From: Trichodelitschia bisporula
Lineage: Eukaryota > Ascomycota > Dothideomycetes > Phaeotrichales > Phaeotrichaceae
Direction of reading: 5' to 3'
DNA: 64,000 nt
NCBI GenBank assembly: GCA_010356995.1
Contig: ML996687.1
Coordinates: forward strand, 373,803 to 437,802
Shown piece by piece: positions 1 through 64,000 of this stretch. Numbering within the stretch: the first letter of the stretch is position 1; each line of letters starts with the position of its first letter. Position numbers and translations under genes: made by a program. The notes under the pieces are model-generated. The model had not been told where the DNA came from, did not search any database, and saw only the letters and a program-made list of their open reading frames with translations.

Positions 1-1642
1 GGACTGGGATAAGGTGGAGACTTGCAGTAGCGCGATGTGAGGGATGGGTTAGCGGAGAGAGGAGAGTGGGTTGAAGAAGACTAAAGAATAGAAGCGGAGG
101 CAGAAGCAGAGAAGCAGGATAGATCACATGCAAAGAGCATCCTGAGCTACCCCAACGCCATCGAGTTTGCTGACTACGCAGGACGTTGGTTTGCGCAAGA
201 GTACTTCGTAGAAGGTCGGCGTTGGCCGCTGTGCTTGTACCGTAGCGTGAAGCGGGAAGGGGGCGTGCCGATGCAGATATGGGGGGGTAGAGGGGGGAAG
301 GGAGGGGTTGGTGAGGCGGTCAAGCCCTAACAATAGGAGGGGGGCCCCCTACTTTACGGCGTCTTCATCATTGCAGAGGAGGTGGTAAGCTCTAACCATG
401 AAAGGGAGGACCCCTACTCTCACAGCAGAACTGTCAGTCAGCAGGCATCAGGCATCTCAACCACCAGCATCAAGCATCGCGACTACAGGCAATGGGGTAA
501 CAAACGAAGCTCCACCATCTCATTCCATCGCCATGTTACTGTCCATGACAATGATCTCCACCATCCCTCTCCTTCCCTTCATTCTTCCCTAACACAATCG
601 AATAATCGGCTGGCGCAGGCATTCCAGTCCTTCACCTTTACTGGCGCTCTCTCCCCACTCCTTTCACCGTCGCCTTCCATACTACAGTGCTTTGCTCACG
701 ACGTGCTGCGTTCGCGTAAACGTTCACCAGAAACACCCAGGCAACTTCCACACTCCTTTACGTCCGAAGCACAAGATCGAGATCCCAAACCAAAAATGTC
801 TAGCGCCAACCACCTTTGCACGGTAACTCTCGTCTATCTAGAGCATCCTTGAGCCTCCAATCTGGAGCAAGCTCTCGGATCTGTTTCTAGCTATCCGAGC
901 CGGTTGCACTTTTGCAAGCTGGCTGCTACGCAATGGTTTGAGCTTCGACCAACGTCAATCTAGAGCACGGAATGAGAGCAGGATAGGGCTCGTATACTTG
1001 TTTAAGCTCCGTTGAATAACTTCCCTTCGTCCGTCACGCCCACATCCGCTTCCTCTCTTCAAGTGGACGTATGGCCTCGCAAACCCCAAGAGATCCAAGG
1101 ATATCCCACCACTCCCCACCCGTTGGCGCGACTCAGCCTATCCCATTTCTCTATTCGCTTTATCCCTCTTCAAACAAGACTCCAGATCGCTCCCCCAGCC
1201 TAGCCCCCCCTACCTTCCAGCTCTGGCTGCCCTTGGCTCGAGCTAGTCAATCTCCCCATCTCCTAATCTGTCCCCATCGCCGCAAACGTCGAGCCAGCTA
1301 ACCCTTCCGCGCCAGTGATTCCACTGGCGCCGGTAAACCCGCAATATCAGCTTGATCTTCGCGCGGTCTGTCCACCGACGACTGTTTCGAAACTCCCTTC
1401 ATCGCATGGCGGTTCAGGTACCTCAGCCTACTGCTTACTGCTAAATCCAGCCCCGGCCCTGACTGGCTCCAATCCGTGCCTCGGCTCTCACCACTCCATC
1501 TGTCTCGATCCTCAACTCTTGACCAGTCTACCTCCACTGACCGCGCTGCTCATCGCTGTGAATCCGAAACGCCTCCTTCCTCCATCTTACTCACCCTCCA
1601 CCTACCCGCCATCCATGCCCTGGTGGCATTCTCTCCGCAATC
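1..1642. other. Intergenic and leader sequence, no gene seen
   Basis: No protein family is recognisable in any frame. The right half (about 1020-1640) is rich in pyrimidines and C-runs on the + strand, as is common for fungal promoters and 5' leaders, and probably contains the leader of the membrane-protein gene starting at 1643. Open frames here are short and without codon-usage or domain support. Confidence 0.5.
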
Positions 1643-3440
1643 ATGGCCAATGTTAGCCCGGCTCTGCTCGGCGCCGCAAAACCGTAAGTCACTTTCCCAT
1701 GGTACATGTTCGTATATCCCGCCCAAAGCCCCCTCGGAGAGCTCTCCGGTCCATCGTTTTCAAGCCTTCTCGGCCGTAACCCCGCCCCTGCCCTAGATGA
1801 CCTCTGCTAATACTCAATGTCAACCAGGATAGCCCGTGCTTTCGCCCTTGCCTACCTCTCCGCCACCACTCCGCGCCTCCTGTCAGCGCTGCTTGGTGTT
1901 GCGCGTGGCAAGAGATCCCCAGCGGAAGCACATTCCCTCGTAAGTTGCACGGACAGCCCGCCTCGTGGTCTTTGCCCCCTTCCCCATGGAACGTAATTCC
2001 GAGAACCTGTCCCCTCGTCGTCCACTTATGGCCATTTCCATTGTCATGGCACTGGGTTGGAAGGTTCGGCCCGCCACGTTTCAACTCTACCCGCCGGGTA
2101 GACGCTCTTTGTGCCCTAATTATGACCAAATGTATCACGGCCGTATGTTCCATTGCTGACCTTTCTAGATCGCGAGCGCACTCCGCCAGGCACTGGAATG
2201 GAATCGCTTTCCGGCCTTTTGTGCCTTCCTCATTGGCGGGTCGAGCGCGCTACAGCTTCCGTTTCGCCGCCTGCTTCGTCAATTAAATGGCCGGTCGAAG
2301 AAGTGGCATCTTGACGGCCTCATCGTCAAGCGGCTAGCGCGCTTCCTCGCCGCGCTGCTTGCTGCCGCTGCGGGCTTCGAGGCGCTGAACAGTCGCCCGT
2401 ACTCTGACGCAGCTGCCCGTGTCTATCTCGCCGAGAAGGCTGAGAAGACCAGCACACCGCAGCCAGACAAATCATTGCCAATTCCTACTCACCCCATATC
2501 AGCAGCCCGCATCCCCCCACTCGCGGGTTACACCCTGCCTCTAACCCTTTTTGCATTCACACGCGCTCTGGACACCACCTTGCACCCTCACGTGCCCAAA
2601 TGGACACCCGCCGCTACATTCGCCCTCTCCTCGGCCGCCATCATGCATGCCTTCTTCTACACACCTAACCGTCTTCCACCAGGCTATGCGCGGTGGATAT
2701 CTCTTCTAGCAGATCTAGACCAGCGCCTTATCAAAGTCCTCCGCGAAGCGCGCTATGGAAATTTTGTGTACGGAAAGGATACCGGCATCAAAGACCTGCT
2801 CGGAAGCTTCTGCCGGGAGTTAGGTCTCCCAGAAAAATGGGGTGATCCCGCCGTCACCATCCCAATTCCATGTCTTGTTGTCCACCAGGGAGAGTGTCGG
2901 TCGTGCGAACGCAACGCCATCAAGCGTGCTCTGCGTGCTGCACGCCAGGCACTCTCCCTTTACCTACCGTTGCAGATCATGTTCTTGATTCTGCGGCGAT
3001 TTGGTGGCGCGAAGATTAGGATCGCAGCTCTGCGTCGCCTGCTTGCAAGCAGCGCACGGTCGGCGGCATTCCTAGGCTCATTTGTCGGTCTCTTTTGGTA
3101 TGGAGTATGCCTTGCTCGAACACGGGTTGGACCCAAGTTGCTAGGAAGGTGGATCGGGCCGCAGGCTTGGGATGGGGGACTGTGCATCGCAGCTGGTTGT
3201 TTGGCATGTGGAGGGAGCGTGCTTATTGAAGACGCAGCGCGGCACGTGGAACTGAGCTTGTTTGTGCTTCCCAGGGCGCTGGGCATAGTCCTTGGCCGGT
3301 TCTATGAAAGGAAGTATTTGAACTGGGAGAGGGGCGTGTTTTGTGTCTCTGCAGCAACACTGATAGCCGTGGCGAGAGAGAGACCGGAGAGGGTGAGAGG
3401 GGTTTTTGGGAAGATACTGCAGGGCGTTTTGGAGGGTTGA
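1643..3440 (+). CDS. TMEM135/peroxisomal-type integral membrane protein
   Basis: Three exons, 1643-1683, 1828-1939 and 2169-3440, give 474 residues; introns are GT-AG (144 and 229 nt, long for this window) and phases match. The start ATG at 1643 gives MANVSPALLGAAKP, joined in phase to a hydrophobic segment. Several hydrophobic helices follow. A Cys/His cluster (CLVVHQGECRSC, about residues 286-297) resembles the Cys-rich region of the TMEM135 family, whose animal members sit in peroxisomal or mitochondrial membranes and are related to Tim17/PMP24-type proteins. I infer a peroxisomal or mitochondrial membrane protein of unknown biochemical activity. The fungal relatives are usually annotated only as integral membrane proteins. 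Family placement is likely; function is not known. Confidence 0.8.
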
Positions 3441-3768
3441 TCTCGAGAATGTTGTGTACGATTATGTATGCAGTTCAATGTAACATTTTATTCAGCCGAT
3501 TTCCCGAGAGATGTGAATGCCTTTGATCTTTGGCAACCTCGTTCACAGACCCGATTCGCTTTAATTGCTCAGTGATTCGGATGCTCTTCCGCCAAAAAAA
3601 AAAGCCTTACTCTACCAAATAACGCTCGCAAGGCTGAGACCATTCACTCAAGCCATTGGAGAAAACGGTCGGCCCGAACCCGAACGTCCGATTCGACACC
3701 ATTGTCGTCCCCATACCGCACTTCCCGCGTCGTCTAAAATGGTCAAAGACAAAAAAAAGATCAACTCT
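3441..3768. other. Spacer between membrane-protein gene and tRNA-Ala
   Basis: Holds the 3' UTR of the gene to its left and the region downstream of tRNA-Ala. A run of A at about 3593-3603 and one at about 3751-3758 are present; read on the minus strand the second is a T-run just after the tRNA 3' end, as expected for an RNA polymerase III terminator. Nothing else is seen. Confidence 0.5.
3750..3758 (-). terminator. RNA polymerase III terminator of tRNA-Ala
   Basis: The A-run on the + strand is an oligo-T run on the transcribed strand, about 10 nt beyond the 3' end of the tRNA. T-runs of four or more are the known Pol III termination signal. Confidence 0.6.
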
Positions 3769-3839
3769 GGACTCGCCGGGAATCGAACCCGGGACCATCC
3801 GCATGCTAAGCGGATATTATACCACTAAACCACAAGCCC
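3769..3839 (-). tRNA. tRNA-Ala (anticodon AGC), no intron
   Basis: The reverse complement folds as a 71-nt cloverleaf. The acceptor arm GGGCUUG pairs with CGAGUCC; the anticodon stem UCCGC/GCGGA encloses a 7-nt loop UUAGCAU with anticodon AGC at + strand 3805-3807; the T-arm has the canonical GGUUCGAUUCC core. The third acceptor pair is G3:U70, the established identity element for alanyl-tRNA synthetase, which confirms the assignment. CCA is not encoded, as expected for a eukaryotic gene. The D-loop contains the usual GG pair. A34 would be edited to inosine to read GCU, GCC and GCA codons. Confidence 0.95.
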
Positions 3840-5071
3840 GATGGTTGATTGGACGAGTTTCCCATTTTTAAAAAATGATTGGGATGCAACGAGCTCAACA
3901 TTACCTGATGATATCTCGCTCTCAAGCCAGATTTTGCGTATGTCCTATGAAAACGAGGCGCATTTTATGCGGCCTTGAGAGGATGCTAATGATGAAATTC
4001 GGAGGCCGGGATGTGAAAGTCTAGCCGCGCGGTCAACATGATTGACAAAGGAAGCCGAGTGGTGTTCACGGTGTTCCATTTTGGGCATCGGAAAAGCGTT
4101 GGGACGAGCCGGGATCTCAAGATTTGGGGGCCGACTTCACCTGCCAAGATCTAAACACCAAGACCTGTTCACCTCTTGAGCTGGCTAGAATAGGCATCTC
4201 GAAATCCCATACATGTCTCTTGGAGCTCGGACTATGAGGCGCATTTTCTGGGCATCTCTTTGCCGGTTTCTTGCGTTGTATCGGAAGTATCTCCGCGCGA
4301 GCATTATCTTCGCTGATGTCCAAGATCCGCAGTGCTAAAGGTCCGCCATGGCACTAATATGCTACACTCAGCCATCCCTATCGCGGGTGGTTTCTGGGCT
4401 GCGGCCGACGCTTTTGCTACGTTTCTTGTAGCCAAACATATGACATGCCCCGACATATATCCTCAATATCTCAAATCCATCTAAGCCCCTTAGAATCTTA
4501 GGGCTCCTGGTACACCTAATTGAATGATCGCCCCTTGGCATAGCTAGTTGACGAGACTTAGGCGAAGAACATCGATTGCTGCCATGCTCAGGTTAGCAGC
4601 GGGACTCAGAAACAATCTGTCGGCTTAGAATTCGAGTACAATGCAATGTCATCAGAAGTGTGCTGCAATGTCGAGCGGTATCTAATGCAAATTCCGTCGG
4701 ACGAGCCTCAGCCTCAGCCGGCTAATGCACTGTTAGTGTTTCGACATCAACACAACGGTATCCTTGCCCCGACAACGTCTTGGCCGTACCTTTTGCCTGG
4801 AATCCCTTCCAACCATGCCGAAAGATTCGTCCTAAAACTGGAGAGGATACGATTCCACTGGCCACGAGCCTGCGCCTCATGGGCCCTAGCTTCGTTGGCT
4901 GGGCATGGTACCTGATGAAGAAAGGGTACTTACTGTCGCGCATAGTAGTATGGGGTGTCACCACGATGCGCAGGGCAGCGTTTCGCTTCATCTGTCGTTT
5001 TGATTTTGTCGATTTCAGCGATTTCCGCCTTGCATTTCCTTGTTGTTTAGTGCTTGGATTCGTCTACGGGC
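3840..5071. other. Intergenic, no gene seen
   Basis: About 1.2 kb without a convincing gene. Short open frames at 4117-4323, 4646-4915 and 4722-4991 overlap one another on both strands and show no recognisable domain. It contains the promoter of the surface-protein gene that starts at 5072. Confidence 0.5.
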
Positions 5072-6178
5072 ATGAGTTTCGATTCTAGACGTGCGGGACT
5101 CATAGGGCTATTCACTTCTGTTTTGTCCCCACTCGCATCAGCAATGACCACCACCAAGGCTCCTGAACTGCACCAACTCTACAAACGAGCGGCTGATCCT
5201 AGTTTCCGAGGCTATGAGGTTGGCTCTAATGGAACATGTAAGCTGCAGTCTGGCGCATATCCTTCAAGCAGACCTAACGATGTTCTGTAGATACCGCCCA
5301 GTATTGCGGACCAGGTTGGTCAAAAGTCGTAGCCGACATCTACGAAGTGTGCTGCGACCGACCAGACTGCCAACCATGGACAACCTGCCGCAGCCGAACT
5401 CACTACGACCCCAAAGGCCAATCCTACATCTGGTAGGTCTCACCGGTGCGGCCAAGCATCCAGCCCTGACATTCCCAGCGCGGTATCAGACAAATGTGCA
5501 ACATGGACCTTTATCGACAGTCTCGGGGAAACAGCCGCCGTGCACTACGAGTACAACTGCGGCTCGGACCGTACCGTCGTCCAGACCGTCCCTCCCGGAG
5601 CCACCATCATCAAGATGCGTGTCACGACTACCGTCAACAATGCGGGCAAGATAGATTACAGTACAGCGAGTCCCTTCGTCGTCTCAGCCGCGCAGAAGAC
5701 CCTCACTACGCCCACAGCGACGAAGAAGATTACTGTTACCGCAAGCGCCACAAGCTCAAATGCTACTCTCGCTGCCGGAAGTCCGTCCGCCGCACCCGAG
5801 GCCAAATCATCATTATCAGCATCAGGCGGAATGATCGCGGGCATCGCCGTCGGAGCCGTCGTCGTCGTCGCTCTCGTAGCACTGCTGAGCTGGCTTTTGT
5901 GGCGGCGGAGACAGAAGCGCGCTGGCGCGAGGCCGATGGATTTAGGGCCGGATATGGGTGCTTCCAGGGGCCCGACGGCGGACGGAGGCTTCGTGCCGGT
6001 TGGGCGGCATGAGCAGCACTTCGTGGCGGAGATCGATGGGCAACCGGCCTATGCGGAGATGGAGACGGCGCCGGGACGGGTTAAGCTGGCGTATGAGATG
6101 GGATCGCCGAATGCGCAGACGAAGCCGACGTATGAGATGGATGGGGGAGCACATGTGCCGAATAATGCCAAGAGATGA
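5072..6178 (+). CDS. Cys-rich single-pass plasma-membrane protein (SKG6/Wsc-like topology)
   Basis: Three exons, 5072-5237, 5291-5432 and 5479-6178, encode 335 residues. Introns of 53 and 46 nt are GT-AG and phases agree. The ATG at 5072 gives a signal peptide-like start (hydrophobic residues about 8-24). The ectodomain has about ten cysteines (QYCGPGW, EVCCDRPDC, WTTC, DKCATW, YNCG), followed by a Ser/Thr/Ala-rich, probably O-mannosylated stalk (residues about 170-220). One transmembrane helix (about 221-244) ends in a basic stop-transfer WRRRQKR, and a roughly 85-residue cytoplasmic tail carries repeated YEM motifs (about 300-325). This plan fits fungal cell-wall sensors or surface glycoproteins, but I do not recognise the ectodomain family, so the function is inferred from topology only. 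Confidence 0.8.
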
Positions 6179-6846
6179 TTGTCCGCCAGCGGGAGCTGCG
6201 TACTATTTTGCATCGGAATACAGGTCTCAGGGGGTAAGGATGCCGAGATGGGCGTGTGAATAGACGGTTCCGGTCAACCACAAAGTTTGTGAATGGGGCA
6301 AGGAGACCTCATAGGCGTTGAAGAGGTATCAGAGGCACGATACCAAGTTTTACACAAGACAGCATTCCTCTTCTTTATAATGGATGTCTAACTCCCTTGT
6401 ACCAAGTTTGATCCATATCTACTATGACGGTGTATTCACGGCTTCCTTGGGGTGAGGTGAGGCCTGCTAGTGAGTGCACCTTGGCTAGATCTAAAGCCAT
6501 CTTGGGGAAACAGAACTGACTCTTAAGGGTTATCTATAGGCCGGTAGCCATGTATATTCACGAGGCCTCAACAAGGCGCTATCATTCACCGGTCAAACCG
6601 CCGATACCCCCCCTTCGCCTTCCCCGACGCCTACTTGCCCGCACGTTTCCTCACCACAAACCGAGCAACCCTCCATCGACACCTATTTTCAAGCATTTTT
6701 AACAGCGATATCCCCTAACAAGTCATATTGTGAGCTGTGGTAAGCCTCCGGAATATGCTTAATGTTACTTGTCTAACCCCTCGCCGAGGAAAGTAGCCAG
6801 CACATTAACGATCCGGCATTCAATCGCTCGCATTGAATTGCCCACT
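6179..6846. other. Intergenic between surface protein and phosphotransferase genes
   Basis: No gene is seen. It holds the 3' UTR of the gene ending at 6178 and the promoter/leader of the one starting at 6847. An open frame upstream of 6847 (from 6769) lacks an ATG, so the ATG at 6847 is the better start. Confidence 0.5.
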
Positions 6847-8320
6847 ATGGCAGAGCCGATTGATCAGTACGGGCTACAGTGGGTCGAAGGCCGCCACGGC
6901 TTCAGCACCGAGCCCAAGTGGACGCGCTATCCCCACCCCGGCATCCTCGAAGCCATCGTGCGCGAAGTCCTCCAGCTTGACCTATCGCCGTCTTGCCGCA
7001 TCCATCTCGAAGGCTCTGGATCCTATAACCGGATGTATGGCGTACAGACAGACAAGGCGTACTACGTCTTCCGAGTGACTCTCCCGGTTGATCCATACTT
7101 CAAGACTGCGAGCGAGGTGGCCACGCTGAAGTGGCTCCACCAGAATACCGATATCCCAGTGCCGAAGGTGCTCGCTCACGAAGCTTCGAGTCATAATGAG
7201 CTCGGGTTTGAATGGATGCTGCTGGAGTATAAGCCCGGGACACCGCTTCGTAAGAAGTGGCGGGATTTTTCCATGGAAGTCAAAACCAATATCATAAAGC
7301 AACTGGCGGCCTACCAAGCCCAGCTCTATGGGAAGAAATTTGCGGCTGTCGGCAATCTGTACATGCGCAGTGAGTTCATATCGTAAATACAGCGTGACCT
7401 ACTGACTCCACTCAGGGGATGACACATCGATCGCCCCGGATGCGCGCATGTCGGTGCAGACCTTCACTGGCACCAGCTCATCCACAAATGATTCTAGCAA
7501 GCCCCCAGCTTCTGTGCTTCAGAAGATCGTCAAGAAGCTCGGGCACTCTCAATATTCTCCACCGGTTTTCGAAATGGGACCGATCGTGAGCTCAATCTTC
7601 TTCCACGACGAAAACGTCAACCTCGGCATTCCTCGTGGTCCGTTCAAGTCCAGCGAGGAGTGGATATCCAACCATCTCGCCGCTCTCCTGGCCTCGCAAG
7701 AGATCATCGCCGAGAAAGCCGCCTTTGTTCAGGAAGTCGAACAGGCGCACAAGGTGAAGGCAGTCGCGCAGCAAGCCTTTGCCTTGGTCAGTGATATCTT
7801 CAAGACAAAGAAGCCGGAGGAGACTTCACTCGTCCACAGAGATCTGACGCTTGACAATATCTTGGTGACCGACCAGGGGGATATTTCTGCCATCATCGAC
7901 TGGGAGGCTGTGCCATGCTTGCCCGCCTGGCGCGCCGCGTCGATGCCATCACTTCTCAGAGGACCCGTGCGCAAGGAAAAGCCGAATGCCCGTAACTTCA
8001 AGAACTTCAATGACGCCAAAACCCTGGATGATCCGACTCTCCCGGAAGTCCTCTACTCCTCGAGAAACACTTATTGGGCACAGGTGTTCGAACACGAGAA
8101 GACTCTACTGCGGGACGTGTACGAGCAGGAGATGAGCAAGCTGCAGCCGTCATGGGCGAAGGAGAGGAAGGCCGGCATTATAAAGATGAGCTTCTTCTCG
8201 GGGTTGGACAATGCGCACATTCCTCGCGGCTGTGAAATCTTCCGGGAGTGGTTGACTTGTTACAAGGTGATCGGCGACAAGATTTGGAACATCGATGAGC
8301 GGATTTACGGGGGACTCTAG
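6847..8320 (+). CDS. APH-family (aminoglycoside phosphotransferase-like) small-molecule kinase
   Basis: Two exons, 6847-7369 and 7416-8320, separated by a 46-nt GT-AG intron, encode 475 residues. The N-lobe holds a nucleotide-binding segment (LEGSGSYNRMYGV, then YYVFRV) and a hinge (WMLLEYKPGTPL). The C-lobe has the catalytic Brenner motif HRDLTLDN at about 315-322 and the metal-binding IDWE about 15 residues later. These are hallmarks of the APH/ChoK kinase fold (Pfam APH). Fungal genomes carry many such genes, annotated as phosphotransferase enzyme family; substrates are mostly unknown, and true aminoglycoside resistance is not implied. The protein lacks a signal peptide or membrane segment, so it is probably cytosolic. 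Neighbours give no hint of its substrate. Confidence 0.88.
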
Positions 8321-11292
8321 TGGAAAGGTGGACAGTGTCGCGCACAGAAAAGATGATAGAGCGATACCCGTAGAATTGAGTTTAATATGATTTGACACTT
8401 CCATGCACAAGGACAACTTTGTCGCTTCTCTGTCCACGGTAGTAGCTTCAATATCACGTGTTACCCCAAAGCGCTCCAGCAGGGTTACTTGCAGCTTAGC
8501 TCTTTCCCTGCCAAGAGGCTGAAGATCTGGATGCGGTTCCGGGGGTGTGGGTGGCAGTGGGTGGCTTCATCTCATCTTATCGATTTACTAGAATTCCTGC
8601 ATCGACGTTCGTCTTCTGCAGTACTGGTACATACATTCTCAAGATTTGCATGTACGCAAGTGCTCTACGTGCACATATTGAAGGGTGACATGCGGCTCTC
8701 GAAGCGCATTCCCGTCGCGTTTCGCTCACCTTTCACTTGGTGTTTGGGAATTGCTAGCTCGTGCGGTGGTTTATACTGTGTAGGCGGGATCAAGGATGGG
8801 ATCGGACGGGATACCCTGCCATCTTTTCCTTCACGAAGTGCCGGAAGTAAACAGTCGACAAGACCTTTTCCCTGCTCTGAGCTGCTCTCTGATCTGCCTG
8901 ATGCCAGTGTCTGCTTGTCACCATCCTTTTCCATGTGTGTAATATGGCGCGCGTGCACCTTGTGGCTCCCGAAAAGTCGCCCTCTGTCCCTAATTCTAGT
9001 TGTCAGCGGTGTGGTGGACGGGGATGGCCGAGCGTCTTCAGCATTGAATCCATCGAGCGGCGCGCAAAACATGCCTCCTTTCTGGCCATGCCTTTTGTAT
9101 ACTCTGCAGTGATGGATCAAGAAATGCAGACATGAGCTTCGAGCTTCCTAAATGCTAGTGGGATATGCCCATCCAACCCACCCCACCCCGACCCCTCCCC
9201 AAGTCAGGCCCTCAAGAAGCAGCTGGAACTAGAGCTTCTAGGTCCCCTGCTCCTGCTTCTGCACGGCCATAGTGGTGTGCAGTAGCTCAACAGACCCATG
9301 GGAACCCCGCAAGATACTCAGGGCTGTCCTTCAAGGTGTGGGACAGAATAAATTGTGGGATTGTGTGCAAGTATGCAAACATCACTACAACTAGCTGTTT
9401 CGCCCTCGGCTTGAGGCAAGTAAAAGCTGCGAGCGATAAGAGCAGCTGCGAGGCTCAAGAGAGTTGAAAGAGAAAAACAGAGGCCGCTGTTGGTCTTGAT
9501 GTCGGTCATGCCAAGGGAGGAGGCGGCAGGCGTTTGGCGCTGCTTGGGCGGGCGGCGGGTGGGCGTAGGCTTAAGAGGCCGTGGAGGCGTGGAATAGGCG
9601 CGGGCGGAGGTGTGGTGGGCGTGAGGATGTAGATGTTTGGGTGCCGTGAGAGTAAGGGACCAAATAATGAGGCTATGTAAAGTCTCGAAAGGCAGTTCAT
9701 ATTAGTAACACTCGTCGAAACTGAGCGAGGAGAGATAAGTATGATGAAGAGTGACGAAGAGGTGATGGGGTGATATAACGAGGGCTACGCAAACGCACTG
9801 CAAACTACGGTTGTTCGAGTTTTTCTACCAAAGTACGGATTACGGATGTACAAGTACCAAGTACCAACCTATCAATTCGCTCTGGACACTTTTAGTTCTC
9901 CCTCCTCCCCCAAAGTGCAGGTATCCGCAGGTGATGAATGTCTTTGATTTTTGCACACTTTGTCACTGACTTCACTGACCTCACTGAATGACTGACTGAC
10001 TTTCTCCTGTGTCTCCGTGTGCATCACCATCAACCTATTCTTCAAGCCAACAGAACAGATAACAGTGCTTACTACAGTATTTGCCTATCTTCCCCCAGAG
10101 CCTTACCTCTTCGTCCTCTTTTTTCTCCCCACCTTCCCTCTCTCCTCTCCTCCCTCCTCTCCTCCTCTTCCTCCTCATCCCTCATCCTTGGTCCCTAACC
10201 CTCCTGACGCCCACTCTTCCTTCAATACAATACCATCACATCACCCATCACCCATCACCCCTCTCTCCCTCTCTCTCTCTCTCTCTCTCACTTACTCTCC
10301 CTCGCTCGCTTTTCGCTCTCCTCCAACGAAAGACAAGCAGCAAGGGTTCATAAGGCACCTGCGGCGCTGCCCCCTCCTTCTTGTGCGGCCAATCAACAAT
10401 TCATGGCCGCGCCTCATCTGCTTGTTGGCTTTTAAACGCCTTTCCATACCCCCCCCCCTCCAAAGACCCAAGGCAAAAAGTGGTAGAAAGTGGCAGGGCC
10501 ACGTCCGCCCGCACTGGCTACTCCCTGCACCGACCGCCCTCTCTCAACTCATCACGCTCCACTCTCACTACTCTGCTTGCCCCGATCAACACCTCCCTTC
10601 TCACACTCTCTCAGGCTTCTCCAGTCTCCACCCATACATCACCTTCTCCAAACCCGCCCCCATCAAACTCCCTCACACCCTCTTTCCCTCCACCCTCTCT
10701 TTCTCTCCCTCTCTCTCTTCATCCTCCCCACTCCACTCTTCCGACACCCATTCTTCCATCACTATCTCACTCTCCACTCTGCGACACTTTTCATCTCACA
10801 CCAAACATTCGAGTCTGCTCACCTGCTCGCCTCCGCGGCTCCGCATCTCCTTCCCACGCGTCTCCTCCTGCGCGACACTCCGAAAAAGTCCGTAGCCCAG
10901 AATCCGAAAGGCTCCGTGAATGCTGCCAGGACGTCTTGAGACGCGCCCTGCTCAACCCTTCGACTCTGAGGGAAGAGCCCTCGTCTACACATCCCACTTA
11001 GTCGCTCTCAGTCCGACCACCCGCACGCCGGCGAGCTCCCTCCTCGAGGTGTCCCGTTTTCCACCGACCGCTGCACGGCACAGCGCGGTACGTCTCAACT
11101 TCCCATCTGGCAGCGTGTTTGACCACCGCCAAGCCCTAGCGCATACCCTTGACTGACTCCAATTCACTCATAGTCACGCATAAAGCTGCATACGCAGTGC
11201 CCTCGCCCCCGCTTCGCCTTTTACGAGGCTATTGCGGCAGCCTGGGAGCCTCAGACGGCGTCTCCGCACTGAGTAGCTTTCCGCGAAACGCC
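8321..11292. other. Long intergenic region; right part is a pyrimidine-rich leader
   Basis: About 3 kb without a recognisable gene. From about 8480 to 9700 there are overlapping open frames on both strands with no domain. From about 10080 to 10860 the + strand is strongly C/T-rich, which keeps several frames open by composition alone. This stretch probably forms the promoter and 5' UTR of the Med15-like gene at 11293. Confidence 0.5.
10258..10291 (+). repeat. CT microsatellite in Med15-gene leader
   Basis: An almost pure run of CT dinucleotides, including about eleven uninterrupted copies, inside a 0.8-kb pyrimidine-rich stretch upstream of the Med15-like gene. CT-rich tracts are common just upstream of transcription starts in filamentous fungi. 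Confidence 0.8.
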
Positions 11293-14200
11293 ATGAATCC
11301 CGACGGTTACCCCCGGGGGATGGTTATGGGCGGTATACCCATGGGCCAGGAGTCCAGTGTCCAGCCTCATATTCGGCAACAACTGTTGGTGCGCTTCCAA
11401 AAGCAGGCGTCGGCCTACCCTCCCCAGGCCTGGCAGTCGACTCTCTCACCCCAGGATCGCCTCACAAATATCTTCCAACTGTTAGTTCGCACGTCGACTT
11501 TCGTGCTTTCTCGTATATAGCTAACACGTCTAGCTTTACTTTATACCAGCTAGCCAAGCCTGAACTGAATGCACAGGACTCTTTCCGACACAGCGCGAAT
11601 ATCGAAACCGATAGGTTCGGCAAGGCCGATTCGAAGGTTTGCAGCATCCGTTATCCACCCCTCTAGCTTACTGACGCCCATTGCAGGTCACCTATCAAAA
11701 TGAATTAAAGAAGCTGTTGCAGATTTTGACGGAGGCGCGAACTCGACAAGCACAAAATGGGATGGGTATGGGTCCTGTTAATGGCCAGCAACCGGGAATG
11801 GGCGGTCAACAACAGCCGATGGGAGGGCCGGGCATGATGGGAGGCGCACCGATGCAGTCGACGATATCAGGTCAAGGCCCGCAGGTTCACCAGCATTTCC
11901 CCCCGCAACTCCAACGACCCATGCAGCCCTCGCCGATCCCTGCGAGCAACAACGCTGTGCCGGAGATGCCGAATATGGCCACAACCCATCAAGTTCCACA
12001 ACAGCAACAAGCCCAGCAGCCATCCCAGAGACCAATGCCGCCACTGACGGCCGCGGAAAATCAGCAGGTGAATAACGCGGCGCAGAGGATGTACAACGCT
12101 CTCGATGCGACAATGAAGGAGCGCATCATGCTCGCCTTTCGCCAGCACTCACCCGAACGCCAGCAACACCTTGCCCAACGGTTCCGGGATCCGTATATGG
12201 CTTATTGTCTCCAGCAGGCTCAGCACAAGTTCATGGAAGCCAAAGCAGCCGGACTTCGAGGTCCGCCCAATGCTGGCGGAAGCGGAATGCCGGTGCAAAA
12301 CCAGATGCCACAGCGGCCCACGCAGCAGCTCCCCGGCGGTCAAGGGATGCACGGACAGGAGGTTGATTTTGCGCAATTTCAGGGCCAACAGGCAGATGCC
12401 ATCCGTTCGCAGGACGCCGGCCAAATGGTAGTCCCGGCGAGTAACAATACCAGCCTGACGCCGCAGCTAGGCAGCTTGCCGCTCAGTATGGGCCCAAGCG
12501 TCCAAGCGCCCCCCACGCCCAACCAGATGGTTAGCATGGGCCAGCGACCACAGCTTTTTGGGCCGCAACATCCGGCAATGGCGCAAACGCCTCAAATGCA
12601 GGCTCGGGCCCATGCCCAGGCTCATCAGCAAGCTCAGGCGCAGGCCCATCAACAAGCCCAGGCGCAAGCACAGCATCAAGCACAGGCGCAAGCTCAGGCA
12701 CAAGCTCAGGCACAAGCTCAGGCACAAGCTCAGGCACAAGCTCAGGCACAAGCTCAGGCACAAGCNNNNNNNNNNNNNNNNNNNNCAAGCTCAGGCACAA
12801 GCTCAGGCACAAGCTCAGGCACAAGCTCAGGCACAAGCTCAGGCACAAGCTCAGGCACAAGCGCAGGCGGCCCATGTGCAAGCTCAGGTTCAGGCGCAAG
12901 CCCAATCTCAGGCTCAGGCCCAGCTGAATCAGAACAACCGCGCCCAGATGATGCAATCCGGACAGCAGATCAATATGCAGCGGACCATGGGAACGCCTGG
13001 CCCCCAGGTCAACACGATGCCTTTGATGACTCAGCCAACCGCCACGAATCCCCCGCTACCCGGCAGACCTCAGCAGCCTCAGGGCATTCAAACGGCCTTG
13101 AACCCCTTTGGCCCGAACGGTCAACAAGGGATGCAGCCGATGCGGCAGTTGCCTGCATATCTCCAGCAGTTTACCCCCGATATTCGTAATCAGTTAGCCA
13201 CCATGCCCGATGAGCAATACCGTCAGGCTCTCGAAAAGCTCAGCGCCGTGCGTACAGGAATGCCCATGGGCCAAGGTCGCCCTTCAGCCATGGGTCCTCA
13301 GAATCCGGCTCAGGGGCAGCTCATGGGCCAGGGTGACCAGCAAGTCGGACGCGGACAAGCACTCCAGCCACCTCAGATGCAACCCGGGATGATAGGCCCG
13401 CAGGGAATGGGTAGAGGGATGCCTCCGGGGATGATGTCTCGTCCGATGCCGCCAGAAGTCATGGCTCTCATGGATCAGCGTCCAATTCTGCCCAATATGT
13501 TCAAACAGCTACCAGAAGGCATTCGAGTATGGGGCCAGTTGAAGGCACTGCTCTCGCAGAATCCGACGGCCATTCCGGGATTGGACCCGTCGCGGATCCC
13601 ACAGCTGCAGGCTCTTCACTATAACAGGTTGATCCAGGTTCAAGAGGCACAGCGACAGCAGCAGAATGCAATGAACTCCCAGCAGCAGCAGCATCGGGAG
13701 CTGCAGCTGCAGCATCAAAACGCCATGAACGCCCAGCAGGCTGCGAACCAAGGCCCGAATCCTCTAGGAATGGCCTCTGCTGGCCCCGCTCCGCCTGCGC
13801 AGATGGTTCCTCAGCAAGGTTCTCGGATGGGCATTCAAGCCATACCGGGAGCGTTTCCTGGCAACATGTCCATGCCTGCCGTCAGCGCACAAGACCTCCA
13901 GGCCGTAAGGATGAAGAACCCGCAGATGAACAACATATCGGACGAAGCGCTTCGCCAACGCCTCATGCATCACAGGCTCCAGGCGATGCGCTTGAATCAG
14001 CAACAGCGACCCGGACCCCCCCCCCAGCAACCACAGCCGATGCCCCCGCATGGGCAACGCTTTAGAGCACCACCCCATGGGCCTCCTCCTGCACCGCAGG
14101 TTCAGCATTCACCTCCAGCGCACGTCTCGCAGTCCCAACCGGCGCCTCCCAAGATGCAGGCAGCTTCTCAAGGCCAACCGCAGCGCCAGCAACAGCAGTC

Positions 14201-16037
14201 CACACCTGCGACTCGGGCCACTCCGCAGATGCCGCCCCAGCAGCTGCAGGCTCCGCCTCAGATGCATGCTCAACCGCAGAGGCCGCTAAAGCGGCCTGCT
14301 CCATCTGATGATGTTATAGATCTCTCCGAATCACAGCAGTCTCCGGTACAAGCTCCTACCATGCAGCAAACCAAGTCGCAGCCCCCCGCCGCTTCGCAGT
14401 CGGGACAGAAGCCCAGGCCCGCCCCTGAATTAGAACAGCGCTTGAAGGAGATCATCAATGAGATGGCGAACGCCGTCAGAGCCCAGCGTGAAGTCAAGTT
14501 GTCTCAGGAAGACCGTAACAGCATGGAGCAGCGCATCGCAGAATCCAAGGAGTACCTTCGTGCAAGTTCGAACATCATCAGGATGTTCTTCTTGGGATCC
14601 GGAAATGAGGCTATGACGAAGCGCTACACACAGTGCCGCCTGTTGCTGGAGTCAAGTATTGACGTCAATACTTATAAGCTGCGCGATGTTGTCCGCTTCG
14701 ACTCGAAGATGATGGACAATCTCATCCTCAATATGAAGCACTTCATCACCCAGGTGCAGTCTATGGTGCGCACGCGAGCGAATGCTCAAGGTGCCCCGCA
14801 GCCGCAGTTGTCTGGTCCGCCGAGCACTTCTGCACCGGAGCAGCTGGTCAAGCAGCCGGAGGCCAACTCGAGCCAGCAACCGCAACCTCCGCAGGGGCAA
14901 GCCACAGCCCCTCGTTCACGAAACAGTGCGAAACCTCCGGCTGCACCAACCGTAGGCCCAGGCCAGCACTCGTTCTTTCCAGGCGTCCACTCGCCTCAGG
15001 GCGTACCTCAGTATGATTCGGGAGCTCGGGCGCTTACCCAGGACCAGCTCAAAATGCCTGCTACCAAGAAGCAAAAGACAGCTACTGGGTCCATTCCAGT
15101 CAGTGCCAGCTCGACGCCCACGATTCCGTCAACGTCGCCTCAGGTCGGGAAGGCGCTGTCCCCCACTCAAAAGCGGCAGCAAGTATCCACTGCGAACGCT
15201 CAGGGGTCAAAACCCGCCCCCCTGCCATTCAAATGCACGGAGCCAGGCTGCGACCGAAGCTTCGAGACGGATGATAGACTTGCCCAGCACAAGCAGGAAT
15301 CCCATGTGCCAGATGATCCGTCGAAATATCTGGAGAGAACTGCAAATGCTCTTGGTCTTAACCCCGATGGTACAGCCAAAGCACGTTCAGATAAGGTTCT
15401 GTCTGCTACAAGACCCTCTAACACCAAGTCCTCACAGACTCATTCAATGGATCGCACTCCCACCCAGCCTGGTACTAAGGGCTCTCCGGCGGCAGCGAAC
15501 TTACAAAAGCCTGGGCAGCAGGGCACTCAGAAGCCGGCTGGCACTACTGCTGATGGCAAGCCTGCAAAGACTGAGGTTGGGCCCGGCGCGACTTCTTCAG
15601 ACCCTCTCGATGTGGATGACCCTTGGAAGGACAGCAGCGTTCAGAAAGGCGAACTCAACGAACTGTTCGGTCCAATTGACAACCTCCTAAGGGGTGAATG
15701 GGACATCCAACCGGAGACCTCGGATTTCAGTCCCGAAACGGACAGTACCGCCACCCCGGAGGGGAGCCGATGGCTTACGATCGATGGGATGGAGGTTCCG
15801 CTGGACGACTATGGTTTCGCTCCATACTCGGAGGTATCAAGTTGGATGTCGGGGATTGATCCGAGCAGTAGCAGTGCTCTCTTCTACACCGGCGACGTGC
15901 CGGAGGAGGTTATGTTCCGAATCGACCCCGGGGCGGACTTGACCGACATCAACTCTCTGATCCCGCCCGACGATACGATGGCCAAGGAGACGCTTGCTTA
16001 TATGAATTGGGATCTGGATGGTGGTATAATTCTCTGA
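11293..16037 (+). CDS. MED15: Mediator subunit 15-like protein: KIX domain, Gln/Ala-rich middle, C2H2 finger
   Basis: Exons 11293-11480, 11534-11636 and 11687-16037; introns of 53 and 50 nt are GT-AG. The third exon is broken by 20 N (12766-12785). The N-terminus (about residues 15-115) looks like the Med15/p300 KIX domain that binds activators: three helices, with RQQLLVRFQKQA and TYQNELKKLLQILTEAR. A long disordered Gln/Pro/Met-rich middle follows. A conserved helical segment lies near 14400-14800, a C2H2 finger (C-x4-C-x12-H-x4-H) at about 15230-15310, and an acidic tail at the C-terminus. About 1,540 residues are visible plus the gap. It would act in the nucleus in the Mediator tail, linking transcription factors to RNA polymerase II. 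Reading frames on the two sides of the gap differ, but this is explained by the arbitrary gap length. Med15 assignment rests on the KIX domain and overall composition. Confidence 0.85.
12689..12857 (+). repeat. 12-bp tandem repeat coding for Gln-Ala-Gln-Ala
   Basis: Perfect copies of the unit CAAGCTCAGGCA: six before the gap (from 12689), a partial copy up to 12765, and six more after it (12786-12857), flanked by degenerate copies on both sides. All three + strand frames stay open through the unit (QAQA, KLRH, SSGT), which produces spurious overlapping open frames. Lies in the disordered region of the Med15-like protein. Confidence 0.97.
12766..12785. other. Assembly gap (20 N) inside the Med15 repeat
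   Basis: Exactly 20 N between two arrays of the same 12-bp repeat, so the assembler could not resolve the copy number. The bases before the gap end 5 nt into a unit; restoring the array needs 7+12k nt. Since 7 leaves remainder 1 on division by 3, any such length also restores the Gln-Ala reading frame, whereas 20 does not. Confidence 0.97.
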
Positions 16038-16588
16038 GTGGCTCGTCGAGCCACTTACAAGTGTTGTTTATGGATGGAAGAGGAACTGCGTTATATGATG
16101 GGGGGTATACAGGAATGGCGTTATGGAAGTGTATGGCCTACTCGGGACTTTGTACAATGTCGGAGATGGCATGTTCACGCTTTTATGGATTGATGGGCTC
16201 GAAAAAGGATGGGATTGCTTGCACAGGGGGAGCCTGATTGTTGCAAGTGGCGTTTGCGCGAAGGGCGTTTTCCTGGATTCGGGACGGATCGGTCTGGAGA
16301 CCACTGAATGTGTTTGTTTGTAATACCCCCCCCTGTTGCGAATAGTGTTTTCATGATGCGGTTCGGTGCGCGCTTGGCATACCTCATTCCCTCTGGGCAT
16401 AGAGCGGTAGTCTTGTATACTAGAGAGTGGTAGAAATGAACTGCTGCGGACATGATATTTGGTATGGTTGCAGTGAAAGTTTGACTCCCCCTCCCGTTGT
16501 GCTGCTAGACGCTATTCGCCGTCAGAGCTAAAAACTGCAGTGCTTATGATCCGTCTATCCCATGATCTGCCACCCGGAACCCACCAAC
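16038..16588. other. Convergent 3' region between Med15 and deacetylase genes
   Basis: About 550 nt shared by the 3' ends of two convergent genes. No further gene is seen. Confidence 0.5.
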
Positions 16589-17932
16589 CTACTTCCTTTC
16601 CCAAACCTTCTTCGCCGCAACCCACGTCTCCAATACCTCGCCCTCGTCATCGAGAACAACGAAATCCGCCCATCTCCCTTCCTCCAGCTTCCCGCGATCC
16701 TCCAAGCCCATCAGACCCGCCACATTCTCCGTCACGCACCGCACCGCCTCAGCCACACTGCACCCACTCCACCGCACCAAGTTTCGCACCCCCCCATCCA
16801 CGGTAATCGTGCTGCCAACCAGCGTCCGCTCCCCGTCCGCGCCGCCCTCGCCAGCCAGCCACGCCGCACCCTTCTCCTTCACCTGCTGCACCGCCCCCGT
16901 CGCCGCAGGTCCCGTGTACGCCCCATCCGGCAGGCCCGCCAGCTCCGTAGCGTCGGACACGAGGATGGCGCGGCGGGGCGCGGCGCGGTAGAGCAGCGTT
17001 GCGACCGAGGGGTGCATGTGCACGCCGTCCGCCACTATTGTGAAATACGGCGGCGGGGGGACGTGCGTCTCCGGCAGCGTGATCAGGCCCAGGAGTCCCG
17101 GGTTGCGGTGGTGCAGCGGGGCCATGGCGTTGAAGGCGTGGGTTAGGCATGTGGCGCCGACGGACAGGGCTGAGAGACCGGTGTCGAGCGGCGCGGGGGA
17201 GTGGCCGAGCGAGATGCGGGTGCCGGCTTTGGTGAGGCGGGTGATGAGGGGGTTGATCAGGGGGAGGTCGGGGGAGAGGGTGCAGAGCTTGACGTTTGGG
17301 AGGGAGGGGAGGGGGATGAGGGCGGAGAGGGGGGTGGCTTGGGGGGTGGTTAGGTGGGCTTGCGAGTGCGCGCCGCTCTTGGATGGGTGCAGGTAGGGGC
17401 CTTCGAGGTGGGCGCCGAGGAGGCTGGCGCGGGAGTCGAAGCGGCGGGGGGTGAGGGCGGGGAGGATCTGGCGGCTGGTGTTAGGGACGCGGGGGAAGCT
17501 GATAATGATACTATGAGATAATGATACTCTGGGTGAGAACGAGGAACATGAGATCTGGCTGTAGTGAGTCAAAAGTAAAAGCGCACCGCATACCTTTTGG
17601 TACGAGTCCCTTGATACGGTAGGGAGTGTGGCCCAAAATCCCGTCACACCGTGCTCCACGTAGTACTGCGCCGTGTCTTGGAGCTTGCTGGTGTACTGTG
17701 CCTCATTCTGGAAGTCCGAGAAGTGGAAGCCGTTCGCGCCGTTGGTATGAAGCTCCAGGAATCCCGGAGCGATAATGGCGTCTTCTAGATCAAAGATCTC
17801 GCCGCCAATGTAGCCGGTGCTTTGGAGAATGCGACCCGTGTCTTCGGAGACAACGAGGCGCTCGCCCTCGACGATTTCGCCATCGATGCAGAGGCGGCAG
17901 TTGGTGAGGGTGGTGAAGAAGCCGGCAGGCAT
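16589..17932 (-). CDS. nagA: N-acetylglucosamine-6-phosphate deacetylase
   Basis: Two exons, 17932-17594 and 17467-16589, encode 405 residues. The 126-nt intron (GTATGC...CCAG) is in frame and stop-free, but it encodes Ser-rich sequence absent from the family and splits the expected join before GAHLEGPYL. The enzyme hydrolyses GlcNAc-6-phosphate to glucosamine-6-phosphate and acetate during chitin and amino-sugar use. Amidohydrolase landmarks are all present: APGFLELHTNGANGFHF at the N-terminus, HLEGPYL with the metal-binding Glu, LGHSPAPL with a metal His, THAFNAMAPLHHRNPGLLG, and VSDATELAGLPDG with the catalytic Asp. The length is normal for fungal members. It is probably cytosolic. No other GlcNAc-pathway gene lies nearby, so the fungal NAG cluster is not present in this window. 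Confidence 0.93.
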   Translation of the reverse strand: MPAGFFTTLTNCRLCIDGEIVEGERLVVSEDTGRILQSTGYIGGEIFDLEDAIIAPGFLELHTNGANGFHFSDFQNEAQYTSKLQDTAQYYVEHGVTGFWATLPTVSRDSYQKVCGALLLLTHYSQISCSSFSPRVSLSHSIIISFPRVPNTSRQILPALTPRRFDSRASLLGAHLEGPYLHPSKSGAHSQAHLTTPQATPLSALIPLPSLPNVKLCTLSPDLPLINPLITRLTKAGTRISLGHSPAPLDTGLSALSVGATCLTHAFNAMAPLHHRNPGLLGLITLPETHVPPPPYFTIVADGVHMHPSVATLLYRAAPRRAILVSDATELAGLPDGAYTGPAATGAVQQVKEKGAAWLAGEGGADGERTLVGSTITVDGGVRNLVRWSGCSVAEAVRCVTENVAGLMGLEDRGKLEEGRWADFVVLDDEGEVLETWVAAKKVWERK

Positions 17933-19295
17933 CTTTGCGGGCCTTGCGGACAGTTTTCAGAAGCCAAAGCGAAGTCGAGAAGCAAATGTCAGCACAGCTG
18001 GAACGATGGCGGGGTAAGGCTAATCTTAGCTTACCAGAGATGGGTCCGTTCTAGCCCGAGTTGACGCCTGAGTTGAGGTGCAGCGGGTCAGGCACTCCCT
18101 CATGCCGATCTGGGACAAGTGGGCGCTTTTGGCTAGCGGGGGACAGTTCGTACCGTAGTGAAATGCTAGGGTGGCTGCCGAGAAACGAGAAACGCGAATG
18201 ACGTTATGGGGAGAGACGGAGAAGATATCAAAGACTTTATCGCCCGAGGGCCATCCGGTAAAGTCATCGCTGTTTCCGCCCGCAAAGACGCCCGGGCAGG
18301 GCGGCCACAACCTTTTGGGGTGGTTCTTAGCCACTTGCCCATCGAGACTCTCACATGCTACGCATACATGATGCCCCTTGACAAGCAAAGCACACTTTTT
18401 GAGCCTTACCTTCCCTTCATGAGAGTTGCACCCTTTCGAAAGTGCCTCCCTTCCCTGTCCGTGAAACTCCCACATTTTTCACGTGATTTGCGTACCGGTA
18501 CCTACACGGGTTTCCAAACTGCTACGAGAACCTGGCCTGAGATACGTCCATGACGCCTCGTCTTCAATGGTCCGATCATTATCTCAATGGCTGTAGACTT
18601 CACATTTGTAGTGGCATTACGTTCCAAGTGTTGCAGCCAGATTCAATAACTTCTTGCTTTGAGGTTGTGTGGTGGCACAAGGCTGCAATGGCAATTTGAT
18701 GAGGACAAAGCCAATGACGCAATCTAAGGCTGGCAGGCCGTTCTATTCCAAGCCACGGCGTCCACACATGCACGACACGCACGACACGCCCGACACGCCA
18801 ACAACGATCATTGGGCAAAAGACGAGATCCGGGAAGAATATTAATATAGCAAGGAAGGTATCCATCGTACGCTGCGTACATCCGTACAGAAAGATTCCCT
18901 ATGCTCGATTCCGCTACACCGCCTGCATCTTCCCAGCCAGTTGTCGAAGGAACACCCCTTTTTGCCCATCCCCGTTTGCCCACCCCCGTTTCAGCTGCGC
19001 ACAGGCCCACATCCATGACGTCGCTGTCTTGGGGTACAGCAGAAACGTCGATCAATGCTGCATTAGTGCAAGAAGATCGCAATCCAAGTTTTGTTGTGTG
19101 GAGCTTCCATCTGCCCCTCCACATCTAAATGAACCCCGCCGCTTCTGCTGTACTTTTGACCTCTGAATAGCTTCTTCCTCCTTGTGAATTGACCTCATTC
19201 ACATCAGAGCTTGTTTGCTCCTCACCTCCCTCCCACTCCTCCACCTCACACCACCCCACTCTCTCGCTTAGTGCCTTTGTGCAGCAACCCTAGCA
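17933..19295. other. Divergent promoter region, deacetylase and Mug190-like genes
   Basis: About 1.36 kb between two divergently transcribed genes. No coding sequence is recognisable. It contains a short imperfect CGACACGCA repeat at about 18775-18800, and a CACGTG E-box at about 18480. Confidence 0.5.
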
Positions 19296-22200
19296 ATGGC
19301 GGACGATCAGCAGCAGACCACCGCCCCCGGCGGCTACTACTCCGGCCGCAACCCCATTCCCACGGTCAGCAAGTTCATGGAACGACTCGACAGGGACAAA
19401 AAATCACGAGATCAAGAGATTGATGATCAAACGCGTTCGGCCAAGAAGTCACATCAAAAGCCCGCGAATGGTAACGCTATGCCGCACAACCAGGCGCCCC
19501 GGCCAAAGAAGCAGGAGACGGTGACGGATCCAGTGACTGGAAATCAGGTTGTGATTGAGAATGCGAAGAAGTCTCAGCTCGGTCTTGTTGAGAACCCGGT
19601 GGTGAGTATCGTCGCAGCGAACGCCATGGGTTGAGCTAAGTGTACAGCTTTCCGTGCCAAATGCCAATCTGGGCAAAGACACTCCAGTAAAAACCGAGGC
19701 GTCGCAGTCGAACCCCGAGTACAAGGAGAAGCAGGACATCACAGCGCCACCGGACCCCGTTGTAGATGGAAGCACATCAGACGTACCCATCCGTGGTGAA
19801 AAGACAAACGTTCTCTTCCACCCTACCCCTTCAGTCAGTTACGAGCCTACCTTTGCTCGTCTCGAAAAGCAGGCTGGAGCTGTTTGCGTTGCGATCCTAA
19901 TCGCCGTTGTCGCACTTGGGAAGACTTTCGGTGGATCGTTCAAGGGTCTCATTCCATTGGCTATGTGCGTCTCATCTGGAGTGTGGTTGTGGATGAAGGA
20001 AGTGGTTCGCAGTGGACGTGAGGTAGAGTGGGAGAGTGAAAAGGAGCGCGGCCAAACAGTATGATTATCCACGTCAAAGGGTGCATACTTGCTAACTAGA
20101 TAGGCAACGGCAAACCTTCTTCCGGAGTCGGTCGAGTGGCTCAACACGCTGCTCGGCGTTGTGTGGGGTCTCATCAATCCGGACATGTTCCAGGGCGTGG
20201 CCGATACCCTCGAAGATGTGATGCAGGCTTCGGTTCCCGGGGTCATTGAGAACGTGCGCGTGGCCGAGATCAATCAAGGCACCAACCCAATCCGCATCTT
20301 GAGCCTGAGGGCTCTGCCGGACTCGCATATGGGGGACATGAAGAAGGCGATTCACGAGGAAAACAAGAAGAGACTGGACCCTCAGGAAGCAGCTGCGGAC
20401 GAAGAAGGCGGCGATTTCTACAATCTGGAAGTCAGCTTCGCATATCATGCCGCACCGACGGGCAAGCGCGCTTCGGACAAGGCTAGGAACATGCATATGC
20501 AGCTTGTCTTCTACCTTGGAATCAAGGGACTTTTCGGCGTCCCGCTCCCCATCTTCGTCGAGCTACAAGGCCTTGTCGGTACGGTCCGCTTGCGGTTGAA
20601 CATGACGCCGGAGCCACCCTTCCTCAAGAATCTCACCTTCACCCTGATGGGGGTTCCGCATGTCCAGGCCGGATGCATCCCTATGCTGGAGAAAGGCGTC
20701 AACATTCTGAATCTCCCCCTCATTTCAAACTTCGTCAACTATGCCATCGGAGCGGCTGCGAGCATGTATGTGGCGCCAAAGTCCATGATGATTGATCTCC
20801 GCGCCATTCTTCAAGGAGACGATATCCAGAAAGACGTCCAGGCTCTGGGAGTACTCTGGATCCGGATTCACCGCGCCGTCGGCCTCAGCAAGCAAGATAA
20901 GCGTGGGAGCAAGCATGGCGGTAGTGATCCCTATATCACACTGGCCTTCTCCAAATATGGCAAGCCCATGTACTGCACGCGCGTCATTACTGATGACCTG
21001 AACCCGATTTGGGAAGAGACGGCCGCGCTCTTGGTTACCCCGGAACTTGTCAAGGCCGATGAGAACTTGAGTGTCGAACTTTGGGACTCTGACCGTCACA
21101 GTGCGGATGACATTGTCGGCAAGATCGAATTGTCGATGCAAAAGATGATCCAGCACCCAGGAAAGATGTATCCCCAAGTCTCCAAGCTCTCTGGATTGGA
21201 TGCTGGTAGCGACATGCCGGGTGAGCTGCACTGGGAGATTGGATATTTTGGCAAGCCGCACTTCCGACCAGCACTCCGGACTGACGGCAAGGACACCACG
21301 CTCGCACCAGAATTGCGTGACCGCCCCGACTTGCAAGACGACAAGGGCGTGGCCAACACCGCTCAGGATGACGCTGTTCAACACACTCCGCCAGACCCTC
21401 TCTGGCCGAGTGGCATTTGCAGCGTCATCGTTCATCAGATTGTCAGCTTGGAACTCGAGAACATCAAGGGTAGCGTTGGGAACCGTAAAGGCCGTGAGTA
21501 TGAGCCTGCTAAAGGGTACGGCGAAAACAGGGAGGAAACTGGAGGAAACTTGCCTACCAGCTACTGCACGATACTCTTTAACGACGAAATGGTAAGCCTA
21601 CTAGCTTGGTTATTGGCATGTATTAACACTCACTTCCAGGTATACCGTACGCGTGCGAAGGCTGTTAGCAGTTCTCCCATTTTCAATGCGGGCACGGAGC
21701 GCTTCGTTCGTGACTGGAGGTCGGCCTTGATTACCGTCACCGTTCGGGACTCGCGCAACAGAGAACATGACCCTGTTCTAGGAGTCGTTCCTCTGAAGCT
21801 CTCGGACGTCTTGGATACCAGCTCTCAAGTCACTCGGTGGTATCCACTTGATGGTGGCATTGGCTTCGGTCGCATCAGAATCTCTCTCCTCTTTCGGAGT
21901 GTCGAAACCCGTCTGCCGCCCAACCTTTTGGGCTGGGATGTGGGTACCTTCGAGTTTACGTCCGATCGTATCATTGCCACCAATTACACCCGCAATGCGA
22001 AAATAAAGATGCGGACCGGTGGCAGTATCGGCTCCATTCCCAGCAAATTATGTCATCCGCTCGAGGAAGGCGATGGCCAGTATTGGGATGTGGCGGCGCA
22101 GGACGAACAAGGAAAGAGTGTCCGCCTTCCAGTTAAGTACCGCTACCGCTCACCCGTTGTGTTTGAGTTGCATGGGGCGGGCAAGCGCAAGGCTGATGCC

Positions 22201-23158
22201 TACGCCGTTGTTTGGCTTCATCACCTGATCGACAACGAGGACACCCCTATCAACATTCCCATCTGGACTACCAAGCATCCGAAGCGCCTCACTCAGAATT
22301 ATATCACCGAGGCTAATGGGAACAATGAGGTCGGGCTTGAGGATCTGAAGGAAGTCGGCCGGCTGCAGTTCCACGCTCGGTTCAAGGCAGGCATGGACCA
22401 GTCGCACGAGGCTTTCATCTCCGACAACACTTCGCGGGAGACCTACGAGACCTGGGAAGCTTGCTTTGCAGAGGGTGTGCGGACGCATCGCGTCGACAAG
22501 GAGATGCCTGAATTGGTGCAGCAGCTGCATGAGAAATCGCTGACCGAGGGTCGCGATTTACTCAAGAGTGTGCCTATGGAGGAGCAGAAGAAGTGGCTGG
22601 CCAAGGACGGGTCGGACTGGTCCGGTGCGTTCGGGGAAGATCCCAAGGCGTATATGGACTGGAAGGGCGTGAAGCGGCGGGAGCCGGGTGCTGAGCCTCC
22701 TTTCCGCGACCCGTACCACCCCGAGGACCGTCCCGGAGAAGAGGATGAGGATGAAGATGAGGGAAGCGACAGCGGCAGCAGTGTCGATCTGGGCATCAAG
22801 GATGCTGATAACAGCCCGGAGGATATCCAGAATGAACACTCGGCTGCTGGAGAGGGCCGTGAGAGCATGAGTACCGCCGATACCGAATTGACAAATACTA
22901 CGAGCCAGAGCAGCACCGGGCGGTCAGGAAACGCGGCGAACAAGCGGTCGGAGGCGCGCAAGCACCGGGGACTGATGCAGTGGAAGCCGGCACGGAACGT
23001 GAAGTTCGCAAAAGATGAAAGCAAGCTTGGTTTGCGGAAGTTGAAGAGCAAGATCACCGGCGGCTTGGATGGGAGGCAGCCTGGGGTTGAGACTGGTAAG
23101 TTCCTCTTGCTTTGGTCCTCGAATGCGTTACTAATGATATACAGAAACCGGGAGCTAG
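19296..23158 (+). CDS. mug190: Mug190-like SMP/C2-domain lipid-transfer protein (tricalbin/E-Syt type)
   Basis: Five exons, 19296-19601, 19648-20058, 20104-21591, 21640-23095 and 23145-23158, encode 1224 residues. All introns are GT-AG, 45-49 nt, and phases agree. An N-terminal basic region is followed by a hydrophobic hairpin (about residues 175-225) that should anchor it in the ER. Next comes an SMP domain (about 245-460; VEWLNTLLGVVWGLINPDMF, then SVPGVIENVRV), the lipid-binding fold of tricalbins and extended synaptotagmins. A C2 domain follows (about 485-600; LWIRIHRAVGLSKQD, GGSDPYI, DLNPIWEE) with a second, more diverged C2-like region (about 690-830). The C-terminus is acidic and basic by turns. 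It likely moves lipids at ER-plasma membrane contact sites. Resembles fission yeast Mug190. The last intron is preferred over read-through because it has a branch site and ends the protein at a normal stop. Confidence 0.9.
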
Positions 23159-23479
23159 TGGTAGGAGCGTGGTGTTTCCTGATTGTTTTCTCTTCACGCA
23201 CCTGAGGAGATCTGGAGAGTGGCGGGTGTCTCTGCAAAACTGATGTTGCTACGAAGTAACGCTTGAGGATATAGCTAATGGTCGATGGCAGCTGTCGTCG
23301 TCACTGCTGGGTTGAATGGTCGAAGCGTGATGACTTATTGGAAGCAAAACCTATCAATAGTATCTAGCTCAAAATCATGATTGACGCCGGTGCCGATAGT
23401 CTTAAGGCCCATTTTGCTAGCTCGGACCGTCCGCCGGCTTATATGCGAACTCGCCCCGAGCGCTAAATCTCATCGCAAC
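23159..23479. other. Spacer, no gene seen
   Basis: Holds the 3' UTR of the Mug190-like gene and nothing else that I can recognise. Confidence 0.5.
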
Positions 23480-23566
23480 GGCTGCGTGGCTTAATGGTAA
23501 GGCGTCCGATTGCGATTTCCTGTGAGTTGTAATCAAGGGATTGCAAGTTCTGGATCTGCCACGGTC
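23480..23566 (+). pseudogene. Degenerate tRNA-Arg-like sequence
   Basis: This 87-nt stretch begins GGCTGCGTGGCTTAATGGTAAGGCG, a good acceptor and D-arm of an arginine tRNA, and ends with recognisable T-arm and acceptor strands. Acceptor pairing is imperfect (one C-A mismatch, two wobble pairs), the T-loop reads TTCTGGAT instead of TTCGAAT, and the T-stem has a C-A mismatch. The anticodon arm is expanded by about 15 nt: either an intron after a GCG-like anticodon or an insertion. Most differences from a canonical tRNA-Arg are G-to-A or C-to-T transitions. I judge it a decayed copy; a functional intron-bearing tRNA is less likely. Confidence 0.6.
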
Positions 23567-25708
23567 ATAAGGCAATTATCCTTCCGAATGCTGTCGATCA
23601 GGTGAAGTCTAGATCGGTCAGAATGTCAGTTGAACAACACTATCTTAGAGCTCTTTGCTTTTTAATCGGTCAGTATCACCATACGCTGTAGGCCTAACGT
23701 CAGATCCTTTATCCCCGCCATTGAGTGCAAGGAAGAAAGTCAATGAACGCGTGTGCCGTGCACGCGTAACGTGTGAAGTGGAGAAGTCGCCTCGTGTCGC
23801 GAAGTCACATCGCGACCCAATCAGGGTAAATATGTTTCTATCCTAATCCCGAGCCAATGGAAAAATCCTAAGACGGGAACGATTCTCGGGCGCCGGGTCA
23901 TCTCGCAAGTATCCTCACCACCGGTCAGAATTTCAACCGGTAAGGCCCCGCGGCACTGGGGATGTACCGTAATCCAGCCCTTGCCCGCCCACAGCCTCGT
24001 GATCTACACCAGGCACCGGTTCCCATCGGAAAGCAAACCCCTCACGGCCATCACCCATCCCAGTCCCGATCCTCCAGGTACCTTATCGCACCCTCCAACA
24101 TGCAGTAAACACCCAAAGCAGCCTGTCTCCCCCTTCCATCCGCATAAAAAAAAAAGGAATCAACCCCACAATCCTACCCCTCCCCCTCAACCCCACCACG
24201 TGTCCCGCCCCACCCGCACCCAAACGGGCCCCGCGCACGCACCACCCCAAACCCCAAGCTTTACCGGCACCGGCACCGGTACCGTACAGACAGGGCTGAA
24301 TCGCGCACGTCCCCCTCCCGCCCCTAGACGCGGCCAAGGGCGCAGGTCAGGCGCTCGACGCCCCCGCGCTCGCCTTATTCCCCGTTCGGCCAGAATGGGA
24401 AAGACACCGCGGCGAGGCCGAGGGGGTGGGCGCTGCGTGGGCCTGCCGTTGCGGCTCAAGCGAGTGTCACGATGGTTGCGCCCGGGAGGGCGAAAGGGGA
24501 TGTGCCGGTGCCGCAAGGGGATGTGCGACGGGGTTGCGTGCGCCGCGTACCTGCATGCACGGGCGCGTTCCTGCGTGCCCTAGAACTAAGATGCCGTATC
24601 CGAACGCGCGGGGCGGCGCGGCGGGGCTGATGTGATGCGCTGCGATGCGCTGCGACCTGGTGAGCGATCCGTCGCTCTGCCGCCGCAGCCGCCGGTGAAA
24701 TGTGCTCGGGGTCGAGAGTCATGGACGCGGCTGACCGCGCGGTGTGATGGCTCATTGTTCAGCCGCGTGCCAGTGAGGCGCGGGGGGGCGTGTGGGTTTG
24801 GGGTTCAGTGCCCGAAGCCCCCCGGCCGCGCTGCCGGGTCCTGAACAGTCAGTCAGCGCCGGTGAGGTGGAACAGGTCGGAGGGGAAGGGAGGTGGGGAT
24901 GACTCGACTGCGCAGTTGCGGGCGGTGATAGGGTAGGTCGAAGCCGAGTTCATCCGCGCGGCCGGGTTGCCATAGGCTGCGTTCGGTGGAAGGTTGCATC
25001 GTCACGAAGGTCAGGCGGACAGCTTTGGAGGGGCAACTTAGTGAGTGGTAGGTCAATTCTTGTGTTCCATTTTGCTCTCTCGAAGGAGGCTGCGGTTCCG
25101 TGTAGCCTCAATGGGCGTTGCTTCCGCTGGTTATTCCCCAGTACGCTAGATTACAATTGTACGATGATTCTCCATCCCGATGGCCGTTCCGATACATGTA
25201 CAGTGTGGTAGCGTTCCAAAAAAAATATACTATGTCAAAACATGGTCTCCTGTGCTTCGGACCAACCAGCGCCGGCGCTGGTGATCCAACACGGCTGCGA
25301 ACACGCTGAAAACAAAGCTTCCCCAAAATATATATCCTAATCAGACATGGAGAAGTACAAGAGTACGATACTGGGAGCCAAGATTATCCTATGACAAGGA
25401 ATGACGACGGAGGAATGAGGAAGGATGGAGAGAGGGAGAGCCTGATCATGGGATGATAATAAGACAATGGATGGCGGGGAGGGGTAGAGTAAACCAGAGA
25501 GAGAGAGAAATAGCGGAACGTGTGGTTATAAGGGGGGAAGAGATAGTGAAGTCGTTGAGCATGGAACAGCGAGTGGTGGGTGTAAGACGTGAAGAGTCGA
25601 AGAGGTGGTGAAGTGAGAGCATTAAAGAAATGTAGTAGAGCGAGTGGGGGAAAGACCACCCAAATGAAACCAGATATCCGCCCAAACGCAGCAGGCGAGC
25701 CCCAAGGG
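23567..25708. other. Intergenic, no gene seen; GC-rich centre
   Basis: About 2.1 kb. From about 24180 to 24840 it is very G/C-rich, which leaves long open frames on both strands by composition; none has a recognisable domain. From about 25330 to 25630 it is purine-rich on the + strand. The right end is the 3' UTR of the minus-strand gene ending at 25709. Confidence 0.5.
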
Positions 25709-26671
25709 CTACCCAACCGCTCTGATGAACCAGCTTGGAGGCCGCATGGTGACATCCACCATCTGATTCACTTCGGCAAGCTCCTCGTAGGTGAGCATAC
25801 CGCTGTTTCGGGTACTCCAGGCGCCTGGTGTTCCGGTACTCAAGTCGAAGTTGGCAAAAAAAGGGCTCTCATCTATGGCTGTCACGGTACCCGTGACTGG
25901 TCTTGAAGAGTTTGCGCTCCAGTCGGAAAAGCGAGAAGAAAGATGAGGTGGCATCGGATATCCAGGTTGCCAATCATCCTCGCCTTCCTTCTCTTCCTCC
26001 TTCTCCTCCGGCTGCGCAGTGTCGTGTTCCGAATCCTGGTCATGGATGAGATCCGGGACTGAGCCGGGACGCTCGCCGGCCACATCGCCCAACTTCTTCT
26101 TCGTGAACGAGTATAGTCCGTCGGCATACGCCTTGAGGTTAGGGTCCTCGACCCTCCGTCGTGATTCGGATGAGGTGGAAATGAAAGATGGTGCGCTCCG
26201 CGTCGATGTCGGACCATCGTGGGTGTATTCGTTGGCCTTTTCGGTGTCCACCGTCTGTCTCAGCGGCCAGTTGTCGGGTGTTTGGGGATTTCTGCGGGAA
26301 AAGAATGGCGTCTGGATGGCGGTTTCAGCCTCGCTACCAGCCTCAGTGACAGCGCAGTCGGCATCAGGATCGTAGTCGGCCTCATAGCCAGCGTCGAGCG
26401 ACGCAAGCTCCATTTTCCTCAAAGGACTCTGCACACTGCGAGTCGGGAAGGGGTTCGCCACTTCACCTTCGGCGCCGGGGCTGTCCATGGAAAATGGTCG
26501 TCGTCTCCTTGCAGTTGCGCGCTCTGCAGCGGAAAATATGAGACCCGCCTCGATGGCGGAAAAGTTGAAGTCCGGCGTTGCAAGCGTGGGGACCGACTTG
26601 CTCCGCTTGCGGGAGAGAGAGGGACGACTGAAGTGGATGAAGTGCGATTTGGACTTGGTAGATGAGCGCAT
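25709..26671 (-). CDS. Hypothetical Ser-rich, mostly disordered protein
   Basis: A single open frame of 320 residues from the ATG at 26671. The open frame continues upstream to 27208, but that extension has no ATG, is of low complexity and overlaps pyrimidine-rich leader sequence. The N-terminus is basic (MRSSTKSKSHFIHFSRPSLS...). The middle contains DAGYEADYDPDADCAVTEAG and an acidic Glu stretch (EEKEEEKEGEDD). The C-terminal 45 residues look most ordered and conserved-like (TYEELAEVNQMVDVTMRPPS, then WFIRAVG at the end). No signal peptide, membrane segment or known domain. I do not recognise the family. Codon use and frame length support a real gene. Confidence 0.7.
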   Translation of the reverse strand: MRSSTKSKSHFIHFSRPSLSRKRSKSVPTLATPDFNFSAIEAGLIFSAAERATARRRRPFSMDSPGAEGEVANPFPTRSVQSPLRKMELASLDAGYEADYDPDADCAVTEAGSEAETAIQTPFFSRRNPQTPDNWPLRQTVDTEKANEYTHDGPTSTRSAPSFISTSSESRRRVEDPNLKAYADGLYSFTKKKLGDVAGERPGSVPDLIHDQDSEHDTAQPEEKEEEKEGEDDWQPGYPMPPHLSSRFSDWSANSSRPVTGTVTAIDESPFFANFDLSTGTPGAWSTRNSGMLTYEELAEVNQMVDVTMRPPSWFIRAVG

Positions 26672-29600
26672 GGTGTCGTTGAGGCGGTTCGCCGACAGGG
26701 AAATAAATGAGGGACTGATAGTGAGGGAGGGGACACCGCTGCGTGGTGAAGCTAAGATGGAGGGGTGCGACCCCAAATATGATTTATGACGGAGCGGGGG
26801 TGTGGCAGGTGAGTAGTGACCAAAGCTGGAGGCGTAAAGTGGTGTGAGAGTCACACAGAAGCCAAAGTGAGACGGGGCAATCGACGCCGTGTGGGTGTGG
26901 CTCGTGATACCAAAGTACTTTCCGGGGGGTACAGGGCGTTTGTGGGGAAGAAAGAGCGAGTGAATATCGAAATATCGCTTCGACGCACCGATCGGCAAGG
27001 ATGACTGTTGCCAGGCGAAGTGAGGAAGGAAAAAAGCAAAGGTTGATTTGAGAGGGCGAGAGGGCGAGAGGGTGACGATGTATGTGACGGGAGGTGGGAA
27101 AGAGGCGGAGGTGGAGTAGGTGGAGGTGGAGACGGTGGAGATGGTGGAGGAAGAAGAGGAGCAGGATGAGGTACCTAAAAAGGGTATTGGAAGGGAAGAG
27201 AAAGGCAAGAAGAGACGAGGATAGTGTTGGTGTCAAGGCAGCATTGAGTAGGCATAATGGCCGTTTTCGTGCTTGCAAAGACGAACAATAGGCCGGGCAA
27301 GGGTAACTGGGATGCCGACTCCGACACCGACTCCGACTGATCACTACACCCTCACGTTAAATCCTCTCTCTCTTTCTCTCGCGTAAGCCGAGAACCCAGC
27401 AAAGCCGAAAGCCTCCCTTTTGCCTTGCAGGAACTGCACTTATCCTATTCTTACACACCATCCCATACGAATACCCCCCGGTCTGTCTTCTCTCACACCT
27501 CCATCAGAGAGAAAAGGAAAGATACTCGGAAACGAAGCATTGGTCGAACTCCTTTACGTCCTCAAACGTTTCTCTCCCTTGGCACCGATCTGCACCCCCT
27601 TCCTCATCGCCTCCATCGGCGACAACGAGGAAAAACGTCATTCTCGCTTCATTCCTCCACTACCGGCTTCCCGCTAACTTTAGCAAGACGCCAATCGGCA
27701 GACGCCAAACAAGAAAAACGCGAGGGAACAAGCCACCCGCCAACAGTTGGAGCTACCAAGACCACGGCAACCCACCCGCTATTGCATCCTTCAGACGTTT
27801 AATTCCTCCCTACCCGAGCGCGAAGAGAATATTGGGAGCGGAAGGAGGGGCGGCAGAGGAAGCAGGAATATTGTACGAAAGGGAAGAGCCGGAAGGGGAT
27901 TCGTCCGTCCAATCCTCCCGCCCACCCACCACGTCAAGAGCTATGATGCAACGTAAAATAACGAGCATCGGGACCTGCATATTCGCGGGCCAACAAAAAA
28001 GCTGAAGCAGCTTCGCGCGCGCGCGCTGCCGTTGGTCTGCGGCCTGCGGTCGCGTTTGGGCGAGCGCGATGGTTTCACCTGCGCGCTCTTGTTAAAGGTT
28101 GCATTAATGCCACGCACCTCCCCATGGCCACGCATGCCTTTTTCCTCCGCTCATCGTCCAGCGTTCAGCATGACCTGCGCCGTCTCCCATCACGATCGCC
28201 TGATCGACGCCCAATGAGGTCCGTGCCTCCCCTGCGCCACGAGTCGCCTGCAGTGGCACGCCAGGCACGGTACCTTGCCGCTGCTGTCCGCCCGCTTCTG
28301 CACTCCACACTTTTGCTCCACTCCCCAAAAAAAACCCGCCTACCTGACATCAGGGAAACGGGATGGCGCATGTTTGCCGAACTGGTGATGAGAATAACCT
28401 TTTGATGTCTGTGATCGCAACTAAACGGAAGTAAAAACGGCCAAAGGCGCAAAAGGCCAGAAGGCCAGAAGTGCCACTTCCTCCTCGGAAATACTCAGCC
28501 TGACTGAACGTCGCGAACCGCTTACTGATCCTGATCCTTAGGATGCGTCGGAGGGGGGTGGCAAACCTGCACGGCGATTGCCAATCTACGGTACATAAGG
28601 TAAGCTGGGATGCAAGCGAGAGAGAAAAAAAAGTTGTCAGCCGTGTCAACCGCGTTGCTACGAGCTTACCCCTGGTGTGTTGTGCAGGGGAGGCATGGCT
28701 TCCCCCAGAAACCTGATCAAGATTCAAGCCTATCGGTCACCGCTATCGTGCAGCCTCATGCATCTTGCCTTCGAGCCTTATCCTCGATGCTTTGGGCACC
28801 CCTTGCGCACGCATCCTGGAGAAAATCCATCGAATATCAGACCATTCTGAGGCAGTTGCCGTAAGGCTATTCTGACATGTCGCCGTCGCGAGCACAATGT
28901 TTCAATTGCAGTAGTGCTAATCCTCTTGCAAACAGTGATCGACCCCTCTCGTACACTCTCTGACGTCATGATTGGCCGGTGCGCATATCATAAGTAAACC
29001 CCACTCCCCGACCACACCACCGATGCTGAAGTTTGCGGAGGTTCTGCGATTTGAAAACGACGCACATGCGGCTGCATAAACCTGGGGAGTTCCGAGGAAA
29101 CATCAAGACGTGAAACGCCAGCCTTGTCGGTCAGCATCTGACACAGACAGGCCCTCACACACCATCGGATCATCCCCGCGATGAACCCCTTCCCACCTGC
29201 ATGCTGCCAGTTCCCCAAAACAAAACCTGAAAACGGGCTCAACTCTGATCCCCATCGGTTATCCGCTTGCTCCCACTGACAGGCCACCGTATCCTTTCGG
29301 TCATGTCTTCGACAAACATAGAAAAGCTTCCGGCCCACCCAAAGCCACCAGCACAGCCGCACCGCTACCGTACTGTACACTGCCACGTTCCGCCGCCACG
29401 ATGACTGGCGCTAGCCTCACCCCGCGTCCCGCTTGCGACGCCATGGAGCGGTCCATCTAGCCATCTTGGGGAGAAGTCTTGGATTCCATCTCTCGCGTCT
29501 CTCCGCTGCTGTGTCCGCTGACACGCATACCTAACCTCCGGTGCGGCCAAAGACCCACTTGTCTCTTAGACCCCCCCAATGAGCCCGTTGCGGCGCGACC

Positions 29601-29752
29601 ACCAGTCTCAAGCTTACGATAGCGGCATGGCGCTCAAATTCTCTTGACAATTGACTTGAAGAAGCTTCACTACCCTAGAACTACCGTAGTCCCGGTAACT
29701 TGCACGAAGCATTTGCGAGCCGTTTCCTCGCACCTACCGTTAATAATAGCCC

Positions 29753-29766
29753 ATTTCGGCCGAAAT
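29753..29766. other. Perfect 14-nt palindrome ATTTCGGCCGAAAT
   Basis: An isolated self-complementary sequence in an otherwise featureless spacer. It contains CGG and CCG half-sites in head-to-head orientation, the kind bound by Zn2Cys6 dimers, but no promoter is evident nearby, so a role is only a guess. Confidence 0.4.
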
Positions 29767-30100
29767 AATCGCATGGACCGGTAGATCTACAAAGTAGTTC
29801 GTCACGCTTAACGTCACGCCGTAAATACTTCAATTGATTGCCGAATGCGTGTTAGCGCCATCGCTGCCCAACCACCGCCAAAATCGAGAATGTCAAATTC
29901 CTAGAGGAGATCGCTCCGGCGGCCCAAGTGTTCCAGTAGGATATGTGCGATGGTCACACCAGCTCGTATGCCTTAAATCTCCGAAAATCGGATCGTCACC
30001 AGCTCCCGTGCGCTGCTTTTGGACCCTGGAGTACTGTGGTACCCATCCATATCTCGCAAAAGGTTACATCCTCCAATACCTCTCTCTATTCTGCATAAGT

Positions 30101-30440
30101 CATTGAGGAGGGAAAAATGCAAAGAGGACAACGGAATCCGGATAGCCAGGAGTAGGTTTCCCCATTCAAGCATCGGCATTTGCTGGAGCCGGCCGGGCCG
30201 ATATTTCCAATCCTCTGGCTCAAGGCGACAAGGGTCAAAGGCGTTTCAGCATCACGATTTTTTGCGAGAAGTGTGCATTGAGGAGAAGATGATGGCAAAG
30301 CGGACTGTGAGATCGGAACAGCCAGAGCAGAGTTTCCCCATCCAGGCATCGGGATTTGCTGAAGCCGACCGGGCGACAATTTCCAGTCCTCTGGCTCAAG
30401 GCGACAATGGTCAAAGGCGTTTCAGCATCACGATTCTTCG
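30101..30440 (+). repeat. Diverged tandem duplication, period about 175 bp
   Basis: Two head-to-tail copies, the first starting at 30101 and the second at 30276, each opening CATTGAGGAG. The central and right parts are most alike (GTTTCCCCAT, CAAG/CAGGCATCGG, then CTCTGGCTCAAGGCGACAA and GTCAAAGGCGTTTCAGCATC in both), while the left thirds differ more. Similarity is roughly 75-80% by eye. No open frame or terminal motif identifies the source. Confidence 0.9.
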
Positions 30441-30626
30441 GGGGGAGTCTTGAGAACGTTTTTGGTCCTTGTATTTTGTTGTTCTTTGTATGTTTCATGT
30501 CCACCTCCGACGTTCGCATCCCACTCTTCCTCAGGAGATGAGCCTGGAGGGAACATTAGCCGCACAGAGGAGCAGCCATGAATTGAATCGGCATCCTTCG
30601 GACTGATGCCCCGACCGTCCGACTTA

Positions 30627-31806
30627 CTACTCTTCCCTCGCCCTCTGTCTCGCCAGAGAAGCCTTCCCCACACGACTTTCATTCAGCCTCCCGAGCTCCG
30701 CCGAGACCCACTCCCCCACATTCGCCAATTTCATCAAGTCAACTCCCGTCCTGAGCCCCAGGCTCTCAAATAGATAAACAAGCTCCTCCGTAGCCACATT
30801 CCCCGTCGCGCCTGGCGAATAAGGACACCCGCCCAGGCCGGAGACTGCAGAGTCGAACGCGCGAATGCCGGCCTCGAGACCCACGACTGTGTTGACCAGC
30901 GCCTGCCCGTAGGTATCGTGAAAGTGCAGCGCTAGATCCTGCGGCTCGACGCCCGCAGCGCTGAGCGAGCGGAGGAGCTCGCGTGTCCGCGGCGCAGTGC
31001 CCATGCCTGTAGTATCGGCGACGCTGATTTGCGACGCGCCCATCTCGAGAAGGGTAACCGCGAGGTCGGCCACAGCCTTGGGGGACACATCGGGACCCTC
31101 GTAGGGGCAGCCCAACGCGACTGAAATGTATGCTCGCACGGGGATGTTGTTGTCCTTCGCTGTGGCGAAGATAGGCTCGAAGCGCTGGAGGGATTCGGCG
31201 ACTGTGCAGTTTGTGTTTTTCAGCGCGAAAGAGTCAGTTGCCGCAGTGAAGAGAGAGATCTCGTGGTTGGGGAGGGGCGAAGGTGGATCTGGGTTTGACG
31301 GCGCAGCGTTGGAGTCTTGTGGAGAGGTTGATGTGGAGGATGGAGAGTGAGTTGTGTTCGAGGCGTTTAAGGTCGTGAGGTAAGCGTCGAGACCCTTTGA
31401 GTTCGGCACCAGCCATTGATATGTGATATTATCCTCGGCCTGAGGCGGAGTCGAGAGTATATGTTTCAAGATCTCAGACGAATTCGCCATCTACGAGAAT
31501 TAGCTACGCCACATAACTGACGGTTAAGCGTGCCTGCGGCGTCCACTTCGGCGACACGAACGATCCAGCTTCAATGGTACGCAGGCCCGTTTGTGCTAGA
31601 CGCTCCACGAGCTCGATCTTCGTGGCCACCGGTATAACATTCTTCTCATTCTGCAACCCATCCCGCGGTCCTACCTCTATGATGTGAACCTGCTCCCGTT
31701 GGACGGAGTAGCTCCGGCGGCAGGGACGACGGGCGGCAAAGCGAGCGAGGCGGCTGAGACGAAGTGGTGACATGCGTGCCGCCATACTTGATGGGACGGT
31801 AGACAT
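30627..31806 (-). CDS. HMGCL: Hydroxymethylglutaryl-CoA lyase, mitochondrial
   Basis: Two exons, 31806-31534 and 31490-30627, encode 378 residues. The enzyme splits HMG-CoA into acetyl-CoA and acetoacetate, the last step of leucine breakdown. The N-terminus is rich in Arg and Ser without acids, as in a mitochondrial presequence. Family motifs: EVGPRDGLQNE with the catalytic Asp (about residues 44-54), EAGSFVSPKWTPQ, VADTTGMGTA, LHFHDTYGQALVN, and the C-terminal loop GLGGCPYSPGATGN with the active-site Cys. About 35 residues of Ser/Pro/Asn-rich sequence are inserted after GLDAYLTTLNAS, before HEISLFTA. The intron (31533-31491, 43 nt) begins GC instead of GT: this makes the family-standard join WTPQ-MANSSEIL. 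A GT donor 12 nt downstream would leave an intron of only 31 nt. Confidence 0.93.
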
Positions 31807-32217
31807 TAGATACGACAATGAGGATGTATGGGCGTGAAAGGGGATGCTGCGGGCTTTGGTGGTGAGCGGAGGTCATCCGACAGCGGCGCGTAAGCTCGCG
31901 GCTGATGACGCTCTGGCCGTTGTGCGGGCCGGGGACGTGCTCTGCGGGGAAAGGCCGGGGAGACGGCTTGCTTGGCACTGTCTGTGAACTTCTCCCGTCC
32001 ATCGCGACCGTCTCGTCAACTCTGATGCGCGAGAAGCATATCATCCTTTAAGCATCATGTTCAATATATCTGCTTGTCCACTCCTTAAATTCACCGTTGT
32101 AAGGGGCTCATTGGGGAGACCATGAAAGGCCAACTGTTGGCGGAGGACCGATATGGCGAGACTGACATTAGTGCGCTCTATTATTGCGATCAAAATTCTA
32201 CTGAAGGAAAAAGCAAG
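31807..32217. other. Spacer between HMG-CoA lyase start and patatin-protein end
   Basis: Contains the promoter of HMG-CoA lyase and the 3' UTR of the upstream minus-strand gene. An open frame (31646-32044, minus) overlaps the lyase start and has no support. Confidence 0.5.
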
Positions 32218-35200
32218 CTAGCGTGATTCTTTCTCAAGCGCCATGCGGAGCACAAGCGCCTCTAACTCCTTCAGCCTTGCTTCCAACTGCTTCACATCCT
32301 TGCCCCCGGCCGGCTCCTGACCTTCCACCTCCACCTCTTCCTCCCGAAATGGCTGTACATCGATCTGGATCTCCTTCCTGTAGGCTCTACCATGGTGGGC
32401 GCTGGGGGGAAATGCCGAAAGCTTAGAAGGCTGCACTGGCGACCTAGGTCCCTCAGACATTGCCGTTGATATGGTGGAGTACGGCCGGCTGCTGACGGAC
32501 GCGTTGCGTGCTACCGGGAAGCCGTGCAGCGTTTCACCCGAAAATGTACTAGATGTTGGTGAAGTCGGCGAAGTCGGAGCTGGGATACGGGTAGGTGGCG
32601 GCGTTCGCACAATGACCGGCGACCCTGGAAGCTCAGCTGGCAAGGACGTTTTTGAATCCGCAGTGGGCTGCTGCACCAGCGACGCAGTCTCGCCGTCCAA
32701 CAGCTTTGTTCTGTTTGACAGGCTCGATACGATAGAGTTGCTGCGCCCTGACCCACCCGCTTGCCAAGGTTTCGAGGACTTTGAGCGGATGGAGGCGCTG
32801 GAGGAGCCGCTAGAAAGTGTACCACTGGCGGCCTTTCTGGCTGCAAGAGCTCGACGGTGTTCTACGCTACATTAGCTTCAGACCCTGGTATATATCCAGC
32901 TACTCACTCATGGCCTTGGTCTCCTGGATGCCCAAAGATCGTGGAAAGCCACTAATCAGGCATCCTTCGTCCTCATCCAGGAAGAGAAAGGCTTCCACAG
33001 CGGAGAGCTTCGAGGAAAGCGCTACAGTGACATGTGGGAGGACAAAGCGCGAGCGAACAATCATCTCCTCGGTTATTTTTGGTGTAATGTCGAGAATCTG
33101 ATCGTGTTGGCCGGCTGTGCGGATTACGAAGCGTGGCAAAGTCCTGCTTTTCTCCACGAGCAGCTTTCCCAGGTTGCTCAACTCCGTACTCTCATTGGCA
33201 AAACGACACAGCAGGTACCCTGTCACGGTTAATGGGGTTTAGGAAGGTAGAGGGCTAATACCTTTGACAGTACATATTTGATCGATGTTTGTGAAGGAGT
33301 CTCCCTCGGGTTCGAAGTAGAAGAGAGTAGCGATCAGCTTTCTAGCAATACCTTGGATATCCTTTATGTCAATATGAGATCTGATGAGCTGCTTGAGTGA
33401 CTGCATCTGAGAATAGTCGTCCGCTGCTGGCAGGTGAACAAGCGTAGGATTTACACGGACGTAGCGCAGATGTGCTGTAACCGCAGAAATGCTATGGGCG
33501 AAGTCATCTGAAACCATCTGGGCCCGTTTTGGAGATGAAGCTCTCCTATACCCATTTTTCCCCTTCTTTATGCTGCCAAAAACAGAAGAACCCGAAGAAC
33601 TGGCGATGGACCCGTTACTGGAGGAAATTGGTTCGGCTTCGCGGCCTGTCCCAATGGAGATCATAAAGTCTGGAGGCCGGACGCCTTCGCCGTCTGTCCA
33701 GACTAGCTTGCGTTCTTTGTCGGCTACAGTAACTGGATTGATTTGCCAAGTATCCGCAGCTGTGTAAACTTGCCTAGATGGAAGATGATGAAAGGCCTTG
33801 AATAGCCTCGGGGTGGACATTGTAGCCCTCGCACTGTGTCCAGTGTCAGTCGGTGTTCAGGCTTCGCTTTGGAGCACAACTTACGCTTCCCACACTTTCA
33901 TTTCCATGTATTGCTGGCCTGGGCGGCAGAACTTGTAGGGCACTAAAATGGTGAGTAGCTTATTTGGGGAACCGTGGAACGAACGTACACTGCTCTGTTC
34001 CGCGTCGGTTATAGTTAGCAAATACAGCTGGCATCCCAGCCGAAGATGTAGCCGTCACCACCACTTTCGGGCTAAAGGCCGGAGAGGACTCCACGGCCCG
34101 ACCGAAGAGAAGCTGTGATATGTGGAATGTCCCAGTTACGGCAGACTCGAGTGCCTCGGTGTCGTATTTGGATTTGCTGTACGATTCCAGTAAATGGCCG
34201 ATGCCTGGGAGCCCTCGTCCCGGACGCCGGGCATACGCCTGCTTGCATAGGCGCTCAATGTTGTGCGCGCATCGCTCAAGAGACCACCCTTGGGTGGTAA
34301 GCCCGAGAGCAATGAGAGCGCTAGTGCTGTAGAGGGTTAGAGACGGGCTTGACGGGCAAGAGAACTTACTTTGTTCCGACTATCATATCGCAAAATGAGG
34401 ACAATTGCAGTCTCTCGTTCCACTCATTCTCCAGGAGGCGCAGAATCTCGAGTTGAACGACTGCTCGAATGCCGCCACTAGCACAAGTTAGCGAAGGCAT
34501 GACGTCTGACCGATGTACTGACCCGTCAAGCACGAGAATTCTTGAGCCCGCCGCTTCTGGCTTCAGCTTTATGACTGCTGGCTTGTGTTCCGGGAATTCG
34601 TTTCTGTCTAAGGGACACTGATACACCTCCACATGTGAGTCGCCTTTGACGTGCCCGAAGTCTTTGATACAAGCGGTGCACAGTATGTGGCCGCAAGGCA
34701 GTATGTGCTCGGGATGATCAAAAAGACACCCAAGACAAATGGTGTGACAGTAAAAGAACCGCTCACTTCCTCGGAGGGTATGCTGGTACATTGGAAGCAA
34801 CGTTTCTTCGCGATGTATATCGTGCGCAGCAGCCTCTTGGGACTCTCCTTCATTTACACGCTCCGCAAGCCTTGTCATGAGTTCTTGGAGGCGGGTGAAG
34901 ACAGTATGGTGGAACTCTCCGCGATCCTCTTCAAAAGAGAAAGATGAAACGTAGGCTCCAGAGGCAAAAATGGTGCCTGATTTGGTTTGATGGCCTTTTG
35001 ATCCATGGCCGCTTCGGACATTGACGCATTTGGATTTCGCCACCAGTTGTTGTAGGTTACGGTGAGCCGTAATGCCGTCAAGGTGTTGTTGCCACCAAGG
35101 GTACTCTGCACCGTGAGCCATGAACTCACAGGGCCAATGCCGATTGCAGAAGTCTTCGAGCGCAAAATCCAGATGATCAAGGTATTCCGGAAGGATCCTT

Positions 35201-37063
35201 TCAGCATCCCCGGGGATTTCATGTCGAACGGAGTCCAGCATAATGCAAGATGCAACCACAAGGGCCAATTGCTGAAATATCTCTCGAGCTCCAACCTTGC
35301 TCCCTTGCTGCTCCGTGATGTTAATGCCCAGCCGAAGTATGTTGCCTCCAAAATCTGTAGGTATGGGACTGTTGACGAATGACGCCTGAACAAAGTCAAA
35401 CGCTTCCTCCAAGCTGTGGGCGAAATGATCGAAGGCGTAATGCAGATAAGACTGCAGCTCTGTGGCATTGAGTAATAGTCTTAGAGATTGCTTCAACCCA
35501 CGGGTTGTTTTACATCCGTGCGCAATGCCGCCGTACAGCTTTTCGACTTGCTCTCGGATCAACTTGGGCCGTCCTGCACCTGGGATACGAATAATCTGAA
35601 TGGTTAGCAAGGACTGTCGGCAAGGAATACGAACTCTGGTCGCTGACCTGAATAGAGCTGTAATAACACTGCACAAGCTGCTGAAGGGTGTTGATATATT
35701 TCCCTCTCTCTTTCCAGAAGTCCGCATATTGCCGAAATGCCGCATTGTCATGGACCGTACTCGACAGAGACTCAAGCAAGCTGTTGGTGACGAAGTCGGA
35801 ATCCCACATCTCTGCAGGAAGATTGACTTCAGAGGCATTGAGGGCAATGATAGCGCAGGGAAGTACAGGCTGATTGGAAGAAGTTTCCAGCGCGGCCGCA
35901 GCCCACTCAATCAAACGCTCAAATACACTCTCAATGACTCTGCAATATGTGAGTGAGCTTAAAGCGGTCTGGTGAAGATAGAGTACCTCGGATTTTTTAG
36001 GACAAAGACGATGGTGTCTGAGAAAGTGTATAACAGTCGCGGATACAAATGAGTGACTGCAAACTGCCTCGTTCTCCGGTGCGGAGTATTGGCCCAAAGC
36101 AGTGCTCGCTCGGAGCCGAACTGATTCCTTGACACTTCATCTGTTTGTGTTTTCTTATAGTTTGTGTTCGTCTCGTTCCTGGTTCGCCGAAACATGGTCC
36201 CAACGGGCTCCCTTTCTCCTCCTTCCAGCCCTTCGCAGTCAGCATACAGCAGCGGAGCTTCCGAAGATATCGTGGCAGGATCGGAGTAAAGGTGGACGTC
36301 TTCGGAGGTAGGCACATCTTTTCCAGACATTCCAACAACCGGAGCGGGCTGCTGGACTCTGCCTGCGCCACCCTTGAAGGTGATAAGCAAGTTGATGAGT
36401 GTGCTCTTGCCCGCCCCACTTTGACCAACAAAAGACACCAAGCTGGGGGTCCGCATATCTCGAGCGGATGCTTTGCTGACTTCGGAGTCCCACGATAGTC
36501 GACGGGACGATCCCTCCGCTCTTGTACCCGTCATGATCTCGGCGAACCGGCCAGAATCCTGAAAGATGAGAAGCTGGTCCGATGGGACGTTACGATTGAC
36601 ACCTGGGCTAATCAGATACGCCTCCGATGCGTGGTATGTTACTGACCAAACCATGCGGTATTCTCATCCTGCGCGCAGAGCTTCGCATACACGTCCTCAT
36701 TACTGGGCGGTGACAGTGCATTCTGGACTTGCTTCGCGACCCACGGATTTGCCCTTTCATGAATTGCAGCCGAGCCCGTCGCCTTGGCTCCTACCCTCTT
36801 GCGGTGTGGAAGCTGAGCATTCCAGCATCTGTCGCAGAAGACGAAATCGCAAGCATAGCAGAAGTACAATGCTTGCTGTATGGTTGACTCTTCCTCTTCG
36901 CATGCCTCGCAGCAGATTTCGGCCTCGTCGGCTTCATCGAAGTCGTCGAGATTTATTGTACCTGACCTGGAGATTCTTGTCAATCCAAGGCAACATATAA
37001 CGGGAGACAGACGTACTGTGGTGGGGGATATTGGCTACCAGGTCGATCACTGCGGCCCACCAT
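32218..37063 (-). CDS. Multidomain protein: zinc module, GTPase, RING finger, pseudo-patatin
   Basis: Eleven exons: 37063-37017, 36966-36647, 36602-35987, 35939-35648, 35595-34523, 34477-34370, 34326-33989, 33942-33885, 33833-33262, 33219-32908 and 32861-32218; all introns are GT-AG, 42-52 nt, and phases agree, giving 1459 residues. Order: a ZZ-like zinc module near residues 25-60 (CCEAC, CYAC, CDRC); a P-loop GTPase domain with GQSGAGKSTLINLLI (about 180-195) and a DxxG-like DCEG; a helical region; a RING finger (about 705-755; CHTICLGC, CGHILC, CPLD); a patatin domain starting at DGGGIR (about 783); then a Ser-rich disordered tail ending in a short coiled coil. In the patatin domain the nucleophile elbow reads GTNTS where GTSTG is expected, and the DGA/DGG motif before NP reads AAD. 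Both catalytic residues are therefore missing. Patatin domains occur as effectors in fungal NLR-type proteins, so a regulatory or immune-type scaffold is conceivable, but this is inference. Confidence 0.85.
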
Positions 37064-38803
37064 CTTGGACAACGACAAGGCTCAGGAAAGGTTTCCGCGG
37101 GCGAATTCGAGACCAACTCTAGATGTCTGGATCAACTGGCCGAGCGAGAGAGATGTAGGCGTGATGAAATCCAGATTGGAGCGCGCTGTAGGCTTATTAC
37201 GTTCTGTCTTCCGGCGGCGTAGAAGCTAATCGACAAGTGCGGGGAGAAACGTGGGTAAAGGAGACCGCGAGGTGGACGGACATACTGCGGAGTTCAAATC
37301 AATTTGTTGACATGCCCCCTCCACGCCATGCATTCAGTCTCGCGGCGGGGCGACCCAGTTCGGTGGTCCAGGCAAGGCCGGCGGTACAGACTAGCAGCCT
37401 CTGCTCGGACATGGCAGCGATGCTGGCGAACGAGCATACGAGGCGGGCATTCGGAGGCGCGAGCCTATCAAGCCCAACCCAGATACCAACGGACAGGAGG
37501 TAGCCTCTGAAGAAGCGGAGTTCCGTTGCATGTCGTGCTGGACCAGGCTGCGATTTCTGGCTGAGGTAGGTGAATCAGCACATGGGATTGGAGAATTGGA
37601 AGGCGGAGCCGACAACAGCGTGCTCAAACCTAAGCATCTGTTTGGACGAAACGGCAAACTCGCAACATCAGCCGAGACGCCACGAAACGCCATCGACTCA
37701 CGCTCCGTCCGCATTCCAGAGGCCTGGGAACAGCGTTTCGGGGGGCTGTGCGCAGTGCAGAGAACCTGCCACTCCTCCAAAGCCGCATTGAAGCCGCCAG
37801 TCCTGTCGATCATCACTCGTATCGTCGTGAACGGTCCGGGAAGGTAAAAGGTCGCGTGCGTCCTGATATCGGAGTGAAGAGCCACGCTTGGACGGCATCA
37901 GCTGCGAAGGTAAAGACGTGAACTTTAATGTTGTTTTCTTCTTCATTACCTAGACTCGAAAGGACTGTAACTGCACACTTCGTTTGGCGTGGGGTGCTTG
38001 GGAGTGACATTCGTGGCGTCATGGCAGATTGGCAATGTCAACGTGCAGCGTTGCATTAAAAAAAACCGTTTTGTCAGAAAGATGCCCCCATCCAGGGTTG
38101 CCTGCAAGGTACCGATGCCCTGTCATGACATGGGATTGAGTGAGTGTGAAGTCCTCGGGAGATCACCTACCGTAAGCTTAAGCAACAGTTACCTTGGCAT
38201 CCAAAGACATTTCGAGCAACGGTCGCAGGATTAACTACTTCATTGAGTACAGCAACATCACCAAGTGCGTAGGCCAGTTGCAAATAGAAAAGTCATCGAT
38301 TCTCACTTGGCAATTAGCGGGGTATATCTTTGAGCACTTCAAGTGGAGGAATCAGCTGCTCCATAAGCTTTGCGTGCCATTCCTAAATTAGGTATGCACC
38401 TTGAACGACTAGAGCCATGCGACCAACCCGAGAGAAGGCGTTTGCTTCAGTCACAGACACTATCAAATCCTGTCCCTGCAGATCGTGAAATGCTTCGAAC
38501 CGAGCAATGAGGAACATGATACGAGTACTGGAAATCTGATCAAAAGGTGGCATAGAGTGAGGTGCACCTGGGCTGGTATTAGGCTTGATTGAAGCATCAG
38601 GTCAAATGTCAGCCAGCTTGAAAGTGAAAAACATTGTGTAGTTACGCCGAACCCCGATCCCTCCGTTTCCGGCGTAGAAATGCATTTTCGAAGAGCGTGA
38701 GTATCGTGATACAGGTAAAAAAATGGTATCGATGAGAGGTGGGGCGTGAGCCTGCAGGCAAGGGTAGACGTGACCCCGATTTCAGTTCAGGTTGTTGGTA
38801 GGA
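37064..38803. other. Intergenic, no gene seen
   Basis: About 1.7 kb between the promoter of the patatin-domain gene and the 3' end of the RabGAP gene. Overlapping open frames at 37391-37885 and 37530-37847 lie on opposite strands and have no recognisable domain. Nothing else found. Confidence 0.5.
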
Positions 38804-41720
38804 CTAGCTGTTCAGCATTTGCGTGATGCTAGCCCACTTCTGCTTGATAGCCTCATATTCCGAGTTGATCTGTACCCCGTTAGCTGTCGGCTCTTATCGG
38901 GACTGCCGGGCTTACCTGAGCAAGTCGGAGTTTCGTATCCACTAAAGCCCGTTCCATCTCTTGCTTCTCTTCTTCCACTGCTCGATTCAAGTTATGCACT
39001 TCAATGTTGCGCTGCATGACGGCGTCCATCTCTGCCCGAAGGCGCGCCTCCACCTCCTCCGTTTGGTGAGCAACAACGTTTTTTAGTTCTTCGACTTGGC
39101 CCTTCAGGCTTTCGTTCTGATCTTGCAATTCTTCGTTCTCAACCTTGATACGCACCAGCTCTGAGGCGACTTGGACGTGCTCCGTGTCGCTCTGCTCGGC
39201 AGCTTCCTCGAGCCGGCGGACCTGGGATTGGAGGGAGGTGCACTGGGATTTCAGAATCTGAAGTTCATTTTGGCGCTGAGATTCAGCACGCTGCTGCTCC
39301 TCCCACTCTGCCGCATAGCTAGCCAGCATCTCAGGGGTGATCTTGACCGAGCAGGCGTCTTGTACGAGCATATCTGCGCGGTACACTTCACGGTCAACAC
39401 CATTGAGTGCTGAGCCGAAGAAGCCAGAGTCGAGAATCGAGCTCGCCGATGGGGCTTTGTCAATGTACACGTCGAACAGCCGGTCCTTAAGGAAGTTGGT
39501 CAAAGCGCTCATGTCCTTCATGCCCAACAGGGTCTCGCGATTCTTTTGCATAAGCACAATACCAAACTTGAGGATTGCGCCTTCAAGACCTTCACTGAGG
39601 ATCAAGTCATAGATCCGGAGGACAAGCTGCAGCGGGAAGCGGTATGCGAAGAGCGTGAGGAACCACTGCGTAGCATATAGGTTGGGCGACACTCCGCGGC
39701 GGTGCAAGTGACAGTACAACGCTGGTTCCAGGTCCTCCAGTAGCCGAGAAAACTGGTACAGGTGGAGATGAAGCCCCGGCATGTCTTGTATGAACATCTG
39801 ACGCAAACCGTACTGATACATGATCCGTACGAGCATGCAAAATGCTTCTTCCTCAGGCATCTAATTTGCGTTAGAACGTCTCAAATCTAAGGGATAACTT
39901 ACGTTGAACAGGAGCGGCATGACGATGAAATTCATTCCTTGCGCGTAGCCGACTTCCTCGTCGTACAAGGCGTATGCTTTGCAGACGCCGTACAGGCCGT
40001 CTTGGAGGCCCGCAGCCATGATGTACTTGGAGTAGCTGGTCCGTGTACCCAGATCCCGTTTGATGGCCTTTTCCAACTTGTGTAGTTTGGCAAGCTGTTC
40101 TGACGTCGGGTCGGGGCGTGCCTTCAAAGCAGCAAGCCTGCTCGTGACAGCCAGTGTCTCAAGAGATGGAGACGTGGCCCCATCCGCCATCGGCGGCGTG
40201 GAGTTGTCAGAGTGGATGCTGGAGGCTGAGCTCGCAAGCGATTCCTTACCCTTGCTGCTGCGGTTGCTGCTCGAATTGCCGTCCGCGGTGTTGCCGTTGA
40301 TGTTAGGCTTGTCAGACCCGCGCGCCACCAGCTGGGGGTAAATCGCTTCCAGATCTTCATTCTTGCTCATAGCCAGGACTTGCCAGATGACGCCACGAAT
40401 GGCCTGCGGAATTCCGCCTGCGATGGCGCGGTTGAGTTGCTCAGGACTGCTGCGAGCAACTGCCGCAGGACCTTCATTGACAACGGCCTGCCAAAGGTCC
40501 CAGTCCACTTCCGCGTCGGCATCAGGAGCCGTAGACATACCGGAAACCGTCCCGGGGGGCAGATTGGGGTTAATCGTGGGTTTCCTGGTGATGGGACTGG
40601 GGCCGGGGCTTGAAGCGCTGTGCTTCATGGTTGGAGCAAACGACTCGTCCTTCTCGGCGATGCTCGGCGAAGTCGGGCTCGCGACGCTGGCAGATCGGCC
40701 CATGAAATTGCCAAAAACTCCGCCATTTGTCGCTTCAGGGACCGATCCTTCATCAAATGCGGATATGCCAGCCTCCTCACGCATGCGCACAATCTTGAAG
40801 CGGTCTTTTAAGCTACTCTGGCTATGCCGCGATTTCGTCGCTGATCCGGGTTCGTCGCCTTCATCCAGCTTACTCAACATGAGCTCCGAGTTACTACCAA
40901 CCGTAGAAGTGGTATTTCGGCGGTCATGGGGCGGAGGGCTCGTGGCAGGGGGGGAGGCGGGCTTCTTGTCGGTGCCAGTCGTGGCCCGCGACAGCCATGA
41001 GAAAGGTGAGTTGAACTTGCGCGCAACAGGTGGGCGGGCTGGAGTTGGGACGGGCTTTTCGATGATAGGCGTAGAAGCCATTGTGGATGCAGTAGACCCC
41101 GGGCGAGAGACTTCTGACGCTTCGGAGGGGGTTTGTTTGAGTGGGATTGAGAAAGTGGACGTCCCGGTCGGCGCCCTCGAGCGGGAAGGAATGGACGCAG
41201 ACTCTAGTTGGTGTCAGTTTGACCCAGCGCAAAAGTAACGGAGGCTGCGGTGAAAATCGATCGAAAAGCAAAGGCAAGACGAAAACGATGACCAGTTCGT
41301 GTGTCCGCATAACCACAAGGGCCAAAGATTAACTGCGAGTAGCGAGCACTAACCGTCCTCAAGATTCACATCCTGCATGCTTGCAGCGTCGATTTTGTGA
41401 TCTGCCAGATGAGGTGACTTCTCCGACGTGGTGCCATTTAGCTCGGTCGCAGCTTCCCTAGTGACACCCTTTTCAGGCCTTCCACGTGTATCCAGCTTGT
41501 CACTCGATTGTGCAGGTGAAGATGGCCGGCGGTCTGTGAGAGACCGCGTTGCTTCTGGCGATCGCTGTCGAGGACGTGGCGTCAGGTCCGGTGCATCGTC
41601 GTAGACGCTCTGTTTGAGAGTCAGTCCGGTCTTTGAGACGGTAAGTACGCGTCTTACATCACTGTTCAGGCTCGAACTGCTGGTCGTGGGCCTGGGAGGT
41701 GTAGCGGGTCGGTCAGCCAT
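38804..41720 (-). CDS. GYP5: TBC-domain Rab GTPase-activating protein, Gyp5 type
   Basis: Five exons: 41720-41658, 41609-41354, 41203-39903, 39860-38916 and 38869-38804, encoding 876 residues; introns are GT-AG and phases agree. It should stimulate GTP hydrolysis by Ypt1/Sec4-class Rabs in exocytic membrane traffic. The N-terminal 300 residues are Ser/Pro-rich and disordered. The TBC domain (about 320-640) carries RGVIWQVL, the arginine-finger motif IKRDLGTRTS and the glutamine-finger motif YAQGMNF, then PEEEAFCMLVRIM. A long coiled coil (about 720-870) follows, as in yeast Gyp5/Gyl1, ending in KQKWASITQMLNS. A disordered insertion with Ser/Asn runs (about 395-440) sits inside the N-terminal part of the TBC fold. 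The first intron (48 nt) is in frame and stop-free, so the first junction is less certain than the rest. Confidence 0.92.
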
Positions 41721-42609
41721 TGCGGAAGTCGGAATATCCTCTTGGGCGGCGACCGTGGTGCGGAGGTGGTAGGTGTTACTGGCGCAGCTAATCCTCGGGG
41801 GAAGGCGCTTCAATGGGTCATTATTGGACGATGGAGTGCAGCGGCGGCTTGCGAATTTCTTCCGTTGCTGGTCGAGCGTTCAGGGAGTGGGAATGGCTGT
41901 TAATGAAGGTGTTAACGTGAAAAAAGGTGGTTGCATGTGGGTGGAAGCTTCGACTGGAGCGCCCTGGCGTGCCTTGCTGCCGTGCGATCAACGATGGCCG
42001 ATGCAATGCAGCCACGCCAGTGGGGGAAGCCTGGGATGATGGGTGCCGAAACCTATTTTGGGAGTGGCCAAGCGCAGGAGACCTCACGTTGGACTTCTGA
42101 GGGTTTGTTTGTTTATATCTCAACAATAACCCTATGGTTCATCGACAAGTACCGTCTAAGGTCAGAGGCCATGTGGCTTTAGGACTCGCACAGTCGCACT
42201 CTCTGCATCCCACTATCTCACTCTCAGATGCCATATCCGCGTCGTCACCCAAGTGTTTCAGAAGCAAGCCTTCAATTCGAAACGTACCAGACCCGAAGGC
42301 TCAGCCACACTTCCCCTTTCACCTGCCGCAATACCCTTGCTAGTGTGGCGCGGGCAGGGGGAGTTACGAATGGTTCGCGCGTGAGATGCGCCGCTCGCGC
42401 GACAATCTTTTCCTCAATTTGCCTGTTCCAATTGATGTGGCCGTTTATCGTACATTTATATAAGTCTAGACCACGCGCTCTTCATGCTCCTAAGCTCATG
42501 TAACTTTTGCGAACATGGCGTTAGAGGGAATCAACTTTGCAAATCATTTTCTCATCTCCCCTCTCAAGCTCCGTACCGGTCATTGGGCTCCCTTCCGGTC
42601 CTGTCCTGC
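41721..42609. other. Spacer between RabGAP start and tryptophan synthase end
   Basis: About 890 nt with the RabGAP promoter and the tryptophan synthase 3' UTR. No gene seen. Confidence 0.5.
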
Positions 42610-44965
42610 TCAGACTGGATGAGTGTTAGCAGATCACCAGAAATCACAGGGAGTTGGCTCTTACATCGCAGATCCCACCCAATCTTCGGTCCCAGCTTGG
42701 GGAGCTCGTCAGCGACGCTCTGGACGTCCTTGTCACCACGCCCGCTGAGGCAGATGACGATATCCTGGTCCTTGCTCATCGTCTTGGCCAACTCCATCGC
42801 GCCATAGATGGCATGCGACGTCTCGAGTGCTGGGATGATACCTTCCAGCTGGCTCAGCATCCGGAATCCGATGAAAGCCTCGGCATCTGTAGCGGCAATG
42901 AACTTGGCACGTTCAGCATCCTTCCACGATGAGAGTTCCGGACCGACACCCGGATAATCAAGGCCAGCCGAGACCGAGTGTGTATCGCTGATCTGACCAT
43001 GCTTGTCCTGAAGGACGTACGTCCGCACGCCATGCAAAACGCCCTTCGTGCCGCTCGTCAGAGTCGCGCTATGGCGGTCCGTATCAATGCCATCGCCGCC
43101 GGCTTCTACACCAAGAAGTTTAACCGATGGGTCATTCGAAAACGGATAAAACATGCCGACCGCATTGCTGCCACCGCCGACGCAAGCCACAACGGCATCC
43201 GGAAGCTTGCCCCGGAGTTCTTGCATCTGCTCCTTGGTCTCGTTACCGATCACAGACTGGAAAGTTCGGACAATGGTTGGGAAGGGGTGCGGGCCAATGG
43301 CAGAGCCAATGATAAAATGTGTCGTCGACAGCCTAACCACCCAGGCACGGAGCGCCTCGTTGACGGCATCCCGGAGGGTGCGCGACCCTGCCTCGACGGC
43401 GATGACTTGCGCGCCGAGGAGTTTGATGCGGAAGACATTCAGCGCCTGCCGCCGGACATCTTCGGCGCCCATGTAAATCGTGCACTTCATCCCAAATTTG
43501 GCGCAAACTGTCGCCGTTGCCACGCCGTGTTGTCCGGCACCGGTCTCGGCAATGATCTCAGTCTTGCCCATCCGACGCGCCAGCAAAATCTGGCCCAAGG
43601 CGTTATTGATTTTGTGGCTGCCAGTGTGGTTCAGGTCTTCACGCTTCAGCCAGATGTTGGCACCGCCAGCGTGCTCGGTCAGGCGCTCAGCGAGGTGAAG
43701 ATGGCCAGGCCGTCCCATCCAGTGGTAGTAGGAGCGATATTCTTTCCAGAACTCGGGATCATCTTTTGCGTGGTTGAAACAGGCTTCGAGCTCTGCAAGG
43801 CAATCCATCAACGACTCAGGTACGTACTGCCCACCAAACTCGCCAAACCGTGCGGCAGCTGCAGGATCTGTGCCGTTGGCGGCCTCGAGCTGCTCCAGTA
43901 GATTGGGTCCCGTGGTGTCTGCATCGGTGATAATAGCGTCAACGTGAACCCCTGCCGAAACCTTGGCCTCGTTGATGCTTTCTACAATTCCCACTTCCCG
44001 AGTCAAGTCGTTCGCTCCTGGCTCCCGACCGCTGATCGTGCGGCAATACTCCTCTACAGCTTTGGCCCCCTGTCCTGGCGCAGCTTCTGCGAGTGTTGTG
44101 ACAATTTGGCTGCCGATAACGACGCCCTCGGCGATGCTTCCAACGCTGAGGAAGTGATCACGGGTGCTCACACCGAATCCAACTGCTGCTGGAATGTTGC
44201 CGGAGTACTTGTGCACCCGATCAAGAAGCTGTGGTAGACCTGCGCTCAGGGTACCGGTGGCACCTGTGACCCCCATTCTGGACACGACGTAGATAAAGGA
44301 ATCCGCAATCTTGCACAGGAGCTTCATGCGATTCTCCGAGGTAGATGGCGCTATAAGAGGGACGTAGGAGAGGCTAGAGCTTCGTTAGTCTTTCCACAGT
44401 GAAGCTGACATGACACTCACCCTGCCTTGGAGCAATAGTTGCGGAAGCGAACGGCCTCCTCCGGGGGCAGGTCAACAACAATGAAGCCGTTGGCTCCAGC
44501 CTCACGTGCATCCTGCATGATTTTCTCCTCGCCATAGCTGAGGAGGGGATTATAGTAGCCCATGAGCATGATGGGAGCCTTGAGACCGCGCTTTCTTGCG
44601 TCCCGCACCGCATCGAGGACTTTTGAAGTGGTAACGCCATTCTGCAACGCTATGGTATTCGCCTTTTGGATGGTTGGGCCGTCTGCAATGGGATCGGTGA
44701 ACGGCATACCCAATTCAATGACCTCTGTACAAACAATTGGGTCAGCATTGGTTTGAAACGTTGAGAGGAGCTATTGTACCTGCACCACCAGCCTCCATCC
44801 CCAGCAGGATGTCGGGCGTGTCGTCGATCGTGGGATACCCCGCAGTCACATATGTGACAAGCGCGGGCTGATGGGAGTCAGGAACAGTACTTGATCACGT
44901 TGCGGAGCTGAACGTACTCTGCCCTCACGCTTGCAGCGTGCGAAGGTATTTTTGATTGCCTCCAT
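42610..44965 (-). CDS. TRP5: Tryptophan synthase, fused alpha and beta domains
   Basis: Five exons: 44965-44918, 44867-44780, 44724-44421, 44373-42665 and 42614-42610, encoding 717 residues, the usual fungal length. The alpha domain (about 1-275) cleaves indole-3-glycerol phosphate and shows [18 protein letters not shown] with the catalytic Glu and Asp. A linker leads to the beta domain (about 315-717), which joins indole to serine using PLP: the lysine lies in [10 protein letters not shown], and the phosphate loop is [23 protein letters not shown] is also present. The last exon carries only two coding bases plus the stop codon (join ...WDLRF); without this splice the frame runs on through unrelated sequence. 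Head-to-head with the GH63 gene across 1.7 kb. I found no clear TGACTCA general-control element upstream. Confidence 0.97.
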
Positions 44966-46663
44966 GGCTAATTCGGACAATTGGCCCGCTTGGAGGAACG
45001 GAAGGGTGCAAAAGCGATTGGGTTGCGGAGCTACGTGTGGATGGTTTGAAGCTCAAAGGCAGAGCTATATGAGATGACAGTCAATAGATATGGTGACTTC
45101 GAGTCTTCTTGTGACTGTTTTTTGTGGCTGCAAGTATGACTGTCAAGAGATACCCCGCCGAAGTCGCTAGCGGTACGACGGCTCCGGCAAAAATGGGGGA
45201 GGGGGCGCCATCTTGGCAGCCGCCACAGCACAACGTAGAGCCCGGGTCCGCAAAATTCCAGAATATCGGAGCGCAGATCACAACCCACTATCCTCCGTGC
45301 CTCCCACAAGGCTGGAGTTCAGTGTAACGCTCCAACTACTCCGTATGTTCCAGTATCACGCTACATTCATTGAAGTCGCACCTTGTGTTATCGATATCTC
45401 CCGTCGGAAACATTGCTGCAGTTTGGTTTAAATTCCGCCTGCTATAATCAAACCAAAGAGTAGGGCAGCACCTCACGCCAGTCCCAAATTGTTCAAAGGT
45501 GTAAGTATGTGTTGAACATCTCCCTTTTGGACACTGATCTGCAATTGTTCGGTACTCGGGCTGGATACAGCCAACCGTCTCATATTTCCTCCTGGTGTGT
45601 AAGGACCATAACATACTCCGTACTTACACCTCAAGAGCTGTCCGAAAGCGGTAGGTGAAGATCTAGACAAAGATCAAGGGCTAAACGAACAAGTCATGTC
45701 GCCCCTCCTCGGTAGTAGTCTCCGCATACCTCCGTATGCCTCAGCAAAAGTCGGGGGCGAGGGAGGACATCACCGTTCCTATCCAATTGCGGCTTAAGCG
45801 CCTAAATTTTGCATTCTGATAACAATTGACAGATCCCAGTCAGCCAGGGCATTGGTCACCAAGTCTTGATGTTGGTACATCCTTACATAAGAACCCAGAA
45901 TTAAATGCATGAAATGTGCCGTGTGCCTTGCAGCTTTAGAGTCGAAGTGGCAGGCTAGGTTGGAAGGCATTCCAAGAAAGTGTACCCTTAAAAGCCAATG
46001 ATGCGGTGGCGTTGCCTTAAAACGGCTCTTCCTTGGCCATTGTCTTCCTTATCCCACTGCAGATGGACCGTGCCTGGACTACGGGAGCTGCACTCGAATG
46101 TGAAGCAACTGCAGCTGCTGAATGGACTGTTAAGGTGTTCCTGCGAATCCCTCACGAGTTTGAAGAGGAAGCGCGGGATACATCCGTAGTTATCGAGTGC
46201 GCCGAGCACTTCAGCCAGTCTTCCCTTGCCTGATTTGCTGTTCATGCGAAGAGACCTTCGCAATTAAGCCAGCTCACTCACACACCCCGCTTCCGCCGGC
46301 GGGGCCTCCCCCGCAATGGATTGACGCGCACCAGCGCAGACCGCTGCTGCCCGCTGCTGCGAGTCCAAGCGGGAGATAGGCATGACATCGCGATTTCCCG
46401 TATCCCCTGCAACTGCAGCTTCTGTCAAGGTAGACTCGCGTCCCGGCTGCTCAACAGTTAAAACCTTTCGCGCCTCCTCCTCGCCCTGTCCTCTCCCCTA
46501 AACATTTCCCCTTACTCTCCACCCCTCTCCTTTGCAGTACGCATTTTCGCATCCTACAGCACTCAGAATTTCCAAATATCCCATTGAGCATCCTTACTCC
46601 CCCACCCATTTGCCGACCCTCAGCTTCCAGGACCATCAGGCTTCAGCGGCGACCCACGGCGCC
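44966..46663. other. Divergent promoter region, tryptophan synthase and GH63 genes
   Basis: About 1.7 kb without a recognisable gene. The last 250 nt before the GH63 start are pyrimidine-rich on the + strand, as in a fungal leader. Confidence 0.5.
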
Positions 46664-49600
46664 ATGGTCTTAATTGACAAGCAGGAATACATCAGCGAAG
46701 AGGAGCGCAGGTTGATTGAGGACCGCGAGCGCAAGCGGTACTGGAAAAAGTGGGGTCCTTATGTCGCTGAGCGTCAATGGGCTACCGGTGAGCCTCATGT
46801 CTCCGTGTTTATCTTTCCAGTTGCTGACAAGCTGCAGTCCGTGAAGACTACTCGTGAGTTTGGATACTGCTTTTATGACGGTCTAGAACTAGGGCTTTGC
46901 TGATTCACATGCAATAGGGCCGACGGCGATGCCTGGAGCCGTAAGTCGCCACATTCGTCTTGACGCCCGGGGCTGACAAGCGCAGACTTTTCCCATGATC
47001 AATCACGCAAGCGCGCCTATCGCTGGGGCGAAGATGGCATTGCTGGCGTCTCGGACTCCCACGGCTTCCAAAACATTGCATTTTCCTTCTGGAATGAGAA
47101 GGAGTAAGTTGCCTTCTGCTTGTTGTTTTGTCGTCGCTCACCACTCGCAGTGATTTCCTCAAGGAGCGCCTTTTTGGGCTTTCGAATCCGCAAGGCAACC
47201 ATGGCGAGTCTCTCAAAGAGGCCCACTTTCATCTTGACAACATCCCAACGGTAATTCCTTGCCATACCGCCGTTGCTCAACTGACAACCACAGCACTCCT
47301 ACATGAAATTCCTCTACAAGTACCCTCAGCGGAGGTTCCCTTACGAGGACCTAATCCGGGAAAACGCCCGTCGATCAAAACAGGATAAGGAGTACAACCT
47401 CATTGACACGGGCGTTTTCGATGACGACGCGTATTGGGACATCTTCATCGAAACCGCCAAGGAGGCCGAGGACCCAGATGAACTTCTGTTCCGAGTCACT
47501 GCCTACAACAGAGGATCTCAGCCTGCGCCGCTGCACATCGTCCCGCAGGTATGGTTCCGAAACACCTGGGCATGGGGCCGTGAGAAGCCGGAAAGCAAAC
47601 CGTCGCTGCGAGAGATCGGGCCGACAACCGTCCAAACCATGCATCATAAACTTGGGGAGCGCTACGTCGAATTGTCGCCGTCCCCTGGCATTGGCCCGAG
47701 CGGGGAGGATATTGAGCCGAAGCTCCTGTTCACTGACAACGATACAAACTACAAAGCGCTGGGCTGGGGTGCTAACAAAACACAATATGTCAAAGACGCG
47801 TTCCATCGTCACATATGCGACGACGAGGAGGACGCAGTGAATCCGGCCAAGGTCGGGACCAAGTTCGGCGCTTGGTATGCGTTCGATGAAGGGGATGGAG
47901 TTGCGCCAGGAGAATGCGCGGTCGTGCGGTTCCGGCTGTCGAAGCGCAACGATGAGTTCCTTGATGAAGAGCTATTTGACGACATCATGGAGCAGCGTCG
48001 ACATGATGCAGATGAGTTCTACTCTCACATCAGCCCACTCCCCATGGCAGATGATCTTCGCAATATTCAACGGCAAGCCTTCTCCGGGATGTTATGGTGC
48101 AAGCAGCACTACCACTTCATCTGGGACCACTGGGCAAACGGCGATCCCGGGATGCCACCGCCGCCTCCGGGACGGAAAGCGATTCGCAACCAGCACTGGA
48201 AGCACATGCACGCAGATGACATCCTCTCTATGCCAGATTCCTGGGAATACCCCTTCTTCGCTGCATGGGACTCGGCTTTCCATTGCATTCCCTTGTCGAT
48301 GATTGACCCCGAGTTCGCCAAAAAGCAGCTCGACTTGTTCACCAGGGAGTGGTATATGCACCCAAATGGCCAGCTCCCGGCCTACGAATGGAACTTCGGG
48401 GATGTCAATCCTCCTGTGCACGCTTGGTCGACTTTTCGGACATTCAAGATTGAGCGTAAAATGTACGGAAATGAGGACCTCGATTTCCTGGAACGCGTGT
48501 TCCAAAAGTTATTGCTCAACTTCACGTGGTGGGTGAACCGAAAGGACACCGAAGGCAAAAATGTGTTCGAAGGTGGCTTCTTAGGTCTGGACAATATCGG
48601 ACTGTTCAACCGATCTGACCCCCTACCCACTGGAGGCACTCTCGAACAAGCCGACAGCACAGGCTGGATGGGCTTTTACTGTCTCTCCATGATGAACATC
48701 GCCTTGGAGCTGGCCAAACATAGGCGGATCTACGAAGACATCGCCTCAAAGTTCTTCGAGCATTTCATCCTCATCAGCGATGCCATGCAGTACCGCTCGG
48801 GAGGCGAGGCTAAACCGCTTTGGAACGAGAAGGATGGCTTCTACTACGACGCGATATCGTGGGGTGGCCCATGGAGCACCCAAATGCCTGTTCGGTCCCT
48901 CGTCGGGTTGATTCCGCTCTACGCCACATGCACGCTGGAACCCGAAGTGATAAACAGGTTTCCATCCTTCAAGCGGCGCATGAACTGGTTCATCGAAAAC
49001 CGGTCGGAAATGGCCTCACGGAATCTCGCGAGTATGAAGCGGCGCGGCCAAGGTGACAGAGTGTTGTGCTCTCTGGTAAACGAGGACCGCTTGCGTAAGA
49101 TTCTCAAGCGCATGCTGGACGAGTCCGAATTCCTTGCCGATCACGGCATACGCTCACTGTCGCGGTATCATAAAGACCACCCATACTCCATGGACGTCAA
49201 TGGCCAGCGGTTCCAGGTAGGCTATGTTCCAGGAGATTCTGACAGTGGGTTGTTTGGTGGCAACAGCAATTGGCGAGGCCCAATCTGGCTTGCCGTGAAC
49301 TTCTTGCTTGTCGAGTCGTTGCAGCGCTTTTATATGTACTATGGCGATGACTTGAAAGTTGAATGTCCCACTGGATCCGGGGACGAGATGCACCTCGGGC
49401 ATGTCGCCGAGGAACTGCAACACCGCCTGACACACTTGTTTGTCCGAGGCGATGACGGCCGGCGTGCCATCAGCGCGGGTAATGACATGCTCGACTACGA
49501 TCCCAACTGGAAGGACTACCTATGGTATTACGAGTTCTTTGACGGCGATAGCGGGCGCGGGCTTGGGGCGAGCCATCAGTGTGGTTGGACCGGGCTTATT

Positions 49601-50043
49601 GCCAAAATGATCCACGACACTGGGTATGCACGACCGTATTGCTACGGTATCTGTTGCTAATCAGCTATAGTGTCAACTGTCGTCTCCCTCAGACCCCCAG
49701 AACGCCTTCGACGGCTGCGGCTCACTACTTTGATGACATGTGGTCTCGCAATAAGAAGGACAATCCACGACCGCTCCGCAGATCGTCGACCACTCGAAAC
49801 ATTGGGAATGGCCAGGTCCCCAACGGAGACGATGAGGAAAGCGACTTCAGGCGGACCAATTCCGTCGGCCACCTGGATGAAGAGGCACTCAAACATAAAG
49901 CAGAACTCGATGAGCATGTCGCGCGGTACGTGTCGGATCAGCTGAAACGGATACGGAGCCATGATTCGCACCTGTCTAGTGCTATTCAAGATGAGATTGA
50001 GGCGAAGCTTGACGGTACTTCTGAATTCGAAGTAGAACTGTGA
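46664..50043 (+). CDS. Glycoside hydrolase family 63-like glucosidase
   Basis: Seven exons: 46664-46787, 46838-46853, 46918-46940, 46986-47103, 47151-47250, 47294-49623 and 49671-50043, encoding 1027 residues. Two exons are only 16 and 23 nt, yet they rebuild the conserved N-terminal run ...RQWAT-VREDYS-ADGDAWSH. GH63 includes ER alpha-glucosidase I and bacterial YgjK/mannosylglycerate-hydrolase types. The (alpha/alpha)6 barrel motifs are present: [40 protein letters not shown] with the likely acid Asp, and [16 protein letters not shown]. There is no signal peptide or membrane anchor, so it is probably a cytosolic member and not the N-glycan-processing enzyme; its substrate is unknown. The C-terminal 110 residues are charged and extend beyond the catalytic domain. 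Confidence 0.9.
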
Positions 50044-50745
50044 GTAGGGTTTGTGCTTTGCTTAGATACCTAGACTGGATGCTTCTCTTCGGCGACTGTC
50101 TGGAGTATGGGCGCTTAGAACATGGTGGCATCCACTCACCTAGACTAGAACTAGAACTTCGACCCTCTCATGAGCGGTTGACGTCAAATTGTACTCCTTA
50201 GTTTTCCCCGTCTTGATCATTCGGCCTTTGGTACATATAATGAAGTTTTCTGCACAGTTGAAGGGAATGAGAAACCTTTCAAGTGCCGTTAGTCAGTACA
50301 TTGCAACTATTGATCCTGCGTGAACTGGCGTCCCCAATATCTCGCCTGCGTGTCGTCTGGACCCAGCGGCCTCCGTATAGTGGCGCAGGGTGGCGTTGCC
50401 GGGGGCTTGAGCGCCCATCATGACGTCTTGGCGAGTGTTTACAGTACACCCCACCTCCAAACATTCGGGGTGCTACCGTACTCGCTCATCTGCCACACAG
50501 CCTTTCTACCTGCCTCTCTTCAAACTTTCTCTGCTTCTTCATTTGTGCTTTGCTGTTTCTTGAGCCTTCACTTTGCTTACCTCCATACTGTCTTCATCAC
50601 CCCTCAACGTTCTTTTAGCGATTGATTGTTGCTCGTGAGTTGCCACTCATTCCGGACAACACATCCCACCATGATGCTAATCGTAATTCCGCGTAGACCT
50701 TTGTCTAAAGACGTGTTTGCCCGTGCAGACTAACTTGTCTTCGCC
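50044..50745. other. Spacer and Mob1 leader
   Basis: About 700 nt containing the GH63 3' UTR and the pyrimidine-rich leader of the Mob1 gene. No gene seen. Confidence 0.5.
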
Positions 50746-51907
50746 ATGACATCCTTCATTACCACAATGTCCGTCCCCACCTCTCTTTCAAGCTCCCCGC
50801 TTTGCTCCTCCTTCCCCTCCCCACCAAAAGCCTTAGCACCTGTCTTCACCAAGATGCAGCTAGAGACATGCACCGGTGTACGCTTCAGGCTACAATATCC
50901 TGCTGTTGAAAACATGGTTGATGAGCCTACGCCCTCGACACCACCTGGCGCTGATAGGAGAGACGGTTCTGAGCATGAGAACACAATCGTATATGGGGTA
51001 AAGCGCGTATTGCAAGCTGCATACAATAGCCCGTGGTCAGGTTTTCAAACCTTCTCTTCTGCGTTGTCCGGTCATTCCCGTGGAAACGAAGTACAATTGT
51101 TGATTCCTTACTAGCAACTCGCGTGCGCGTACGGCGGCATTCAAGCCCCAGAAAGGGGGCCAGCGCGGTACAACCAACTGGCAATTGAGGCAGTTTGCAG
51201 AGGCTACACTTGGTAGTGGCAGTCTAAAGAAAGCAGTGAAGCTGCCTGAAGGCGAAGACGAAGCCGAGTGGCTGGCGGTCAATGGTATGCCGCTGCCTTT
51301 GCATATTTGCATACGGGTTCTGTTCCATATTAACCGACCACCGCAGTTGTTGACTTCTACAACCAAATCAACTTGCTCTATGGATCCATCACAGAATTTT
51401 GTTCCCCGCAAAGCTGTCCGGAGATGAAGGCGACAGAGGAGTATGACGCCCCCGCATGTACTAGACGTTGCTAAGTGTCAAGGTTCGAGTACCTGTGGCA
51501 GGACAACGAGAACTACAAGAAGCCGACTAAAATGCCAGCCCCCGAGTACATCGAGCACCTGATGGCGTGGGTCCAGAGCAACATCGACAACGAGCAGATG
51601 TTCCCCAGCAGGATCGGTAAGCACTAGCGTTTTGCGCTTCTAATATCCATATTGACCGCTCGCAGGTGTGCCGTTTCCTCGGACGTTTCGCCCGCTTGTG
51701 CTGCAGATTTTCAAGCGCCTGTACCGAGTTTACGCCCACATCTACTGCCATCACTACCCAGTCGTCATCAACCTCGGTCTCGAGCCCCACCTCAACACGA
51801 GCTTCAAGCATTACGTCTTGTTTGTTGAGGAGCATGGGCTTGCCACAGGCCGCGACTTCTGGGGTCCTCTTGGTGATTTGGTGGAAAATATGCTGAAGAG
51901 CGAGTGA
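50746..51907 (+). CDS. mob1: MOB1 family kinase activator
   Basis: Five exons: 50746-50768, 51115-51284, 51347-51440, 51483-51616 and 51666-51907, encoding 220 residues. Mob1 binds and activates NDR/LATS-class kinases (Dbf2/Sid2) in the mitotic exit and septation network. The sequence matches Mob1 closely: [38 protein letters not shown], the zinc site CSPQSCPEM with [28 protein letters not shown] and [11 protein letters not shown]. The 23-nt first exon (MTSFITTI) is followed by a 346-nt intron with a GTCCGT donor; the join gives [20 protein letters not shown], as expected for fungal Mob1. The intron itself is open in the first-exon frame until a stop at its very end. Confidence 0.95.
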
Positions 51908-52850
51908 GCCCTCTTGGCAGGCCGCTTGAGTACTCCGCCGAAGGATCATCATGAGTCAGATATGTCATGAGCGCGAAGCGTGGGACATGGAGTTGAGGCG
52001 CAAGGCGGCGTCAAATGCGGTACAGACTCTGTCTTCATTTGTTCGGTTCGACGTCCCGAAGGCAGTGACTGGTTAATACGAGCAATGACATGGGATTGTC
52101 GATCCTCCGATTAAATCACTTGTGAACCCCGTGACAAGAAGGGTTGAAGGGTTGCAACTCATGAGTAAAGGGCGGAAGGGACGTACCCAATGGTGAAATG
52201 GCTTAGACCATAGACTCCGCGCCACTCCAACCGGTCACCGCCCAGGCAGACTTGATACCCTTCCCGTGATACGGTGAGTCTGTGATCCTGGACCATGTTG
52301 TACCGAAGTCTAAGCTACGGTCAATCTAAACAGATCTTTTATTAGCGGCAATTTGGAGCACTGTGTCCTGTGCGCACCATATTCTACGCCAATGATTTGG
52401 GAGAGAATAATGACAAGCCGGCCCTGAAGGGTTCGAGAAAAGCTTGCTAAATTCCGAGAGAAGTGGGGAAAGGTTGCTAAATTCATGGTTTAAATGGGAG
52501 CCTGCGGATCTCCCGGACAACCAACCAACCCGAGCTTTATGTCCATGCCCCTATACATAAGCACCATGACTAGACGCCCGGGTATCCTTGCCTTACTCAG
52601 GCTCCAGTGAATATACCTTGACCGCGTTTGGGAATCCTTGGTGACGGTGTCTGTCGGCATAGCCATGATGAAGTTGGTATAAGAGAGCAGCAGCGAAGCT
52701 CACAATGAACCATATCAACAAGCACTTCACACACTCTCACAGACCCAAGACACAGATCAAGAGCAAAACGCTCATCTTTCCCTCTACATCAACTGCACAA
52801 TCCAACTATCAATTGAATCCTACCACATTCAGCACGCCTCAAGCATTCTG
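51908..52850. other. Spacer, no gene seen
   Basis: Carries the Mob1 3' UTR and the promoter of the small membrane protein. The sequence GGTTGCTAAATTC and a near copy (GCTTGCTAAATTC) lie about 38 nt apart at about 52440-52485. A TATA-like element is at 52678. Confidence 0.5.
52678..52684 (+). promoter_or_regulatory. TATA-like element of small membrane protein gene
   Basis: TATAAGA about 170 nt upstream of the ATG at 52851, followed by a C/A-rich leader without upstream ATG in good context. This spacing leaves a leader of about 140 nt. Based on sequence resemblance only. Confidence 0.35.
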
Positions 52851-53207
52851 ATGATCAGACGGACAACCACCAACAATCCTCCCGTCAACAGTCAGCCCAC
52901 AGACGACAGCGGGAAAAGCAACACAAGCAACGCAACCGTCATCGCACTTTCAATCGTCATCCCCTTCGTCCTCATCACCATCGGCCTCATGGCTTTCACT
53001 TTCCGCAAAGCCCTCTCCAAGCTGGTGCACGGCAGCAATGGCAACTCGAATGCACTGCGGGACATTGAGATACTTTCTCAAAGTGATGCAGGCTCGGTAA
53101 CCTCAGTCCAGAAGGCAAAGATGAAGCCAGCGAGGGAGCCCGTGAAAAAGCTGGACATGAACCGCGACGCGATGAACTTCAGCATGAGGTCCGGGGGTCT
53201 GTTGTAG
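52851..53207 (+). CDS. Small single-pass membrane protein, unknown
   Basis: One intronless open frame of 118 residues. The N-terminus is short and Asn/Thr-rich (NNPPVNSQPTDDSGKSNTSN) with possible N-glycosylation sites. One strong transmembrane helix lies at about 28-51 (VIALSIVIPFVLITIGLMAF), then a basic cytoplasmic tail of about 65 residues (KAKMKPAREPVKKLDMNRD). It has no cleavable signal, so it would be a type III or I membrane protein. I do not recognise a family. The TATA-like element and the leader composition support a real transcript; absence of known homology keeps confidence moderate. An upstream exon cannot be excluded. Confidence 0.5.
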   Translation: MIRRTTTNNPPVNSQPTDDSGKSNTSNATVIALSIVIPFVLITIGLMAFTFRKALSKLVHGSNGNSNALRDIEILSQSDAGSVTSVQKAKMKPAREPVKKLDMNRDAMNFSMRSGGLL

Positions 53208-53829
53208 ATGGATACACTGAAATGGATGGATTGAAGGAGCTGCATTGAACACGGGCTAGAATCAAGGAGGGACGGAATGGTTGATGTGATATTGGATATG
53301 GCGTCTACCACTTGGGTATCTGTTGAGCGCCTTTCGCTCCAGATGGGGGGATCGATGGCGTGTGGCGTTGAATGGTCCATTCCAAAGTCTTTCATGTCCA
53401 CTTTGGTATCTAGTACGAGTAATAACACATAAACATTGCGAGTGCTCTTGGGGATAGCTTCTCAATCAATCTTGGTGACTGCGAGCATCGCTAAGATCCT
53501 CTGTATGAATAGATGAAACTGGCAACTCATATCCGGTATTGTTCAGGTCCCTTAGATATGGAAAGGATTCAAGCGAGTTGGCTGTGTGCATACGTTGAGC
53601 CAATATAAAGTTCGTGGTGTGTGGCCGGGTAACAGCGAGCTGACATTAGGTGTGAAGCTAAGGTGAAGTGCCCCGCCACAAAGCCTGAAGCCTCTGAGAT
53701 CAAAGGCTTGGCATTTACAGCATTTCACGTGCTCAGATCCATTCACGCGAACGCGTCGGTCTCGCGGCGCGTCATTGCAGAGTACCACAAAGCACTTCCA
53801 CTTGCCGTCCGAACTCCACATACAGCACC
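53208..53829. other. Spacer upstream of replication factor C gene
   Basis: About 620 nt. Contains TCGCGGCGCGTC near 53760 and ACGCGAACGCGTCG near 53746; ACGCGT is the core of the MluI cell-cycle box used for replication genes in yeasts, so S-phase control by an MBF-like factor is plausible. No gene seen. Confidence 0.4.
53751..53756 (+). promoter_or_regulatory. Possible MluI cell-cycle box (MCB)
   Basis: An ACGCGT-type core sits about 75 nt upstream of the start codon of a replication factor C subunit. In yeasts MBF binds ACGCGT upstream of DNA replication genes. One short match close to the start is suggestive, not proof. Exact boundaries are approximate. Confidence 0.35.
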
Positions 53830-55134
53830 ATGGCACTGCTTGTAGACAAACACCGGCCTCGGTCTCTTGACGCACTTACCTACCATGACGAGCTCTCCGA
53901 GCGACTGCGGGCTCTGGTAAGCCTTGAGGAAGAGAACCCGAACCAAAGAGTAACAGCATTGCAGGCACAAAACGGCGACTTCCCTCATCTCCTCGTGTAT
54001 GGGCCCTCCGGCGGAGGCAAGAAGACACGCGTAATTGCAACACTGAAAGAGCTCTATGGACCCGGAGTAGACAAGATCAAGATTGACGCTCGCGTCTTCC
54101 AGACAACATCGAACCGCAAACTCGAATTCAACATCGTCTCCTCCATATACCATCTTGAGATCACTCCCTCGGATGTGGGAAACTATGACCGAGTTGTGAT
54201 CCAGGACCTGCTTAAAGAGGTGGCGCAGACGCAGCAGGTCGATCAGAGCGCAAAACAGAAGTTTAAGGTCGTGGTCATCAATGAGGCGGATCACCTCACC
54301 AGAGACGCGCAGGCGGCACTGCGTCGGACAATGGAGAAGTACAGCCCCAACATGCGGTTGATTCTGCTCGCGAACTCGACCTCCAACATCATTGCACCGA
54401 TTCGGAGTCGTACGTTGCTTGTTCGGGTGGCTGCTCCCAGTGAGGAGGAAATATGCCAGGTGTTGGAAAGTGTTGGGGCCGCTGAGAAGCTCAAGCATGT
54501 CGATGCTCTGAACAAGAGAATCGCCCAAGAGAGTGGCCGGAACCTGCGGAGAGCACTGCTCATGTTTGAGGCGGTGTACGCTCAGAAGTATTTCTCTTCC
54601 CCGCTTCTTCCGGTCCGTTCCTCTGACATAGCTGCAGCGAGAATATCAATGCAAACACTTTGATCCCACCTCCGGACTGGGAGGCACTGATAGCACAGAT
54701 CGCAGATGAGATCATCCAGGAGCATACGCCAGCGAAGATCTTGCAGATTCGAGAGAAGATGTACGATTTGCTCTCCCACTGTATACCAGCCTCGACGATC
54801 ATCAAGGTATTACTGTAGCCCACGAGGTCTTCCCATAGCTAACCAGCCTATCAGACTCTCGCCTTTAAACTCGTTCCGAAGATTAGCGTCAACCTCAAGT
54901 CTGAAGTTATCAAGTGGTCGGCTTTTTATGACCATCGTATCAGGATGGGAAGCGTATGTTTCGCTCTGCCACTTAGAATTTCCCCCGCTAATGGCATCTA
55001 GAAAGTGATCTTTCATTTGGAGGCCTTTGTGGCCAAGGTCATGAGGATGTTAGAAAGGCAAGCCTAGCCCCCTTCGATTCCCTACCATTGCTGACGATAG
55101 ATGCTACAGCGAGGCGATGGGAATGTCCTATTAA
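53830..55134 (+). CDS. RFC5: Replication factor C small subunit (yeast Rfc5, human RFC3 type)
   Basis: Six exons: 53830-53916, 53965-54587, 54638-54806, 54855-54953, 55002-55057 and 55110-55134, encoding 352 residues. It is part of the clamp loader that opens PCNA during DNA replication. Motifs: VDKHRPRSLDAL at the start, Walker A YGPSGGGKKTR, the NEAD form of Walker B typical of this subunit, ALRRTMEKYS (SRC region), IRSRTLLVRV, and a C-terminal collar ending FHLEAFVAKVMRML. The first intron (48 nt) is in frame and stop-free but interrupts the family-standard join LRAL-AQNGDFPHLL. The last intron (55058-55109) starts with AG|GCAAGC, a GC-AG intron with no usable GT alternative; it joins ...MLE to SEAMGMSY. 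The ATPase site is probably weak in this subunit, as in homologues. Confidence 0.95.
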
Positions 55135-58100
55135 TACTTCATGCTAGTAAGGCGTTCGGAAAGGGAATCAACTAGGCCATTTTGTGGGTTGAGGACACGC
55201 CTATCTGCATCCACGTCATGGAGCCCCAATGGTTTCCGTAAGGGTTTAATGAACGCACGAATGGGAGTCCGAGGTACATATGCTATGTATCGTTCCTGAT
55301 CATGCTGAAAATAGTTCTGTGGCACCAGAAGCTTGCGTGCAATCCTTCGCTACTACCTCTTATGGATCATTCGCCGCCTCGTGGCCCGCTTTCAAGGACA
55401 AGGCTGTACACAAGGAAAACGATCTCCCTCTCACCATGATCACTGCGATTTTTTGTGCGACATTCAACTGCAGGTGGACCATGGCTATCTCGTAGCGGAG
55501 AGCTTCGACACTGCTGATAGGATGGTTTTGGAATTTTCGTAATTGGACGGATGAAGATATGGATGCATTGGTTCTGGACCTCTGTCGATTTGTTGTCGAG
55601 CTTGACGTCTGACTCGTCATTGGATCTGCAACTTCGCTTTGTAATGGACATCACCTAGACCATCGTATCTGACATATTCGTGATCGGTATCGCATACCTC
55701 TCCAGCTTCGCTGGCGGCCTTGCTAGCTGCATCCAAAATCTCGGAACGGATGCCGCACGCCGCCGAATCCTCATTTCGCATCGCGTTGAGACGCCTGCTA
55801 CCATCCGCAGGGATTCGCTGTCGGTTGAAGCTATCCAGCACAAGGGGTGCGGAACGAGCCGGTGCTTAAATTCACGGTTAGGGTTTCAACTGACAGCATC
55901 TGGGATCTGTTAGCTGATACTTCCCTCTAGCAGGTTTAGGTGCACATGGCAACCGGCATGTTCGTTGTCCGGATTAGGGCATCCTCCGAAGTACCATTGA
56001 CTGATTCCATTTGTGAAAATCTGTCTCTCGCGACGCCTGTGCCATGAACATTGCATGGCGGATGGCCTTTTTCGTTACTGCCATGCGGACATAGCTGGAT
56101 GGAAGGCACCACGCAGTTGATGCTCGGAAGAACCTAGGGCCATACCAGCAATCGGCAGGCTATTAGGAAAAGGTGAGTGCTTCCGGTTCACGCTCGGGAA
56201 GCCTGGCACTTTTTTGTCACCACCTCTCGCACGCACTCTAAGGTAGGATGCGACAGTGGATGGGCCGTTCCCGCCGGCGGCCGTTCCCTTCTCCGTTCTC
56301 TGTCTACCCACAGCCTTACTACGTACAACTCCCCTCGCCGCAAATACTGCCCTATCAAAGCCCCTTGTCCTCCCCACGAACCTCATCACATGCTACACAC
56401 GCCTTTGAGATCGGCATTGGGCCTGTACCAGCATACGTCCAGTCATTGTTCCAGATGTTAATGGGAAAGCGTCTACCAATAAGATTCGCAAGACATATAG
56501 TCATCAAGGTGAACCTAGGTTGCCTGTACGACTGAAGTCACGGAAGGCGATCATGGACATGACAGGGAACAGTATGAACTCCGCAGCTTTCGCCCATTCC
56601 TTGACCACGACTTTCGCTGCGAGACGGAGCAAAGGAAACATTATCAGCCGGGCGCCGTGGGCTCGGTGCTCCCGAACCCCTACCGCTCCCCGATTTAGCC
56701 ATTATGATGGTTTAGCTACGAAGTACTGCAATGGTTGGTGCCGAGCTACCAGTACGGTACGCGTCCCAACGTCGGGAGGCCGCTCAAACTGAAGAGTATG
56801 CCGAGGGCCTACCCGGTAAGTATCCACCTTGCTCTTGATTATCGACATCATGGACCGCTCCAACGATGGGCTTCACTCGAAAGGGATGACCTACCGATAT
56901 CGATGGGGGTCGAAAAGCCAGAAGCAGCTCATCTCAAGAAGCGGACGCGCATCGGTGAATGTTCGCGACCTGGGTCTTGCGCAAAAGCAATTTTTGATAC
57001 CGGTGACAAGGTTTAAAGTATACACACGCGTCCCGGTTGCCCCATTTTGCCCTGATATTCGAGACGATTGGTAATACCACTTCTTTGCAGGATCGAAAGT
57101 CGTACGAGAGCAATGCGAACGGCCTGCCGACCCTCATGAGAGATAGAAAGGTAACGAAAACTCTGTAATACTTGTGATAAAAATGCCAGGGCCGAGAGAT
57201 GTGAGACAAGGCCGTTTGCGGAACTTGATAGCAAGGGACGTGGTGAGAGAGGTACCGACTTATTTTCAAGACCTGTTCTAGGCGTGCAAGGTGAGGTAAT
57301 CGAATTTTTTTTATGCCATGGTTACGATAGTACAGTATCACTTGGATCAGTAGGTAGAAGGGAGTCTTCTGAAGGTTGAGATTGAGATGGTGGAGTAATT
57401 AGCGTTACCCCTCACTTTAAGCCACTCTTGCGCTCGGGCATAGAAAACGCCTGTGCCCCCGAACATCGTCGAGGGCCCAGCTATTTCGTGGGTCCCGTTC
57501 CGCAGTACCCCAACCAGGTAGAAGTTGTTTAGCTACGATATGGGTCTGCTTAGTTGCCCATAGCTTAATCTGATCTCGATCAACCGATTAACCGTACTGT
57601 AGTACTTTGAGCTCATTCCTTCCCGGTAATGCATATGTTTCTCTTCGACTAAAAGATGCAACAACCTACATACCCCTCAATGTGACATACTCTCCGACTC
57701 TCTATCGTAGGCTCGCAACCCTAGTTCAGCTCTGATGCTTCCCTGCACAGCAATCGAACCACGATTGGCACAGGTGATGATCGCGGTGGGAAGCAGACGA
57801 GGCGGGGAGGGATAGCATGTAGTTCTAGTATACAGTAGTATTATTGTATGAAGTAAGCGGTAAGGCTATGTAACTTTGGCTCATTGGCCTCTCGCAGAGC
57901 AAGGCGAGAAGTAAGGCAAAGCTCTTTATGCTGCACCCCCACATGGCCACTCAAGACGAATTCTACTCTGGGCTAGGGAGTTCCCATGTGCGGGGTGGAT
58001 CTTGTGTTCGAGAGCCGTGTACTTTTACCAATAAATGCAACCCTCCCCAAGCCCAACCAGCCGCCACCCGCTCACCTCTTACCCCCCACCTCCATCTTCA

Positions 58101-58466
58101 CCCCACCTTGAAGCTTAGTATCACCACGGAACTGAAGATACGCTCCTTTCAAGCATATCATTTCAACGTTAGTAGCTGGGCCTTTATAGTCTGGCTTAAG
58201 GAAGCCGAAGGTCTTCGAATTCTCAAGCAACATCGACCTCCCCAAGACCGCTTGTACCCCGCCGGCCGGTTCGCGTCCATTGCGCCTCTTTACTCGACGT
58301 CACAAGTCAGCTTTTTGCTCAGCAGCTCAGCATCTCGCCCGTGCTCTCCCTCACTCTTTCACCTTATCTTCCACTCCTTGTCCCGCACTTCAGATAGTCG
58401 TTTTTGCCTTCCCCAAACGCCATCGCACCGGAGATATTCTCGCAAATATCATTTCTGAAAAGAACA
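55135..58466. other. Long intergenic region, no gene seen
   Basis: About 3.3 kb. Many short open frames occur on both strands (for example 55617-55841 minus and 56248-56535 plus) but none has a recognisable domain, a good ATG context and splice signals together. The final 600 nt are pyrimidine-rich and probably the leader of the zinc-finger gene at 58467. Confidence 0.5.
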
Positions 58467-59336
58467 ATGCCGGTCTTTACGGGAGTCGGGCAAAACAAGC
58501 GCCAACACGCATTGACCATGTGGCTTTACGACAGAACCGACGTTCCGTTTAGCGAACGCAGCCAGAAGCTGGGGCTGGACCCTGAGGATCACACTCCCTA
58601 CCAACGAACAACAGCGGCATCTAATGCGTCATCAGTTCGTGCTTCTGTCGCAACATCTGCTGTATCTTCGGTCCATGCTTCTGTCGCAACATCGTCGGCG
58701 GAGACGCCAACAGTTGCGCGGTCAGCTGGGTCAGCACCGCACTCCCTCCCTTCTCTCACTTCGAGCCATTCTATGGTGGTCACACCCTCAATCCGGACCA
58801 GCCACGGTGTCCTCCCTCGCCACCGGGACATCAACGAAAATGGAGAGGTGTTGAGTGCGACAAGTTTAGCAGAAAGCTCTGTCCAAGGCCCGCTCTGTCT
58901 GATTGAAGCCGTGGAAACCGGCGACGAACAGATGGCTCCGTACGAGTGCCCCAATCGGAGCGCGCTGAAATGCGACTTTCACACCGGAGACCTCGAAACC
59001 CTGAAAACTCACACGCTAGCACACTTCTGCAAGGCACAGCTGCCTCGTCGCGCCAAATGTCCTTTCAGAGACTGTGGGGAAGTCTTCGAGACACGCGTGG
59101 AGGGATCCGCTCACAACAGAAGTGCCGCCGACGCCCTTCACGCTCGCACACGGCATGTCGTAAAACGGCATTATGAGGCAGGGGATCGTCTGAGCCGTGA
59201 GGCTTGGGACCATGATCTGGTGACTCACTTTTGGAAGGTGAACGTCATCAGCGACGATGAGTATGTCCGCACCACGTCGAAAGTAACCGGAAACATTGCG
59301 GTTCCGGAGCGCCGCAGAGGCAGAAGACTCAAATGA
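58467..59336 (+). CDS. C2H2-like zinc finger protein, function unknown
   Basis: One open frame of 289 residues from the ATG at 58467 (MPVFTGVGQNKRQHALTMW). The frame is open upstream but has no ATG there. The middle is Ser/Thr-rich and disordered. Two zinc-finger-like segments lie in the second half: CPNRSALKCDFHTGDLETLK followed by THTLAHF (about residues 157-185), and CPFRDCGEVFETRVEG with a distant H-x4-H-like HARTRHVVKRH (about 196-235). The spacing is irregular for C2H2 fingers. The end is basic (PERRRGRRLK), possibly a nuclear signal. A 12-residue unit (SSVRASVATSAV / SSVHASVATSSA) is duplicated near residue 55. Likely nuclear; I do not recognise a specific family. Confidence 0.7.
   Translation: MPVFTGVGQNKRQHALTMWLYDRTDVPFSERSQKLGLDPEDHTPYQRTTAASNASSVRASVATSAVSSVHASVATSSAETPTVARSAGSAPHSLPSLTSSHSMVVTPSIRTSHGVLPRHRDINENGEVLSATSLAESSVQGPLCLIEAVETGDEQMAPYECPNRSALKCDFHTGDLETLKTHTLAHFCKAQLPRRAKCPFRDCGEVFETRVEGSAHNRSAADALHARTRHVVKRHYEAGDRLSREAWDHDLVTHFWKVNVISDDEYVRTTSKVTGNIAVPERRRGRRLK
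58630..58701 (+). repeat. 36-bp tandem duplication within zinc finger gene
   Basis: Two in-frame copies; GCTTCTGTCGCAACATC occurs twice, 36 nt apart, with a few differences around it. It encodes two Ser/Val/Ala-rich 12-residue units in the disordered region. Confidence 0.85.
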
Positions 59337-61105
59337 CACCAGATCGGAAGGGAGAGGAAGGGTGGAATTGATGCGCTCCAGATCATTATTTAACGGGACG
59401 AGACACTGCAAAGCCAGTGGTCTGTTTTGTCCACCAGTCCAACGCTTGGCCGGGGGATATTGGCCTTCTTCCCTGTCCTTGGAATCCGGCATTTCAACAT
59501 CACCGGATATCTGCGGCTTCTTTCTCCAAATTATGTTTCCTTTCCAGCTTTTGAACGGCCTCGGGGTACAATAATGTTGCTTCGGCTCCTCAGAGTTGAG
59601 CTAGCACTTTGCGGGTTTGCCTTGGTTCTTTCTCTCGAAGTTCTTGCGATTTCTCACTGCTTTGCCGTTTGTTTTGTATCAGGAGTGATGCTTTCTTCCA
59701 TTAATTTCCTGTTCGATATTCAGCCATCATAGCCATTCCTAGTAACGAGTTAGCGTTGTTATCTTCTCAGAATAGGGTGAACGATACCTTCAAATGCGAC
59801 CATTGGAACCTGATTGCAGCCTCATAAGTGCCCAGTTCTGCGGTTAACGCGACCGGGTTCCGAACAACCAGCTGAGACTGCCATCAGTACGTATATAATC
59901 TATATGCTGTGTGATGTGGCTCCATAGAGTCCATAAAGATTGGCTAGCCAGCTAGCGTACAGAGTGAAGAGAGATGTAGCCGCCAAATGCCTTAAGAAGA
60001 AAAAGCCACGGTGATGAACTCATCCCATCAAGGTACGGAGGACATGCGCCTGAAGGGGAATGTTGAGCGGTGGGACCAAGGGACACCTGCGCCAGTATCA
60101 AAATGATCGGCATGGGCGAACGCTGAGGGCTATCGGTCGGTCCGAGGCGCAAGATGAGAACGAAGAAGATGCGTGAAAGAGAAACCGTGCGCTAGGAAAG
60201 AGCGAAGCATCAACATCGGGAAAATCCGGACTGGAGTGACTGCCATTCGGTTGAGGACCCTGTGGTCATGGCGCTTGACCAATGAAGTTCACACGCGTAG
60301 AATGAAGTCGCAAGCCTTTTGGTGGGAAACTCTGGAGCGGAAAGGCCCGCGAAACTCGCCATATTCGGGGAGGCTGTTGGGCAACAGTATATATAAAAAA
60401 GGATTGAGAAGTCCCGAGATGCTACCGAAGATTTGATATTGGGTGGAGACTGCCTTGCCGGACTGGAAAACGAAATCAGCCTGATGTGCGTATAAGGCTG
60501 ATGTACGCGACTTTTTCCTCAATTGGTGACCCCACCGTCTTTGTTTCCGCTGGACGTCTGCCTCGCTTCGCTGCCCTAGCGCTCGGACTCTATGTTTTGT
60601 GAACCTCCTGATGCTTCTGAAAACAAGCATCGTTCCGGGTCTCGCCTTTCCCGCTTTGCGCTGTTCATCGCTCACCGGCCGTGAGGCTCGGTCAAGGGGG
60701 GCTAAGCACTGGCACTCAAAAATCGCGCACGCGCGATTCGTACTGTATCCGCAGCTCTGTGCATCCTGGCGGAGCGCCGAGGCTGAAACCGATCGCCGAC
60801 ACTAAAATCCGCCGCCGATACTAAAAGCGGTCGCCGACGCTGAAATCCGCCGCCGATACGTCGGATTTATCTCCCAGCCAAAGTTTACGACAGTAAACCG
60901 CTCACCGACACCCGATTCTAATGCCGACATTGCAACGCTTCGCCGATGCCAGTTTTGGATTAATTTAGCTCAGTGCCTGCACACTTAGAAGTAACGTCAA
61001 CCCATCCTCCAACCGCTGGCAAGCAATGCATCAAGATCTCCGCCCAGGGCACCACCAGTTTCAGTCCACGAAACGCTCTAGAACAAGATACCTCCGGCCA
61101 CCCTA
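59337..61105. other. Convergent intergenic region with a short minisatellite
   Basis: About 1.77 kb between the 3' ends of two convergent genes. No gene is recognised. It includes the 38-bp repeat at 60793-60860 and nearby CCGA-rich sequence up to about 60950. Confidence 0.5.
60793..60860 (+). repeat. 38-bp tandem repeat, two copies
   Basis: Copies start at 60793 and 60831. The shared core is TCGCCGAC followed by RCTRAAATCCGCCGCCGATAC. Each copy itself contains two related GCCGA(C/T)-x-CTAAA half units, so the array may have grown from a unit of about 19 bp. More diverged CCGA motifs follow to about 60950. Confidence 0.75.
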
Positions 61106-64000
61106 CTAAATCTCACGAATAAACCCACACTCAACCAACTTATCAACCGAAATCCCCATCGTCGTAACCCGCTCCGCAGTGCTCTCCCGTATCCACAAGA
61201 AACCCCACAACAAACCCCTCTTGAGCAAATTATACGCCCGGCTGAGTTGAAAATGCGGCTTCCCAACTATGTACACCGTCTGCGCACGATATGCCGCGTC
61301 TAGCGCCGCAAGTCGCGGCCCCGCATCGCCGGCGGGGAATCCAGCCTGATCGCGTCCCGCGGGCAAGGCTGTGCGAAAACCATCCGGAGCGTCGCTGCGC
61401 GAGGCAGGTTGCGAGGCTGAGAGTGAGGCGGGTGGGTCGCTTTTTGAATCGCGCTCGCCCTGACTTTCGTGCTCGGCCTCCACAGGCAACCCGACGAGCA
61501 CTTCACCATCGCGATTGCACTCACCGAGGCGATCATCTACTGGCTCGTGAACGCCAGACTGATTCTCGTCCCGCTTCTCAACGTCGATCACGCGGCCTGG
61601 CAGCGGAGCTGCACGAGGCGCAAAATTGGCTAGGATGTACCGTCGCACCTCGTCGTACACGATACGGCCGAGGTGGTGCGTAAGCGGAGATTCGCCGTAG
61701 CCGTACCGGACGATCATGCGGTAGCAATGGGGGAGATTGGTGCGGGTGACGGCGTAGCGGTCTTCGGGGGCCACGTGGGGAATCGTCAGGGCTTTGAGGT
61801 GCAGGAAGACCTGAACTTGGGGCTGAGCTTCGAATTTGGAAAGGAATTCTTGATAAACGACGGGCACGGCCTCGCCGCCGGTTTTGTCGAAGAAGATCCC
61901 GAAGCCTTTCATGGGCGTTATTGAGCCCCCGCCGTAGCGCGCGGTGAGATGCAGGCCGCCGCTGGGGGATTGGCTGAGAAGTCGCGAGAGACGGGTTAGT
62001 CGCGAGTTGCGCTCGATTTTCCATTGCTGTTCTTTGCCGTATCGCCAGAGGCAGAAGATCGAGGCGAGGATCACGGCGAGGCCGATTGTGAACCAGGCTC
62101 CGTCGGGAACCTTGGTGAGGGCTGACGTCAAGTATAGGCCCTCAAAGGTTGAGAGGATCAGCCAGAGTGGGAGTACGAAATACCACTTGATTCGCCAGGC
62201 GATGAGCGCAACAAGCGATACGAAAGTGGTGGTGATGACCGTGTCGAGGATGACGCACACGCCATATGCGTTTCCGAGTTTGGTGGTCTGAGTGCCAGCC
62301 TCGTCAGCATCATCTACCAACAGCGGAGTGTCTTACATCTTTGAACACCGCCGTGACCACGATCGTGCCAATCATTAGCAGCCAGTTGGCCATAGGGATG
62401 AAAACCTGGCTGTGATGTGTGCGGCTCGTATACCTGAAGCTGATGGGTGGGAAGTAGCTCGTGTTGATGACCTGAAAGAGGAGCTGGAACGTGCTTGTGA
62501 TGAGAGCCTGAGAGGCAACGATTGAAGCTAAAATTGATACGATGAATGCTGGCCAAAAGAGACCATGCGGAACCGCATTGAAAAAGGGATTCGAATAGGC
62601 TGAAGGGTTTCGGGATATGTACGCCGCCTGGCCGATGTAGGCCATAAGGATGCACGGATATGCCAAACAACACCACGAGATTTGAATGGCCCTGTTCCCT
62701 CAGCTTGAATCTTCTAGCACACGCCTCAGAAAGTCACTCACCGTTTGGAAAAGGCCCCCAAGTCAGCGAAGAGGGCCTCAACGCCAGTAAAGGAGAGCAG
62801 AATACCACCTAGTGACCTCCATGCCTTAGACTTGTTCCGAACAAAGTACAGGCCAGCAAAATATGGCGAAAAGGCTCGGAGTACGCTGTGGTCGTGCTTG
62901 ACGAGGTTCTAAACTGGTCAGTTGAAATCTGCAACTCAGAACTATCGACGTACAAAGACCCCAAACGAGAAGTTAAACAGCAGCCAGACAATGATGATGG
63001 GCGCAAAGGCACCCCCTATCTTTGACACACCAATAGGCTGAATGGCGAAGAGCACCACTAGCAGCGCACACGTGATGGCGATGACAGTTGAGGTGGCCAG
63101 TTCCGGTTTCACGACACGCAGTCCTGAGAGGTCAGCTTGTTCCAAAGGCCGTAACAAGCAATTGTACCTTGGACAGCGCCTAGAATGGACTGAGCAGGGG
63201 TAATGACGCCGTCGGACATGATAAGGCTGACGCCAAAGACGGCAACGACGGAGAGAAAGCGCCGGGCCATGCTCCGACGCTCCAGGAAGCTCCTTACGGA
63301 CTTGTTTGGCGGCCGCATGTCATTGCTGCTAAAACGTTCGATTTTGATCATGTACTCTTTGCTGGGATCTTGGGATGTCCCAATGTGACTCTGATAGGTT
63401 AGTGAAGACGGGGTGGCGCGTGTAACCACTCACAAATCGGGTCAAGAGGGTGTACATGGCAAAGGTTCCGCCTAACCCATGTTAGACACGTCTGGAGCTT
63501 ATATGGACTTCATACCTTGTCCCTCGTTGTCCGCATTGAGAACGATCGTCACATACTTGATGGTTACAATGATTGTCAAAGTCCATATGATCATCGAAAG
63601 CGCCCCAACCAGATCCTCGTAGGGAGGATTCTCGTTGAACGTGGATGAGAAGACGTAGAGGGGACTTGTTCCAATATCGCCGTAAATGACGCCGGCCGAT
63701 TGATATGCTAGCCTGAATAGTAAGAACACATTCGAAAGCCGAGAATTGTTACATACAGCAAAAGTGGCCATCCCTTGTATTCCTAAGGGGCCATGTCAGT
63801 GTTGGAAAGGCACTATTTTCCCTCCTCACCTGCTTGCGCCGGAAATCTCCCTCCCGCGGGGTATCAAAATTGTCCTCATATGCAGATTCCGTATCTCCTC
63901 TCGATTCCCTGTCCCGCGACAGCGTCTTTCTCAAGGTCAGACGACTGAAATCGGGGCCCAGCTTTCGCCCCGTTGTGACCTTGGCGGCGTCAACAATCTT
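61106..64000 (-). CDS. HAK1: HAK/KUP-family potassium transporter (5' end outside window)
   Basis: Nine exons are visible: 64000-63830, 63782-63757, 63712-63516, 63471-63434, 63390-63168, 63123-62954, 62908-62742, 62691-62337 and 62287-61106, giving 842 residues; the open frame runs off the right edge, so the start is missing. Introns are GT-AG, 43-50 nt, and phases agree. Two exons are only 26 and 38 nt. The protein imports K+ across the plasma membrane, driven by H+. Family signature [15 protein letters not shown] is intact, followed by [37 protein letters not shown] and [15 protein letters not shown]. About twelve transmembrane helices are followed by a long cytoplasmic C-terminus with a Ser/Asp/Glu-rich insertion (about residues 690-770). 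Such genes are induced by K+ starvation in other fungi; no regulatory site is visible here. Confidence 0.95.

What the first reader, a model, noticed from the sequence alone, without database searches (positions are those of the whole stretch)
32218..37063. Patatin domain with both catalytic residues replaced
The oxyanion motif DGGGIR is intact across the splice at 34523/34477, and downstream family landmarks (FANYNRRG, WEAARAT, SIGTG, NP) are in place. But the nucleophile elbow reads IVGTNTSALIAL where related proteins have GTSTGG-like sequence (Ser to Asn, Gly to Ser). The acid motif, normally YxDGA...NNP, reads YTAADTWQINP (Asp to Ala at the aligned position). Losing both halves of the Ser-Asp dyad while keeping the fold and an open 1459-residue frame points to selection for a non-enzymatic role.
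Basis: partly seen in the sequence, partly recalled or inferred. Interest (0 to 1): 0.78.

Follow-up and report, generated by a model that had tools for sequence, protein, structure and literature searches.

The report
Fungal lipase-fold protein lacking its dyad
A fungal gene encodes a large multi-domain protein whose lipase-type (patatin) domain has lost both residues needed for catalysis, and its three sister genes in the same genome have each lost part of that machinery too, so the domain probably works without being an enzyme.

Summary
Minus strand 37063-32218 holds an 11-exon gene for 1459 residues. Its patatin domain (PF01734, E 6.8e-10) keeps the oxyanion loop DGGGIR but has Asn819 at the nucleophile and Ala976 at the acid site; both columns align without gaps at the motifs to intact patatins of the same genome. 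None of 12 in-frame splices, the model included, gives GxSxG.

Three same-architecture paralogues exist in the genome and none has a full dyad: two have Ser to Gly, one keeps Ser but has Asp to Gly and a broken oxyanion loop. All four share two intron positions, one splitting the nucleophile codon. At least three separate losses are implied. In the two Ser-less sisters the patatin domain is under purifying selection (dN/dS 0.33, 95% 0.21-0.47); in the window protein it is not eroding faster than the rest.

Best reading: a retained pseudo-lipase module in a zinc-finger, P-loop, RING-like, patatin protein. Activity, expression and partners are untested, no orthologue from another fungus could be fetched, and 2 of 8 other patatins of the genome also lack Ser.

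The parts
32218..37063 (-). Whole gene: exons 37063-37017, 36966-36647, 36602-35987, 35939-35648, 35595-34523, 34477-34370, 34326-33989, 33942-33885, 33833-33262, 33219-32908, 32861-32218; 1459 aa
   Evidence: splice model, no internal stop; whole-genome match to itself; paralogue alignment
36792..36917 (-). N-terminal Cys/His zinc-finger-like region (ICCEAC ... CYAC ... CDRCW ... HRKRV), residues 33-74
   Evidence: several Cys/His shared by all 4 paralogues; Pfam C1_2 only E 0.014, below cut-off
35987..36435 (-). P-loop NTPase domain, GTPase-like: Walker A VGQSGAGKS (residues 181-189), DCEGL (244-248)
   Evidence: both motifs shared by 4 of 4 paralogues; only P-loop-level matches among the 60 of 89 PDB sequences shown
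34606..34737 (-). RING-like zinc finger CLGC...CGHILCTAC...CPLD (residues 712-755); eighth ligand position is Asp755 where the 3 paralogues have His
   Evidence: no Pfam RING hit in this protein; weak zf-RING_UBOX E 0.0084, below cut-off, in paralogue L030
33644..34575 (-). Patatin domain (about residues 766-1014)
   Evidence: PF01734 E 6.8e-10 over residues 779-967; family profile against CapV E 7.8e-15
34465..34527 (-). Intact oxyanion loop DGGGIR, split by the phase-2 intron 34522-34478
34317..34377 (-). Nucleophile elbow GTNTSA in place of GxSxGG: Asn819 codon AA|C split by the phase-2 intron 34369-34327; Gly to Ser821
33734..33766 (-). Acid motif YTAADTWQINP in place of Y-x-D-G-x(5)-N-P: Ala976 at the Asp site
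32218..32861 (-). C-terminal exon, Ser/Pro-rich tail with a short charged end, not matched in the modelled part of the paralogues (whose models stop before it)

Best explanation
The gene encodes a real multi-domain fungal protein (zinc finger, P-loop GTPase-like domain, helical middle, RING-like finger, patatin domain, tail) whose patatin domain is a pseudo-lipase. Shown: both dyad residues are replaced, the family's sequence landmarks are kept, and the same-architecture genes found in this genome have become dyad-incomplete along what are most simply three separate lines. Inferred: the nucleotide-binding part drives assembly or switching, and the patatin fold now serves as a non-catalytic module, most likely a lipid- or partner-binding surface or a structural seat next to the RING-like finger, as in other pseudoenzymes. 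The family ancestor most likely was a dyad enzyme, because Ser survives in one paralogue, Asp in two others and the oxyanion loop in three of the four.
For: Gene model and residues. Patatin match over the Pfam cut-off. Family profile aligned to CapV across both catalytic motifs, and profile A2 to CapV and iPLA2beta across both. Three paralogues of the same architecture: GSGAGA/SYLDG, GSGAGA/SYLDG, GTSGGG/AYLGG with DSTN in the oxyanion loop. Identical intron positions with the nucleophile codon split: AA|C, GG|T, GG|C, AG|C. Tree joins the 4 at 100/99. Patatin dN/dS 0.325 (0.214-0.465) between the two Ser-less sisters. No faster erosion of patatin in the window protein than in the rest of it. 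No rescuing splice.
Against: Purifying selection is measured on the sisters, not on the window gene, by one pairwise method, and counts as selection on a Ser-less domain only if Ser was lost before they split. The window protein is a long branch (1.78) and the tree program warns that joins of long branches may be false. No structure model was made of the spliced protein, so the placement of Asn and Ala rests on sequence alignment. Dyad loss is not confined to this family: 2 of 8 other patatins of the genome lack Ser too. The helical middle and the binding or scaffold role are inference; nothing here shows a ligand or partner.
Confidence: 0.6

Rival explanations
1. Relaxed constraint: the patatin domain has simply become dispensable in these proteins, the zinc fingers and P-loop domain do the work, and the dyad is decaying before the fold does.
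For: Different dyad parts are lost in different paralogues, as expected if no one loss is selected. In the window protein 51 of 89 three-way conserved patatin columns are kept against 53 of 70 in the P-loop domain. Patatin dN/dS of the sisters is higher than that of the P-loop domain (0.33 against 0.19).
Against: dN/dS of 0.33 with an upper bound of 0.47 on a Ser-less domain. All four reading frames are open through the modelled region and fold landmarks are kept. In the sisters patatin has a lower dN/dS than the C-terminal part (0.73, 0.53-1.03) and the N-terminal finger (0.84, 0.43-1.75, an interval that just overlaps).
Confidence: 0.2
2. Disarmed effector: the ancestral patatin was a membrane-damaging warhead of a self/non-self or stress response, and each copy in this lineage was disarmed independently because the active form was costly, leaving regulators or decoys.
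For: Patatin is a cell-death effector in fungal NLRs: PLP-1 death depends on patatin activity (PMC12881547 and PMC10197012, passages read). Most simply three separate losses in one genome. N-terminal finger and C-terminal part of the sisters evolve fast (dN/dS 0.84 and 0.73, wide intervals).
Against: No NB-ARC or NACHT domain was detected in the window protein, L030 or L032, and the architecture is not that of the known NLRs. The window gene sits among metabolic and trafficking genes, and no immune-type Pfam domain was found in the 10 C12 neighbour frames scanned, of 24 listed.
Confidence: 0.12
3. It is still an enzyme, with an unusual active site, as reported for plant pPLAIII proteins that carry GxGxG.
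For: Plant pPLAIII have GxGxG instead of GxSxG, and these papers treat them as acyl hydrolases (PMC7284883, PMC4204433, PMC4253999, passages read). L030 and L031 here have GSGAGA with Asp kept.
Against: The window protein has Asn, not Gly, at the nucleophile, Ser at the elbow's second Gly, and no Asp at the acid site. Asp978 and Ser821 are each two residues off in an alignment without gaps at the motifs.
Confidence: 0.06
4. Artefact: a wrong splice, an assembly error or RNA editing hides an intact dyad.
For: The nucleophile codon straddles an intron, and AAC differs from a Ser codon by one transition.
Against: 0 of 12 in-frame pairs give GxSxG and 0 of 15 restore the acid motif. Both intron positions are shared by all four paralogues. 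The only run of N is at 12766-12785. A-to-I editing could not turn the Ala codon GCT into an Asp codon (from the genetic code).
Confidence: 0.02

Closest known systems
Patatin-like phospholipases: Pat17 (1oxw), iPLA2beta (6aun), bacterial CapV (8zr9)
   Same: Sequence family, oxyanion loop of the DGGGxR kind, order of landmarks; family profile aligns with CapV across both catalytic motifs; shorter matches to iPLA2beta and Pat17
   Different: No nucleophile Ser and no Asp. Chain 9kej, a CapV entry, has Ala where 8zr9 has Ser; that it is a deliberate catalytic mutant is inferred
Plant pPLAIII subfamily (GxGxG)
   Same: A patatin subfamily with the elbow Ser replaced; L030 and L031 here show the same GxGxG pattern
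   Different: The window protein has Asn and lacks the acid as well; architecture differs (the latter from general knowledge). pPLAIII motif from passages of PMC7284883, PMC4204433, PMC4253999
Fungal patatin NLRs such as Neurospora PLP-1
   Same: Fungal multi-domain protein joining a patatin domain to a nucleotide-binding P-loop domain
   Different: PLP-1 has an N-terminal patatin, NB-ARC and TPR, and needs patatin activity (PMC12881547, passages); in fungal NLRs patatin goes almost invariably with NB-ARC (PMC4986451, passages). Here patatin is C-terminal to the P-loop domain, no NB-ARC or NACHT was found, and the dyad is gone
Pseudoenzymes in general (pseudophosphatases, FLIP(L))
   Same: Retained fold, lost catalytic residues; such proteins often regulate (starts of abstracts in the listing)
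   Different: No pseudo-patatin of this architecture stood out in the listings seen (in only part of the hits was listed)

Membership tests
Patatin-like phospholipase domain (PF01734) | Sequence match over the curated cut-off | tested here: met
   39.9 bits against a cut-off of 27.7
Patatin-like phospholipase domain (PF01734) | Oxyanion loop DGGGxR | tested here: met
   D782-R787 DGGGIR
Patatin-like phospholipase domain (PF01734) | GxSxG nucleophile elbow | tested here: not met
   G817-T-N819-T-S821-A822
Patatin-like phospholipase domain (PF01734) | Catalytic Asp in a DG[A/G] motif | tested here: not met
   Ala976-Ala977
Patatin-like phospholipase domain (PF01734) | Lipid acyl hydrolase activity | not testable with these tools
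   no assay
Patatin-like phospholipase domain (PF01734) | Three-dimensional fold with the dyad sites placed by structure | not tested
Fungal patatin NLR (STAND) | NB-ARC or NACHT domain with repeats | tested here: not met
   no such Pfam hit listed with max_evalue 1 in the window protein or in L030 and L032; L031 was not scanned
Plant pPLAIII-like GxGxG patatins | Gly in place of the elbow Ser (GxGxG) | tested here: not met
   window protein has Asn; met in L030 and L031
P-loop GTPase | Walker A GxxxxGKS and DxxG | tested here: met
   GQSGAGKS and DCEG, shared by 4 of 4
P-loop GTPase | NKxD base-recognition motif | tested here: inconclusive
   looked for by eye only: LN without K or D at the likely place; no GTPase family over its cut-off
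RING finger | Eight Cys/His zinc ligands | tested here: inconclusive
   seven fit by eye; the eighth position is Asp755 where paralogues have His; no Pfam RING hit in the window protein

The most novel reading that the evidence does not exclude
A fungal family of zinc-finger, P-loop, RING-like, patatin proteins in which every copy found in this genome has lost its lipase dyad, along separate lines, while selection keeps the patatin fold: a pseudo-lipase family that turned a membrane-attacking enzyme into a sensing, binding or restraining module.
Probability: 0.45. Interest if true: 0.65.

Novelty: new variant of a known kind. Interest (0 to 1): 0.5.

Why it matters
Patatin domains are usually annotated as phospholipases on fold alone, and in fungal NLRs patatin activity is tied to cell death. 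A set of four genes in one genome that have each lost part of the dyad, with measurable selection on the Ser-less domain of two of them, argues that such annotations can be wrong and gives a natural set for asking what a patatin fold does without catalysis. The intron that splits the nucleophile codon in all four genes is a clean marker for tracing the losses in other fungi.

Tried and rejected
Alternative splicing as a rescue: rejected. Register shift using Ser821 or Asp978: rejected on the alignments. A guanylate-binding-protein identity for the P-loop domain: suggested by DCEG and its position, but the profile search of solved structures shows only P-loop matches, mostly ABC transporters, in the 60 of 89 sequences listed, so it is left as GTPase-like. 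Relatives outside this genome: IMG/VR viral contigs gave 24 pattern matches and 0 relatives; the bacterial and archaeal species collection gave 53 pattern matches and 0 relatives. A first attempt there with the 8-row alignment failed for lack of conserved columns. No collection of fungal genomes is on hand and the metagenome collection allowed no scan, so orthologues and dN/dS for the window gene itself could not be had. dN/dS between the window protein and its paralogues is useless because dS is saturated in nearly all blocks. dN/dS was computed on gap-free codon columns in six domain blocks, and over their whole span for the overall value. One stretch of L030/L031 that could be either a short insert or an intron was kept as coding. 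A contrast of intact dyads, 0 of 4 family members against 6 of 8 other patatins of the genome, gives Fisher p = 0.06, too weak to lean on, and the four are not independent. Paper searches for a described pseudo-patatin of this kind: 34 hits, 15 listed; 28, 15 listed; 1; 0; 65, 10 listed; 1; 4. Judged by titles and starts of abstracts, none is on the subject; unlisted hits were not seen, and only open-licence papers are in that library. Searches were paper searches on neighbouring topics. One paper search was rejected for a slash in a term.
Full report
What was checked. The window lies in a 25.65 Mb genome of 30 contigs (window = C1:373803-437802). On the minus strand, 37063 to 32218, I built a gene model from GT-AG junctions and frame continuity: 11 exons, 10 introns of 42-52 nt, 1459 residues, no internal stop.

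The residues. Read back from the DNA: D782-GGGI-R787 is complete and its second codon is split by the intron 34522-34478. The nucleophile elbow is G817-T-N819-T-S821-A822. The Asn codon AAC is itself split by the intron 34369-34327 (AA from 34371-34370, C from 34326). The acid motif is Y974-T-A976-A977-D978...N983-P984, with Ala (GCT) where the Asp belongs. FANYNRRG, WEAARAT and ISIGTG are in place.

Is the placement right? Pfam PF01734 matches residues 779-967 at E 6.8e-10, 39.9 bits against a cut-off of 27.7. In an eight-row alignment (the window protein, three paralogues, three intact patatins of the same genome and the Ser-less L006) Asn819 sits under the Ser of GTSTGG and Ala976 under the Asp of DGG/DGA. 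A profile of the four family members alone finds CapV (8zr9) at E 7.8e-15 and lines up its GTSIGG and DGG motifs with the family's elbow and acid columns; iPLA2beta and Pat17 follow with shorter matches.

Could a different splice rescue it? I scored 43 GT/GC-AG pairs around the nucleophile intron. 12, the model among them, stay open and in frame with the next exon, and 0 of 12 contain GxSxG. Retention of the intron runs into a stop. Around the acid motif 15 in-frame pairs gave none with DG[AGST]. The only run of N in the window is at 12766-12785, far away (all).

The relatives. Searching the whole genome with the protein found three further genes of the same architecture, all on contig C12 within about 50 kb: 163.4-166.6 kb (-), 172.5-175.7 kb (-) and 209.8-213.3 kb (+) (fetched as L030, L031, L032). 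The search scores only its best candidates, so more members cannot be excluded. I modelled the three by spliced alignment; the modelled parts have 1202, 1196 and 1184 residues with no stop. L030 and L031 read GSGAGA at the elbow (Ser to Gly) and keep SYLDG. L032 reads GTSGGG (Ser kept) but AYLGG at the acid site (Asp to Gly) and DSTN where the oxyanion loop should read DGGG. So none of the 4 has a complete dyad and oxyanion set, but between them every part survives in at least one copy: Ser in L032, Asp in L030 and L031, the oxyanion loop in the window protein, L030 and L031. The simplest history is a dyad-complete ancestor and at least three separate losses.

The introns. All four genes have phase-2 introns at the same two places, inside DGGG and inside the nucleophile codon. 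The nucleophile codons are AA|C (window), GG|T (L030), GG|C (L031) and AG|C (L032). If AG|C is ancestral, each change of residue is a single transition, with a further synonymous third-base change in L030. This supports both the gene model and common descent.

The tree. With the catalytic motifs left out, the four form one group against four other patatins of the genome at 100/99. The window protein branches first at 79/80. Its end branch is long (1.78) and the program warns that such joins may be false, so its exact place is unsure. On this tree of 8 rows the nucleophile changes at least 3 times (one of them in L006, outside the family) and the acid twice.

Is the dead domain kept? L030 and L031 share the Ser to Gly change and are close enough to measure. 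dN/dS (Nei-Gojobori, bootstrap 95%) is 0.325 in the patatin domain (249 codons, 0.214-0.465), 0.188 in the P-loop domain, 0.238 in the middle, 0.665 in the RING-like part (0.31-1.37), 0.84 in the N-terminal finger (0.43-1.75), 0.73 in the C-terminal part (0.53-1.03) and 0.39 overall. If the Ser was lost before they split, as the shared GSGAGA suggests, this is selection on a Ser-less domain. For the window protein dS is saturated, so I used a relative test: of columns identical in the other three, it keeps 51 of 89 in patatin and 191 of 306 elsewhere (Fisher p = 0.39). Its patatin domain is therefore not collapsing faster than the rest, although the P-loop domain is better kept (53 of 70).

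Controls in the same genome. The Pfam search gave 13 matches in 12 loci. Three are the C12 paralogues, one (C8, L036) is a fragment, and eight are other genes; the window gene itself was not among the matches, its introns cutting the domain. Of the eight, six show an intact Ser motif and an Asp motif (L001, L002, L003, L004, L005, L007 = L034). L006 has GTGTGG with Asp kept. L035, a triacylglycerol-lipase-like gene by its likeness to L001 and L003, has GNGIGA and a gap where the acid motif should be. So dyad loss in patatins also occurs outside this family here, which tempers the surprise. Intact dyads are 0 of 4 in the family and 6 of 8 outside it, Fisher p = 0.06.

Other domains. Walker A and DCEG are shared by all four, but the profile search of solved structures shows only P-loop-level matches in the 60 of 89 sequences listed, so GTPase-like is inference. 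The RING-like finger has seven of eight usual ligands in the window protein by eye; the eighth is Asp (CPLD) where the paralogues have His (CPLH). Pfam does not call it in the window protein and only below cut-off in L030. No NB-ARC or NACHT domain was seen in the window protein, L030 or L032 (L031 was not scanned).

Surroundings. The window gene sits among ordinary genes: a Mug190-type protein, an HMG-CoA-lyase-like enzyme, a RabGAP, tryptophan synthase, a glycosidase-like protein, a replication-factor-C-like ATPase and a potassium transporter (10 frames scanned, 2 without a hit). Around the C12 genes, of 10 frames scanned out of 24 listed, 5 had hits: a MaoC/MFE-2 enzyme, a polysaccharide lyase, two alcohol acetyltransferases and an OPT transporter.

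How it most likely works. I take it as a pseudo-lipase module in a nucleotide-driven, zinc-finger protein. Shown: residues, sequence family, shared architecture, dyad loss in all four genes found, selection on the patatin domain of the Ser-less sisters. Inferred: that the losses were separate, and that the domain binds lipid or a partner, or seats the neighbouring RING-like finger. For comparison, the fungal NLR PLP-1 needs an active patatin for cell death (PMC12881547 and PMC10197012, passages read). Plant pPLAIII proteins carry GxGxG and are treated as acyl hydrolases (PMC7284883, PMC4204433, PMC4253999, passages read). That second case warns against calling a Ser-less patatin dead on sequence alone; the window protein goes further, with Asn at the nucleophile and no acid.

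Limits. No orthologue of another fungus could be fetched: 0 relatives in viral contigs and in bacterial and archaeal genomes, and no metagenome scan was allowed. No expression or activity data exist here.

Noticed in passing
L036 (C8:34583-34723): A copy of a patatin exon closely like that of L002 (C5:428789) lies next to frames that read by eye like a retroelement pol gene: a possible captured exon.
   Followed up: no
L035, about 2640-3840 (C7:884438): A triacylglycerol-lipase-like patatin outside this family with GNGIGA at the elbow and a gap at the acid motif: a second dyad-less patatin in the genome.
   Followed up: partly
L006 (C5:29663-30001): A patatin with GTGTGG at the elbow and Asp kept, the same GxGxG pattern as plant pPLAIII.
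   Followed up: partly
window 34606-34617: The last zinc-ligand position of the RING-like finger is Asp in the window protein and His in all three paralogues, so this finger may also be altered.
   Followed up: no
L030 and L031 (C12:161500-168500 and 170500-177500): N-terminal zinc finger and C-terminal part have higher dN/dS (0.84 and 0.73, wide intervals) than the P-loop and patatin domains, as recognition surfaces sometimes do.
   Followed up: no
window 35041-35115: The window protein has a 25-residue in-frame stretch (586-610) before CVNV that none of the three paralogues has; it could be an insert or an unrecognised intron.
   Followed up: no
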